Source: Actinomycetota bacterium
GTDB lineage: Bacteria; Actinomycetota; Actinomycetes; Mycobacteriales; Mycobacteriaceae
Length of the DNA: 56,111 nt
NCBI GenBank assembly: GCA_030836785.1
Contig: JAUPLT010000229.1
Location: 1-56,111, forward strand
Reading direction: 5' to 3'
This document shows, piece by piece, positions 1 through 56,111 of the stretch. Position numbers and translations under genes: made by a program. The notes beneath the pieces are model-generated. The model was not told the DNA's origin. It worked only from the letters and a program-made list of their open reading frames with translations, and did not search any database. Every line of letters starts with the position of its first letter. The stretch's first letter is position 1.

Positions 1-1955
1 CCGCTGTCCCCGGCCCGGCCGGAGTAGCCGGCGCCCCGATCGCCGAGGCATCTGCCGCCGCGGGCGACGCCGGCGCGGCCCTGGGTGGTGCCGACGCCAC
101 AGCCGGGGTCCTCGGCGGCGGTGCGCTCGGCGCGGGGCTGGAGGGTGTCCCGGGTCTTCCCGCGGCGCTGGCCGGCGGCGAACCCGCAGCGGCGATCTCT
201 CAGGCCGCAGGCGCGGCCGCCGGCGCGGGAGTGCCCGGTCCAGCTGCGGCAATACCGGCAGCCCCGATCGCCGACGCTGCCGCCGTTCCGCCCGCCCCTC
301 CGATCGGAGCCCCGGCACCACCTGCCGGTGCCGGGGCTGCCGTCCCGCCGGCGCCCCCGGCCGGCGTCCCCGGTGCACCCGCCGGTGGCGGAGCTGCCGT
401 CCCGCCGACGCCCCCCGCCGGCATCCCCGGTGCACCGGCTGCAGGTGAGGTCGCCGTCCCGGCAGGTCCGCCCGGCGCGACGCCCGGCGGGCTTGCCCCC
501 GGCGCCGCCGGTGTCCCGCCGGTGCCGCCCATTGAGACACCCGGTGTCCCGGGCGCCGCGGCAGCGGGGACCCCACCCGCTCCGCCGATCGAGATCCCCG
601 GTGGGGAGGTTCCGGTGGCTGCCGCACTCCCGCCTGCGCCGCCCATCGAAACTCCCGGTGTCCCGGGGGCCGCGGCAGCTGGAACCCCGCCGGTTCCGCC
701 GGCGGCTGTTCCGGCCGCCCCGTTTGTGGAGACGTCAGCCGTCCCGGGCGTCTACGTCCCGGTTACCGGCCCGCCGGGTATCGACGGGGGCAGCCTGGAA
801 TTCCCCGGTACCCCCGACATCACCATCCCGGGTGTACCGACCGACGCGCTACTCCCGGGCGCCGCGACCCCGCCTGGCGGCGCGCCCGGAACCCCCGGCG
901 CGCCGGTGATTCAGAGCGGTGGAACCCCGCCGGCCGGCGCACCCGGCATCCCCGGGGCGGCGGCCGTCGATCCGCCGCCCGGGGCCCCCGGCGTGATCCC
1001 CGGTACTCCCGGTGCACCGGGAGGCGGAGGTGCGGCGACGCCTCCCGCCGCAGTTCCCGGTACCCCAGGTGGTATCGGCGGCGATGCCGCGGTCCTGCCC
1101 CCGGCGGAATTCCCCGGCGGCCCCGCCGCCGGAGCAGGCGGTGCTCCTGTCGCCGATGCCGCTGCGGTCCCGGCGCCCCCGGCGGCCGACGCCGGTGGGG
1201 CGGGTGTGCCCGCGGCGGTAATCGAGGACAACGCCGGTCGGGTGGGATCGGAGAACGCTCACCCGGAGAGCCCCGGTGCGGGGGCGGGAACGGGTGCCGG
1301 CGAGGGCGCCGGTGCCGGCCCGGGCGGGATTGAGCCGCGACACGATATCGACACCCAGGCCGCTCAGCTTGCCGGTCTGCCGGCAGAGGCCATCGCCTCG
1401 TTGGCCGCCGGCATCCCGCCGGCGCCGGCCGCGGTGCCACTGCCCGCCGCAACCGGTGCGGGCGGCGCACTCCCGAGCCCCGGCGCGGCGGTGCCGGGTT
1501 CGGCGCTGGCCGTCCCGGCCGCTGTGCCGCCGTTGCCCCCGGCCGCAGTGCCCGGCGGTGTGGTGCCTGGCAATCCGCCGATTCCGGGAACCCCGCCCGC
1601 GGTGTTCCCCGGAACCCCGGGCGCGGCTTCCGGCATCGTCACCCCCGGTCTGCCGGCGCTGCTGCCGGCCGCACCGATCGCTGATGCGGCTGCCAGCCTG
1701 CCGACCCCGCCGGTCCAGGTGCTGCCCGCACTGGCCCAGGGCGTGGCCACCTTCCTGTCGCCGCCGCAGCTGACCATTCCCGGTATCCCCGGTTTCGGTA
1801 TCCCGCTGCCCAAGACCATCTCCGGCCCGCAGGACTTCATCTGCGTGGGGACCGGCTGGTCGGCCGGACCGGGCGCCGGTAACGGTAAGGGCACCGCAGC
1901 GAAGACCCCGCCCGCCGATAACGGGCGCAAGCCGGGACGCTGGGACGGAAAGTGA
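1..1955 (+). CDS. Pro/Ala/Gly-rich PGxP-repeat protein, 5' end outside window
   Basis: The frame is open from base 3 to the TGA at 1953-1955. The GTG at 231 offered by the ORF track is only internal, so this is the 3' part of a longer gene. The product is almost entirely Pro, Gly, Ala and Val in irregular units such as APAGVPGAPAGG and IPGTPG, giving a collagen-like, probably unfolded or polyproline-rich chain. Only the last ~70 residues look different: a more hydrophobic stretch with IPGFGIPLPKTISG, then QDFICVGTGW with the only visible Cys, then a basic, polar tail ending GRWDGK. No catalytic domain is visible. A surface or cell-wall role is plausible, but the N-terminus that would show a signal peptide is missing. 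It converges on the capA-like gene with a 16-bp gap. The extreme GC makes long ORFs in other frames, which are shadows. Confidence 0.7.
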   Translation, partial: AVPGPAGVAGAPIAEASAAAGDAGAALGGADATAGVLGGGALGAGLEGVPGLPAALAGGEPAAAISQAAGAAAGAGVPGPAAAIPAAPIADAAAVPPAPPIGAPAPPAGAGAAVPPAPPAGVPGAPAGGGAAVPPTPPAGIPGAPAAGEVAVPAGPPGATPGGLAPGAAGVPPVPPIETPGVPGAAAAGTPPAPPIEIPGGEVPVAAALPPAPPIETPGVPGAAAAGTPPVPPAAVPAAPFVETSAVPGVYVPVTGPPGIDGGSLEFPGTPDITIPGVPTDALLPGAATPPGGAPGTPGAPVIQSGGTPPAGAPGIPGAAAVDPPPGAPGVIPGTPGAPGGGGAATPPAAVPGTPGGIGGDAAVLPPAEFPGGPAAGAGGAPVADAAAVPAPPAADAGGAGVPAAVIEDNAGRVGSENAHPESPGAGAGTGAGEGAGAGPGGIEPRHDIDTQAAQLAGLPAEAIASLAAGIPPAPAAVPLPAATGAGGALPSPGAAVPGSALAVPAAVPPLPPAAVPGGVVPGNPPIPGTPPAVFPGTPGAASGIVTPGLPALLPAAPIADAAASLPTPPVQVLPALAQGVATFLSPPQLTIPGIPGFGIPLPKTISGPQDFICVGTGWSAGPGAGNGKGTAAKTPPADNGRKPGRWDGK

Positions 1956-1971
1956 TCAGACAGGACAGCCT

Positions 1972-3525
1972 TCAGTCCGTGCGCACCGACCTCGTCACCT
2001 GCGCGAAGCTGAATTGCCAACGTTCCACCACGCGGAAGCCGAAGCGGCTGGGCACCTGATACGCCATCGCCCGGCCAAGCCTTGGACCGGGTTCGAGTTC
2101 CGGGCCGCGCTCATGGTCCGGAACGCTGGGATCGCGCTCCGTCACCGTCCACAGGGCCGGGCAGCCGGGCATCCTGTCGGCCCAGGCCCACACCGCACCA
2201 TGGCTGTCCCACAGCCGGTTCCGTTCGACCGCTGTCCGGTCCCGGCCGTAGTCGCGCAGTTTGGCGTAGGCCTCGGGCCGGGCAGCGGTCAGCGGGCGGA
2301 TCGGGCCGGGCATCCAGGCTGCGGAGTTGTCGAGCACCAGGCAGTCTCCGGGGGCGGCGTGGCGGTTGATCACGTCGGCTACCGCGCTGTAGTCCATCTG
2401 CTCCTTGGCGTAAGGACCGCGTTGGGCCAGATAGTTCGGTACAGCGGCGACGGCGAACAGCACCAGGATCCCGGTGATCGCGACACGCGACCGCCAGGTC
2501 GCTACCACGCACAATCCGAGCAGCAGCGCCATGGCGGGCGCGGTGAACGACAGATAACGGGGGTAGTACACCGGGTGACGCACCACCGAATATGCCAGCA
2601 ATGCCAGCGTCGGAATCGCCATCCAGCACACTGTCAGCAGCACGAGGCGGACGGGTCGCCGACCCGCGATCTCGCCGACCTGGTCGACACATAGCAGACC
2701 GCACGCCAGCATTACCGCGGCCAGCAGTGCGAACGGCACAGCATGGTCGAAGTACTGCTCCCCGAGAATCTCGCCGACGGTGTCACGGCTCAGGGGTGAT
2801 ATCCAATGCACTTGGAACAGCTGAGTCTGGGCGAAGACAAGCACCGGGGCCACCAGTCCGGCGGCCATCACGGCGGCGGCCAGCCACCGCCGGCCGGACC
2901 GCGAAGCGCGGGGGCATATCGCCACCGCCACCGCATGCACCGGCAGCATCAGCACCAGGAACACGTTGAGCACCGCGGCGGAGGCGGCCAACACCGCGTA
3001 GCCCAGCCACCAGGACCAGCGACCGCGCCGCAGCGCCACCAGGCAATACACCGTCAGCCACACGGCCGCGGCCATCGTCAGCGCATACGACCGGGTTTCG
3101 GCCCCCGCCCAGGTGACCCTGGGCAGCACGGCGAACAACACCCCGGCGGTCACCGCCACAGCCCGGCCGGACAGTTGCCTACCGAGCAGCACGACCCCGG
3201 CCGCCGCCGCACCGACAGCCAGCGCACTGGACAACCGGGCGGCGAACTCGGTCGTCGGGAACACCGTGAACCAGCCGTGCATAAGCAGGTAGTACAGGCC
3301 GTGCACGGCATCGATGTTGAGCACCATCCGCCACAGTTCCGGCACGGAACGGGTGCCGGCCGACAGCGTGGCCGCCTCGTCGAACCACAGCGACGGCCGA
3401 GCCGCGCCGGCGGCGCTGACCACCGTCGCGAGCAGTGCCACCGCTAGCGCGTCCCATGGCCACGAACGCGGCCGCGGCCGCGTAACCGCGACAGGTGTGC
3501 GGTGTTCACGCACCAGAGTCGTCAT
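1972..3525 (-). CDS. Polytopic GT-C membrane mannosyltransferase, CapA (Rv1635c)-like
   Basis: A 517-aa polytopic membrane protein. After a short basic N-terminus and a first TM (DALAVALLATVVSAAG) comes the acidic loop motif WFDEAATLS, typical of GT-C glycosyltransferases that use polyprenyl-phosphate sugars at the outer membrane face. About ten further hydrophobic helices follow, then a soluble C-terminal part of ~130 residues. In M. tuberculosis the gene divergent from the Usp Rv1636 is Rv1635c (CapA), which adds the first mannose of the mannose cap of lipoarabinomannan. The same divergent pairing here supports a mannosyltransferase of that type, but the exact acceptor cannot be read from sequence. 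The ATG at 3525 has AGGGAG upstream. The ~200-bp gap to the Usp gene should carry both divergent promoters. Confidence 0.72.
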   Translation of the reverse strand: MTTLVREHRTPVAVTRPRPRSWPWDALAVALLATVVSAAGAARPSLWFDEAATLSAGTRSVPELWRMVLNIDAVHGLYYLLMHGWFTVFPTTEFAARLSSALAVGAAAAGVVLLGRQLSGRAVAVTAGVLFAVLPRVTWAGAETRSYALTMAAAVWLTVYCLVALRRGRWSWWLGYAVLAASAAVLNVFLVLMLPVHAVAVAICPRASRSGRRWLAAAVMAAGLVAPVLVFAQTQLFQVHWISPLSRDTVGEILGEQYFDHAVPFALLAAVMLACGLLCVDQVGEIAGRRPVRLVLLTVCWMAIPTLALLAYSVVRHPVYYPRYLSFTAPAMALLLGLCVVATWRSRVAITGILVLFAVAAVPNYLAQRGPYAKEQMDYSAVADVINRHAAPGDCLVLDNSAAWMPGPIRPLTAARPEAYAKLRDYGRDRTAVERNRLWDSHGAVWAWADRMPGCPALWTVTERDPSVPDHERGPELEPGPRLGRAMAYQVPSRFGFRVVERWQFSFAQVTRSVRTD

Positions 3526-3726
3526 CGCAGCCTGCTCCCTAGATTCCGGGAGAACCGTAGCGGGGGTGTGGCGCGAACGGAGAACCGACGAGGGCTGTCC
3601 GGAAGATCACAAGCACCCTGACGTGCGGAAGCGTTAGTGTTGGAGACTGGGTTGGATATCTCCGGGCGAGGACCGTCCGACGAGAATGTCCGGCGAGGAT
3701 GACCGACGAAGACCTGGAGGGTACGA

Positions 3727-4173
3727 ATGGGCGGCTACCACACCGTCGTAGTAGGTACGGACGGCTCGGATTCCTCGCTGCGGGCGGTGGAACGCGCCGC
3801 CTACCTTGCCTCGGGACCGGATTCCCAGTTGGTCATCGCGACCGCCTATCTGCCGGCTGACGAAGATGCTCGCGCTGCGGACCTGCTCAAAGACGAGGGC
3901 TACAAGGTGACCGGCAACGGACCGATCTACGAGTTGCTCCGCGATGCCAAGGACCGCGCGAAGAGCGCGGGTGCGACGAATATCGAGGAGCGTGCCGTCG
4001 TCGGTGCCCCGGTCGACGTTCTGGTCGATGTGGCAGTCGAGGTAGGCGCTGACCTTCTGGTGGTCGGCAACGTCGGCATGAACACGATCGCGGGCCGGTT
4101 GCTCGGATCGGTTCCGGCAAATGTTGCCCGCCGATCCAAGACCGATGTGCTGATCGTCCACACCGCCGACTGA
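3727..4173 (+). CDS. Universal stress protein, Rv1636 (TB15.3)-type
   Basis: A 148-aa single-domain UspA-fold protein. The N-terminal strand VVVGTDGSDSS and the C-terminal nucleotide loop VVGNVGMNTIAGRLLGS (G-x2-G-x9-GS) are intact, followed by VPANVARRSKTDVLIVHT. The close match to Rv1636/MSMEG_3811 is notable because that subgroup is reported to bind cAMP in preference to ATP; a class III adenylyl cyclase lies 28 kb downstream. Start ATG with GGAGGG a few bases upstream. The CorA-like frame begins directly after its TGA in the same reading frame, so the two are probably co-transcribed. Confidence 0.9.
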   Translation: MGGYHTVVVGTDGSDSSLRAVERAAYLASGPDSQLVIATAYLPADEDARAADLLKDEGYKVTGNGPIYELLRDAKDRAKSAGATNIEERAVVGAPVDVLVDVAVEVGADLLVVGNVGMNTIAGRLLGSVPANVARRSKTDVLIVHTAD

Positions 4174-4296
4174 GCCATCGGCGGCGCACCTCCGCCGACG
4201 CCGGTCCGGACGCGACTGTGGGTTGACGGCACGCTGAAGTCGGAGAACTTCCCCCTCTCGGAGGTCTCCGAACATATCCGCGAGCATGGCTCGCTG

Positions 4297-5205
4297 GTGT
4301 GGGTCGATCTCTGCAATCCCACTGCGGAGGTACTCGATCGACTGGCCGGTGAAGTCGGCTTGAGTACCCGGGCAGTAGCCGATGTCCTCGGCCACACCGA
4401 GCGCACCAGGGCGACCCGCTACGCCGATCACACTTTCCTGACGGTCTATGCCACCGCGTTGGGTCCGCAGATTCCCGGATCGATCGAGTCGCGGCTGCAC
4501 TGCTCCCGAGTCTCGGTATTCGTGCTGCCTTCCGCGCTGGTGACGGTCCGCCGCGAAACGGATGCCGCACAACCGGTTCTGGACATCGACGCCGTGGTCG
4601 GCCATTGGGTTGATAATGCCGACCTGCTTCGGATGGGCAGCCGAGCCCTGATGCTCGGACTCCTCGACATCGTGGTCGAGGGCCAGTTCGACACCATCCA
4701 ACAACTCGATGACGCCATCGAGTCACTTGAGGACGGGCTGTTCGACGACAGAACCCAGACCCGGCAACTGCAGCGCGACACCTACCGGTTGCGTAAGGAA
4801 CTGGTCGAGCTGCGGCGGATCGTGCTGCCGATGCGTGAAGTGGTCAATACCGTGATGCGGCGCAGCGCCGACGCCAACGACAGCGCCGAACTCACCAGCT
4901 GGTATCAGGACCTCTACGACAATGTCATCAGGGCCGCCGAGTGGACCGAGTCGTTGCGGGACATGATCACCACGGTCTTCGAGACCAACCTCTCGCTTCA
5001 GGACGCCCGGCTGAACACCATCATGAAGAAGCTCACCGGGTGGGCGGCGATAATCGCGGTGCCCACCTTGGTGACCGGGTGGTACGGCCAGAATGTTCCG
5101 TATCCGGGTTATGGCGCAGTGGCCGGGGTGGTGGCCAGCGGTCTGCTGACCGTGTTCACCGCCCTGCTGCTTTTCGTCGCCTTCAAGCGGCGCAACTGGA
5201 TTTAG
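4297..5205 (+). CDS. CorA-like divalent cation channel (start uncertain, likely upstream)
   Basis: A CorA/MRS2-fold transporter: cytoplasmic alpha/beta domain, long helical stalk (residues ~130-240, rich in Q, L, R, D) and two C-terminal TM helices (WAAIIAVPTLVTGWYG and a final hydrophobic helix), ending in the basic tail FKRRNWI. The selectivity-filter motif after TM1, normally YGMN, reads YGQN here, followed by VPYPG. The listed GTG start (4297) falls inside the conserved first strand (SLVWVDLCNP). The frame is open back to the Usp stop at 4171 and encodes a family-like N-terminus (RLWVDGTLKSENFPLSEVSE) without any in-frame ATG, GTG or TTG. The real start is therefore either non-canonical (CTG 4216 or ATC 4177), or the protein is truncated, or there is read-through from the Usp gene. 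Confidence 0.8.
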   Translation: MWVDLCNPTAEVLDRLAGEVGLSTRAVADVLGHTERTRATRYADHTFLTVYATALGPQIPGSIESRLHCSRVSVFVLPSALVTVRRETDAAQPVLDIDAVVGHWVDNADLLRMGSRALMLGLLDIVVEGQFDTIQQLDDAIESLEDGLFDDRTQTRQLQRDTYRLRKELVELRRIVLPMREVVNTVMRRSADANDSAELTSWYQDLYDNVIRAAEWTESLRDMITTVFETNLSLQDARLNTIMKKLTGWAAIIAVPTLVTGWYGQNVPYPGYGAVAGVVASGLLTVFTALLLFVAFKRRNWI

Positions 5206-5335
5206 GGCTCAGGCGACGGCTGCGGGCGTTCCTCGAGTTAAATTACCGATGTGTAAACCCGCGGACATCGAGTCCCGTGCTTGCATTACCGTCCATGGGT
5301 CCAACTAGCTTGGCGCGGTGCGGGAGGCAGCTTCG

Positions 5336-8300
5336 GTGGTAGCAAAGTTCGGTGCGCGTGCTGGTGCCGCGGCGTTCGTCCTAGGCCTGTCAGTGGCTGG
5401 GCCGGCAGGGTTTGCCGCGGCCGACACGCCGGATTCCGAATCAGGCTCGGCCCAGGCCGCGGCCGGGGAGTCGGCAGTGCAGACGGCCCCGGCGCGCAGC
5501 ACCCGAGCGAACAAGCCGAGTCGTTCGCGGACCCGCGGCCCCGCCCCCTCGGCAACCTCCGAACGGTTGCCGCGCGAACCGGGGGAGAGGGCCGTCTCAA
5601 CCGGTGATGTCCGGCCGGACAACCCGGCACCTGCTGCTGCCACGCGGCCAGCTGGGCTGACAGCTGCGGCACGCTCATCGGTGTCTGCGCCGACCGCCGC
5701 CGCCACTCGGCGCCCGGTCACCGCTGCTCTGGGTTCCGCGGCCGCGGTCGGCAACACCGACCGCCCAGAGCGCTCGGCGGTAGTGCCGGTGGCGCCCGCC
5801 GCGAGTGTCACCGCGGCCTCCCCGCAGGCGGCGGCAAGCGGGGCAAGCAACTGCGCAGCCTGCTGGGGGGCCGAGGCGCCCTCGATCGCCGCGGCGGTCA
5901 CCACGGCGGTCAACCATGCATTCAATTCGGCGTTCGACTGGCTCGCCAGTCTCCCCGCCAACCCGATCTCCGACCTCGTCGGCGGGGCGCTCGTCCTGAT
6001 CCGGCGGGCATTGTTCCTCGTGCCTGAGGGCGTGACCGTCACCCAGACCACCCCCACGTCGCTGTCGGTGTCGGTGAACACCGGCAGTGTCGCGTACTTC
6101 CGCCATGACGGCACCACCCTTCAGATCTCCGGAGACCCCTGGTTCTTCGGCGCCCAAAGCTATGACGACACCGCCGGACTGGACGTGTCGGTGACCAACA
6201 CCGGCAACGCCGGCTGCGCCGGTATGGTGCTGACCTCCGGCACCGTCAACGGCGACCTGACAACCTCCCAGATCGACTCCATCCGGTTCGGCACGGGTGC
6301 GGCATTCACCGACAAAGTCACCGCATCGGTCTCGGGGGGTCCATTGACCCTGCGCGACGCAGTGCGCGGTCTGACTGGGGTCGAATTGCGCGCACCGGTG
6401 GTCTTGGCCAGCGACGTCGAGATCGATGCCGGAACCAAGAACGCCTTCTTCGGCGGCACCGTCGACGGCACCGCTGAAGGCACGCAGTCCCTGACGGTCA
6501 CCGCGCTGGGCACCACCACCTTCGACGCCGCCGTCGGTGGACAAGTCCCGCTGGCCAGCCTGCTCACCCGAGCCGTCACCCCACTGGACATCCGGCAGTC
6601 GGCCAACACCACGACCATTCCACTGCACTACATGCCGGAGTACTCCACGAGCGGCCAACTCCAGGTCAAGTACGGTATCGACGTCGCGATCGGCGCCAAC
6701 CATTCGCGGACCTTCGTCTTCGACACCGGCGGAAACGGGTTCTTCGCCGGCTACAACCCGGACTACTTCACGGGTGTGACGCTCACCGACGAGCAGGTCG
6801 ACATTGTCTACACGTCCGGCAACTACTACGACGCCGTCGTCGCCAATGCCGTCGTCACCATCGGCCCCGAGGGCGGCCCCCGCGTCTCCACCGTGCGGCC
6901 CGTCCAGATCGGCGCAATCCTGCAGGGCGGCAACCAGTCCGACGGGCAGGTGTTCGACTTCACCAACCCGTTCGCCCCGCCGGTCGACGGACGGTTCTCC
7001 GGTGACTTCGGTGCCGCCTTCGGCGTTCAGCCCAGCGACAATGGCGAGACCGGACTCTCCAGCGTGCTGTTCCAGTTGCCGGGCAACCTTTCCACAGGAT
7101 TCCTGGTTCAGTTGGGGCCCATCGGAATCGATCCGCAGCTGACTGTCGGAATCACCGACGAACTTCGCGACCAGTTCCCCTACGCCATCCCGGTATCGGC
7201 GTTATCCGGCGGCGGTACCTACCCGGTTTCCGGGTATCAGGTTCTCCAGCAGTTCGGGTTCTCCCCGCAGTACTTCGTCTCCTCACCTGAGGGATTGCTG
7301 TATCCCCTTGGCACCGAACAGTTCCAGCAATGCGCGGTCCAGTGCCTGCCCTCGCTGATCGACAGTGGTGCACCGTCGACCAGTGTGCGCCTGCCCGGCG
7401 CACCGACGCCCTTCCCGCTGTCCACCGCGAATAACTCCGCACTGCAACCAGGTTCGACGTTCATCGCGCAGTTCCCGACCACTCAGGGGCGCCCGCCACT
7501 GGAATGGACCTTCGTGGCGGGCAGCATCGGCTCGGTCAACGCGGTGGGCTACGACGACCAGTCGGGCGCTGCGACCACCACCCAGAACGTCAACACCGGA
7601 CTGAACCTCTATAACGGCTACGACGTGATGTTCGACACCCAGAAGCAGGTGATCTGGCTGCGGCCCAACGGCGGTCAGTCGACGGTGAACCTGCAATCGG
7701 TGACCACCACCGGAGACCAGAGCTACCAGCAGAACGCCGTCCTGTCGGGGAGTTACGCCACCGCCTCCGGCGACTTCTCCGTCAGCGGTGTGACCGACCT
7801 CGCCGCCGACACCACCATCAACGCCGGAAGCGGGGCTATCACGTTTTCCGGGACGGTCGACGGACCACACGCGCTGACGGTGAATTCGACGGGGGCAACA
7901 CATTTCGTCCGTGGCGTCGGCCAGCAGATTGCGTTGACGCGCCTCACCACCGATGCCGGTGGATCCACCTCCACTGCCGGTGTCACGACACAGGACGGCC
8001 AGACCTACGGCGACACCGTGACGCTCAACGGCGCCTACCAGGTCAACGACGGGGAGTTCACCGTCGCCGGGGCGGCGACACTGGCCGGTCAGACAAGCAT
8101 CTCGACCACCGGCGGGGATATCACCTTCGTCAGCACGGTGGACGCGACGCCGGGCCAGGGGTTCACGTTGAGGCTGGTCACCGACGGGGGACACACGCAG
8201 CTGAGCGGAGCGGTCGGCGCCGTCAATCCACTCGGCGGCATCGGGATGGCCAATACCGCCGAGCACACCGTCGCGACCGTCACCGCGGCAGGCACCGTCG

Positions 8301-10738
8301 CGGTGAACGGCAGCCTCGGTTACGCCGGATCCTCCGGTCTGTTCATCGGTGACTCCGTCACCGCCGACTTCTCCCACGGCGGTACGATCACCGACTTCAC
8401 CACCAGCGGCGTGGTATTCGAAGGCTCGTCCACGAACTCGACGATCTCGAACTTCACCATCTCCGACAACGTCTACGACGGAATCCAGATCGCCGCGGCC
8501 GCGGGGAGTGTGCCCTACGACTTCACCGGAACTCAGATCTCCGACAACACCATCTACGGCAACTCGGCATTCGGTATCGAGACCCTGGCACCGGTATCGG
8601 GACTGACGATCAGCGGAAACACCATCGGTAAGCAGGGGACGAGCAACCCGTGGGGCTATGTCAGCGACGGGGCCAACGCCCACGGGGTAGTCCTGGCGCC
8701 AGGCACCTACGCCGGTTCCAGCATCAGCGGAAACGTCATCTCCCACAACATGCGCAGCGCCATCTACGCGCCCGGCGGTGTCAAGGGCCTCGACATTTCC
8801 GGAAACGCCCTGAGCGACAACGGAACCCACGGTATCGAGTTCGTCACCGGAGACTTCGCCGGGACCGACATCCAGAACAACGTCATCCGGTCCAACGGTG
8901 CCGATGGAATCTCGCTCGGAGCGGGAATAGGGCAGGGGACACGAACCCCCGGCATCAACCCGTTGGTCGGTTACACCACCGAGGGTGGACGCTACCTCGA
9001 CGCCCACTACGTCCTGCCCTACGCGAACAATCCCGACTTCTACTCCGAGCAGACGCCGCCGCCGGACCCGACGATCCAAATGCGCGTCGGCACCAAACAA
9101 CTCGAGGTCAACCTCGACACCGGCTCGCGTGGACTGTACTTCGACGAAGCCTCGCTGGATCCGAACGTTCTCAGCCAGGGCACCGTCCTGGGGACCGGCC
9201 ACGTCTACCTCAACAGTTCGAACCGGCTGTATTTCGGCGACTGGGTGCAGCTGCCGGTGACGTTCACGCAGTCCTACTTTCAGACAGCCGGCGGCCAGAC
9301 TGACACCAGCCGCAAGGCGGTGGCCACCATGCCGGTGCTCGTGGTGCAGGCGATCGGGGCCTCCACGACTCCCGCCCCTGGGCAGACCCAGGCCAGCACG
9401 ACGTTCAACACCACTATCGACAGCGGATTCGTCACGATCACCAACGGCGCCGGCGATACTCAGCAGGCACCGATCGTGCTCAATCCCAACGACCCCGGTA
9501 CCGGAATCGTGACGATTCCCGGCGGCTACTGGGCCAACTACGCCGACAACGTCGGCAAGCTGGCTCCGGTCGCCAACTTCGGGGTCGGGTTCGACCGCTC
9601 CGGTCAGGGCACCGCCCCCACCGACAACGGGGTCAACCAGGTCTACAACGCGTTCCTGAACCTCACCGAGATGCAGAACGGCACCATGCGGCCGGGGTAT
9701 GTCATGACAGCCCAGGGCGTCACGCTCGGCCTGGACAGCACTGTGTCCGGGTACGCCTACACCGACCTCGCCCCGACCGGGCTGGCCCAGGGCGCCCAGA
9801 CCGCCCCGGACTGGCAACCGGCGACGGGAACCATCACGGCCGGGTCGACGACCTACGGTGTCGGCCAGATCGTCCTCGATATGGGCTACGGAGGCGGAAT
9901 CCTGACCCTGCCCGGCTACGCGCCACCCGGCAGCTTCACCCAGCGCTTCACGGTCAACCTGCTCGACTCGAATGGCGCTGTGCGCTACGACGTGGACCTG
10001 TCCGAGGGCCGGACCAACCTGATGAACCCGGAAAGCATCGACCTGTTCAACCCACTAGCCGGGAACTACTCGCAGAACACTCCACCGCTGAGCCAGCAGT
10101 TCTTCAACACCGGCCGTCCGGCGTTCGCCGGCCTCGACTACCTCTTCGACGCAGGCTCGGGCTATCTGGGCCTTGCCCAAGGGCGGACCCAGCAGGCAGC
10201 GGATGCGCTGGCCTCGGCCAACGGACTCGTTACCCCGGGCTACTACCAGAACGCGACCGCTCCCACGGGGGTCCGCAATCTCACCATCAAGGACAACACC
10301 ATCGCCGATAACGGCGGCGCTGGGGTCGGGGTCAACGGTGCCGGCTCGGTGGGCAACGCCGTCCTCACGAATTCGATCCATTCGAATGTGGGGCAGGGCA
10401 TCTCCCTGACGAATGGGGCCAACGGCGGCCAGCCGGCTCCGGAGTCCGTCGTGGCGAATCGGGTTGCCGACGGGGTCACTGTCCAGGGGACCATGCCGGC
10501 GGTTCCCGGCTACAGCGGAAACTTCACGGTGCAGGTGTTCCGGTCTCCCGCCACGGACGCCGGGAATGTCGAAGGTCGGCAGTATCTCGGCGCCATCCTT
10601 ACTGCCGCGGGTCAATTCCAGGGCCAGCTGCAGGCGACCGGTCTGTTGTCCGGTGACTGGATCACCCTCACCGCAACACCTGTCCAGATCCCCAACAACA
10701 CATCCCAATTCTCAGTACCGGTCCAGATCGAGGTGTAA
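5336..10738 (+). CDS. Giant secreted beta-helix protein with two nested aspartic-protease-like modules
   Basis: About 1800 aa. The GTG at 5336 is preferred over the track's 5318 because GGGAGG lies 8 nt upstream and the N-terminus then aligns with the paralogue next door. Order: Sec signal peptide (GARAGAAAFVLGLSVAGPAG...), Ala/Pro/Arg-rich linker to ~170, conserved block NCAACWG...LIRRALF (~170-230), filamentous-haemagglutinin-like repeats (GTVDGT..SLTVTALGTTTF). A pepsin-type module follows at ~420-780 with VFDTGGNG (D463) and LIDSGAPST (D676), then more repeats (VTTTGDQSYQQN...) and a right-handed PbH1 helix (~1030-1200). A second module (~1205-1625) has NLDTGSRG (D1261) and, at the expected second position, VLDMGYGGG (D1515, DMG not DSG). 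A short PbH1 segment and a C-terminal beta-sandwich end the protein. The module resembles the protease domain of PE_PGRS35/16 (Pec) proteins, but no PE domain is present. Probably cell-surface or secreted. Confidence 0.85.
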   Translation: MVAKFGARAGAAAFVLGLSVAGPAGFAAADTPDSESGSAQAAAGESAVQTAPARSTRANKPSRSRTRGPAPSATSERLPREPGERAVSTGDVRPDNPAPAAATRPAGLTAAARSSVSAPTAAATRRPVTAALGSAAAVGNTDRPERSAVVPVAPAASVTAASPQAAASGASNCAACWGAEAPSIAAAVTTAVNHAFNSAFDWLASLPANPISDLVGGALVLIRRALFLVPEGVTVTQTTPTSLSVSVNTGSVAYFRHDGTTLQISGDPWFFGAQSYDDTAGLDVSVTNTGNAGCAGMVLTSGTVNGDLTTSQIDSIRFGTGAAFTDKVTASVSGGPLTLRDAVRGLTGVELRAPVVLASDVEIDAGTKNAFFGGTVDGTAEGTQSLTVTALGTTTFDAAVGGQVPLASLLTRAVTPLDIRQSANTTTIPLHYMPEYSTSGQLQVKYGIDVAIGANHSRTFVFDTGGNGFFAGYNPDYFTGVTLTDEQVDIVYTSGNYYDAVVANAVVTIGPEGGPRVSTVRPVQIGAILQGGNQSDGQVFDFTNPFAPPVDGRFSGDFGAAFGVQPSDNGETGLSSVLFQLPGNLSTGFLVQLGPIGIDPQLTVGITDELRDQFPYAIPVSALSGGGTYPVSGYQVLQQFGFSPQYFVSSPEGLLYPLGTEQFQQCAVQCLPSLIDSGAPSTSVRLPGAPTPFPLSTANNSALQPGSTFIAQFPTTQGRPPLEWTFVAGSIGSVNAVGYDDQSGAATTTQNVNTGLNLYNGYDVMFDTQKQVIWLRPNGGQSTVNLQSVTTTGDQSYQQNAVLSGSYATASGDFSVSGVTDLAADTTINAGSGAITFSGTVDGPHALTVNSTGATHFVRGVGQQIALTRLTTDAGGSTSTAGVTTQDGQTYGDTVTLNGAYQVNDGEFTVAGAATLAGQTSISTTGGDITFVSTVDATPGQGFTLRLVTDGGHTQLSGAVGAVNPLGGIGMANTAEHTVATVTAAGTVAVNGSLGYAGSSGLFIGDSVTADFSHGGTITDFTTSGVVFEGSSTNSTISNFTISDNVYDGIQIAAAAGSVPYDFTGTQISDNTIYGNSAFGIETLAPVSGLTISGNTIGKQGTSNPWGYVSDGANAHGVVLAPGTYAGSSISGNVISHNMRSAIYAPGGVKGLDISGNALSDNGTHGIEFVTGDFAGTDIQNNVIRSNGADGISLGAGIGQGTRTPGINPLVGYTTEGGRYLDAHYVLPYANNPDFYSEQTPPPDPTIQMRVGTKQLEVNLDTGSRGLYFDEASLDPNVLSQGTVLGTGHVYLNSSNRLYFGDWVQLPVTFTQSYFQTAGGQTDTSRKAVATMPVLVVQAIGASTTPAPGQTQASTTFNTTIDSGFVTITNGAGDTQQAPIVLNPNDPGTGIVTIPGGYWANYADNVGKLAPVANFGVGFDRSGQGTAPTDNGVNQVYNAFLNLTEMQNGTMRPGYVMTAQGVTLGLDSTVSGYAYTDLAPTGLAQGAQTAPDWQPATGTITAGSTTYGVGQIVLDMGYGGGILTLPGYAPPGSFTQRFTVNLLDSNGAVRYDVDLSEGRTNLMNPESIDLFNPLAGNYSQNTPPLSQQFFNTGRPAFAGLDYLFDAGSGYLGLAQGRTQQAADALASANGLVTPGYYQNATAPTGVRNLTIKDNTIADNGGAGVGVNGAGSVGNAVLTNSIHSNVGQGISLTNGANGGQPAPESVVANRVADGVTVQGTMPAVPGYSGNFTVQVFRSPATDAGNVEGRQYLGAILTAAGQFQGQLQATGLLSGDWITLTATPVQIPNNTSQFSVPVQIEV

Positions 10739-10746
10739 CGGGAGCC

Positions 10747-13700
10747 ATGGCGACAAAGCGCAGTACGCGGGTGGGGGCGGCGGCCTTCGCACTGGGAGTT
10801 TCGTTGGCCGGCCCCCAGGTAGCACTGGCCGGTGCCGACAGCCCGGACTCGGATAGTGCCGCCCAACCGGCGGCCCGCGCCGAGGCCGGCGGCGCCGATT
10901 CGGTGCGCTCCCGCGTTCCGACGCAATCGCGGGACGATGCGGGTGCGGCAGAGGCTGCGGCACCGGAGCCGCGGGGTCCGCGGGCGCGGGTGGCTCCACC
11001 CGCCGACCGCAACCCCGCCGAGCGGCGGCGGATAGCAGCCGAGGGGGCCGTCAGGCAACGCATTCCGGTCGCGACAGCGATGTCACCCACAGTGGCGCAG
11101 CCTGCCGCAGCTGCACGCCGCCCCGCGCCATCAGTCGTCGGCTCGCACACACCCATGCCAGTAGGCGGCCCGGCCGTGGCGCCGGGATCCGCAGCCGTCG
11201 AGGCCGGCGCAGCGGGGCCGTCCGCGGTGGCGCCGGGGGCCGCGTCAGGACTGAGCACCGAGTGCGCCGCTTGCTGGGGAACCCAGGCACCGTCGATCGC
11301 TCAGGCGGCCACGACGGTGGTCAACCATCTGTTCAACTCAGCCTTCGACTGGTTGGCCACCTCTCCGGCGAACCCGCTCACCGATCTTCTCGGGGGTGCG
11401 CTGGTGCTGATCCGGCGAACGTTGTTCTTCGTACCCGACGGGGTCACCGCCAGCCAGACCGGGACAGCGCTGACGGTCTCGGTCAATACCGGCAGCGTTG
11501 CCTACCTGCGTCGGGACGGTACCTCGATCGAGGTATCCGGCGACCCGTGGTTCGTGGGCGCCCAGCGATTCGACGCGGCGACCGTGTCCACCGTGGCGGT
11601 CGGCAATCCCGGCAACGCCGGCTGCGCCGGGTTGGCGGTCACCGCCGGCACCGTCAACGCTGACCTGACGACCTCCCAGATCGACGCGATGCGGTTCGGT
11701 TCCGGTGCGGCGTTCAGCGGACAGGTCGACGCCACCGTCGCCGCAGGACTGCTGAGGCTGACCGATGCGGTGCGCGGCCTTCAGGGAGTTCGGCTGGACG
11801 CCTCGGTCGTTCTCGCCAATGACGTGGAAGTCGACGCGGGAACCGGTGATGCGAAGTTCACCGGTACGGTCGATGCAGCCAGCGCCGGCGAGCAATCGCT
11901 GACGGTAACCGCCCTGCGCACAACAACTTTCGACGCCGCCATCGGGGGCCAGGCCGCATTGGCGAGTCTGCTCACCCGGGGTATCGCCCCGATCGCCATC
12001 GAGCAGTCCGAGGACTCGAAAACCATTCCGCTGCATTACCTGCCGGAGTACAACGCGACCGGCCAACCTCTGGTCAAGTACGGAATCGATGTGTCCATCG
12101 GCGACAATCCGGCGCTGATGTACGAATTCGACACCGGCGGTGTCGCATTCTTCGCCGGCTACAACCGGCAGTACTGGAAGGACGTGCCGCTGACGTCGAC
12201 CGGCGTCGCTGAGGTCTATTCGTCGAGCAACTACTACAACGGCGTCGTGTCGAACACGCCCATCACCCTCGGAACGGGCACCCAGACCGTCTCCACCGTG
12301 CAGCCCATCCAGATCGCCGCCATCCTCGCCGGCGGAGTTGCGAACACTGGCACCGTCTTCGACTTCAGCAACCCCGAGGTTCCGCCCGTTGAGGACCGGT
12401 TTTTCGGCGACTTCGGCGCATCCTTCGACACGCTGGCGGTCAACGGCCTCGACACCCCACTTGCCAACCCGCTGTTCCAGCTGCCGGGAAACCTCTCCAG
12501 CGGATTCTTGGTGCAACTCGGACCGATCGGCATCGACCCGCAGTTGACCGTCGGCGTCACCGATGCGTTGCGCGCCCAGTTCCCCTACGCCGTGCCGGTG
12601 CAGGCAGTGGTGGGGGGAGGCACTTACCCCGTCTCGGGACTGCCGGTCCTGGAATGGTTCGGCTTCTCGCCGAGTTACTACGCCCAGGCCCCGGGCGGAT
12701 CGGAACAGACCATCGGAGTGACCCCGTATCCGCAATGCGCGGTGCAGTGCCTGCCCACGCTCATCGACAGTGGGGCCCCCTCGACCGGTATTCGCCTCAA
12801 AGGCGGTGGCGGCGACCCGTATAACGTCGACAACCAACTGAAACCCGGAGTCAGCCTGATCGCGCGATTCCCGACCACCGAAGGACGTCCGCCACTGGAA
12901 TGGAACTTCGTCGCCGGCAACAACGGATCTGTCAATCTCGTCCAATACCAGCAGGGTTCGCTGATCGACAGCCCGGGCCAGAACGTCAACACCGGGCTTA
13001 ACCTCTACAACGCTTTCGACGTCATGTTCGACGTCAAGAAGCAGGTGATCTGGCTGCGTCCCACCGGTGGTGAATCAATGGTGAGACTGAATTCGGTGAC
13101 CACCACCGGAGACCAGACGTACCGGCAGAACGCCACCCTCGCCGGCACGTATTCCACCGGCGGCGGGAATTTCTCGGTGGCTGGTGTGACAACCCTGCTC
13201 GACGACACCGTCATCAACGCCGACGGCGGCGCCGTCCGGTTCTCCGGAACCGTGGACGGTCCGCATTCCCTCGCGGTGAACAGCACCAGCACAACGGAAT
13301 TCGTCCGCGGCGCCGGGGGAGAGGCAGCCCTGAAATCGCTGCGCACCGATACCGGAGGGTCGACCGCGACCTCGGGTGTCATCACCACCGGCGCCCAGAC
13401 CTACAACGACGACGCAGTACTCAACGGGCAGTACCAGGTGGGCGAAGGTTCGTTCGCGGTGGCCCGAAACGTCAGCCTGACCGGCCCGGTCAGCATCGGT
13501 ACTCCCGGCGGCGACATCATCTTCGGGGGTGCCGTTGACGCCCTGCCGGGCAAGGGCTTGACGCTTGCCTTCACCACGGCACCCGGGCGTCACATCGTGC
13601 TCAGCGGTGACGTCGGTGCCACCAACCCCCTCGGGGGCATTGCCGTGACCAACCCGGGCGGCACTGCCGCCGACCCGGCGAGCCTCTCCGCCGCAGGCTC

Positions 13701-14718
13701 GATCACCCTGACCGGAACTCTCGGATTCGCTGCCGCAGAGGGTATCTCGGTCGCCGACCACGTCACGACCACGTTGACCGGCGGGGGACTGGTCCAGGGG
13801 TTCGCCGAAGCCCAGGGCGGCACTGGCGGGATCGGGATATCCCTCGGCGCGTCGAAGGGCTCCCAAATCAGCGGATTCATCGTGAGCAATAACGCCGCCG
13901 ACGGCATCGTGGCCACCGGGGCCGATGACCTCCGCATCGAGAACGTGGCGATCATCAACAACGGCGGAAGCGGCATCGTGGGCCAGTCCGGCAGCATCAC
14001 AGTGGCCGCCTCGTCGGTCACCGGCAATGGGCTCAACGGTATCGAGTTCGACGGCATCAGCAAGGCGGTGGTCACCGACACCACGATCAGCGGGAACGGT
14101 ATCGGTGGGACTCCCGCCAGCGCCGACGGCATCCAACTCAACAACGCGGTCGACGTGACCGTCGGCGGCAGCACGATCAGCGGAAACACCAAGGCCGGAA
14201 TCCGCTCCACCAACTCCGACACCGTTGCGGTATCGAACAATGTCATCACCGGCAACGGCGCCGTTGGTGTGGTCGTCGACGGCGGGGTGGGCAACTCGAT
14301 CCTGTCCAGTTCGATCTACGCCAATGCCCTACTGGCCGCCACGACGGCCGACGGGATCTCATTGCGCAACGGTGGCAACGCTGACCAGGCAGCTCCGGTG
14401 ATCGATACGGCAGCGTTCCTCGATGGCCGCATCGCGGTAACCGGCACACTGACGCTTCCCGACAGGTACACCGGCGACTACCGGATCCAAGTGTTCTTCA
14501 CCCCGTCGACGACCGCGTCCTCGGTCCAGGGCCAGCAACTGTTGGGCACGATCGTCGTGAACTTCGCCGACGAACGGACCAAAGCCTTCTCGGGCGCGTT
14601 CGTTTCCGTGCCGTCCAGCCCCGGCAACTACGTCACCGCCACGGCCACGCCGTCGACCGGCGACCTGAACACCTCGGAGTTCTCCGTTCCGAGGGTGATC
14701 GGGCCGGTGCAGCTCTGA
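10747..14718 (+). CDS. Secreted beta-helix protein with one aspartic-protease-like module (paralogue of upstream gene)
   Basis: 1323 aa, starting at ATG 10747 with CGGGAGCC just upstream and only 8 bp after the previous stop, so co-transcribed with its paralogue. The signal peptide (STRVGAAAFALGVSLAGPQVALA) aligns with that of the upstream protein. The layout is the same without the second protease module: Ala-rich linker, block ECAACWG...LIRRTLFF (~175-235), FHA-like repeats, pepsin-type module (~420-775) with EFDTGGVAF (D462) and LIDSGAPST (D674). Then come repeats (TINAD..VRFSGTVDGPHSL), a PbH1 helix (~1035-1220, units such as VTVGGSTISGNTKAGI) and a C-terminal beta-sandwich (~1225-1323) of the kind that ends many actinobacterial beta-helix surface proteins. 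The spacing between the two catalytic Asp (212) equals that in the first module of the neighbour (213). The paired Cys before the second Asp (QCAVQC) are conserved in both. Confidence 0.87.
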   Translation: MATKRSTRVGAAAFALGVSLAGPQVALAGADSPDSDSAAQPAARAEAGGADSVRSRVPTQSRDDAGAAEAAAPEPRGPRARVAPPADRNPAERRRIAAEGAVRQRIPVATAMSPTVAQPAAAARRPAPSVVGSHTPMPVGGPAVAPGSAAVEAGAAGPSAVAPGAASGLSTECAACWGTQAPSIAQAATTVVNHLFNSAFDWLATSPANPLTDLLGGALVLIRRTLFFVPDGVTASQTGTALTVSVNTGSVAYLRRDGTSIEVSGDPWFVGAQRFDAATVSTVAVGNPGNAGCAGLAVTAGTVNADLTTSQIDAMRFGSGAAFSGQVDATVAAGLLRLTDAVRGLQGVRLDASVVLANDVEVDAGTGDAKFTGTVDAASAGEQSLTVTALRTTTFDAAIGGQAALASLLTRGIAPIAIEQSEDSKTIPLHYLPEYNATGQPLVKYGIDVSIGDNPALMYEFDTGGVAFFAGYNRQYWKDVPLTSTGVAEVYSSSNYYNGVVSNTPITLGTGTQTVSTVQPIQIAAILAGGVANTGTVFDFSNPEVPPVEDRFFGDFGASFDTLAVNGLDTPLANPLFQLPGNLSSGFLVQLGPIGIDPQLTVGVTDALRAQFPYAVPVQAVVGGGTYPVSGLPVLEWFGFSPSYYAQAPGGSEQTIGVTPYPQCAVQCLPTLIDSGAPSTGIRLKGGGGDPYNVDNQLKPGVSLIARFPTTEGRPPLEWNFVAGNNGSVNLVQYQQGSLIDSPGQNVNTGLNLYNAFDVMFDVKKQVIWLRPTGGESMVRLNSVTTTGDQTYRQNATLAGTYSTGGGNFSVAGVTTLLDDTVINADGGAVRFSGTVDGPHSLAVNSTSTTEFVRGAGGEAALKSLRTDTGGSTATSGVITTGAQTYNDDAVLNGQYQVGEGSFAVARNVSLTGPVSIGTPGGDIIFGGAVDALPGKGLTLAFTTAPGRHIVLSGDVGATNPLGGIAVTNPGGTAADPASLSAAGSITLTGTLGFAAAEGISVADHVTTTLTGGGLVQGFAEAQGGTGGIGISLGASKGSQISGFIVSNNAADGIVATGADDLRIENVAIINNGGSGIVGQSGSITVAASSVTGNGLNGIEFDGISKAVVTDTTISGNGIGGTPASADGIQLNNAVDVTVGGSTISGNTKAGIRSTNSDTVAVSNNVITGNGAVGVVVDGGVGNSILSSSIYANALLAATTADGISLRNGGNADQAAPVIDTAAFLDGRIAVTGTLTLPDRYTGDYRIQVFFTPSTTASSVQGQQLLGTIVVNFADERTKAFSGAFVSVPSSPGNYVTATATPSTGDLNTSEFSVPRVIGPVQL

Positions 14719-14732
14719 TCGGTCGGTGAAAT

Positions 14733-16784
14733 CTAGGTTCGGATCTGCCACCCGACCGACGGATCCAGCGCCAGGCTGAGGACGTCGACCGCCTCGAAGG
14801 CACTCATCGGGATGGTGCTGAGTTCCTGCTGAGCAGTCAGGTGATCGGTCCCGGTCCAGCCGTTGCCCATGGCCAACAGCCCGGCTCCGTCTCGTCCCTC
14901 CCCGAACGAGTCGTAGATCACCGCGCCGTGCTGCTGTAGCGCACGCAGGACCACCTGGGTGGCCGGATCGTAGGTTGAGATGTCGAAGTCGGCGCGCAAC
15001 CGGAATACCGTGCCCATCGGGACACCGTCCGGGTTGGTGCCGGTGCCGTCGCCGGCCAGGGCCGGCCAGCTGTGCCCGGTTCCGCGGTCCTTGGCGATGA
15101 CGATGCCCAGCATGTGGTCGATCTCGCCCCGTTCGAGGTCGTCAGGGCGAAGCATCAGCGGCAGATAGGGCAGTTTCGCCGCGTTGGCCGCACCGATCGT
15201 CGGGTAGAACGGCGAACTCATGTCGTAGTGCACGCCGGCTTCGGCGATCCAGGCCGATCCCCACAATGCGGCGTACGCGGCGTTACCCAACGCGTCGAGA
15301 ACGCCGGCGGCCGGCAGTTCCACTCCGTTGGCGACGTTGATCAACTCCTGGGAGATGCAGGTTCCGGTCTGGAACACCAGCAGGTGCCGATCCCAGGCCG
15401 GAACATCGGGCATGCCCTCAACGAGCGGGTAGTCCGGGATGGCGTAGGGGCGGTCGTCGATATTGGGTCCGGTGGTCGAATATCCGCGGTTGAAGATGAC
15501 TGTCTCGGTGGGGTGGTCGGGGCCGACGATGTTGACCGGCATTGTGGCGGAACTTCCCATCCACGGCGTGGTCTGCCATCGGGCTATCAGGGTGCCGCCG
15601 ATCAGATCGGTCCACGTCTGCGACTCCGCAAGGACCGGCAGGGGACTGACGTCGGCGTGGAAGACGGTGTCCGCGGGCATCAGTGTGCAGCCGCAGAACG
15701 TCGACAGATCGCGCACCGGAGCGCCCGCAACGAAGGTGACCATCACCGGTACCAGGACGCTGCCGCCGTAGCCATCCTCGATCGTCACGGTGAACTGATC
15801 TTGCCGGTCGGCCGCCGTCGCGCCGGGGGCAGAGGCGGCGGCGAGGGCTTCCGCACCGGGGGAGTAGGTGAATTCACCCGAGTCGGTCACCGCGACAGCA
15901 CCCTTGGCCGGTGCCGTTGAGGCCAGATAGGTCAGCGGGTCGCCGTTGGGATCCGAGCCGAGAATCCTGCCGGTGAGCACGCCGGTGACCGGATCGGGCG
16001 GGTCGAGGCGAAGTGTCGCAGACGGTGCGTTGTTGAACGGCGCGACGCTCACGCGGACTGTTGTGGTGGCGGTGTGCCCGGCAGTGCCCACCAGGCCGAA
16101 GGTGAGCAGGTTCAGCAATCCCTCGAGCCCGTGGAGGTGGAAGCCGCCACCGGCGTCGCTGGCGGTCACCTCGAAGGAGTCGACGGAATCACTGCGCGCC
16201 AGCATCGGATCGGCGGTGTACGTGTACTGCCCGGACGGGCTGAGCGTCACAGTGCCGTGGGCCGGGGCGCGGGTCACGGCAAGTCCGATGGGGTCGCCGT
16301 CGTGGTCGGTGGCGTCCACTGACCCGCTGACGATCCCGCCGGGTGATTGCCCGGTCTGGATCCCAACGGGTCGCGGAGCGGAGTTGCCCAGCAGTGCTGT
16401 CAGCGGATCGGACCGGGTGACCGCAGCAAGCGGCGGTGTACCCGGGGAGGCCTTCGTCTGAGCCGCGGCAGGGCGCTGGGAGTCCGCAACCCGCTGGACG
16501 GCCGCCGGGGCCGGCTTCGACCCCCGTTGCCGTGGCGGTGCTGCCGTGTGCCGTGCGCCTGAGCCGACGCCCGGGAACGTTTTCGCCTGGCGCGCAGTCG
16601 CCGTGGCCCGGGAACGTTGGTCGGCGGAGCGGACCGCATCGGCTGAGCCGTCGTCAGCCGGATCTGCCGCAGCCACCCCGGTACCGGCAAGAAGCACCGT
16701 CGCCGCTCCGGTGGCGGCCGAAAGGACAGCCCAGCCGACCCCCGCCGCGATCGTCGTGCCGCTGATTCGCCGCCCTGTGAACAT
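14733..16784 (-). CDS. Secreted Ig/cadherin-like repeat protein with C-terminal domain of unknown function
   Basis: About 683 aa. The ATG at 16784 (second Met of the track ORF) is chosen because AAAGGGG sits just upstream. The signal peptide (ISGTTIAAGVGWAVLSAATG... AAADP) is followed by a basic Ala/Pro linker to ~150. Two tandem VCBS/cadherin-like repeats follow: GSVDATDHDGDPIGLAV...GTVTLSPSGQYTYT (~150-255) and GRILGSDPNGDPLTYLAS...SGEFTYSPG (~260-355). The C-terminal ~310 residues (RWQTTPWMG.. to the end) form a separate domain with MLGIVIAKDR..HSWPA, PMGTVFRLRADFDIS and VVLRALQQHGAVIYD. I recall this pattern from other secreted bacterial proteins of unknown function. It converges on the protease/beta-helix pair with a 14-bp gap, which makes a joint surface function possible but unproven. 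Confidence 0.82.
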   Translation of the reverse strand: MFTGRRISGTTIAAGVGWAVLSAATGAATVLLAGTGVAAADPADDGSADAVRSADQRSRATATARQAKTFPGVGSGARHTAAPPRQRGSKPAPAAVQRVADSQRPAAAQTKASPGTPPLAAVTRSDPLTALLGNSAPRPVGIQTGQSPGGIVSGSVDATDHDGDPIGLAVTRAPAHGTVTLSPSGQYTYTADPMLARSDSVDSFEVTASDAGGGFHLHGLEGLLNLLTFGLVGTAGHTATTTVRVSVAPFNNAPSATLRLDPPDPVTGVLTGRILGSDPNGDPLTYLASTAPAKGAVAVTDSGEFTYSPGAEALAAASAPGATAADRQDQFTVTIEDGYGGSVLVPVMVTFVAGAPVRDLSTFCGCTLMPADTVFHADVSPLPVLAESQTWTDLIGGTLIARWQTTPWMGSSATMPVNIVGPDHPTETVIFNRGYSTTGPNIDDRPYAIPDYPLVEGMPDVPAWDRHLLVFQTGTCISQELINVANGVELPAAGVLDALGNAAYAALWGSAWIAEAGVHYDMSSPFYPTIGAANAAKLPYLPLMLRPDDLERGEIDHMLGIVIAKDRGTGHSWPALAGDGTGTNPDGVPMGTVFRLRADFDISTYDPATQVVLRALQQHGAVIYDSFGEGRDGAGLLAMGNGWTGTDHLTAQQELSTIPMSAFEAVDVLSLALDPSVGWQIRT

Positions 16785-16956
16785 CCCCGGCCCCTTTGCT
16801 CGCACTCAATGTAGCGCCTGCGGTGCAGTCACTTATCCAGTTCGAGGCTATTTTCTTGGGTTCGTTGGCGTTCAGTAAAGGTAGCTGGTGGTGTACGTCT
16901 CCCGATCGCCCGCGATGAGCGGCAAGCCGGACTGCCGCCTGAATCTGTCCGCGCTG

Positions 16957-17193
16957 CTACTCGGCGGCGTCTTCTTTGCCGGCGTCTTCTTTGTCGCTCG
17001 TGAACACTTCCTTGGCCTTGTCGACGGCATGGGTAGCGATGGCGGTGGCGTCCTCGACGATGGCGCCGACACCGCCGGCGATGTCGCCCTTCAGGATGTG
17101 ACCGGCGTCCTCGACGATGTCGGCGGCCTTCTCGACGGCATGCGTCGCAATGTCCTTGGCGGCGTCGACGGCGGTCTTCGGATCGAGATTCAT
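16957..17193 (-). CDS. Small amphipathic helical protein, unknown function
   Basis: 78 aa with a strong ribosome binding site (AAGGAG, 6 nt before the ATG), which supports it as a real gene. The chain is two copies of one motif: DAAKDIATHAVEKAADIVEDAG and EDATAIATHAVDKAKEVFTS, separated by a GDIAGGVG hinge. This gives two amphipathic helices that could form a hairpin or lie on a membrane. The acidic/basic tail is DKEDAGKEDAAE. No signal peptide, no Cys. It lies downstream of the Cys-triplet gene on the same strand. Function not recognised. Confidence 0.75.
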   Translation of the reverse strand: MNLDPKTAVDAAKDIATHAVEKAADIVEDAGHILKGDIAGGVGAIVEDATAIATHAVDKAKEVFTSDKEDAGKEDAAE

Positions 17194-17284
17194 GGGATTC
17201 TCCTTGATTCAGTGGACTTGTCTACGACGCTAGTCCGATCCCACGACGGGTGTCACCGCTGTGTGACTATTCACTCCTCGCGCG

Positions 17285-17731
17285 CTAGACATGCACGTCA
17301 CGGAGTCCGACCGCGTTGCGCAGTCCGCTGCAGTTGTAACAGCCAACACACCCGACGCAGTCCGTGCACCTCGCGCAGGCCACGCAGCCAACGCACCGAT
17401 TACAGGCGAAGCACGCGACACACGCAGCGCATCTGCGCATGAACAGCGACAGCGCGGTGACCGCACTGGTCGAGATGCCAGCACTCCCTAACGTCACGAC
17501 CGACCCGGCTACCGCAGCACTGCCGGCGGTGGCGATGGAGCCGGCAACCGCCGCGCTGGCCGCGGTCGCGATAGAGCCGGCAACCGCCGCGCTCGCCGCG
17601 GTCGCGATAGAGCCGGCAACCGCCGCGCTCGCCGCAGTAGCGATGGAGCCGGCAACCGCCGCGCTCCCACGGGTAGCAACCGACCGGGAAACCGACCCCG
17701 ACCCGGTCGCCAGGCGCTTGTCCCGGCTCAC
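17285..17731 (-). CDS. Repeat protein with C-terminal (xxC)12 cysteine-triplet array
   Basis: 148 aa in two repetitive halves. After a basic N-terminus (MSRDKRL) come five 12-residue repeats AAVAGSIATAAS (residues ~24-83). After a short linker comes MRRCAACVACFACNRCVGC... in which Cys occupies every third position for 12 triplets, ending YNCSGLRNAVG. A strict xxC period would put all thiols on one face of a three-residue-per-turn coil, as in a metal-thiolate or stacked-Cys rod. Both TGC and TGT are used, so the array is not just a recent DNA slippage. The GTG start has only a weak RBS (GAGAG). It lies on the same strand, downstream of arsR and the CDF pump, so a metal-binding role is possible but is inference. 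No known family is assigned. Confidence 0.55.
   Translation of the reverse strand: MSRDKRLATGSGSVSRSVATRGSAAVAGSIATAASAAVAGSIATAASAAVAGSIATAASAAVAGSIATAGSAAVAGSVVTLGSAGISTSAVTALSLFMRRCAACVACFACNRCVGCVACARCTDCVGCVGCYNCSGLRNAVGLRDVHV
17483..17662 (-). repeat. 36-bp tandem repeat x5 encoding AAVAGSIATAAS
   Basis: Five head-to-tail 36-bp units. On the + strand a unit reads gcgatagagccggcaaccgc... and continues with cgcgctcgccgcggtc. The middle copies are nearly identical, the outer ones have drifted. The period is a multiple of three, so copy-number changes keep the Cys-rich ORF in frame; a strain-variable length is likely. Confidence 0.85.
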
Positions 17732-17818
17732 CAGCCGCTCTCGCGCCGCTGGGGCAGGTGTATCAGCTCCACCTCACCCGGGAACAGGCGTTCAGCGGTG
17801 ATCAGCAGTTTCACCCGA

Positions 17819-18049
17819 TCAGCGTAGGGCCTGGCGGTGCTCCGCCGGGTAGGCATGGACAATCGCGCTGGCCAGCTTGGGCACTGCATGGGTCAGGATC
17901 TGCTCCGCCTCGTGCGCGGCCGACCCGTCGTCGTCGGCGGCGTCGAACACCCGGGTCGTCACATCAACGAGAAGCTGCTCGAACGGGCCGGGCTCCCAAA
18001 GTCTTGCCGACCCCACCCGGGAACCGGGGTTCGCCGGTGACTGGAGCAC
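17819..18049 (-). pseudogene. Degenerate duplicate of the 3' end of the adjacent CDF efflux gene
   Basis: The 76-aa frame ends AAHEAEQILTHAVPKLASAI followed by VHAYPAEHR, which matches the C-terminus of the neighbouring CDF protein (IAHEAEHTLTHAVPKL... VHAYPGKHR). The part upstream of ~EQLLVDV has no CDF similarity and no TM helices, so the transporter body is absent. Similarity extends into the DNA 3' of each gene on the minus strand (gggtaggcatggac and cacccggga motifs occur beside both). This points to an old segmental tandem duplication followed by deletion. Translation as a 76-aa peptide is unlikely. Confidence 0.6.
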
Positions 18050-18061
18050 CCACCCAGTATT

Positions 18062-19099
18062 TCAGGCTCCGACACTGCGGTGTTTTCCTGGGTAGGCATG
18101 GACGAGCGCGCTGGTGAGTTTGGGCACGGCGTGGGTGAGTGTGTGTTCGGCTTCGTGCGCGATCCGGTGAGCATCGGTGATGCTGGTCGCCGGGTCGATA
18201 TCAAGTTCTGCCTCGGCATGGAGACGGTGGCCGATCCAGCGCATCCTGACGCTCCGCACGCCGGTGACTCCCGGTTCGGCGGCCAGTGCGGCTTCGGCAG
18301 CATCAACCAGTTGGGGGTCTACTCCGTCCATCAGACGGCGGAAGATGTCGCGAGCAACGGTACGCAAGATCGCGAGGATGGCTACGGTGATCAGCAGCCC
18401 GACAATCGGGTCGGCCAGGGGAAAGCCAAGAGCAACCCCGGCAGCCCCGGCGACGACCGCCAGCGAGGTGAGTCCGTCGGTGCGGGCATGCAATCCGTCG
18501 GCGATCAGGGCTGCCGAGCCGATGCGCCGGCCAACCCGGATGCGGTAGATCGCGACAAGTTCGTTGCCCACAAAGCCAACAAAACCGGCGGCGGCGACCC
18601 AGCCGACATAACCGACCTGTGCCGGATCGGCGAGTCGCCGGAAGGACTCCGCACCGGCGACGACGGCGGACAGGGCGATCATCGCCACCACGAAGAGTCC
18701 GGCTATATCCTCGGCTCGTCCGAACCCGTAGGTGTACCGACGGGTGGCGGGCTTGGTGCTGATTGCGAACGCGATCCACAGTGGCACAGCGGTGAGGGCA
18801 TCGGCCACGTTGTGGATGGAGTCGGCCAGCAGGGCCACCGACCCGGAAATCGCGACGATCACGAACTGGGCGAGCGCGGTCACCCCGAGTGCCAGCAGGC
18901 TTATCTTTACCGCCCGGATTCCGGCAGCGCTGGACTGCAGGGCATCGTCGATGCTGTCAGCCGCGTCGTGGCTGTGCGGGAGGAATACCTCGCGGAGCGC
19001 GGCGAGTGGGCCATGGTCGCCATGGTCGTGGTCATGGTCATGGTGGTGATGCGCATGGTTCTCGGGGCCTCGGGGTGCAATCCGGGATTCGTGAGTCAT
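18062..19099 (-). CDS. Cation diffusion facilitator (CDF) metal efflux protein
   Basis: 345 aa. The His-rich N-terminus (HAHHHHDHDHDHGDH) is a cytoplasmic metal-collecting tail. Six TM helices follow with the CDF signature SVALLADSIHNVADA and the second metal half-site in TM5 (LIADGLHARTDGL, the HxxxD position). The C-terminal ferredoxin-like domain carries HRLHAEAELDIDP and HEAEHTLTH. The family exports Zn2+, Cd2+, Co2+, Fe2+ or Ni2+ in exchange for protons; the His/Asp site suggests Zn/Co/Cd, but the metal is not certain. It overlaps arsR by 4 bp (ATGA), so the pump and its metal sensor are one operon. Confidence 0.92.
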   Translation of the reverse strand: MTHESRIAPRGPENHAHHHHDHDHDHGDHGPLAALREVFLPHSHDAADSIDDALQSSAAGIRAVKISLLALGVTALAQFVIVAISGSVALLADSIHNVADALTAVPLWIAFAISTKPATRRYTYGFGRAEDIAGLFVVAMIALSAVVAGAESFRRLADPAQVGYVGWVAAAGFVGFVGNELVAIYRIRVGRRIGSAALIADGLHARTDGLTSLAVVAGAAGVALGFPLADPIVGLLITVAILAILRTVARDIFRRLMDGVDPQLVDAAEAALAAEPGVTGVRSVRMRWIGHRLHAEAELDIDPATSITDAHRIAHEAEHTLTHAVPKLTSALVHAYPGKHRSVGA

Positions 19100-19503
19100 G
19101 CGCTGCGCCCGTCCTTGCGCTTCCGTTCGTGCAGGACGGCGAGTTCGCCGGTGTCGCGATGGTGCCCGGGTATGCCCGGCCCGGCATGCTCGGCGTTGAA
19201 CACCGCATCGGAGACGAGTTGCCGGATGTGGTCGTTGTCCACGCTGTAGTAGATGGTGGTGCCGTCGCGGCGGGTGTGCACCAGTCGTGCCATGCGTAAC
19301 TTGGCCAGGTGCTGCGACACGCTGGGCGCAGGTTTTCCGACATGAGCCGCAAGGTCGCCAACGGACAACTCACGGGCAACGAGTGCCCACAGAATCTGAA
19401 CCCGTGTGGCGTCGGCCAGCATCCGGAAGACCTCAACCACCAGATCGACCTGGTCGTCGGGGAGCCGCCGAGTGCAAGCTCCACTATCTGCATTCATATG
19501 CAC
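19096..19503 (-). CDS. ArsR/SmtB-family metal-sensing repressor
   Basis: 135 aa winged-helix regulator. VFRMLADATRVQILWAL opens the fold, LSVGDLAAHVGKPAPSVSQH is the recognition helix region, and RDGTTIYYSVDNDHIRQLV is the wing. The last helix DNDHIRQLVSDAVFNAEHA followed by HH has Asp/His at the alpha-5 positions that bind metal in NmtR/SmtB-type sensors. No CxC motif of ArsR/CadC type is seen, which fits a Zn/Ni/Co sensor. The start is GTG 19503, or the ATG six bases on. It overlaps the CDF gene by 4 bp and most likely represses its own operon until metal binds. Confidence 0.9.
   Translation of the reverse strand: MHMNADSGACTRRLPDDQVDLVVEVFRMLADATRVQILWALVARELSVGDLAAHVGKPAPSVSQHLAKLRMARLVHTRRDGTTIYYSVDNDHIRQLVSDAVFNAEHAGPGIPGHHRDTGELAVLHERKRKDGRSA
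19489..19502. promoter_or_regulatory. Candidate ArsR operator over the arsR start codon
   Basis: The inverted repeat TGCAT-TCAT-ATGCA spans the arsR start region, followed by CATAGTA. ArsR/SmtB repressors bind short AT-richer palindromes around the start or -10 of their own gene, and this is the only such site in a GC-rich neighbourhood. A site this close to the start would require a leaderless or very short transcript. Not proven. Confidence 0.35.
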
Positions 19504-19544
19504 ATAGTACGACGGCCTCCCGGCCCCGACAGAAACCGGCTACC

Positions 19545-20222
19545 TCACCAGCCCCGCTCCCGCCACTCCGCCAGTCGGGGCCGCTCCTCACCGAGGGTGG
19601 TGTCGTCGCCATGGCCGGGGTAAACAATGGTGTCGTCGCCGTAGACCCCGAACACCTGGGTCTCCAGTCCGGTCATCAGTGAGTCGAACTCCTCCGGGGT
19701 TGTTGTCCGCCCAGGACCGCCAGGGAAAAGGCAGTCGCCGGTGAACAGCTGAACCGCAGTGCGCTCTCCACCGGGCCGCAGTGCGAGGGCTACCGAGCCC
19801 GGGGTGTGACCGCGCAGGTGAATCACATCGAAGGTGAGATCACCCAGTTCAAGGACGTCACCGCCGGCCAGCAGCCGCTCCGGTGGGACCGGCAACTGCT
19901 CGGCGTCCAGCTCATGGGCGGCGGTCGGGGCGCCGGTGGCCTCGGCCACCGCCGCCAGCGCCTGCCAGTGATCGAAGTGCTGGTGGGTGGTGACGATCAT
20001 CGCCAGCTTCGGGGCGTGCTCACCCACCAAGCGCACCATCAGCTCCGGGTCGTTGGCGGCGTCGATCAACAGTGACTCACCGGTGGCCGCGCACGTCACC
20101 AGGTAGGCGTTGTTGTCCATCGGCCCGACCGACATCTTGATGATCGAGACGCCGGGCAGGGTGCGCCGCGCCGCGGTCTGCGATTCGACGTGACCGGTGT
20201 AGCTGTCATCCACGAGGGTCAT
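19545..20222 (-). CDS. Metallo-beta-lactamase-fold hydrolase, Rv1637c-like
   Basis: 225 aa from ATG 20222; the longer track ORF (to 20402) would run through the uvrA start and lacks similarity there. The metal motif TTHQHFDHW (HxHxDH), then HLRGHTPGSVAL, FTGDCLF and YPGHGDD provide the five further ligands of a dinuclear glyoxalase-II-type site. The family hydrolyses thioesters or lactones such as S-lactoylglutathione; mycobacteria use mycothiol, so the natural substrate is open. It is divergent from uvrA with a 46-bp shared promoter region, as in M. tuberculosis (Rv1637c/uvrA). Confidence 0.88.
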   Translation of the reverse strand: MTLVDDSYTGHVESQTAARRTLPGVSIIKMSVGPMDNNAYLVTCAATGESLLIDAANDPELMVRLVGEHAPKLAMIVTTHQHFDHWQALAAVAEATGAPTAAHELDAEQLPVPPERLLAGGDVLELGDLTFDVIHLRGHTPGSVALALRPGGERTAVQLFTGDCLFPGGPGRTTTPEEFDSLMTGLETQVFGVYGDDTIVYPGHGDDTTLGEERPRLAEWRERGW

Positions 20223-20268
20223 GCAGGTCACGTTACTGAACGTCGGTACCGGCACATAGCATGGGCGC

Positions 20269-23175
20269 GTGGCTGACCGGCTCATCGTCAAAGGCGCGCG
20301 CGAGCACAATCTCCGCAGCGTCGACCTGGATCTGCCGCGCGACAGCTTGATCGTCTTCACCGGGCTGTCCGGTTCCGGGAAGTCTTCGCTGGCTTTCGAC
20401 ACGATCTTCGCCGAGGGTCAGCGCCGTTACGTCGAGTCGCTGAGCGCCTACGCCCGCCAGTTCCTCGGCCAGATGGACAAACCCGACGTCGACTTTATCG
20501 AGGGCCTGTCGCCCGCGGTCTCGATCGATCAGAAGTCGACCAACCGCAACCCCCGATCGACCGTCGGCACCATCACCGAGGTCTATGACTACCTGCGCTT
20601 GTTGTATGCCCGCGCCGGCACCCCGCACTGCCCGGTCTGCGGGGAGCGGATCGCCCGCCAGACCCCCCAACAGATCGTCGATCAGGTGCTGGCGATGGAG
20701 GAGGGCGTCCGCTTTCAGGTCCTCGCCCCGGTCGTGCGCACCCGCAAGGGCGAGTTCGCCGACCTGTTCGACAAGCTCAACACCCAGGGTTACAGCCGGG
20801 TCCGGGTCGACGGTGTGGTGCACCCGCTGACCGATCCGCCGAAGCTCAAGAAGCAGGAGAAGCACGACATCGAGGTGGTGATCGACAGGCTGACGGTCAA
20901 GGCTTCCGCCAAGCAGCGGCTCACCGATTCGGTGGAGACCGCACTCGGTCTCGCCGATGGCATCGTGGTGCTGGACTTCGTCGATCGCGAGGAAGACGAC
21001 CCGCACGGTGCCCCCAGAGAACAACGGTTCTCCGAGAAGCTGGCCTGCCCGAACGGCCATGCGCTGGCGGTGGATGATCTTGAGCCGCGGTCATTTTCGT
21101 TCAACTCCCCGTACGGTGCCTGCCCGGAGTGCAGCGGGCTGGGCATCCGGAAGGAGGTCGATCCCGATCTGGTGGTGCCCGACCCGGACCTGACCCTCGC
21201 CGAGGGAGCCGTGGCGCCGTGGGCGATGGGCCACAACTCCGATTACTTCACCCGGATGATGGCCGGCCTCGGCGAGGCGCTGGGGTTCGACATCGACACC
21301 CCGTGGCGGAAGCTTCCCGCAAAGGCCCGCAAGGCGCTCCTGGAGGGATCCGACCAGCAGGTGCATGTCCGCTACAAGAACCGCTACGGGCGGACCCGGT
21401 CCTACTACGCCGACTTTGAAGGCGTCATGGCATTCCTACAGCGCCGCATGGAGCAGACCGACTCCGAGTTGATGAAGGAGCGCTACGAGGGCTTCATGCG
21501 CGACGTGCCGTGCCCGGAATGTGATGGCACCCGGCTCAAGCCGGAGATCCTGGCCGTCACGCTCTCCGCCGGCGAGCACCGCAAGTCGATCGCCGAGGTG
21601 TGCGAGTTGTCCATCGCCGACTGCTCGGCGTTCCTCAACGAACTCACCCTCGGCCCGCGTGAGGCGGCCATCGCCGGTCAGGTTCTCAGAGAGGTGCAGT
21701 CCCGCCTCGGCTTCCTGCTCGACGTCGGTCTGGACTATCTGACTCTGGGCCGGGCCGCGGGCACCCTGTCGGGCGGCGAGGCCCAGCGGATCAGACTGGC
21801 CACCCAGATCGGTTCGGGCCTGGTCGGAGTGCTCTATGTGCTCGACGAGCCGTCCATCGGTCTGCACCAGCGCGATAACCGCCGACTCATCGAAACCCTC
21901 ACCCGGCTGAGGGATCTGGGCAACACCTTGATCGTCGTCGAACACGATGAGGACACCATCGCCCATGCCGACTGGGTCGTCGACATCGGTCCTGCGGCGG
22001 GCGAGCACGGTGGCCGGGTCGTCCACAGCGGGCCGTACAGCGAGCTGCTGAACAACCCGAACTCAATCACCGGGGCGTACCTGTCGGGGCGGCAGAGCAT
22101 CGACGTGCCCGCCATCCGTCGGCCCGTCGACCGCAAGCGGCAGTTGACCGTCGTCGGTGCGAGGGAGCACAACCTGCGGGGGATCGACGTCGCCTTCCCG
22201 CTCGGGGTGCTGACCGCGGTCACCGGGGTATCCGGCTCCGGTAAATCCACTCTGGTCAACGACATCCTCGCGTCAGTGCTCGCAAACAAGCTCAACGGCG
22301 CCCGCACGGTGCCCGGGCGGCACACCCGGATCAACGGTCTGGACCAGGTGGACAAACTGGTCCGGGTCGATCAGTCACCGATCGGCCGCACACCGCGATC
22401 CAATCCGGCCACCTACACCGGAGTGTTCGACAAGATTCGCAGTCTGTTCGCGGCCACCACCGAGGCGAAGGTGCGCGGTTACCAGCCGGGCCGGTTCTCG
22501 TTCAACGTCAAAGGCGGCCGCTGCGAGGCCTGCTCGGGCGACGGCACGATCAAGATCGAAATGAACTTCCTCCCGGACGTCTACGTGCCCTGCGAAGTCT
22601 GCAACGGCGCCCGCTACAACCGCGAGACGCTCGAGGTGCACTACAAGGGCAAGACCATCTCCGAGGTCCTCGACATGTCCATCGAGGACGGCTGCGATTT
22701 CTTCGAGCCGATCAGCAGCATCCACCGCTATCTGAAGACCCTCGTCGACGTCGGCCTGGGCTACGTGCGACTGGGCCAGTCGGCCCCGACCTTGTCCGGC
22801 GGTGAGGCGCAGCGGGTGAAACTGGCAGCCGAACTGCAGAAGCGATCAACCGGCCGCACCGTGTACATCCTCGACGAGCCGACCACCGGCCTGCACTTCG
22901 AGGACATCCGAAAGCTGCTCAAGGTCATCAACGGCCTTGTCGACAAGGGTAATTCGGTCATCGTGATCGAACACAACCTGGACGTGATCAAGACCTCGGA
23001 CTGGATCATCGACATGGGACCCGAAGGGGGAGCGGGCGGGGGGACCCTGGTCGGCCAAGGCACCCCGGAGGACATCGCCGCCAATCCGCAGAGCTACACG
23101 GGAGCATTCCTCGCCGAACTGCTCGATCCGCCGGCACCCAAGAGTCCGTCCCGACGCAAGAAGGTCAGCGCCTGA
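20269..23175 (+). CDS. uvrA: Excinuclease ABC subunit A
   Basis: 968 aa, the usual length. UvrA is the damage-scanning ATPase of nucleotide excision repair and loads UvrB. Two ABC modules are complete: Walker [10 protein letters not shown] (~31) and GVSGSGKST (~655); signatures [12 protein letters not shown] and [12 protein letters not shown]; Walker [12 protein letters not shown] and [11 protein letters not shown]. The zinc modules are CPVC...CPECSG in the first half and CEACSGDG...CEVCNG in the second. GTG start. In mycobacteria uvrA is part of the SOS/LexA response, but I did not find a clear LexA box in the 46-bp gap. Confidence 0.98.
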
Positions 23176-23187
23176 TCTGACGGTCGG

Positions 23188-23499
23188 TCAGTCCGACTTG
23201 TCCATCGCGGCCCGGATCTCCTCCAGCTTCCGCGCCGCCGCCTCGTGAACCGCGTCGTACCGCTCCGCCACGGCGCGGCCCTCCGGCGTATCCTGCGCCA
23301 ATTCCGTTGCGCCCAAGGCGGTCCCGTACCTGGTCTCGATCTTCTCGCGCACCCCCTCCAACGTCGGCACGCCAGTCGGGCCATACCCGGGGTCGGGGTC
23401 AATCGCAACATGCGGAGCGACGGCCGTATCGCTTGTCGCTGGGGGGTCAGACGCTCCCTCCGCGGCGAGCTGCTCCTCCGGTACCTGCTCGTCGGCCAT
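23188..23499 (-). CDS. Conserved small acidic protein, Rv1638A-like position
   Basis: 103 aa, acidic. The first ~50 residues are disordered (EEQLAAEGASDPPATSDTA). The rest is a helical segment TLEGVREKIETRYGTALGAT... AVAERYDAVHEAAARKLEEI that could form a coiled coil. No signal peptide or TM. It converges with uvrA (12-bp gap) and lies downstream of the esterase gene on the same strand. Position and size match Rv1638A. Function unknown. Confidence 0.72.
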   Translation of the reverse strand: MADEQVPEEQLAAEGASDPPATSDTAVAPHVAIDPDPGYGPTGVPTLEGVREKIETRYGTALGATELAQDTPEGRAVAERYDAVHEAAARKLEEIRAAMDKSD

Positions 23500-23526
23500 G
23501 GCGTCACCGTACTCTCGGTGCGTCCC

Positions 23527-25014
23527 TCACCGCACTCCGGATGTGGGCGCCGGACTGGACTGCGGTCCACCCTCCGCGGTAACGGAAACGCCGTCCCATC
23601 CGCCAGTTCCGGGGAGCGGTATCTCCGGCACGTCGGGGGTGCCGATCCGGCCCGCAAGCCACGGCAGCGAGGACCGGAACGCGCGCCCGGCGAAGGGCCA
23701 GTCGTGCTTCCCGGTCTCAGGGATGACCGCGCAGTCGATCCCGTATTCGTTGCCCAGCCTGCACAGCGCTCTGGCGGCGGAGTTCGGAGTTGTGGGCATG
23801 GCACCCAGTTGCTGTTCCGGCAGGTCGGCGCCTGTCACCGGGTGGGTTCGGGTGCCCGGCGGCGTGGATACCGCGAACCATCCCGCGACGCCCTCGAACG
23901 GCCCGTTCTGCGCAATGATCGTAGAAGGATCCCAGCGCGCATAGGCGGCGGCGTCACCACCGTACAGCCGGTCAATTGTCTGCTGCCGGTCGCCGGCGTT
24001 GGGGGAGAAGTCCCCGTCGATGTTCACGAAGGCGCTGAACAGTTCTGGGTGCTTCACTGCGAGGTTGAGCGCGCAGGTACCGCCGGACGACCATCCGACC
24101 AGGCCCCAGTTTGCCGGATCATCGCTGACCCCGAAGCTCGAAATGACATACGGCACCACATCTTTGGTGAGGTAATCACCGGCATTGCCCCGTGGGCCGT
24201 TGACGCATCCGGTGTCGTTGTTGAATGCGCCGCCAGAGTCCGCGAACACGAACACCGGGGCATTGCCGCCGTGCCGGACCGCGAAATCATCGATGGTGTC
24301 GACCGCCGTGCCGGCACGAATCCAGTCGGCCGGCGTGTTGAACTGCCCGCCGATCATCATCACCACAGGAAGGGCCGGCGGCGGGTTGCTGGCAAAGTAG
24401 GACGGCGGCAGGTAAACGAGTTCGCCACGGTGCTTGAACTTCGAAATCGTGGCGGGAATGTCGACCGGTACGACTTTCCCCTTCGCCGGCACGTCCTGTG
24501 CGGCGAGCATTTTCGAGACGGTGGCACGGTCGGTCTGTCCCGGTAGCGGACCACCGGTGAGTTGACCCCAGGCGGTCTGCACGGTGGGGAAGTAGCCCAC
24601 CCAGAAGTTGAGCATCAGCCCAGCGGACAGCGCACACAACGGCACGGCCGCCACCGCGGTGGCGCGTCGCCACCAGTGCGCCGAGCGCCAGCCCAGCACT
24701 GCCACGACAGCCGCAAAACCGGTGAGCGCAATCCACAACCACATCTGCCGGGGGGCGGGCTCGCCGGCGAGGCCGTTGCTGGCGATGCTCCAGTGGACGA
24801 CGAGAGCCAGAGCCAGTCCGGACAGGCCGGCCGCCGGCACCGCCACCAGCCGCCAACGGCGGGTACGCCAGCCGACTGCCAGGATCACCGTCACGGCGGC
24901 CAGTACCTGCGCCGTCACTGGGATCCAGCCGTGCATCAACGAAACGTGGTCGCGGAACGGGTCGAACGGCTCCGCCAGGATGATGGGAGCGGCCCTCGGC
25001 ACTGAAGGCGTCAC
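23527..25014 (-). CDS. Membrane-anchored alpha/beta-hydrolase (esterase family), Rv1639c-like
   Basis: 495 aa. About four TM helices in the first ~170 residues (VTAQVLAAVTVILAVGW, LVAVPAAGLSGLALALVV, MWLWIALTGFAAVVAVLGW, AVPLCALSAGLML) are followed by an extracytoplasmic esterase domain of the PF00756/antigen-85-like type. The nucleophile elbow is GLVGWSSGGTCAL (GxSxG), with NIDGDFSP after it and a His near the C-terminus (GKHDWPF) that could complete the triad. The substrate is unknown; cell-envelope esters or mycolates are reasonable guesses. It ends 9 bp before lysX begins on the minus-strand map, so both minus-strand genes may share a transcript. Confidence 0.8.
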   Translation of the reverse strand: MTPSVPRAAPIILAEPFDPFRDHVSLMHGWIPVTAQVLAAVTVILAVGWRTRRWRLVAVPAAGLSGLALALVVHWSIASNGLAGEPAPRQMWLWIALTGFAAVVAVLGWRSAHWWRRATAVAAVPLCALSAGLMLNFWVGYFPTVQTAWGQLTGGPLPGQTDRATVSKMLAAQDVPAKGKVVPVDIPATISKFKHRGELVYLPPSYFASNPPPALPVVMMIGGQFNTPADWIRAGTAVDTIDDFAVRHGGNAPVFVFADSGGAFNNDTGCVNGPRGNAGDYLTKDVVPYVISSFGVSDDPANWGLVGWSSGGTCALNLAVKHPELFSAFVNIDGDFSPNAGDRQQTIDRLYGGDAAAYARWDPSTIIAQNGPFEGVAGWFAVSTPPGTRTHPVTGADLPEQQLGAMPTTPNSAARALCRLGNEYGIDCAVIPETGKHDWPFAGRAFRSSLPWLAGRIGTPDVPEIPLPGTGGWDGVSVTAEGGPQSSPAPTSGVR

Positions 25015-25023
25015 TCCGTCAGA

Positions 25024-28000
25024 TTACCGCGGCTTTGCCAGCGGGAATGGCAGGCTCTCGCGGATGCTGCGGCCGGTAATCAGCATCACCACCCGGTCCA
25101 CACCCATACCCATCCCACCGGTCGGTGGCATCCCGTACTCCATCGCCTGCAGGAAGTCCTCATCGAGTTCCATCGCCTCCTGGTCACCCCCGGCGGCGAG
25201 CATCGACTGCTGCAGCAGCCGCCGACGCTGCTCCACCGGATCAGTCAACTCGCTGTACGCCGTCGCCAGTTCCACGCCCCAGGCGACCAGGTCCCAGCGC
25301 TCGGCAACCCCGGCGCGGCTGCGGTGCGGGCGGGTCAGCGGCGACACCGAGGTGGGGAAGTCCAGGTAGAAGGTTGGCGCCTGAGTGTGCTCCTCGACCA
25401 GCCGTTCGTAGAGTTCGAGAACGACCGCCCCGCTGTCCCAGTGGCTCAGGTAGGGGACCCGTGCGGCATCGCAGCGTCGGCGCAGTTCAGCCAGGCCGGT
25501 CTCCGGACCGATCTGCTCGCCGAGTGCCTCCGAGACGGCGTCGTGCACGGTCTTGACCGTCCACTGGCCGGAGATGTCCACCGGCTCGAGCGATCCGTCC
25601 TCGCGGCGGTGCATCACGACCATCGAACCGTTGGCCGCGGCGGCGGCGTTCTGGATCAGCTCCCGGCAGCCGTCCACCCACACCAGGTAGTCGGCATGCG
25701 CCTGGTAGGCCTCCAGCAGGGTGAACTCGGGGTTGTGGCTGAAGTCCACGCCCTCGTTGCGGAACGCGCGGCCCAGTTCGAAGACCCGCTCCACCCCGCC
25801 GACGCACAGCCGCTTGAGGTACAACTCCGGGGCGATCCGCAGGTACAGGTCCAGGTCATAGGCGTTGATGTGGGTCTGGAACGGCCGGGCGTTCGCCCCG
25901 CCGTGAATCTGCTGAAGTATCGGGGTCTCGACCTCCAGGAAGTCCTTGCCGAACAACGTCTCCCGGATCGACCGCAGGATGTCGCTGCGTGCCCGGATCA
26001 GATCGCGGGCGACCGGGTTGACGACCAGGTCGACATAGCGTGACCGCACCCGCGCCTCCGGGTCGGTCAGACCTTTGCGTTTGTCCGGCAGTGGCCGCAG
26101 ACACTTCCCCAGCAGCCGCCAACGCTGCACCAGAAGCGAGCGAGTTCCGTTGCGGCTGTATCCCATTCGCCCGCTAGCCTCGATCAGGTCCCCGAGATCC
26201 ACTTCGGCGAAGTCTTCGGAGCCCTGCCCGGGGTCGGCGCAATCCCCAGCCTGACCGCCGTCATCGGCGTCGAGTTCGGATCGGTCCAGCAGCAATTGGA
26301 TGTCGCCGGACCAGTCCCGCAGTTGGGCGAAGGTGACACCCCCGTAGTCGCGGGTCCGCAGCACCCGGCCCGCGACCGTGACGCCGTCCTCGTCGGCGGC
26401 GGTCAATGCCTGCGCGACCGTGTGCGTCGGTGGCTGCCCAACCGGGTACGCGTCAACCCCCCTGTCCTGGAGGGCCTTCAACTTCGCCATCCGCACCCGG
26501 ACCTGCTCCGGCAGCCTGTGCTCGTCGGGTTCGGTGCCGGCCTGCGTTGGCGTTGAATCCGCCGGAAGGGTCGGCGCCGTCCCATCGGCGTGCAGCACGC
26601 CACTGGCGGCCAGTTCATGCGGCACGGCTGAGTGGTGCCCGGTGTGCTGTTTGCCCCGCCGCGAAAACGGCAGCACCAGGAATCCCTCGGCGATCACTGA
26701 AGCCACCCCGACCCGCGGGATCAGCCGGGTGTCCTCGTAGCAGGCGTACCGGGGCACCCACTGCGGTTGGTATTTCATGTTGGACCGGTACAGCGTCTCC
26801 AACTGCCACCAACGCGAGAAGAACACCAGGAGCGCCCGCCACAGTCGCGCCACCGGGCCCGCGCCCAGTGCGGAGCCCTGCTCGAAGGCCGACCTGAACA
26901 TCGCGAAGTTCAGCGAAACTCGGCTGACGCCGACGGTATCGGCCTGCTGCAGCAACTCGCTGACCATCAACTCGACGGTTCCGTTCGGCGATGACGGCGA
27001 CCGGCGCATCAGGTCCAGCGACAGCCCGTTGGGACCCCAGGGCACCAGCGAGAGCATGCCCACCACGGTGCCGCCAGCGCCGTCATTCGAGTCGTCGCGA
27101 GTGTCGTCCTGGTCGCCGCCTTGTACGGCTTCGACCAGCAGACAGTCTCCATCGGCCGGGTCACCCAGCCTGCCCAGCGCCATCGAGAAACCCCGCTCGG
27201 TCTCGGTGTCGCGCCAGGCGTCAGCACGGTTGATCACCTCCGCCATCTGCTCGGCGGTGAGGTCGCGGTGACGTCGCATCCGCACGGTCAGCCCGGACCG
27301 TCGGGCCCTGGTCACCGCTTGGCGCACGGCCCGCATGTCCGGCCCGGAGAGGTGGAACTTGTCCGGGTAGAGGATCGCCTCGTCGCCGAGTTGCAGAGCA
27401 CTCAATCCGGCTTCCCGGAAGGCCTGGGCGCCCGTCGAACTCGCGCCCATCACCCCGGGCGCCCAGCCGTAGGCCAGGCAGAGCTCCTGCCAGGCTTCGA
27501 TGGCCGCAGGCCAGGCGCGGGGATCACCGACCGGGTCACCACTGGCCAGGCACACGCCGGCCTCCACCCGGTAGGTGATCGCAGCCCGCCCACTGGCGGC
27601 GAAGATCACCGACTTGTCCCGGCGGGTGGCGAAGTAGCCCAGCGAGTCGTTCTTGCCGTAAACCTCGAGCAATCCCCGAATCGCCGACTCGTCCTCGCCG
27701 GTGAGCGCGTTATCCGCCCGCTGGGACAGGAACAGCACCACGACCGCCGCCATCAGGGCCAACGCACCGAACAGGCCCATCAAGGCGTTGATGAAGCCGT
27801 GTGGCTTCCCGACGAAGAAGTCCGCGGTGGCGAGGGCGAAACCGCTCACCCGATTGATCGCGTAGGGCAACCGATAGCCGGGCTGCAACGAACCGGGGAA
27901 CAACGTCAGCAGCCCCCAGGCCAGGAGGATTCCGATGATGTTGCCGGCGACCAGGACACCAGCGGCCCGGAACAGTGCGCCGCGGCGGACCTTCGCCCAG

Positions 28001-28416
28001 AACTCCTTGTACGAGAGCAGCAGGATCGCAATAGCGGCGAGGTGGAGGGCAAACCCGAGGAGTTCGCCAACCTGCTCCAGCCTCGTGACGTCGCGCTGGA
28101 TCAGGCCGACAACGTCGAAACCCACCGCCACCAGCAGGTTCGCCAGCAGCACCCACCAGGCGATCCGTTTGCGGGCCACCAGTGCGCCGGCCAGGATCGC
28201 CACCGCGAACGCCCAGGCGAAGCTGGTGTCCGGGAAGTTGAACAGGTAGTTGTCGATGAACTCGCGGGGGACTTTGGTGAGGTGCCGGATCGTCGAGGAG
28301 ATGCTCGACAGCAGCGAGGCGCCCGCGATCACCCCGAGCAGCCAGCCCGCCGCGGCCGGAACCCAGTGCAGCCGGCCGGTCATCGCTGCCGTCGTCGGTG
28401 CGGTCGTCGTTGCCAT
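25024..28416 (-). CDS. lysX: Bifunctional lysylphosphatidylglycerol synthetase / lysyl-tRNA synthetase LysX
   Basis: 1130 aa from ATG 28416; the track's 17-residue extension is not family-like. The N-terminal third is a polytopic membrane domain, then an MprF-type GNAT-fold transferase (~240-570; e.g. [26 protein letters not shown]). The C-terminal half is a class II lysyl-tRNA synthetase: OB-fold ([20 protein letters not shown]), motif 2 [15 protein letters not shown] and motif 3 [13 protein letters not shown]. LysX charges tRNA-Lys and transfers lysine to phosphatidylglycerol, which lowers the envelope's negative charge and gives resistance to cationic peptides. The fusion is typical of mycobacteria and was a main pointer to the organism group. 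Confidence 0.95.
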
Positions 28417-28485
28417 AGGGGGCCAGGATATTCGGCGCGGGTCAGTCCGGCCCGGTGGACGTGCCACCGGGCCGGCGAATGTCGC

Positions 28486-28836
28486 CTACTCGACGGGGCC
28501 GGTGTACTTCTCGCCCGGGCCGGCACCCGGCGCATCGGGAAAGGCGCTGCCCTCACGGAAGGCCTGTTGCAGCGCCCGGACGCCGTCGCGAAGCGGCCCG
28601 GCGTGCACCCCGAGATCCGGATTGGCGGCGGTGACCAAGCCGGCCAGTGCGGTGATCAGACGTCGAGCCTCATCAAGATCACGATGCGCGCTGGCGTCGG
28701 GGTCGGCGTCTGCCAGCCCGAGTTTCTCCGCCGCCGCGCTCATGAGCATCACCGCCGCCCGGGTGATGACCTCGACGGCGGGCACGTCGACCAGATCGCG
28801 AACGGTGTCATTGGGGCTGCTGGGATTCTCCGGCAC
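28486..28836 (-). CDS. DUF1844 domain protein
   Basis: 116 aa, mainly helical: VRDLVDVPAVEVITRAAVML with MSAAAEKLGL, and DLDEARRLITALAGLV, which I recognise as the DUF1844 pattern often found beside infC in actinobacteria. No enzyme motif. It is divergent from infC, with the infC promoter and leader in the 295-bp gap. Function unknown. Confidence 0.8.
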   Translation of the reverse strand: MPENPSSPNDTVRDLVDVPAVEVITRAAVMLMSAAAEKLGLADADPDASAHRDLDEARRLITALAGLVTAANPDLGVHAGPLRDGVRALQQAFREGSAFPDAPGAGPGEKYTGPVE

Positions 28837-28848
28837 GCCTGTTAGACT

Positions 28849-29131
28849 CCCACGTACGACCGTCCCGGCTCACGCCAGGACAACAAGAGGAGTCCCACTC
28901 CCACCGCTGGCCGTCGAGAAGCCTTACCGGCATCTCAGCACTGGTACAACGGTCCGGTCGCGGATATCTCGGTATCCGTCCTGCGCGCCGCGCAGGCGAC
29001 GTTCGTCACATGGCGCCCGTTGTGACCGGTCGGCTTTGGGCCCTGCCACGTGCAGGGCCTTTCCGCTGGTGTGGTGTCTTCCCCGGGTTGTCCCAACGGT
29101 CTGAGGAGATAACGCCAACCAGGGAGGCCAC
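28849..29131 (+). promoter_or_regulatory. infC operon promoter region and structured mRNA leader
   Basis: This ~295-bp gap has no gene. A possible -10 (TAGACT, about 28847-28852) would give a leader of ~275 nt. Three consecutive perfect hairpins are visible: CGGATA-TCTCGG-TATCCG (28961-28978), CCTGCGC-GCC-GCGCAGG (28980-28996) and GGCCCTGC-CACGT-GCAGGGCC (29039-29059). infC-rpmI-rplT leaders in other phyla bind L20 or attenuate transcription; this leader is a candidate for the same kind of control, although its fold does not obviously match the known Firmicutes/E. coli types. Confidence 0.5.
29038..29063 (+). terminator. Attenuator-like hairpin in the infC leader
   Basis: An 8-bp perfect GC-rich stem (GGCCCTGC / GCAGGGCC) with a 5-nt loop is followed by TTTCC. 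The T-run is short, so termination would be weak or conditional. It lies ~70 nt upstream of the infC start and could act as an attenuator or as a protein-binding stem. Confidence 0.4.
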
Positions 29132-29740
<609 letters not shown>

Positions 29741-29776
29741 TTTCAGGTACGACCACCGAGAAGAACTGAGGAACAG

Positions 29777-29971
29777 ATGCCCAAGGCAAAGACCCACAGC
29801 GGTGCCAGCAAGCGGTTCCGCCGCACCGGCACCGGAAAGATCGTGCGGCAGAAGGCGAATCGCCGCCATCTGCTCGAGCACAAGCCGTCGCGCCGGACCC
29901 GTCGCCTGGACGGCCGCACCGAGGTGGCCGCCAACGACGTCAAGCGCGTCAACAAGCTGCTCAACGGCTGA
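29777..29971 (+). CDS. rpmI: Large ribosomal subunit protein bL35
   Basis: 64 aa, the normal size. [20 protein letters not shown], then [18 protein letters not shown] are the bL35 hallmarks. It assembles into the 50S subunit. Start ATG with GAGGAA nearby (gaactgaggaacag). It sits 36 bp after infC and 56 bp before rplT in the conserved translation operon. Confidence 0.97.
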
Positions 29972-30027
29972 TCACCCCGCCGTCAGGCACCCCGACTTTC
30001 TGACACCGACGAGAAGAGGAACACCCC

Positions 30028-30417
30028 ATGGCCCGCGTGAAACGCGCCCTCAACGCCCAGAAGAAGCGGCGGACAGTCCTCAAGGCATCCAAGGGCTACC
30101 GTGGCCAGCGCTCCCGGCTGTACCGCAAGGCCAAAGAGCAGCAGTTGCATTCGCTCAACTACGCCTACCGTGACCGGCGTGCCCGCAAGGGCGAGTTCCG
30201 CAAGCTGTGGATCTCCCGGATCAACGCCGCGGCCCGCGCCAACGACATCACTTACAACCGGTTGATCCAGGGCCTCAAGGCTGCCGGTGTGGAGGTGGAT
30301 CGCAAGAACCTCGCTGAGATCGCTGTCAGCGACCCGGCGGCATTCACCGCGTTGGTCGAGGTGGCCCGCGCCGCCCTGCCCGAGGATGTGAACGCCCCGT
30401 CCGGTGAGGCTGCGTGA
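30028..30417 (+). CDS. rplT: Large ribosomal subunit protein bL20
   Basis: 129 aa. The N-terminal basic extension ([38 protein letters not shown]) binds 23S rRNA early in 50S assembly. The C-terminal globular part has [16 protein letters not shown] and [15 protein letters not shown]. The C-terminal tail is a little longer than usual ([13 protein letters not shown]). Its TGA overlaps the tsnR GTG by 4 bp. In other bacteria bL20 represses this operon, relevant to the structured leader upstream. Confidence 0.97.
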
Positions 30418-31202
30418 CGGTTCCGCTCACTGAGCGGTCCTCCACAGTCACTGGCGCGGCCAAGCTGCAACGCCGTTCCGAGCGCGTCGCCGCAGGCCGA
30501 TTTCTGGCCGAAGGCCCCAATCTGGTCGAGGCGGCGGCTCGGCATGGTGTCGTCGACCGGGTCTTCGCCACCGAGGTGGCCGCTCTGCGGTACGCCCCCT
30601 TGTTGCGCGGTCTTGCCGTCGTTACCGTCACCGACCGGGCCATGAAGGCGCTGTCCGAGACCGTGACACCCGCCGGCCTGGTCGCCGTTTGCCGGATTCC
30701 TGACGGACGGCTTGACGACATCCTGGCCGCTGGTCCGTCGCTCATCGTGGTCGCAGTGGATGTGGCCGATCCGGGCAATGCCGGAACGCTGATCCGGCTG
30801 GCCGACGCGATGGGCGCCGCTGCGGTGATCTTCGCCGGTGACGCCGTTGATCCCTTCAACGGAAAGTGCGTGCGCGCCTCCGCCGGCAGCATCTTCGCGG
30901 TCTCAATCCTGGGGGAGAAGGACACCGCCGGGCTGATCGGTGGCCTCCGCGGGGCTGGCCTGCAGGTGCTGGCAACCACTCTGGACGGGGAGTTGACCCT
31001 CGACGATGCCGAGTCGGTCCTGGCCGGCCCAACCGCATGGTTGTTCGGGCCCGAGGCGCACGGCCTGTCCGAGGGGGTTGCGGCCGCGGCCGACCATCGC
31101 ATCGTCATCCCGATGTCGGGCGGTGTGGACAGTCTGAATGTGGCTGCCGCAGCGGCCATCTGCCTGTACCAGAGCGCGAAAGCCCAACGTAGCCGAGGTT
31201 AG
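30414..31202 (+). CDS. tsnR: SPOUT-class rRNA/tRNA 2'-O-methyltransferase (TrmH/TsnR family)
   Basis: 262 aa. An N-terminal substrate-binding domain ([21 protein letters not shown]) is joined to a C-terminal knotted SpoU domain with the three motifs [30 protein letters not shown] and [20 protein letters not shown]. Members methylate ribose 2'-OH of rRNA using SAM. The symbol follows the M. tuberculosis name at this position; no thiostrepton-resistance role is implied. It is translationally coupled to rplT (GTGA overlap), an arrangement common in actinobacteria. Confidence 0.9.
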
Positions 31203-31358
31203 CCGCTGGGGATCCGTCGCCGGGCAGCCAGGAGTTGCAGCCGGGCGATGGCTTGGCTCGGTTCTCGGCGAAGAGTGCGGCGAATGGGCAGCGGTCCCAG
31301 CCGCGGCCGATGAAGCTTCCAGAGCGCGTGCGGGCCTCGATGCGCTTACGCTTGGCCC

Positions 31359-32255
31359 GTGGTGGAGGTCGAGCCGGTCGAGGAGCAGAACGTCGACAAG
31401 GGCGGTGCCGCGGCGCGGATCTCCGCCTGGCTGCGCGAAACAAACCACAGCCCGGAGGTGGTCGCCGCAATCCGCCGCGCCCGCCGTGCACTGCCCGGCG
31501 ATCCCGACTTCGGCGATCCGTTGTCAACGGCCGGTGACGGTGGCCCGCAGGCCGCCGCCCGCGCCGCCGATCGACTGATCCGCGACCGCAGCGTTGCGAC
31601 GAGGGAGGTGGGGCTGGCCGGCCTACAGCTCTGGCAAGCGCTCACCGAACGATTATCGGGCCAGCCGGCCAACCCCGAGTTGACCATCGTCTTCACCGAC
31701 CTCGTCGGATTTTCGGATTGGTCGCTCAAGGCCGGCGACGAGGCGACCCTGCGACTGCTGCGCAAGGTCGCCGAGGCCGCTGAGACGCCGATGCTGGATG
31801 CCGGCGGTCGCATCGTGAAACGTATGGGCGACGGGATCATGGCGACTTTCCTCGACGCCGGCACAGCGGTCCGGGCCACCCTGACCGCCCAAGATGCCGT
31901 GACGGGTGTCGACGTTGACGGCTATACGCCCCGGATGCGGGCCGGCGCCCACACCGGGCGGCCCCAGCGCATCGGCGCGGACTGGCTGGGAGTCGACGTC
32001 AACATCGCGGCGCGGGTCATGGAACGAGCCAGCAACGGCGGCTTGATCGTCTCGGAGACGACGCTGCACGCGATCGCCGAAGAGGAGTTGGCGGCGCTGG
32101 GGGTGACGGTGAAGCGCGTTCGCCGTCAGGTGTTCGCACCGCGTCAACAGGGCGTACCCGCGGACTTGGTGATGTACCGGCTCAAGACCCGCGCGGGCGC
32201 TTCCGGTTCCGGCGATACCGACGAACCCGATGATGCCGACGAGAACCCGGCGTGA
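31359..32255 (+). CDS. Class III adenylyl cyclase, Rv1647-like
   Basis: 298 aa, soluble. An N-terminal helical region (~1-95) precedes the cyclase homology domain (~105-270): first metal Asp in VFTDLVGFSDWS, second in RIVKRMGDGIMATF, dimer-arm region GVDVDGYTPRMRAGAHTGRP, and the Asn/Arg transition-state pair in LGVDVNIAARVME. All catalytic residues for ATP to cAMP conversion appear present. The acidic C-terminal tail is GDTDEPDDADENPA. The start GTG (31359) has no strong SD. Together with the cAMP-binding Usp type at 3.7 kb it places cAMP signalling genes in one segment. Confidence 0.92.
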   Translation: MVEVEPVEEQNVDKGGAAARISAWLRETNHSPEVVAAIRRARRALPGDPDFGDPLSTAGDGGPQAAARAADRLIRDRSVATREVGLAGLQLWQALTERLSGQPANPELTIVFTDLVGFSDWSLKAGDEATLRLLRKVAEAAETPMLDAGGRIVKRMGDGIMATFLDAGTAVRATLTAQDAVTGVDVDGYTPRMRAGAHTGRPQRIGADWLGVDVNIAARVMERASNGGLIVSETTLHAIAEEELAALGVTVKRVRRQVFAPRQQGVPADLVMYRLKTRAGASGSGDTDEPDDADENPA

Positions 32256-32307
32256 AGTTCGCCACGTGAAATTCGGCACGTGAAATTCGGCACGTGAAAT
32301 TCGCCAT
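32252..32307 (+). repeat. 14-bp tandem repeat x4 across the cyclase stop / membrane-protein start
   Basis: Four copies: GTGAAGTTCGCCAC, GTGAAATTCGGCAC (twice) and GTGAAATTCGCCAT. The first copy contains the cyclase stop (G-TGA) and the last contains the downstream GTG start, so each copy carries a potential start codon. 14 bp is not a multiple of three, so only copies 1 and 4 share a frame, and copy 1 runs into a TGA after five codons. An original GTGA stop-start overlap seems to have been expanded by duplication. Confidence 0.9.
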
Positions 32308-33069
32308 AGTCTGGCTGCTCACCCAGATCGGCCGGGTCAAGGTGACCGTGACGTACGCCACGGCACTCGTCGTGATGGCTGTGATGCTCCGCCGGCTCGG
32401 CCCGGGCAGCAGACAGGAAGTGATTCAGCACGCCAGCACCAACCTGCACAATCTGGCGGACGGCAGCTTCACCACTCTCATCGACAGCGCATTCATCACC
32501 CAGTCCGAATACATCCATATCTGGCTCCCGGGTCTGGTCGCGTTGCTCGCGCTCGCCGAATTGCTGTGGCGGAGTCGACGACTGGTGGTGGCTTTCGCGG
32601 TCGGCCATGTCGGCACCACGCTGGTCGTCGCGGTCGGAATCGCGGCCGCGCTGCGGGCCGGGCTCGTTGAGGGGTCCATCGCCGACGCCGCCGATGTCGG
32701 TATGAGCTACGGGGCCGTCGCCGTGCTGGGCACCCTCACCACCGCCTTGCCGCGGCGATGGTCCGCGGCGTGGGCCGGTGGCTGGCTGGCGTTGGCTGCA
32801 GGCTCCGTGCTGGCCAGCGGGGGAGACTTCACGACTATCGGACACGCGGTGGCGCTGATGATCGGAATGACGGTCGGCACCCGGTTCGGAGAGCCGAGTC
32901 CGTGGACCTCGACCCGCTACGGGTTGCTCGTCGCGGCAAGCGCGTTCGGCTACCTCATGATCTGCTTCGGATACCTGTCCCTCGGCGCCTCCGCCGCGAT
33001 CGGTGCGCTCGGTGCGGTGCTGGGAACGGCGGTGCTGGGAACGGCTTTGTCATTCGCCCGGCGGCCGGC

Positions 33070-35885
<2,816 letters not shown>

Positions 35886-35886
<1 letters not shown>

Positions 35887-38381
35887 TGAAGCTTCCCTAC
35901 AGTTGGCTGCGTGAGGTGGTCCAGGCCGGGGCTCCGGGGTGGGACGTCAGCCCCGATGACCTCGAGCAGGCGCTGATCCGGGTCGGCCACGAGGTCGAGG
36001 ACATCATCCGACTCGGCCCGGTAAGCGGGCCGCTCTCGGTCGGACGGGTGACCGGCATCGAGGAACTCACCGAGTTCAAGAAGCCCATCCGCGCCTGCAC
36101 GGTCGACGTGGGGGCGGGCCTGGATCGCGATATTGTTTGCGGCGCAACCAACTTCACGGTGGGCGATCTGGTGGTGGTGGCCCTGCCGGGCGCGGTCCTG
36201 CCCGGCGATTTCGCGATCGCCAGCCGAACCACATACGGCCGGACCTCCGACGGCATGATCTGCTCGGCCGCCGAACTGGGCCTTGGTGCCGATCATTCCG
36301 GCATCCTGGTGCTGCCGCCCGGGACCGAAGCCCCCGGGGCAGACGCCACCGCGGTCCTCGGCCTCGATGACGTCGTGTTCGACCTGGCCGTCACCCCGGA
36401 CCGCGGCTACTGCATGTCGGTGCGCGGTATCGCCCGCGAGATCGCCTGCGCCTATGACCTGGAATTCGTCGATCCCGCCGACACCGTGACGCCGCTGCCC
36501 TCCACCGGCCCGGCGCTGCCGGTGCGTGTCGAGTCCGGCACCGGGGTCAGCAGGTTCGCCCTGCGCCCGGTCACCGGAATCGACCCGCGGGCGCTGTCGC
36601 CGTGGTGGCTGCGGCGACGGCTGATGCTGTCCGGTATCAGGCCGATCTCACCGGCCGTCGACGTGACGAACTACGTCATGCTCGAACTGGGACATCCGAT
36701 GCACGCCCACGACAGCAGCCGGATTCACGGGGACTTCACCGTCCGGTTCGCCCGAACGGGAGAGACCGTCATCACACTCGATGACATCGAACGCAAGCTC
36801 GACCCGGCCGATGTCTTGATCGCCGATGAGGTCGCCGTAGCGGCGATCGGCGGTGTGATGGGAGCAGGCACGACTGAGATCGACCAGGTCACCACTGACG
36901 TACTCCTGGAGGCGGCCGTCTGGGATCCCGCGGCGGTGTCGCGCACGATCCGGCGGTTACATCTGGTCAGCGAGGCCGGCCGACGCTACGAACGCAGTGT
37001 GGATCCTGCGATATCCGTCGCGGCCGTCGACCGCTGCGCAGCCCTGCTCGCCGAGATCGCCGGCGGGACAGCGCAGCCCACCCTCACCGACTGGCGGGGG
37101 GATCCACCGCGGGACGACTTCGCACCGGCTCCGGTACGAATGGCCGTCGACCTGCCCGACCGCATCGCCGGTGTGACCTACCCCGACGGTGCCACGATGA
37201 GCAGGCTGACCCAGATCGGCGCCCGAGTGACGGCCGCAAACGATGCGGCGGAACTGATTGTCATCCCGCCGAGTTGGCGACCAGATCTGGTCCAGCCCGC
37301 CGACCTGGTGGAGGAGGTGCTACGTCTCGAGGGCCTCGACGTGATCCCGTCCGAACTTCCGAAGGCACCACCCGGCCGCGGGTTGACCGCCGGCCAACGC
37401 CGCCGACGGGCCGTCGGCAAGTCGCTGGCGCTGACAGGATTCGTCGAAGTGCTGCCCACCCCGTTCCTGCCGAGCGGGGTCTTCGACCATTGGGGTCTGG
37501 CCGCCGACGACCCACGCCGGAACACCACGAAGGTGCTCAATCCGCTCGAGGCAGACCGTCCCGAGTTGGCCACCACACTGCTGCCCGCCCTGCTGGAAGC
37601 GCTGGCGCGCAACGTTTCCCGCGGTTTCGGAGACGTGTCGCTGTTCTCCCTCGCCCAGGTGGTGCATCCCACATCACGAACGCGGCCGGTCGAACTGATC
37701 CCGACCCACCGCAAACCCACCGAAGCCGAGATCGCGGACCTCAATCAATCCCTGCCGGACCAGCCGGTGCATATCGGGGTCGTCCTCACCGGCCTGCGGG
37801 AGCCCCGCGGCCCCTGGGGTCCGGGCCGGCCGGTGGAGGCGGCGGACGCGTTTGAAGCGGTTCGGGTCATCGCCCGTGCCTGCGGCGTCGAGGTGACATT
37901 GCGGGCCGTCCAGCACCTGCCCTGGCATCCTGGGCGCTGCGCGGAGGTGATCGTCGGCGGCGACGTGGTCGGTCACGCCGGGCAGTTACACCCGGCGGCG
38001 ATGGAGCGCAGCGGCCTGCCGAAGGGCACCTGCGCCGTGGAATTGAACCTCGACGCCATCCCGCTGATCGAACGCCTTGCCGCACCTCGGGTTTCGCCGT
38101 TCCCGGCGGTGTTCCAGGATCTCAGCCTGGTGGTGGATGCCGGTGTCGCGGCCCAGTCGGTCATCGACGCAGTCCGGGCAGGTGCCGGTGAACTGCTCGA
38201 GGACATCACACTGTTCGACGTCTACACCGGACCGCAGGTCGGCGAGGGCCGGAAGTCGCTGACCTTGGCGATGCGCTTCCGGGCTGCAGACCGCACACTG
38301 ACCGAGGACGAGGCCAGCGCCGCACGGGACGCCGCGGTCGCCCGGGCCGGCGAACTCTTCGGCGCGCAGCTCCGGGGGTAG
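35886..38381 (+). CDS. pheT: Phenylalanyl-tRNA synthetase beta subunit
   Basis: 831 aa. Domains in order: B1/EMAP-like tRNA-binding fold ([31 protein letters not shown]), B3/B4 editing domain (~210-390; [29 protein letters not shown], the site that clears Tyr-tRNA-Phe), B5 ([17 protein letters not shown]), catalytic-like core, and the C-terminal FDX-ACB anticodon-binding domain ([16 protein letters not shown] to the end, [19 protein letters not shown]). Pairs with PheS. The one-base overlap ensures coupled translation. Confidence 0.97.
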
Positions 38382-40698
<2,317 letters not shown>

Positions 40699-40702
<4 letters not shown>

Positions 40703-41555
40703 CGTCTCAGGCCACCCTGCTCGCCAACACCCTGCCGAAGATCGCTGCGTTGCGCGATAAGACTGTCGTGGTCAAGTACGGCGGCAACGCGATGACTGAC
40801 GACACCCTCAAAAGGGCCTTCGCCGACGATATGGTCTTTCTGCGCCACGTCGGAGTCCGGCCGGTCGTCGTCCACGGCGGCGGCCCGCAGATCAGCGCCA
40901 TGCTTAGACGACTGGGTGTCGAGGGCGAGTTCCGGGGCGGCTTCAGGGTCACCACTCCCGAGGTGCTCGACGTCGCACGAATGGTGCTTTTCGGTCAGGT
41001 CGGACGTGAACTGGTGAACCTGATCAATGTGCACGGGCCGTACGCGGTGGGCCTCACCGGCGAGGACGCCCGTACTTTCACCGCTGTACGACGCACCGTC
41101 GCCGTCGACGGGATACCCACCGACCTGGGCCTGGTCGGCGATGTCGACCACGTCGACACGACGCTGCTGACCGATCTGCTCGACGGCGGGCGCATCCCGG
41201 TGGTGTCGACAATCGGGCCCGACAGCGACGGTGCGGTGTACAACATCAACGCCGACACCGCGGCGGCGGCGGTCGCCGAGGCGTTGAACGCCGAGACGCT
41301 GCTGATGCTCACCGACGTCGAAGGCCTGTACACCCGTTGGCCCGACCGGACGTCCCTGGTCAGTCGGATCGACATCGACGCACTGACCCAACTCCTCCCG
41401 ACTCTCGAGGAAGGCATGGTGCCCAAGATCGAGGCATGTCTGCGCGCGGTGCGGGCCGGGGTGCCGAGCGCACACGTCATCGACGGACGGGTCCCGCACT
41501 GCGTACTGGCCGCACTGTTCACCGATGACGGGTCCGGCACCACGGTGGTCGGCGA

Positions 41556-41559
<4 letters not shown>
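40699..41559 (+). CDS. argB: Acetylglutamate kinase
   Basis: 286 aa. VVKYGGNAM and [13 protein letters not shown] form the phosphate and substrate loops; the central GRELVNLIN and [30 protein letters not shown] are typical. The N-terminal helix ([21 protein letters not shown]) is of the arginine-sensitive hexameric type, so feedback inhibition by arginine is likely. It phosphorylates N-acetylglutamate. ATGA overlaps on both sides couple it to argJ and argD. Confidence 0.97.
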
Positions 41560-43730
<2,171 letters not shown>

Positions 43731-43738
43731 ATGCCCTC

Positions 43739-44233
43739 ATGACCCGCACTTCGGAGACCACCAGAGCGGGACGACAGGCCCGAATCGTGGCACTCCTGTC
43801 CAACCGCCCCGTGCACAGCCAGAGCGAGTTGGCCGCCTTGTTGGCGGACGAGGGCATCGAGGTGACTCAGGCCACCCTGTCACGCGACCTGGAGGAACTC
43901 GGTGCGGTGAAACTGCGCGGCGCCGACGGTGGCGTTGGCACCTACGTGGTCCCCGAGGACGGCAGCCCGGTGCGCGGCGTCGCCGGCGGCACCGAACGGA
44001 TGTCCCGTCTCCTCGGGGAACTGCTGGTGTCCACCGACGCAAGCGCAAACCTGGCGGTGCTGCGGACCCCGCCGGGAGCCGCGCACTACCTGGCCAGCGC
44101 CATCGACCGGGCCGCCCTTCCGGAGGTGGTCGGCACGATAGCGGGCGACGACACCGTGGTCGTTGTCGCCCGCGAACCCATGACAGGTGCACAATTGGCC
44201 GCCAGGTTCGAGTCGATTCGCCGATCCGCCTGA
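43739..44233 (+). CDS. argR: Arginine repressor ArgR
   Basis: 164 aa. N-terminal winged helix ([40 protein letters not shown]; the SRDL recognition helix) and C-terminal hexamerisation domain with the arginine-binding [11 protein letters not shown] (double Asp). With bound arginine it should repress this operon through the palindromes before argC; lying inside the operon, it is autoregulated. Confidence 0.96.
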
Positions 44234-44239
44234 CGACGT

Positions 44240-44285
44240 AACGAGCGCAGTGAAGCAACGAGAACGAGCGCAGTGAAGCAACGAG
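44240..44285 (+). repeat. 23-bp perfect tandem duplication between argR and argG
   Basis: Two immediately adjacent, identical 23-bp copies (AACGAGCGCAGTGAAGCAAC + GAG) followed by AAGGAG, the argG ribosome binding site. It lies wholly in the 64-bp gap, so it alters only the spacing of the two genes in the mRNA. Confidence 0.9.
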
Positions 44286-44297
44286 AAGGAGTAACCG

Positions 44298-45497
44298 ATG
44301 TCTGAGCGTGTCATCCTCGCCTATTCCGGCGGACTGGACACTTCGGTGGCCATCAGCTGGATCGGCAAGGAGACCGGCCGCGAGGTGGTGGCCGTCGCCA
44401 TCGACCTCGGGCAGGGCGGCGAGGACATGGAGGTGGTCCGGCAGCGCGCCCTGGACTGCGGCGCAGTGGAGGCGGTGGTGGTCGACGCCCGCGACGAGTT
44501 CGCCGACGAGTACTGCCTGCCGGCCATCCAGTCCAACGCGCTTTACATGGACCGCTACCCGTTGGTGTCCGCGCTGAGCCGGCCGCTGATCGTCAAGCAT
44601 CTGGTCACCGCAGCTCGCGAGCACAGAGGTGGGATCGTCGCCCACGGCTGCACCGGCAAGGGCAACGACCAGGTTCGCTTCGAAGTCGGCTTTGCGTCGC
44701 TGGCACCGGATCTGGAGGTCCTCGCACCGGTCCGGGACTACGCCTGGACCCGCGAGAAGGCCATCGCCTTCGCCGAGGAGAACGCGATCCCGATCAACGT
44801 CTCCAAGCGCTCGCCGTTCTCGGTCGACCAGAACGTGTGGGGCCGGGCGGTGGAGACCGGGTTCCTGGAGCACCTTTGGAACGCGCCGACCAAGGACGTC
44901 TACGACTACACCGAGGATCCAACGCTCAACTGGAACACCCCCGATGAGGTCATCGTCGGGTTCGAGCGCGGGGTGCCGGTCAGCATCGACGAGCGTCCGG
45001 TGACGGTGCTGGAGGCCATCGTCGAACTCAACCGGCGTGCGGGCGCACAGGGTGTGGGCCGGCTGGACGTGGTGGAGGACCGGCTGGTGGGCATCAAGAG
45101 CCGCGAGATTTACGAGGCTCCCGGCGCCATGGTGCTGGTCACCGCCCACACCGAACTCGAGCACGTCACGCTGGAACGCGAACTCGGCCGGTTCAAGCGG
45201 CTGACCGACCAGCGCTGGGGCGAGCTGGTTTATGACGGGCTGTGGTTCTCGCCGCTGAAGACGGCACTGGAATCGTTCGTCGCCAAGACCCAGGAGCGGG
45301 TGAGCGGCGAGGTCCGGCTGGTGCTGCACGGCGGTCACATCGCGGTGAACGGACGCCGGAGCCCCGAATCTCTGTACGACTTCAACCTGGCCACCTACGA
45401 CGAGGGCGACAGCTTCGATCAGTCCGCGGCCAAGGGCTTCGTGCACGTTCACGGACTGTCCTCGAAGATCGCCGCCCGCCGGGACCTGGGCTTGTGA
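44298..45497 (+). CDS. argG: Argininosuccinate synthase
   Basis: 399 aa. The PP-loop ATP site [15 protein letters not shown] is at the N-terminus; [13 protein letters not shown] and [15 protein letters not shown] are family blocks; [20 protein letters not shown] contains the aspartate/citrulline region. It joins citrulline and aspartate with ATP to AMP. Start ATG with AAGGAG 8 nt upstream. Confidence 0.97.
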
Positions 45498-45506
45498 TGA
45501 CACCGA

Positions 45507-45556
45507 GTGCGCGTGTCGGTACGACAACACACCGCTTTCCGCGTACCGGCGCGCAC
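45507..45556 (+). other. Large interrupted stem-loop between argG and argH
   Basis: GTGCGCG...CGGTACG (45507-45523) pairs with CGTACCG...CGCGCAC (45542-45556): two 7-bp helices split by a small bulge, with an 18-nt loop. No T-run follows, so it is more likely a processing or stability element in the arg mRNA than a terminator. Confidence 0.5.
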
Positions 45557-45564
45557 GCTCGTGA

Positions 45565-46995
<1,431 letters not shown>

Positions 46996-46996
46996 C

Positions 46997-48241
46997 GTGG
47001 GCCCGAAGCGTGAGACACCCTCGGGTTACGCACTCTTCGGCCACCGGCAGTTCAGGAACCTCTGGGGCGCGAACCTGGTCCTGACGCTCGGCCTGGTGAT
47101 GCTCATGCTCGGGGCCTCCTGGACCATGACGTCGCTGACCGACGACCCCGTGCTGGTCAGCATGGTGCAGACAGTGATGAGTCTGCCGTTCGTGATCTTC
47201 GGCATACCGGTGGGTGTCGCCTCGGATTCCCTGGGCCATCGGACCCTGCTGCTGGCATCTCAGTTCTGGATGCTCACCGTCACCGGTCTGATGGGCGTCA
47301 TCGCCCTGACCGGGGGATGGGACTTCACCCCGGCGCTGCTGCTGTCGACGATGTTCCTCGTCGGCATCGGGGTGGTGGTCCAGCAGGCGGCCTGGAAGCC
47401 GTTTCTGCACAGCCTTGTTCCGGAGGACAAACTCGTCGCGGCGATATCGCTGAACTCCCTGAGCAACAAGATCTCCCAGACCCTCGGCCCGATTCTCGGC
47501 GGCTACCTGATGGGTGTGGCCGGGACGGCGGTGGTGCTGTTCACCAGAGCCGTCTCACACGTGGTGATGATCCTCGCGGTGCTGCGCGAATCGAAGCGCG
47601 CCCCGGCACTGGTCAGCGCTGAGAAGGTGGAGGGTCATTCACTGCGAGACGGCTGGAACACCCTGCGCCGCTCCAGACCACTGCACGGACCGATGGTCCG
47701 GTGCGCCCTGCTGATGGTTCCCTGTTCCGGGGTGCTGGCGCTGTTGCCACTTGAGGCCAAGGAGAACATCCAGACCGGAGCGATCGGCTACGGCGGGTTG
47801 CTGGCCGCGCTCGGGTTGGGCACGACCGTTGGGGTGTCGTTGATGCCGCTGCTGCAGAGCCGGATTCGGCTGAACCCGGTGTCGGGAGTCATGCTCGGGG
47901 TCTTCGCGCTCAGCACCCTCGGGATCAGCCAGTGGGACAGCATGCTGCTGGACGCCGCTTTCCTGTTCTTCTTCGGGTTCGCCTGGAGCGTGCTGAGCGT
48001 GAGTCACCAGTTCGCCGTGCAGGTTTCCGCCCCGAATGAGATGCGCGGCCTGATGACGTCGTTGTACGCCTTGGTGTTGCAGGGGTCGATGGCACTGGGC
48101 AGTCTCGGGTTCGGCGTGCTCGCCCAGCACACGGGGGTGAGCCGGAGCATCCTGATCGCCGGTGTCGTAGCGATGAGCGGTCTGCTCCTGGTCGGCGTCT
48201 ACCGGGTTCCCGACGCCGATCCCGAAGCATCAGCCGACTGA
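46997..48241 (+). CDS. Major facilitator superfamily transporter
   Basis: 414 aa from GTG 46997; the track's longer ORF runs inside argH. About 12 TM helices; FGHRQFRNLWGANLVLTLGL opens, followed by the loop GIPVGVASDSLGHRTLLL (motif A-like) and FAWSVLSVSHQFAVQV later. It resembles the MFS_3/enterobactin-exporter-like group, so a drug or metabolite exporter. Position directly after argH raises arginine or precursor export, but nothing in the sequence proves this. It converges with ABC-F, overlapping by 12 bp. Confidence 0.82.
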   Translation: MGPKRETPSGYALFGHRQFRNLWGANLVLTLGLVMLMLGASWTMTSLTDDPVLVSMVQTVMSLPFVIFGIPVGVASDSLGHRTLLLASQFWMLTVTGLMGVIALTGGWDFTPALLLSTMFLVGIGVVVQQAAWKPFLHSLVPEDKLVAAISLNSLSNKISQTLGPILGGYLMGVAGTAVVLFTRAVSHVVMILAVLRESKRAPALVSAEKVEGHSLRDGWNTLRRSRPLHGPMVRCALLMVPCSGVLALLPLEAKENIQTGAIGYGGLLAALGLGTTVGVSLMPLLQSRIRLNPVSGVMLGVFALSTLGISQWDSMLLDAAFLFFFGFAWSVLSVSHQFAVQVSAPNEMRGLMTSLYALVLQGSMALGSLGFGVLAQHTGVSRSILIAGVVAMSGLLLVGVYRVPDADPEASAD

Positions 48242-50011
48242 TTCGATCAGCTCCGACAACTCCAACCAGCGGTCCTCGGTCCCGGCGAGTTCGGCCTCCA
48301 GTTCGCGCAACTCAGCGGTGAGTCGGCCCAGCCCCACATGGTCGGATTGGTCGTGCTCGGCAAGCTCGACGTGTTTTGCGTCCACCCGGGCGGCGAGCTT
48401 GGCCAGCAACCGCTCCAGTGCGGCCACTTCCTTTCGCACACGATGAATTTCGGCACCGGACAGCTCAGGATCGGGTAATCGCGGCGCCGCCTCCGCGGGT
48501 TGCGCCATGCGACGGGCGGCGATCCGCAGATACTCGTCCACACCGCCCGGCAGATGCCGCAGTCGGCCGTCGAGCACGGCGTACTGCTGGTCGGTGATCC
48601 GCTCCAGGAGATAGCGATCATGGGACACCACGATCAGCGTCCCCGGCCAGGAGTCGAGCAGATCCTCGGTGGCGGAAAGCATGTCGATATCGACATCGTT
48701 GGTGGGTTCGTCGAGCACCAGCACGTTGGGCTCGGCGAGCAAGGTCAGCATCAACTGCAGCCGCCGCCGTTGGCCACCGGAAAGCTCGCCCACCCGGGTG
48801 GACAGCTGGTCCCGGCCGAAGCCGAGGCGCTCCAGCAACTGTGCCGGGGTGAGTTCCTTCCCGTCGACCTGATAGCCCGCCTTGAGTCGGCCCACCACGT
48901 CTCGAACCAGGTCGTCCTCGATCTCGGCAAGCTGGCCACCCTGTTGGTCCAGGATCGCCAACCGGACGGTCTTGCCGCGCTTGACGCGGCCGCTGTCCGG
49001 ACTCAGCGTTCCGGCGAGCAAACTCAGCAGCGTCGACTTGCCCGCACCGTTGGCGCCGACGATGCCGGTGCGCTCGCCCGGGGCGATCCGCCACTCGACA
49101 TTCCGCAACACCGTCCGGTCACCAAAGGACACCGACACGTCGAGCAGGTCCACGACGTCCTTGCCCAGCCGCGCAGTCGCCAGCCTGGCCAACTCCACGT
49201 TGTTGCGGAGCGGTGGAACGTCGGCGATCAGCTGATTGGCCGCGTCGATGCGGAACTTCGGCTTCGACGTGCGGGCCGGGGCGCCGCGGCGCAGCCAGGC
49301 CAGTTCCTTGCGCATCAGATTCTGGCGCTTGGCCTCGGCGGCGGCAGCCTGCCGGTCGCGCTCCACCCGCTGCAACACGTAAGCGGCATAGCCGCCGTCG
49401 AACGGCTCGACCTGGCCGTCGTGCACTTCCCAAGTAGTGGTGGCGACCTCGTCGAGGAACCAGCGGTCATGGGTGACCACCAGCAAGCCGCCGGTGTTGC
49501 GCGCCCAGCGGCGCTTGAGATGCTCGGCAAGCCAGGTGATGCCCTCGACGTCGAGATGGTTGGTGGGCTCGTCGAGGGCGATGACGTCCCATTCTCCGAC
49601 GAGCAGCGCCGCCAACTGAACACGCCGTCGCTGCCCCCCGGAGAGCGACGCGACCGTGGCCCGCCAGTCGATGTCGGCCACCAGCCCGGCGACGACATCG
49701 CGGATCCGCGGATCCGCGGCCCATTCGTGTTCAGGCCGATCACCCACCAGGGCGGCCCCGACCTCGGCGGCCGGATCCAGAGAGTCGGCCTGCTCCAGCG
49801 CCGCAACCTGCAGCCCGCCACGGCGAGTCACCCGGCCGGAGTCCGGTGCCAACGCGCCGGTCAGCATGGCGAGCAGGCTCGACTTTCCGTCACCGTTGCG
49901 CCCGACGATGCCGATCCGGTCGCCGTCATTGACCCCGACTGTGACGTCGCCGAAGACGACGCGTGTCGGATACTGGAGGTGGAGCGCTTCAGCGCCCAGC
50001 AGATGTGCCAC
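48230..50011 (-). CDS. ABC-F family ribosome-associated ATPase (Rv1667c/Rv1668c-like, intact)
   Basis: 593 aa from GTG 50011 (VAHLLGAEALHLQYP); the track's longer N-terminus is not family-like. No TM helices. Two ABC domains: Walker A GRNGDGKSS and GANGAGKST, signatures LSGGQRRRVQLA and LSGGQRRRLQLM, Walker B VIALDEPTNHLD and VLVLDEPTNDVD. A charged linker (RVERDRQAAAAEAKRQNLMR) and a C-terminal coiled coil (EIHRVRKEVAALERLLAKLA) are present. ABC-F proteins act in translation and some protect ribosomes from antibiotics. In M. tuberculosis the counterpart is annotated as two pieces (Rv1668c, Rv1667c); here it is one frame. Confidence 0.9.
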   Translation of the reverse strand: MAHLLGAEALHLQYPTRVVFGDVTVGVNDGDRIGIVGRNGDGKSSLLAMLTGALAPDSGRVTRRGGLQVAALEQADSLDPAAEVGAALVGDRPEHEWAADPRIRDVVAGLVADIDWRATVASLSGGQRRRVQLAALLVGEWDVIALDEPTNHLDVEGITWLAEHLKRRWARNTGGLLVVTHDRWFLDEVATTTWEVHDGQVEPFDGGYAAYVLQRVERDRQAAAAEAKRQNLMRKELAWLRRGAPARTSKPKFRIDAANQLIADVPPLRNNVELARLATARLGKDVVDLLDVSVSFGDRTVLRNVEWRIAPGERTGIVGANGAGKSTLLSLLAGTLSPDSGRVKRGKTVRLAILDQQGGQLAEIEDDLVRDVVGRLKAGYQVDGKELTPAQLLERLGFGRDQLSTRVGELSGGQRRRLQLMLTLLAEPNVLVLDEPTNDVDIDMLSATEDLLDSWPGTLIVVSHDRYLLERITDQQYAVLDGRLRHLPGGVDEYLRIAARRMAQPAEAAPRLPDPELSGAEIHRVRKEVAALERLLAKLAARVDAKHVELAEHDQSDHVGLGRLTAELRELEAELAGTEDRWLELSELIESVG

Positions 50012-50133
50012 TGCCGACGACCTTAACGTCCGGCGAAGGCCCTGCTGACAGGCACCGAACCAATCGGTGGGCACCTGCCGGTGTGCCATGATGGGCTGCT
50101 GTTGGACATTCTTTCGCCGGAGATTCGGGAGCC

Positions 50134-53112
50134 ATGGTCGATCTGAACTTGTCAGGGCTCACCAAGCCTCTGGAGCGGCTGGTGGCCACCGCCCAGAACG
50201 GCTACGAGGTGGCCCGATGGGGCGGCTTGGAGACCGGCGCGGTGCCCTCGCCGTTCCAGATCTTCGAGAGCACCCCGATGTACAAACTGCGGCGGTACTT
50301 CCCGCCGGACAGCCGGCCCGGCCGGCCGCCGGCCGGGCCGCCGGTGCTGATGGTGCACCCGATGATGATGTCGGCCAACATGTGGGATGTCACCAAGGAG
50401 GATGGCGCGGTCGGCATCCTGCACGCCGCCGGACTGGACACCTGGGTCATCGATTACGGCTCGCCGGATCAGGTCGAGGGCGGTATGGACCGCACGCTCA
50501 CCGACCATATCGTCGCGCTGAGCCAGGCCATCGACACCGTGAAGGAGACAACCGGTCAGGACGTACACCTGGCCGGCTACTCCCAGGGGGGCATGTTCTG
50601 CTACCAGACCGCCGCGTTCCGGCGATCCAAGGATGTGGCGAGCATCATCGCCTTCGGCTCCCCGGTGGACACCCTGGCCGGACTTCCGGGGGGTCTGCCG
50701 GCGAACCTCGCCGTCGGGGTCGCCGACTTCCTGGCCGACCACGTCTTCAACCGGATCGACATACCGAGTTGGTTGGCGCGCACCGGATTTCAGCTGCTTG
50801 ATCCGATCAAGACAGCGAAGTCCCGGGTGGATTTCCTCATGCAACTGCATGATCGGGAAGCATTGCTGCCCCGCGAGCAGCAGCGCCGCTTCCTCGACAG
50901 CGAGGGCTGGATCGCCTGGTCCGGGCCGGCGGTGTCGGAGCTGCTCAAGCAGTTCGTCTCGCACAACCGGATGATGACCGGCGGGTTCGCCATCCAGGGC
51001 CAACTGGTCACCCTCAGCGACATCACCTGTCCGGTACTCGCCTTCGTCGGGGAGGTCGATGACATCGGCCAGCCCCCCGCGGTGCGGGGGATCAAGCGTG
51101 CCGCGCCCAAGGCCGAGGTGTACGAGGCCATCATCCGGGCCGGGCATTTCGGACTCGTGGTGGGCTCGAAGGCCGCGACCATCACCTGGCCGACCGTCGG
51201 CGACTGGGTGCTCTGGGTGTCCGGCCGGGAACCCAGACCCGCCAATATCGTCCCTATGCCGGACACATCCCCCGATGGCGCCGAGACCGGCGTCGCGATG
51301 AGTTCGCTCCTCATGCACGGGTTCGCCGAAGCCTCCGAGTTGGCGATGACACTGGCCCGAGGTGCCGCGGATGCCGTGGTGGCCGCGAACCGCTCGGTGC
51401 GGACACTGGCCATCGAGACCGCCCGCACACTGCCGCGGCTGGTCCGGCTCGGCCAGATCAACGACCACACCCGGATCTCGCTGGGCCGCATCATCGCCGA
51501 GCAGGCCGACGAGGCACCCGACGGCGAGTTCCTGTTGTTCGACGGCAGGGTGCACACCTATCAGGCCGTCAACCGCCGCATCGACAACGTCGTGCGCGGC
51601 CTCATCGAGGTCGGGGTGCGTCAGGGCACCCGGGTCGGGGTGTTGATGGATACCCGGCCCAGCGCCTTGGTCGCCATCGCCGCACTGTCCCGACTCGGGG
51701 CCGTCGCGGTGCTCATGCCGCCGGACGCCGACCTCGAGCAGGCCGCCCGCCTGGGTGGGGTCACCGACATCATCACCGATCCGGGCAACCTGCCCGCTGC
51801 GAGCCAGTTGCCGGTGCAGACCCTGGTCCTCGGCGGCGGCGAGAACCGCACGCTCAACCTGTCCCAGGACAGCACCGTCATCGACATGGAGCAGATCGAT
51901 CCCGACAGCGTCGAACTGCCCGGCTGGTACCGCCCCAATCCGCAGTTCGCCCGCGACGTGGCCTACGTGGTGTTCAACGCCGTCGGCGGCGGCGAACTGG
52001 TCCCCAAGCAGATCACCAACTATCGGTGGGCGCTGTCCGCGTTCGGCACCGCTTCGGCGGCGGCCCTGAACCGCAACGACACCGTCTACTGCCTCACCCC
52101 ACTGCACAACCAGGGCGGCCTACTGGTCAGCCTCGGCGGCTCGGTGGTGGCCGGGTCGCGGATCGCGCTGTCTCGGGGCCTGTGCCCGGAGCGCTTCATC
52201 GACGAGGTCCGCCAGTACGGGGTGACGGTGGTCACCTACACCTGGTCGATGCTCCGGGAAGTCATCGACGCTCCCGATTTCGAGATGTCGGGGAACAACC
52301 CGATCAGGCTGTTCATGGGCTCCGGGATGCCGACCGGACTGTGGCAGCGCATTCTCGACATCTTCGAGCCGGCAAGGATTGTGGAGTTCTTCGCCACCTC
52401 CGACGGTCAGGCCGTGCTGGCCAACGTCGCCGGGCTCAAAGTCGGTAGCGAGGGTCGCCCCCTGCCGGGTGGCGGCGAGGTGGAACTCGGCGCCTACGAC
52501 CCCGACGAGGATCTGATCCTCGAGGACGACCGCGGTTTTGTGCGGGTGGCGGGCCGCGAGGAGATGGGTCTGCTGCTGGCCCGACCGTGGGGTCCGATCG
52601 ACCCGACCGCCGCGATCAAACGCGGGGTATTCACCCCCGGGGACATCTGGATTTCGACGGAGTCGGTGTTCTGGCGCGACGGCGACGGGGACTTCTGGTT
52701 ACTCGGCAATCGCTCCGGGCTGATCCGCACCGCCCGAGGTGTGGTATTTCCCGCGCCCATCACCGACTCGATCGGAGCCGTCTCGGCGGTCGATTTGGCG
52801 GTCACCTATCCGCTAGAGGTGCCTGGTGGGACGCTGGCCGTCACCGCGATCACCCTGCGGCCCGGGATGTCGGTCACGGCGGCCGATCTGTCCGAGGCGG
52901 TCTCCGGAATGCCTGCCGGTCTGCCACCCGATCTCGTCCACGTGGTCGGCGATCTGCCGTTGAGCGCGTCCTACCGTCCGACAGTTTCGGCACTGAAGTC
53001 CGCCGGACTGCCCAAGGTGGGCCGTAACACCTGGTACCTCGACGCCGATACGGGCAGGTACAAGAGACTCACGGCCGCAGCGCGCTCAGCCCTGGCCAAG
53101 GGCAGGGACTGA
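50134..53112 (+). CDS. PhaC-like alpha/beta hydrolase fused to acyl-CoA-synthetase-like domain, Rv1683-like
   Basis: 992 aa. The N-terminal half (~1-375) is an alpha/beta hydrolase of the PHA-synthase/lipase type: PVLMVHPMMMSANMWDVT, nucleophile elbow LAGYSQGGMFCYQ (GxSxG), FVGEVDDIGQPP (acid) and RAGHFGLVVGSKA (His). The C-terminal half (~440-990) has the fold of AMP-binding enzymes (GRIIAEQADEAPDGEFLLFD..., RQGTRVGVLMDTRPSALVAI). Its ATP motif, usually (S/T)SGTTGxPKG, reads VFNAVGGGELVPKQI, and the A10 Lys region reads LPLSASYRP, so adenylation may be lost or altered. Rv1683 is annotated as a possible long-chain acyl-CoA synthase with lipase activity on triacylglycerol. Start ATG with CGGGAG upstream. 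Confidence 0.88.
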   Translation: MVDLNLSGLTKPLERLVATAQNGYEVARWGGLETGAVPSPFQIFESTPMYKLRRYFPPDSRPGRPPAGPPVLMVHPMMMSANMWDVTKEDGAVGILHAAGLDTWVIDYGSPDQVEGGMDRTLTDHIVALSQAIDTVKETTGQDVHLAGYSQGGMFCYQTAAFRRSKDVASIIAFGSPVDTLAGLPGGLPANLAVGVADFLADHVFNRIDIPSWLARTGFQLLDPIKTAKSRVDFLMQLHDREALLPREQQRRFLDSEGWIAWSGPAVSELLKQFVSHNRMMTGGFAIQGQLVTLSDITCPVLAFVGEVDDIGQPPAVRGIKRAAPKAEVYEAIIRAGHFGLVVGSKAATITWPTVGDWVLWVSGREPRPANIVPMPDTSPDGAETGVAMSSLLMHGFAEASELAMTLARGAADAVVAANRSVRTLAIETARTLPRLVRLGQINDHTRISLGRIIAEQADEAPDGEFLLFDGRVHTYQAVNRRIDNVVRGLIEVGVRQGTRVGVLMDTRPSALVAIAALSRLGAVAVLMPPDADLEQAARLGGVTDIITDPGNLPAASQLPVQTLVLGGGENRTLNLSQDSTVIDMEQIDPDSVELPGWYRPNPQFARDVAYVVFNAVGGGELVPKQITNYRWALSAFGTASAAALNRNDTVYCLTPLHNQGGLLVSLGGSVVAGSRIALSRGLCPERFIDEVRQYGVTVVTYTWSMLREVIDAPDFEMSGNNPIRLFMGSGMPTGLWQRILDIFEPARIVEFFATSDGQAVLANVAGLKVGSEGRPLPGGGEVELGAYDPDEDLILEDDRGFVRVAGREEMGLLLARPWGPIDPTAAIKRGVFTPGDIWISTESVFWRDGDGDFWLLGNRSGLIRTARGVVFPAPITDSIGAVSAVDLAVTYPLEVPGGTLAVTAITLRPGMSVTAADLSEAVSGMPAGLPPDLVHVVGDLPLSASYRPTVSALKSAGLPKVGRNTWYLDADTGRYKRLTAAARSALAKGRD

Positions 53113-53160
53113 TCAGCGCTGTTAGGCTTGCCGGGTCGGCAGCCTGAGCGGAGGAGAACA

Positions 53161-53793
53161 ATGGCGGGGATATTCCGCGGTTGGCGGGCAGCGCGCGACG
53201 GCTTCGTCGGAGCGGTGGCTGTCGCTGGACTCAGCACCGGACTGGCACTGGTGCCGACTGCCCACGCCGAACCAGCCCCATCGCCGGGGCCGTCGCCGAC
53301 TACCTCGACGTCTGGCGGAGCCCAGGCAGCCAGCACGTCGACCGAAACCTCCGACGGGTCCGCGGCATCGGCTTCCGGTGCCGGCGGCACGGCAGTCCCC
53401 GCCGCGGCCTCGGGTGATGTCCTGGACCAGCTGGCGCAGGAGTACGCGGTGGGCTCCGGCGGCGGCCAGCTGTCGAATCTGCTCAAGATGAGCCTGAAAC
53501 TTCGAGCCATGGGCTTCAAGCCGTCGAAGGCCAACCTGGCGGAGATCGCCCAGGCGATGAACTACCGGCCCAACCAGATTCCGCTGATCGAGGCACTGAA
53601 GGACGCCATCGCGTACCAGCAGAAGATCAGGGCGCAGATGGAGATTCTGCAGCAGTACCAGCAGCGGCAGGGTTCCAACAGCGCAGTCATGGGTGCGGGT
53701 CAGATGCCCGGTGACTCCAACCCCGCCAACATCCCCGGCGCTCCGCCCGCTGCGGCCGCGGCACCGCCGATGCCGGCCGCGCCGACCCCCTGA
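53161..53793 (+). CDS. Secreted Ala/Pro-rich protein with helical core
   Basis: 210 aa from ATG 53161, which has GGAGGAGAA directly upstream. The signal peptide ends VPTAHAEPAP (A-x-A site). The linker to ~95 is Ser/Thr/Pro-rich. The core DVLDQLAQEYAVGSGGGQLS, MSLKLRAMGFKPSKANLAEI and IPLIEALKDAIAYQQKIRAQ is helical with a Gln-rich coiled-coil end. The Pro/Ala tail is low complexity. No known enzyme motif; a mycobacterial cell-wall or secreted protein of unknown role. It follows the Rv1683-like gene by 48 bp. Confidence 0.8.
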   Translation: MAGIFRGWRAARDGFVGAVAVAGLSTGLALVPTAHAEPAPSPGPSPTTSTSGGAQAASTSTETSDGSAASASGAGGTAVPAAASGDVLDQLAQEYAVGSGGGQLSNLLKMSLKLRAMGFKPSKANLAEIAQAMNYRPNQIPLIEALKDAIAYQQKIRAQMEILQQYQQRQGSNSAVMGAGQMPGDSNPANIPGAPPAAAAAPPMPAAPTP

Positions 53794-53799
53794 CGAGCC

Positions 53800-54000
53800 G
53801 TGCTCGATCCCGCGCTCCTCGACATCCTGGTGTGCCCTATCGACCGGGGTCCACTGCTTCACCTCGATGACGTGCTCTACAACCCACGGCTGCGCAAGGC
53901 TTACCGCATCGAGAACAACATCCCGGTGTTGCTGGTCGACGAAGCCGCCGACGTCGACACCGCGGAACATGACCGGCTGATGGCGCTCGACCGGCGCTGA
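53800..54000 (+). CDS. Trm112-like small protein, Rv1684-like
   Basis: 66 aa. [20 protein letters not shown] and [18 protein letters not shown] are the pattern of bacterial Trm112/YcaR proteins, which in other organisms activate methyltransferases. Of the usual four zinc-ligand Cys only one (VCP) remains, so no zinc site is expected. GTG start 6 bp after the previous stop. Its TGA is the first base triplet of a tandem repeat. Confidence 0.8.
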
Positions 54001-54074
54001 GCCGACACGGCGCCGCCGCCCTGAGCCGACACGGCGGCGCCGCCGCCCTGAGCCGACACGGCGGCGCCGCCGCC
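53997..54074 (+). repeat. 24/27/27-bp GC-rich tandem repeat starting at the Trm112-like stop codon
   Basis: Three head-to-tail copies of CTGAGCCGACACGGCGGCGC + CGCCGCC (first copy 3 bp shorter). Each begins with the stop codon (C-TGA) of the preceding gene and contains the self-complementary GGCGGCGCCGCC, so each copy can form a very stable hairpin. It fills most of the gap to mpg. Confidence 0.9.
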
Positions 54075-54094
54075 CGACGAGCAGAATTCCGCAC

Positions 54095-54730
54095 GTGACC
54101 GAACCGTCCCACCAGATGAGCGATGCCGCACTGCGCTGCGATCCGGTGACAGCCGCACGTCGCCTGCTCGGCGCGGTGCTGTCAGCCGGGGGAGTGCGAG
54201 CCCGCATCGTGGAGGTGGAGGCCTACGGCGGTCCGCCGGACGGGCCCTGGCCGGATTCTGCCTCGCACTCCTACCGCGGCCTCACCCCGCGTAATGCCGT
54301 GATGTTCGGGCCGGCCGGAAGGCTCTACACCTACCGCAGTCACGGCATTCACGTATGTGCCAACATTTCCTGCGGGGACGACGACACGGCAGCGGCAGTG
54401 CTGTTGCGCGCGGCGGTGCTGGAGTCCGGGCATGACACTGCCCGCGCCCGCCGCGGACCAGCGGCCGCCTCGGCCGCCTTGGCCCGCGGGCCGGGCAACC
54501 TGTGCGCGGCCCTGGGTATCGGGATGGAGTCGAACGGGGTGGACGTGTTCGACCAGAACTCGCCGGTTCGGCTGCACCCTGGCGCCAGTCCCGTAGAAGA
54601 TCTCAGCGGCCCCCGTGTGGGTGTCAGCACCGCCGCCGACCGTCGGTGGCGGTTCTGGCTGTCGAGGTGTCCCGAGGTCTCCGCATACCGACGCAGCCCG
54701 CGCGCGCCGCGGGCCGGTGCCAGCGATTGA
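54095..54730 (+). CDS. mpg: 3-methyladenine DNA glycosylase (Mpg/AAG family)
   Basis: 211 aa. [20 protein letters not shown] carries the catalytic Glu (EVEAY), [20 protein letters not shown] and [18 protein letters not shown] the base-flipping region, and [12 protein letters not shown] the DNA-contact loop. It removes alkylated purines by hydrolysing the N-glycosidic bond. The GTG start at 54095 lacks a clear SD; MSDAAL (ATG 54116) is an alternative. In M. tuberculosis mpg is followed by tyrS; here another gene intervenes. Confidence 0.93.
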
Positions 54731-54860
54731 CTCTGACTGCAACTACTTGTTGCGCGGTTCGGCGCGGCGACGACCCCGCGATGGGGCAAGACCGGTCACC
54801 GTGGAGCAGCATCCATCGTGTAGAACCACTGTGGACGCGTGAGTCGATTCCGGAGGACTT

Positions 54861-55997
54861 GTGATCGAGCTATGCTCCGCCGAGCTGGCACCCGATCCGG
54901 GTGTGCTGGTAAGCCCGGGTGGCTTCACCTGGTTTTACGTCGACCTCGTCGACGAGCGTGGTTTCGGCGCCACCGTGATCTGGTCATGGGGTCTGCCCTT
55001 CCTTCCGGGCTACGCCCACGCGGCCCGGATCGGTCACCCTGAGCTCCCGATCGACCGGCCGAGCGTGAACATCGCCGTGTACGGGCCCGAAGGGGAACGG
55101 TTCTACCTGCTCACCGAACTTCCCCCAGACGAGTGCAGGTGGTCCGCCGACGGCCGGTCCTGGCGTCTCGGCGACTGCACGTTCACCTGGACCGACACCG
55201 CAGCAGCCGATGGGTCGGCCATCACCCGCAGGCTGGAGGCCGACCTCGACCTAGCGTTGCCCACCGGCGGTCAGGCCACCGGACGGTTGTGGTTGTCCGG
55301 ACGACTTCGCCGCGACCCGCAGAACTCCGCTGGCGATGCCGCGGCGGCCGGGCCAGCCGGCTCGCACCTGTGGAGTCCGATGGTCGCCGCCGGCCGCGGC
55401 GGGCTCGAACTGAACACCCCCGACGGGACGCTGCGGGTTGACGGTCGGGCCTACCACGACCGCAACAGCGCCGCTTTGCCGCTGGACGGTCTAGGGGTCC
55501 GAAGCTGGTGGTGGGGGCGATTGGCCTTCCCCGGTCGTGACCTCATCGTCTACCGGCTCGTCCCGTCTGCACCCGGAAGTCCTCCGCGCGATCTCGTCGT
55601 CGAAGTTCGTGAGGACGGATCCTGTCGGGTTCGCGAGGACAGCGAAGTGACGTTCGAGCGTCCGCGCCGCAACATCTGGGGGTTGCGCTGGCCGCGCACG
55701 GCGACATTCCTTGACCCCGATGGCCGGCCGGTGCACATCGAGGTCAGGACGCTCCTCGATAACGGCCCGTTCTATCAGCGCTACCTGTTGCAGGGCCGGT
55801 GCGACGGGGTGCAGGCCTACGGTATCGGCGAGAACCTGGTTCCGCACCGCGTTGACGGCGACCTGTTGCGCCCCTTGGTGCGCATGCGGGTTCACCGCGC
55901 CGACGGGCCCAACTCGATGTGGCTACCGCTGTTCTCCGGCCCCCGACAGGGCCGGTGGGGCCGGCTTATCGGCCGGGCCGGAAAGGTGCGCGCTTGA
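54861..55997 (+). CDS. Carotenoid 1,2-hydratase (CrtC)/AttH-like lipocalin-fold protein
   Basis: 378 aa from GTG 54861 with GGAGG 5 nt upstream. GATVIWSWGLPFLPGYAHAA, NIAVYGPEGERFYLLTE and YHDRNSAALPLDG...SWWWGRL follow the order seen in acyclic carotenoid hydratases (CrtC) and AttH-type proteins, which form two lipocalin-like beta-barrels. No signal peptide. Such enzymes add water across the C-1,2 double bond of acyclic carotenoids. The assignment rests on pattern recall, and no other carotenoid genes are in the window, so a different hydrophobic substrate is possible. Its stop overlaps a TTG (TTGA) that starts the 35-bp repeat array. Confidence 0.65.
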   Translation: MIELCSAELAPDPGVLVSPGGFTWFYVDLVDERGFGATVIWSWGLPFLPGYAHAARIGHPELPIDRPSVNIAVYGPEGERFYLLTELPPDECRWSADGRSWRLGDCTFTWTDTAAADGSAITRRLEADLDLALPTGGQATGRLWLSGRLRRDPQNSAGDAAAAGPAGSHLWSPMVAAGRGGLELNTPDGTLRVDGRAYHDRNSAALPLDGLGVRSWWWGRLAFPGRDLIVYRLVPSAPGSPPRDLVVEVREDGSCRVREDSEVTFERPRRNIWGLRWPRTATFLDPDGRPVHIEVRTLLDNGPFYQRYLLQGRCDGVQAYGIGENLVPHRVDGDLLRPLVRMRVHRADGPNSMWLPLFSGPRQGRWGRLIGRAGKVRA

Positions 55998-56102
55998 GTA
56001 CCAGCGAGAAGCCGAAGGCGGATCGCGCATGAATACCAGCGAGAAGCCGAAGGCGGATCGCGCATGAATACCAGCGAGAAGCCGAAGGCGGATCGCGCAT
56101 GA
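55994..56102 (+). other. Chain of start-stop-coupled mini-ORFs (M[N/S]TSEKPKADRA)
   Basis: Three complete frames: TTG 55994 to TGA 56032, ATG 56029 to TGA 56067, ATG 56064 to TGA 56102, each overlapping by 4 bp, in three successive reading frames. The peptides are identical but for Ser/Asn at position 2. They may only pass ribosomes along the mRNA to the next gene; whether stable peptides form is unknown. Confidence 0.55.
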
Positions 56103-56111
56103 ATACCAGCG
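55994..56111 (+). repeat. 35-bp MIRU-like tandem array, running off the window end
   Basis: Units begin at 55994, 56029, 56064 and 56099 (partial), exact period 35 (ATGAATACCAGCGAGAAGCC + GAAGGCGGATCGCGC; the first starts TTGAGT). Each unit encodes a 12-codon ORF whose TGA overlaps the next unit's ATG (ATGA). The first TTG overlaps the stop of the upstream gene. Such start-stop linkage is the hallmark of mycobacterial interspersed repetitive units. Copy number beyond the window is unknown. Confidence 0.9.

Follow-up and report, generated by a model that had tools for sequence, protein, structure and literature searches.

What kind of protein places a cysteine at every third residue, twelve times in succession, and where would these thiols lie once the chain has folded? 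The question is raised by a short gene in the stretch of DNA analysed here (56,111 nucleotides in all, hereafter the window). The first-pass annotation had pictured the array as a three-residue helix with its thiols aligned on one outer face. Register statistics, together with two AlphaFold models and their comparison with the PDB, favour instead a beta-solenoid of 12 residues per coil, and at a fixed point in this solenoid the core residues would change from Ser/Thr/Val to Cys alone with the register kept, in a small, conserved and probably expressible family.

The gene and its coding status

The gene is located on the minus strand at 17285–17731, from a GTG start codon (17731–17729) to a stop codon (17287–17285). 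Its open reading frame and translation, which reads MSRDKRLATGSGSVSRSVATRGSAAVAGSIATAAS...SAVTALSLFMRRCAACVACFACNRCVGCVACARCTDCVGCVGCYNCSGLRNAVGLRDVHV, and its conserved relatives define a two-part repeat/Cys protein of 148 amino acids (148 codons). The GTG start is backed by the nearest relative, locus L058, where the N-terminus is MSRN compared with VSRD here, and direct reading of the sequence places a candidate ribosome-binding site, GAGAG, 6 nt 5' of the GTG (17738–17742, minus strand). Inspection by eye recognised no signal peptide in the 148-residue protein.

The N-terminal repeat half (residues 12–98; 17438–17698, minus strand) consists of AAVAGS and IATAxS hexads that form a 12-residue unit, with S, T or V at every third position and a less regular linker at its end. 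It is Ala-rich and hydrophobic (GRAVY 1.36), its length differs among family members, and at the DNA level Tandem Repeats Finder reports a 36-bp tandem unit at 17505–17666 with 91% matches, which bears out the repeat half described in the first-pass annotation. The Cys tract follows at residues 99–134 (17330–17437, minus strand) and translates as 12 xxC triplets without a stop: RRC-AAC-VAC-FAC-NRC-VGC-VAC-ARC-TDC-VGC-VGC-YNC. These are exactly the triplets first quoted, and the strict period of three stands; the interval originally assigned to them, 17285–17420, is shifted, since it omits the first two triplets and takes in the C-terminal tail and the stop codon. The tail itself, SGLRNAVGLRDVHV (residues 135–148; 17288–17329, minus strand), is a putative C-terminal cap, conserved in the family and with the lowest pN/pS in the gene. 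Across the six frames of the window the 12-triplet tract is the sole run of at least four xxC triplets, and the longest run was 2–4 in 60 sequences drawn from a first-order Markov model with matched composition and length.

The combination of an AAVAGS/IATAGS half, at least 10 in-register xxC triplets and a GLRxxVG tail is found in the window protein and in 78 further sequences, and codon analysis of these 79 sequences found no stop in the sense frame in any of them. The sense frame has a pN/pS of 0.37, compared with 0.56 or more in each of the other frames; taken by part, its values are 0.38 in the Cys tract and 0.33 in the tail, where the five other frames all reach at least 0.52. Homologues that keep the xxC period, which had been proposed as a check, are present, and synonymous sites change faster than amino-acid sites. 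Because TGC and TGT are both in use for Cys (275 and 64 codons, respectively, in 27 sequences), the period is preserved at the protein level. That the frame is spurious or non-coding, the true gene being on the opposite strand at 17364–17801 (+), can be practically dismissed: this frame is open in the window and has its third codon positions in common with the sense frame, but across the Cys and tail part stops interrupt the phase-matched opposite frame in 44 of the 79 relatives, and its pN/pS is 0.56 against 0.37, so a better coding signal on that strand, which the first-pass annotation had named as grounds for refutation, was not found. Judged by its sequence evolution, the minus-strand reading frame is a genuine conserved protein-coding gene.

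Most Cys of the tract are invariant or near-invariant in the 79-sequence alignment, and the glycines of GCVGC and the GL...G of the tail are invariant as well. Most members have 12 Cys by count and some have more; the second Cys is missing in Actinomycetospora and in distant members, and one or two Cys are missing in Pseudonocardia, leaving 10–11. Since non-mycobacterial members often lack the second Cys, with 10–11 in total, strict pairing, whether as disulfides or as four-thiol sites per coil, is not conserved, and because the missing Cys of these outgroups are not obviously paired with one another, they are evidence against strictly paired disulfides.

A single register through both halves and the predicted fold

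The Ser, Thr and Val positions of the N-terminal half share the phase of the Cys positions. Ser in the repeat half keeps the Cys phase modulo 3 in 79/79 sequences and modulo 6 in 71/79, and 31 of the 32 Cys found upstream of the tract are at the same mod-3 phase, 4 of these coming from an interrupted tract in locus L063. Charged or bulky residues occupy the Cys-register phase in 26 of 2153 cases (1.2%), compared with 212 of 2164 (9.8%) and 155 of 2158 (7.2%) at the other two phases, counts that are drawn from related sequences and are therefore not independent events. By this alignment-based evidence, Cys in the Cys half takes the place of S, T or V at every third, bulk-excluding position. We regard the continuity of the register and the exclusion of charged or bulky residues from it as established, as are coding and conservation, and the counts are the strongest model-free support for the view that every third residue is probably buried and that the two halves form one continuous structure.

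AlphaFold2, run on the whole protein with the 79 sequences, predicts strands every 6 residues through both halves, with pLDDT mostly 72–84 outside the linker and termini (mean 71) and a poorly predicted linker at about residues 84–96; the Cys half modelled alone gives a pLDDT of 77. Mean pLDDT across the models is 71–77, and pTM is about 0.5. In the PDB the whole-protein model is best matched, according to VIA-align, by the Tenebrio antifreeze protein 1l1i (Z 6.5, 84/84 residues, model residues 12–95) and the Cys-half model by the beetle antifreeze protein 1ezg (Z 5.9, rmsd 2.4, 59/59 residues; next unrelated chain Z 4.4), scores of 5.9–6.5 that are modest, as Z 6 is within the range of common arrangements. 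Foldseek against the PDB returned E-values that are not significant for both models. The inner residues of the beetle antifreeze protein are C2, S5, C8 and A11 (PMC8038014), and a 12-residue coil of this kind has a core residue at every third position, as the family shows. Because the models are 12-residue-per-coil beta-solenoids best matched by the beetle antifreeze protein, with inward residues at every third position, the thiols probably line a narrow solenoid core; both the solenoid and its inward thiols are read from the models.

The explanation to which we give slightly better than even weight is therefore a narrow beta-solenoid with coils of about 12 residues, the last three of them filled in the core by Cys alone, with a cap at the end and the thiols acting inside as cross-links or as a soft-metal site. 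Both halves would fold as one rod with every third residue inward, as in the beetle antifreeze protein. The N-terminal coils would present V, S, T and S at the core positions, and the last three coils only Cys, with a stack of thiols, about four from each coil, running along the axis. At its end the solenoid would be closed by the conserved SGLRNAVGLRDVH tail (the cap, also given as CSGLRNAVGLRDVH). The variable-length repeat half may then act as a stalk and the Cys coils as a structural module or cap, in which, to judge only from the modelled solenoid, the thiol core would lock or functionalise the rod end through partial disulfides or a shared soft-metal site rather than serve for surface display. 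The outer positions are more hydrophobic than is usual in a soluble rod, which counts against this solenoid reading. If the model is true, it accounts for the existence of strict xxC arrays in this family and perhaps also in phages, and the protein becomes a natural case in which to ask whether disulfides or metal hold a core made only of thiols; such an unusual sulphur-lined protein is a candidate for metal binding or cross-linking.

Competing readings and the genomic neighbourhood

A minority possibility that deserves weight, and that takes up the metal idea of the first-pass annotation, is a metallothionein-like metal store, in which clustered thiolates of the Cys tract would bind several ions of Cu(I), Zn or Cd and the fold would be secondary. 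It would fit the density of 12 Cys in 34 residues, the CxxC spacing, which suits soft metals, and thiols that are probably reduced and cytoplasmic given that no signal peptide was seen by eye. In the window, a CDF cation-efflux transporter gene (18062–19099, minus strand) and an overlapping gene for an ArsR/SmtB-family metalloregulator (19096–19503, minus strand), both recognised by family match, adjoin upstream on the same strand. However, this neighbourhood is not conserved: the CDF gene is beside the Cys gene in no relative fetched and ArsR gave only a weak match in L085, so a metal operon was rejected, and the main contexts are instead a succinate dehydrogenase/fumarate reductase operon and an SDR gene. 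Moreover, no metallothionein family in Pfam or NCBIfam matched, and a metallothionein needs neither a strict period over three coils nor an in-register repeat half. MymT, the mycobacterial metallothionein, is small and Cys-rich; unlike the window protein, it has neither a repeat half nor a period-3 register. A minus-strand fragment between the transporter and the Cys gene, HEAEQILTHAVPKLASAIVHAYP (17819–18049), is 75% identical over 28 amino acids to the C-terminus of the CDF transporter and, from this identity, is a partial duplication or a pseudogene remnant.

The contexts found in relatives depend on the clade. In one mycobacterial clade (20 loci, support 95/85) the gene is flanked by sdhB and an acyl-CoA dehydrogenase gene, in many cases within tens of bases, and the neighbour families were confirmed in L048. 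This placement was recorded at L041, L046–L048, L050, L052, L055, L057, L060, L061, L073, L078, L079, L090, L100 and L104. In another group the gene comes immediately before an SDR gene, and for several members an oligopeptide ABC transporter precedes the Cys gene. Being clade-specific, these contexts do not define function; the reproducible sdhB/acyl-CoA dehydrogenase placement is nevertheless a first handle on the cellular role. Downstream in the window is an Rv1893-like gene (PF23706; 16957–17193, minus strand, by family match), which also adjoins L058; apart from this gene and, further downstream, the Big_9 gene and the large protein after it, this nearest relative has no neighbouring genes in common with the window. 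The Big_9/cadherin-domain protein (14733–16805, minus strand) adjoins two related large proteins (10747–14718 and 5843–8734, both plus strand; 55% identical over 993 amino acids), and relatives of the 10747–14718 protein and of the Big_9 protein also adjoin the Cys-array gene of L058.

Somewhat less probable than the metal store is that AlphaFold has produced the solenoid as an artefact and that the protein is disordered, an amyloid-like aggregate or membrane-packed, with a Cys tract that only cross-links chains. AlphaFold2 is known to be biased to solenoids and tends toward confident false beta-solenoids for perfect or near-perfect repeats (PMC11795689), and the hydrophobic, Ala-rich composition of the repeat half points the same way. 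Against this, charged residues are kept from every third position in a burial-like pattern that is independent of the models, and divergence between species sets the repeats apart from the perfect artificial repeats by which AlphaFold2 is misled. The confidence of the models here is itself moderate.

A more specific form of the inward-thiol solenoid, which we consider unlikely, would place one metal in a four-thiolate site in each Cys coil, giving a linear soft-metal stack spaced about 4.8 Å apart in a protein that one clade would make together with succinate dehydrogenase/fumarate reductase. To our knowledge there is no solved structure with a linear stack of metal-thiolate centres inside a beta-solenoid.

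Two further readings carry little probability. A single helix of three residues per turn (polyproline-II or 3-10 like) with all thiols on one exposed face agrees with the strict period of 3, but Pro is absent, Gly does not follow a collagen-like pattern, a 12-residue unit in the same register is evident in the repeat half, and both AlphaFold models show beta coils; we hold it to be very improbable. Slightly more doubtful still is a precursor peptide for post-translational thioether chemistry on Ser/Thr repeats and a Cys tract. A Ser/Thr-rich half does adjoin a Cys-rich half, and an SDR gene or ABC transporter is co-directional in one clade, but no modification enzyme was found among the subset of neighbour proteins scanned and the neighbourhoods vary by clade.

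Distribution of the family and its resemblance to known systems

Of 61 related genomes, 24 contain relatives, nearly all of them in the same genus, and a paralogue with 73% identity is present in the same genome (G000:C195:3141-3536). One genome collection gave 194 confirmed matching stretches, from which 80 named loci were kept, mostly Mycobacterium/Mycolicibacterium with Pseudonocardia and Actinomycetospora in addition; the distant members L117 and L118, from another family of the same phylum, have a diverged tail. Low-complexity matches were excluded: weak ones in the repeat half alone, and microsatellite frames with (VGC)n or (TGC)n, of which L025, L139 and L144 are examples. In these three loci, which come from other actinobacteria, DNA resembling a TGC/TGT microsatellite translates as (TGC)n, (VGC)n or (SQC)n, and such frames can pass for xxC arrays in profile searches. 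A mobile origin was rejected, as tblastn of plasmids and phages with the window protein gave no match and a viral scan gave only compositional xxC relatives.

The first-pass annotation knew of no family like this one, and that is upheld in part: no Pfam family matched the whole protein or its Cys part at E<=1 (PF02420, the Hexapep model of bacterial left-handed beta-helix proteins and the metallothioneins included), NCBIfam and PDB sequence searches gave no match, and the literature searched contained no paper on the two-part family or on the general class of period-3 Cys arrays. As a two-part protein family of actinobacteria it is undescribed. The xxC motif is not unique, because strict arrays of such triplets, and longer ones, are known from phage proteins (PHROG_15341).

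Among known structures the closest likeness is to the hyperactive antifreeze protein of beetles (Tenebrio/Dorcus; PF02420, 1EZG/1L1I), the best PDB structural match of both models, which likewise has a 12-residue repeat and whose every third residue points inward, as is predicted for the window protein. It differs in having two inward Cys per coil (PMC8038014) against up to four predicted core Cys in the window protein, which is bacterial, does not match PF02420 in sequence, shows no signal peptide to the eye, and possesses a separate Cys-free half. The outward TCT (TxT) ice-binding array of the beetle protein is absent: residues next to Cys are mostly V/I/L/A and A/G/D/N/R, rarely T, and where the repeat half has Thr, this residue occupies the in-register (core) position. 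The INpros of the fungal family Mortierellaceae are regular solenoids with Cys toward the C-terminal coils and a proposed covalent disulfide cap (PMC13288671, PMC12978214). This concentration of Cys resembles that of the window protein, but INpros are ice nucleators with 16-residue coils, six Cys near the C-terminus and unrelated sequence. MfpA, a mycobacterial pentapeptide-repeat protein and narrow beta-solenoid, is among the weak Foldseek matches to the models; it differs in its period of 5 and its Leu/Phe core, and the window protein has no Pfam match. A CPR-like treble-clef protein (L143:286-2151:-) has a GC[VI]xLR motif in common with the tail but was set aside as it has no strict xxC array. 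Its two [GA]CV[NG]LRHKxYxIxNKxY motifs resemble the CVGLR tail and are possibly a common solenoid cap.

The phage proteins of PHROG_15341 carry strict xxC triplets like those of the Cys tract, and members occur in the Campylobacter phages CP220/CPt10/CP21, Vibrio phage 1.238, Acidovorax phage AP1 and others. Only residues 101–137 of the window protein match them (E 4.6e-6), by a profile that also picks TGC/TGT microsatellite-like frames in other genomes, and hhalign of the family against L134 gives 97% probability over 43 columns. Common ancestry is unproven because composition alone can yield such scores, and the phage arrays differ in being longer and N/D/K-rich, without the AAVAGS/IATAGS half and without the SGLRNAVGLRDVH tail. 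A 'TNFR-Cys' protein of a giant virus ranked first in a viral structure library (E 5e-5), where a protein from a Campylobacter phage matched as well. The words antifreeze, CXXC and hexapeptide are all absent from the Campylobacter phage genome paper. Long strict xxC arrays were observed in L134–L136 and in the phages NC_027997.1 (CP220), MG592604.1 and OM049504.1, several of them annotated 'insect antifreeze protein', and one viral contig carries three tandem xxC-array genes (L136, 4998–6083).
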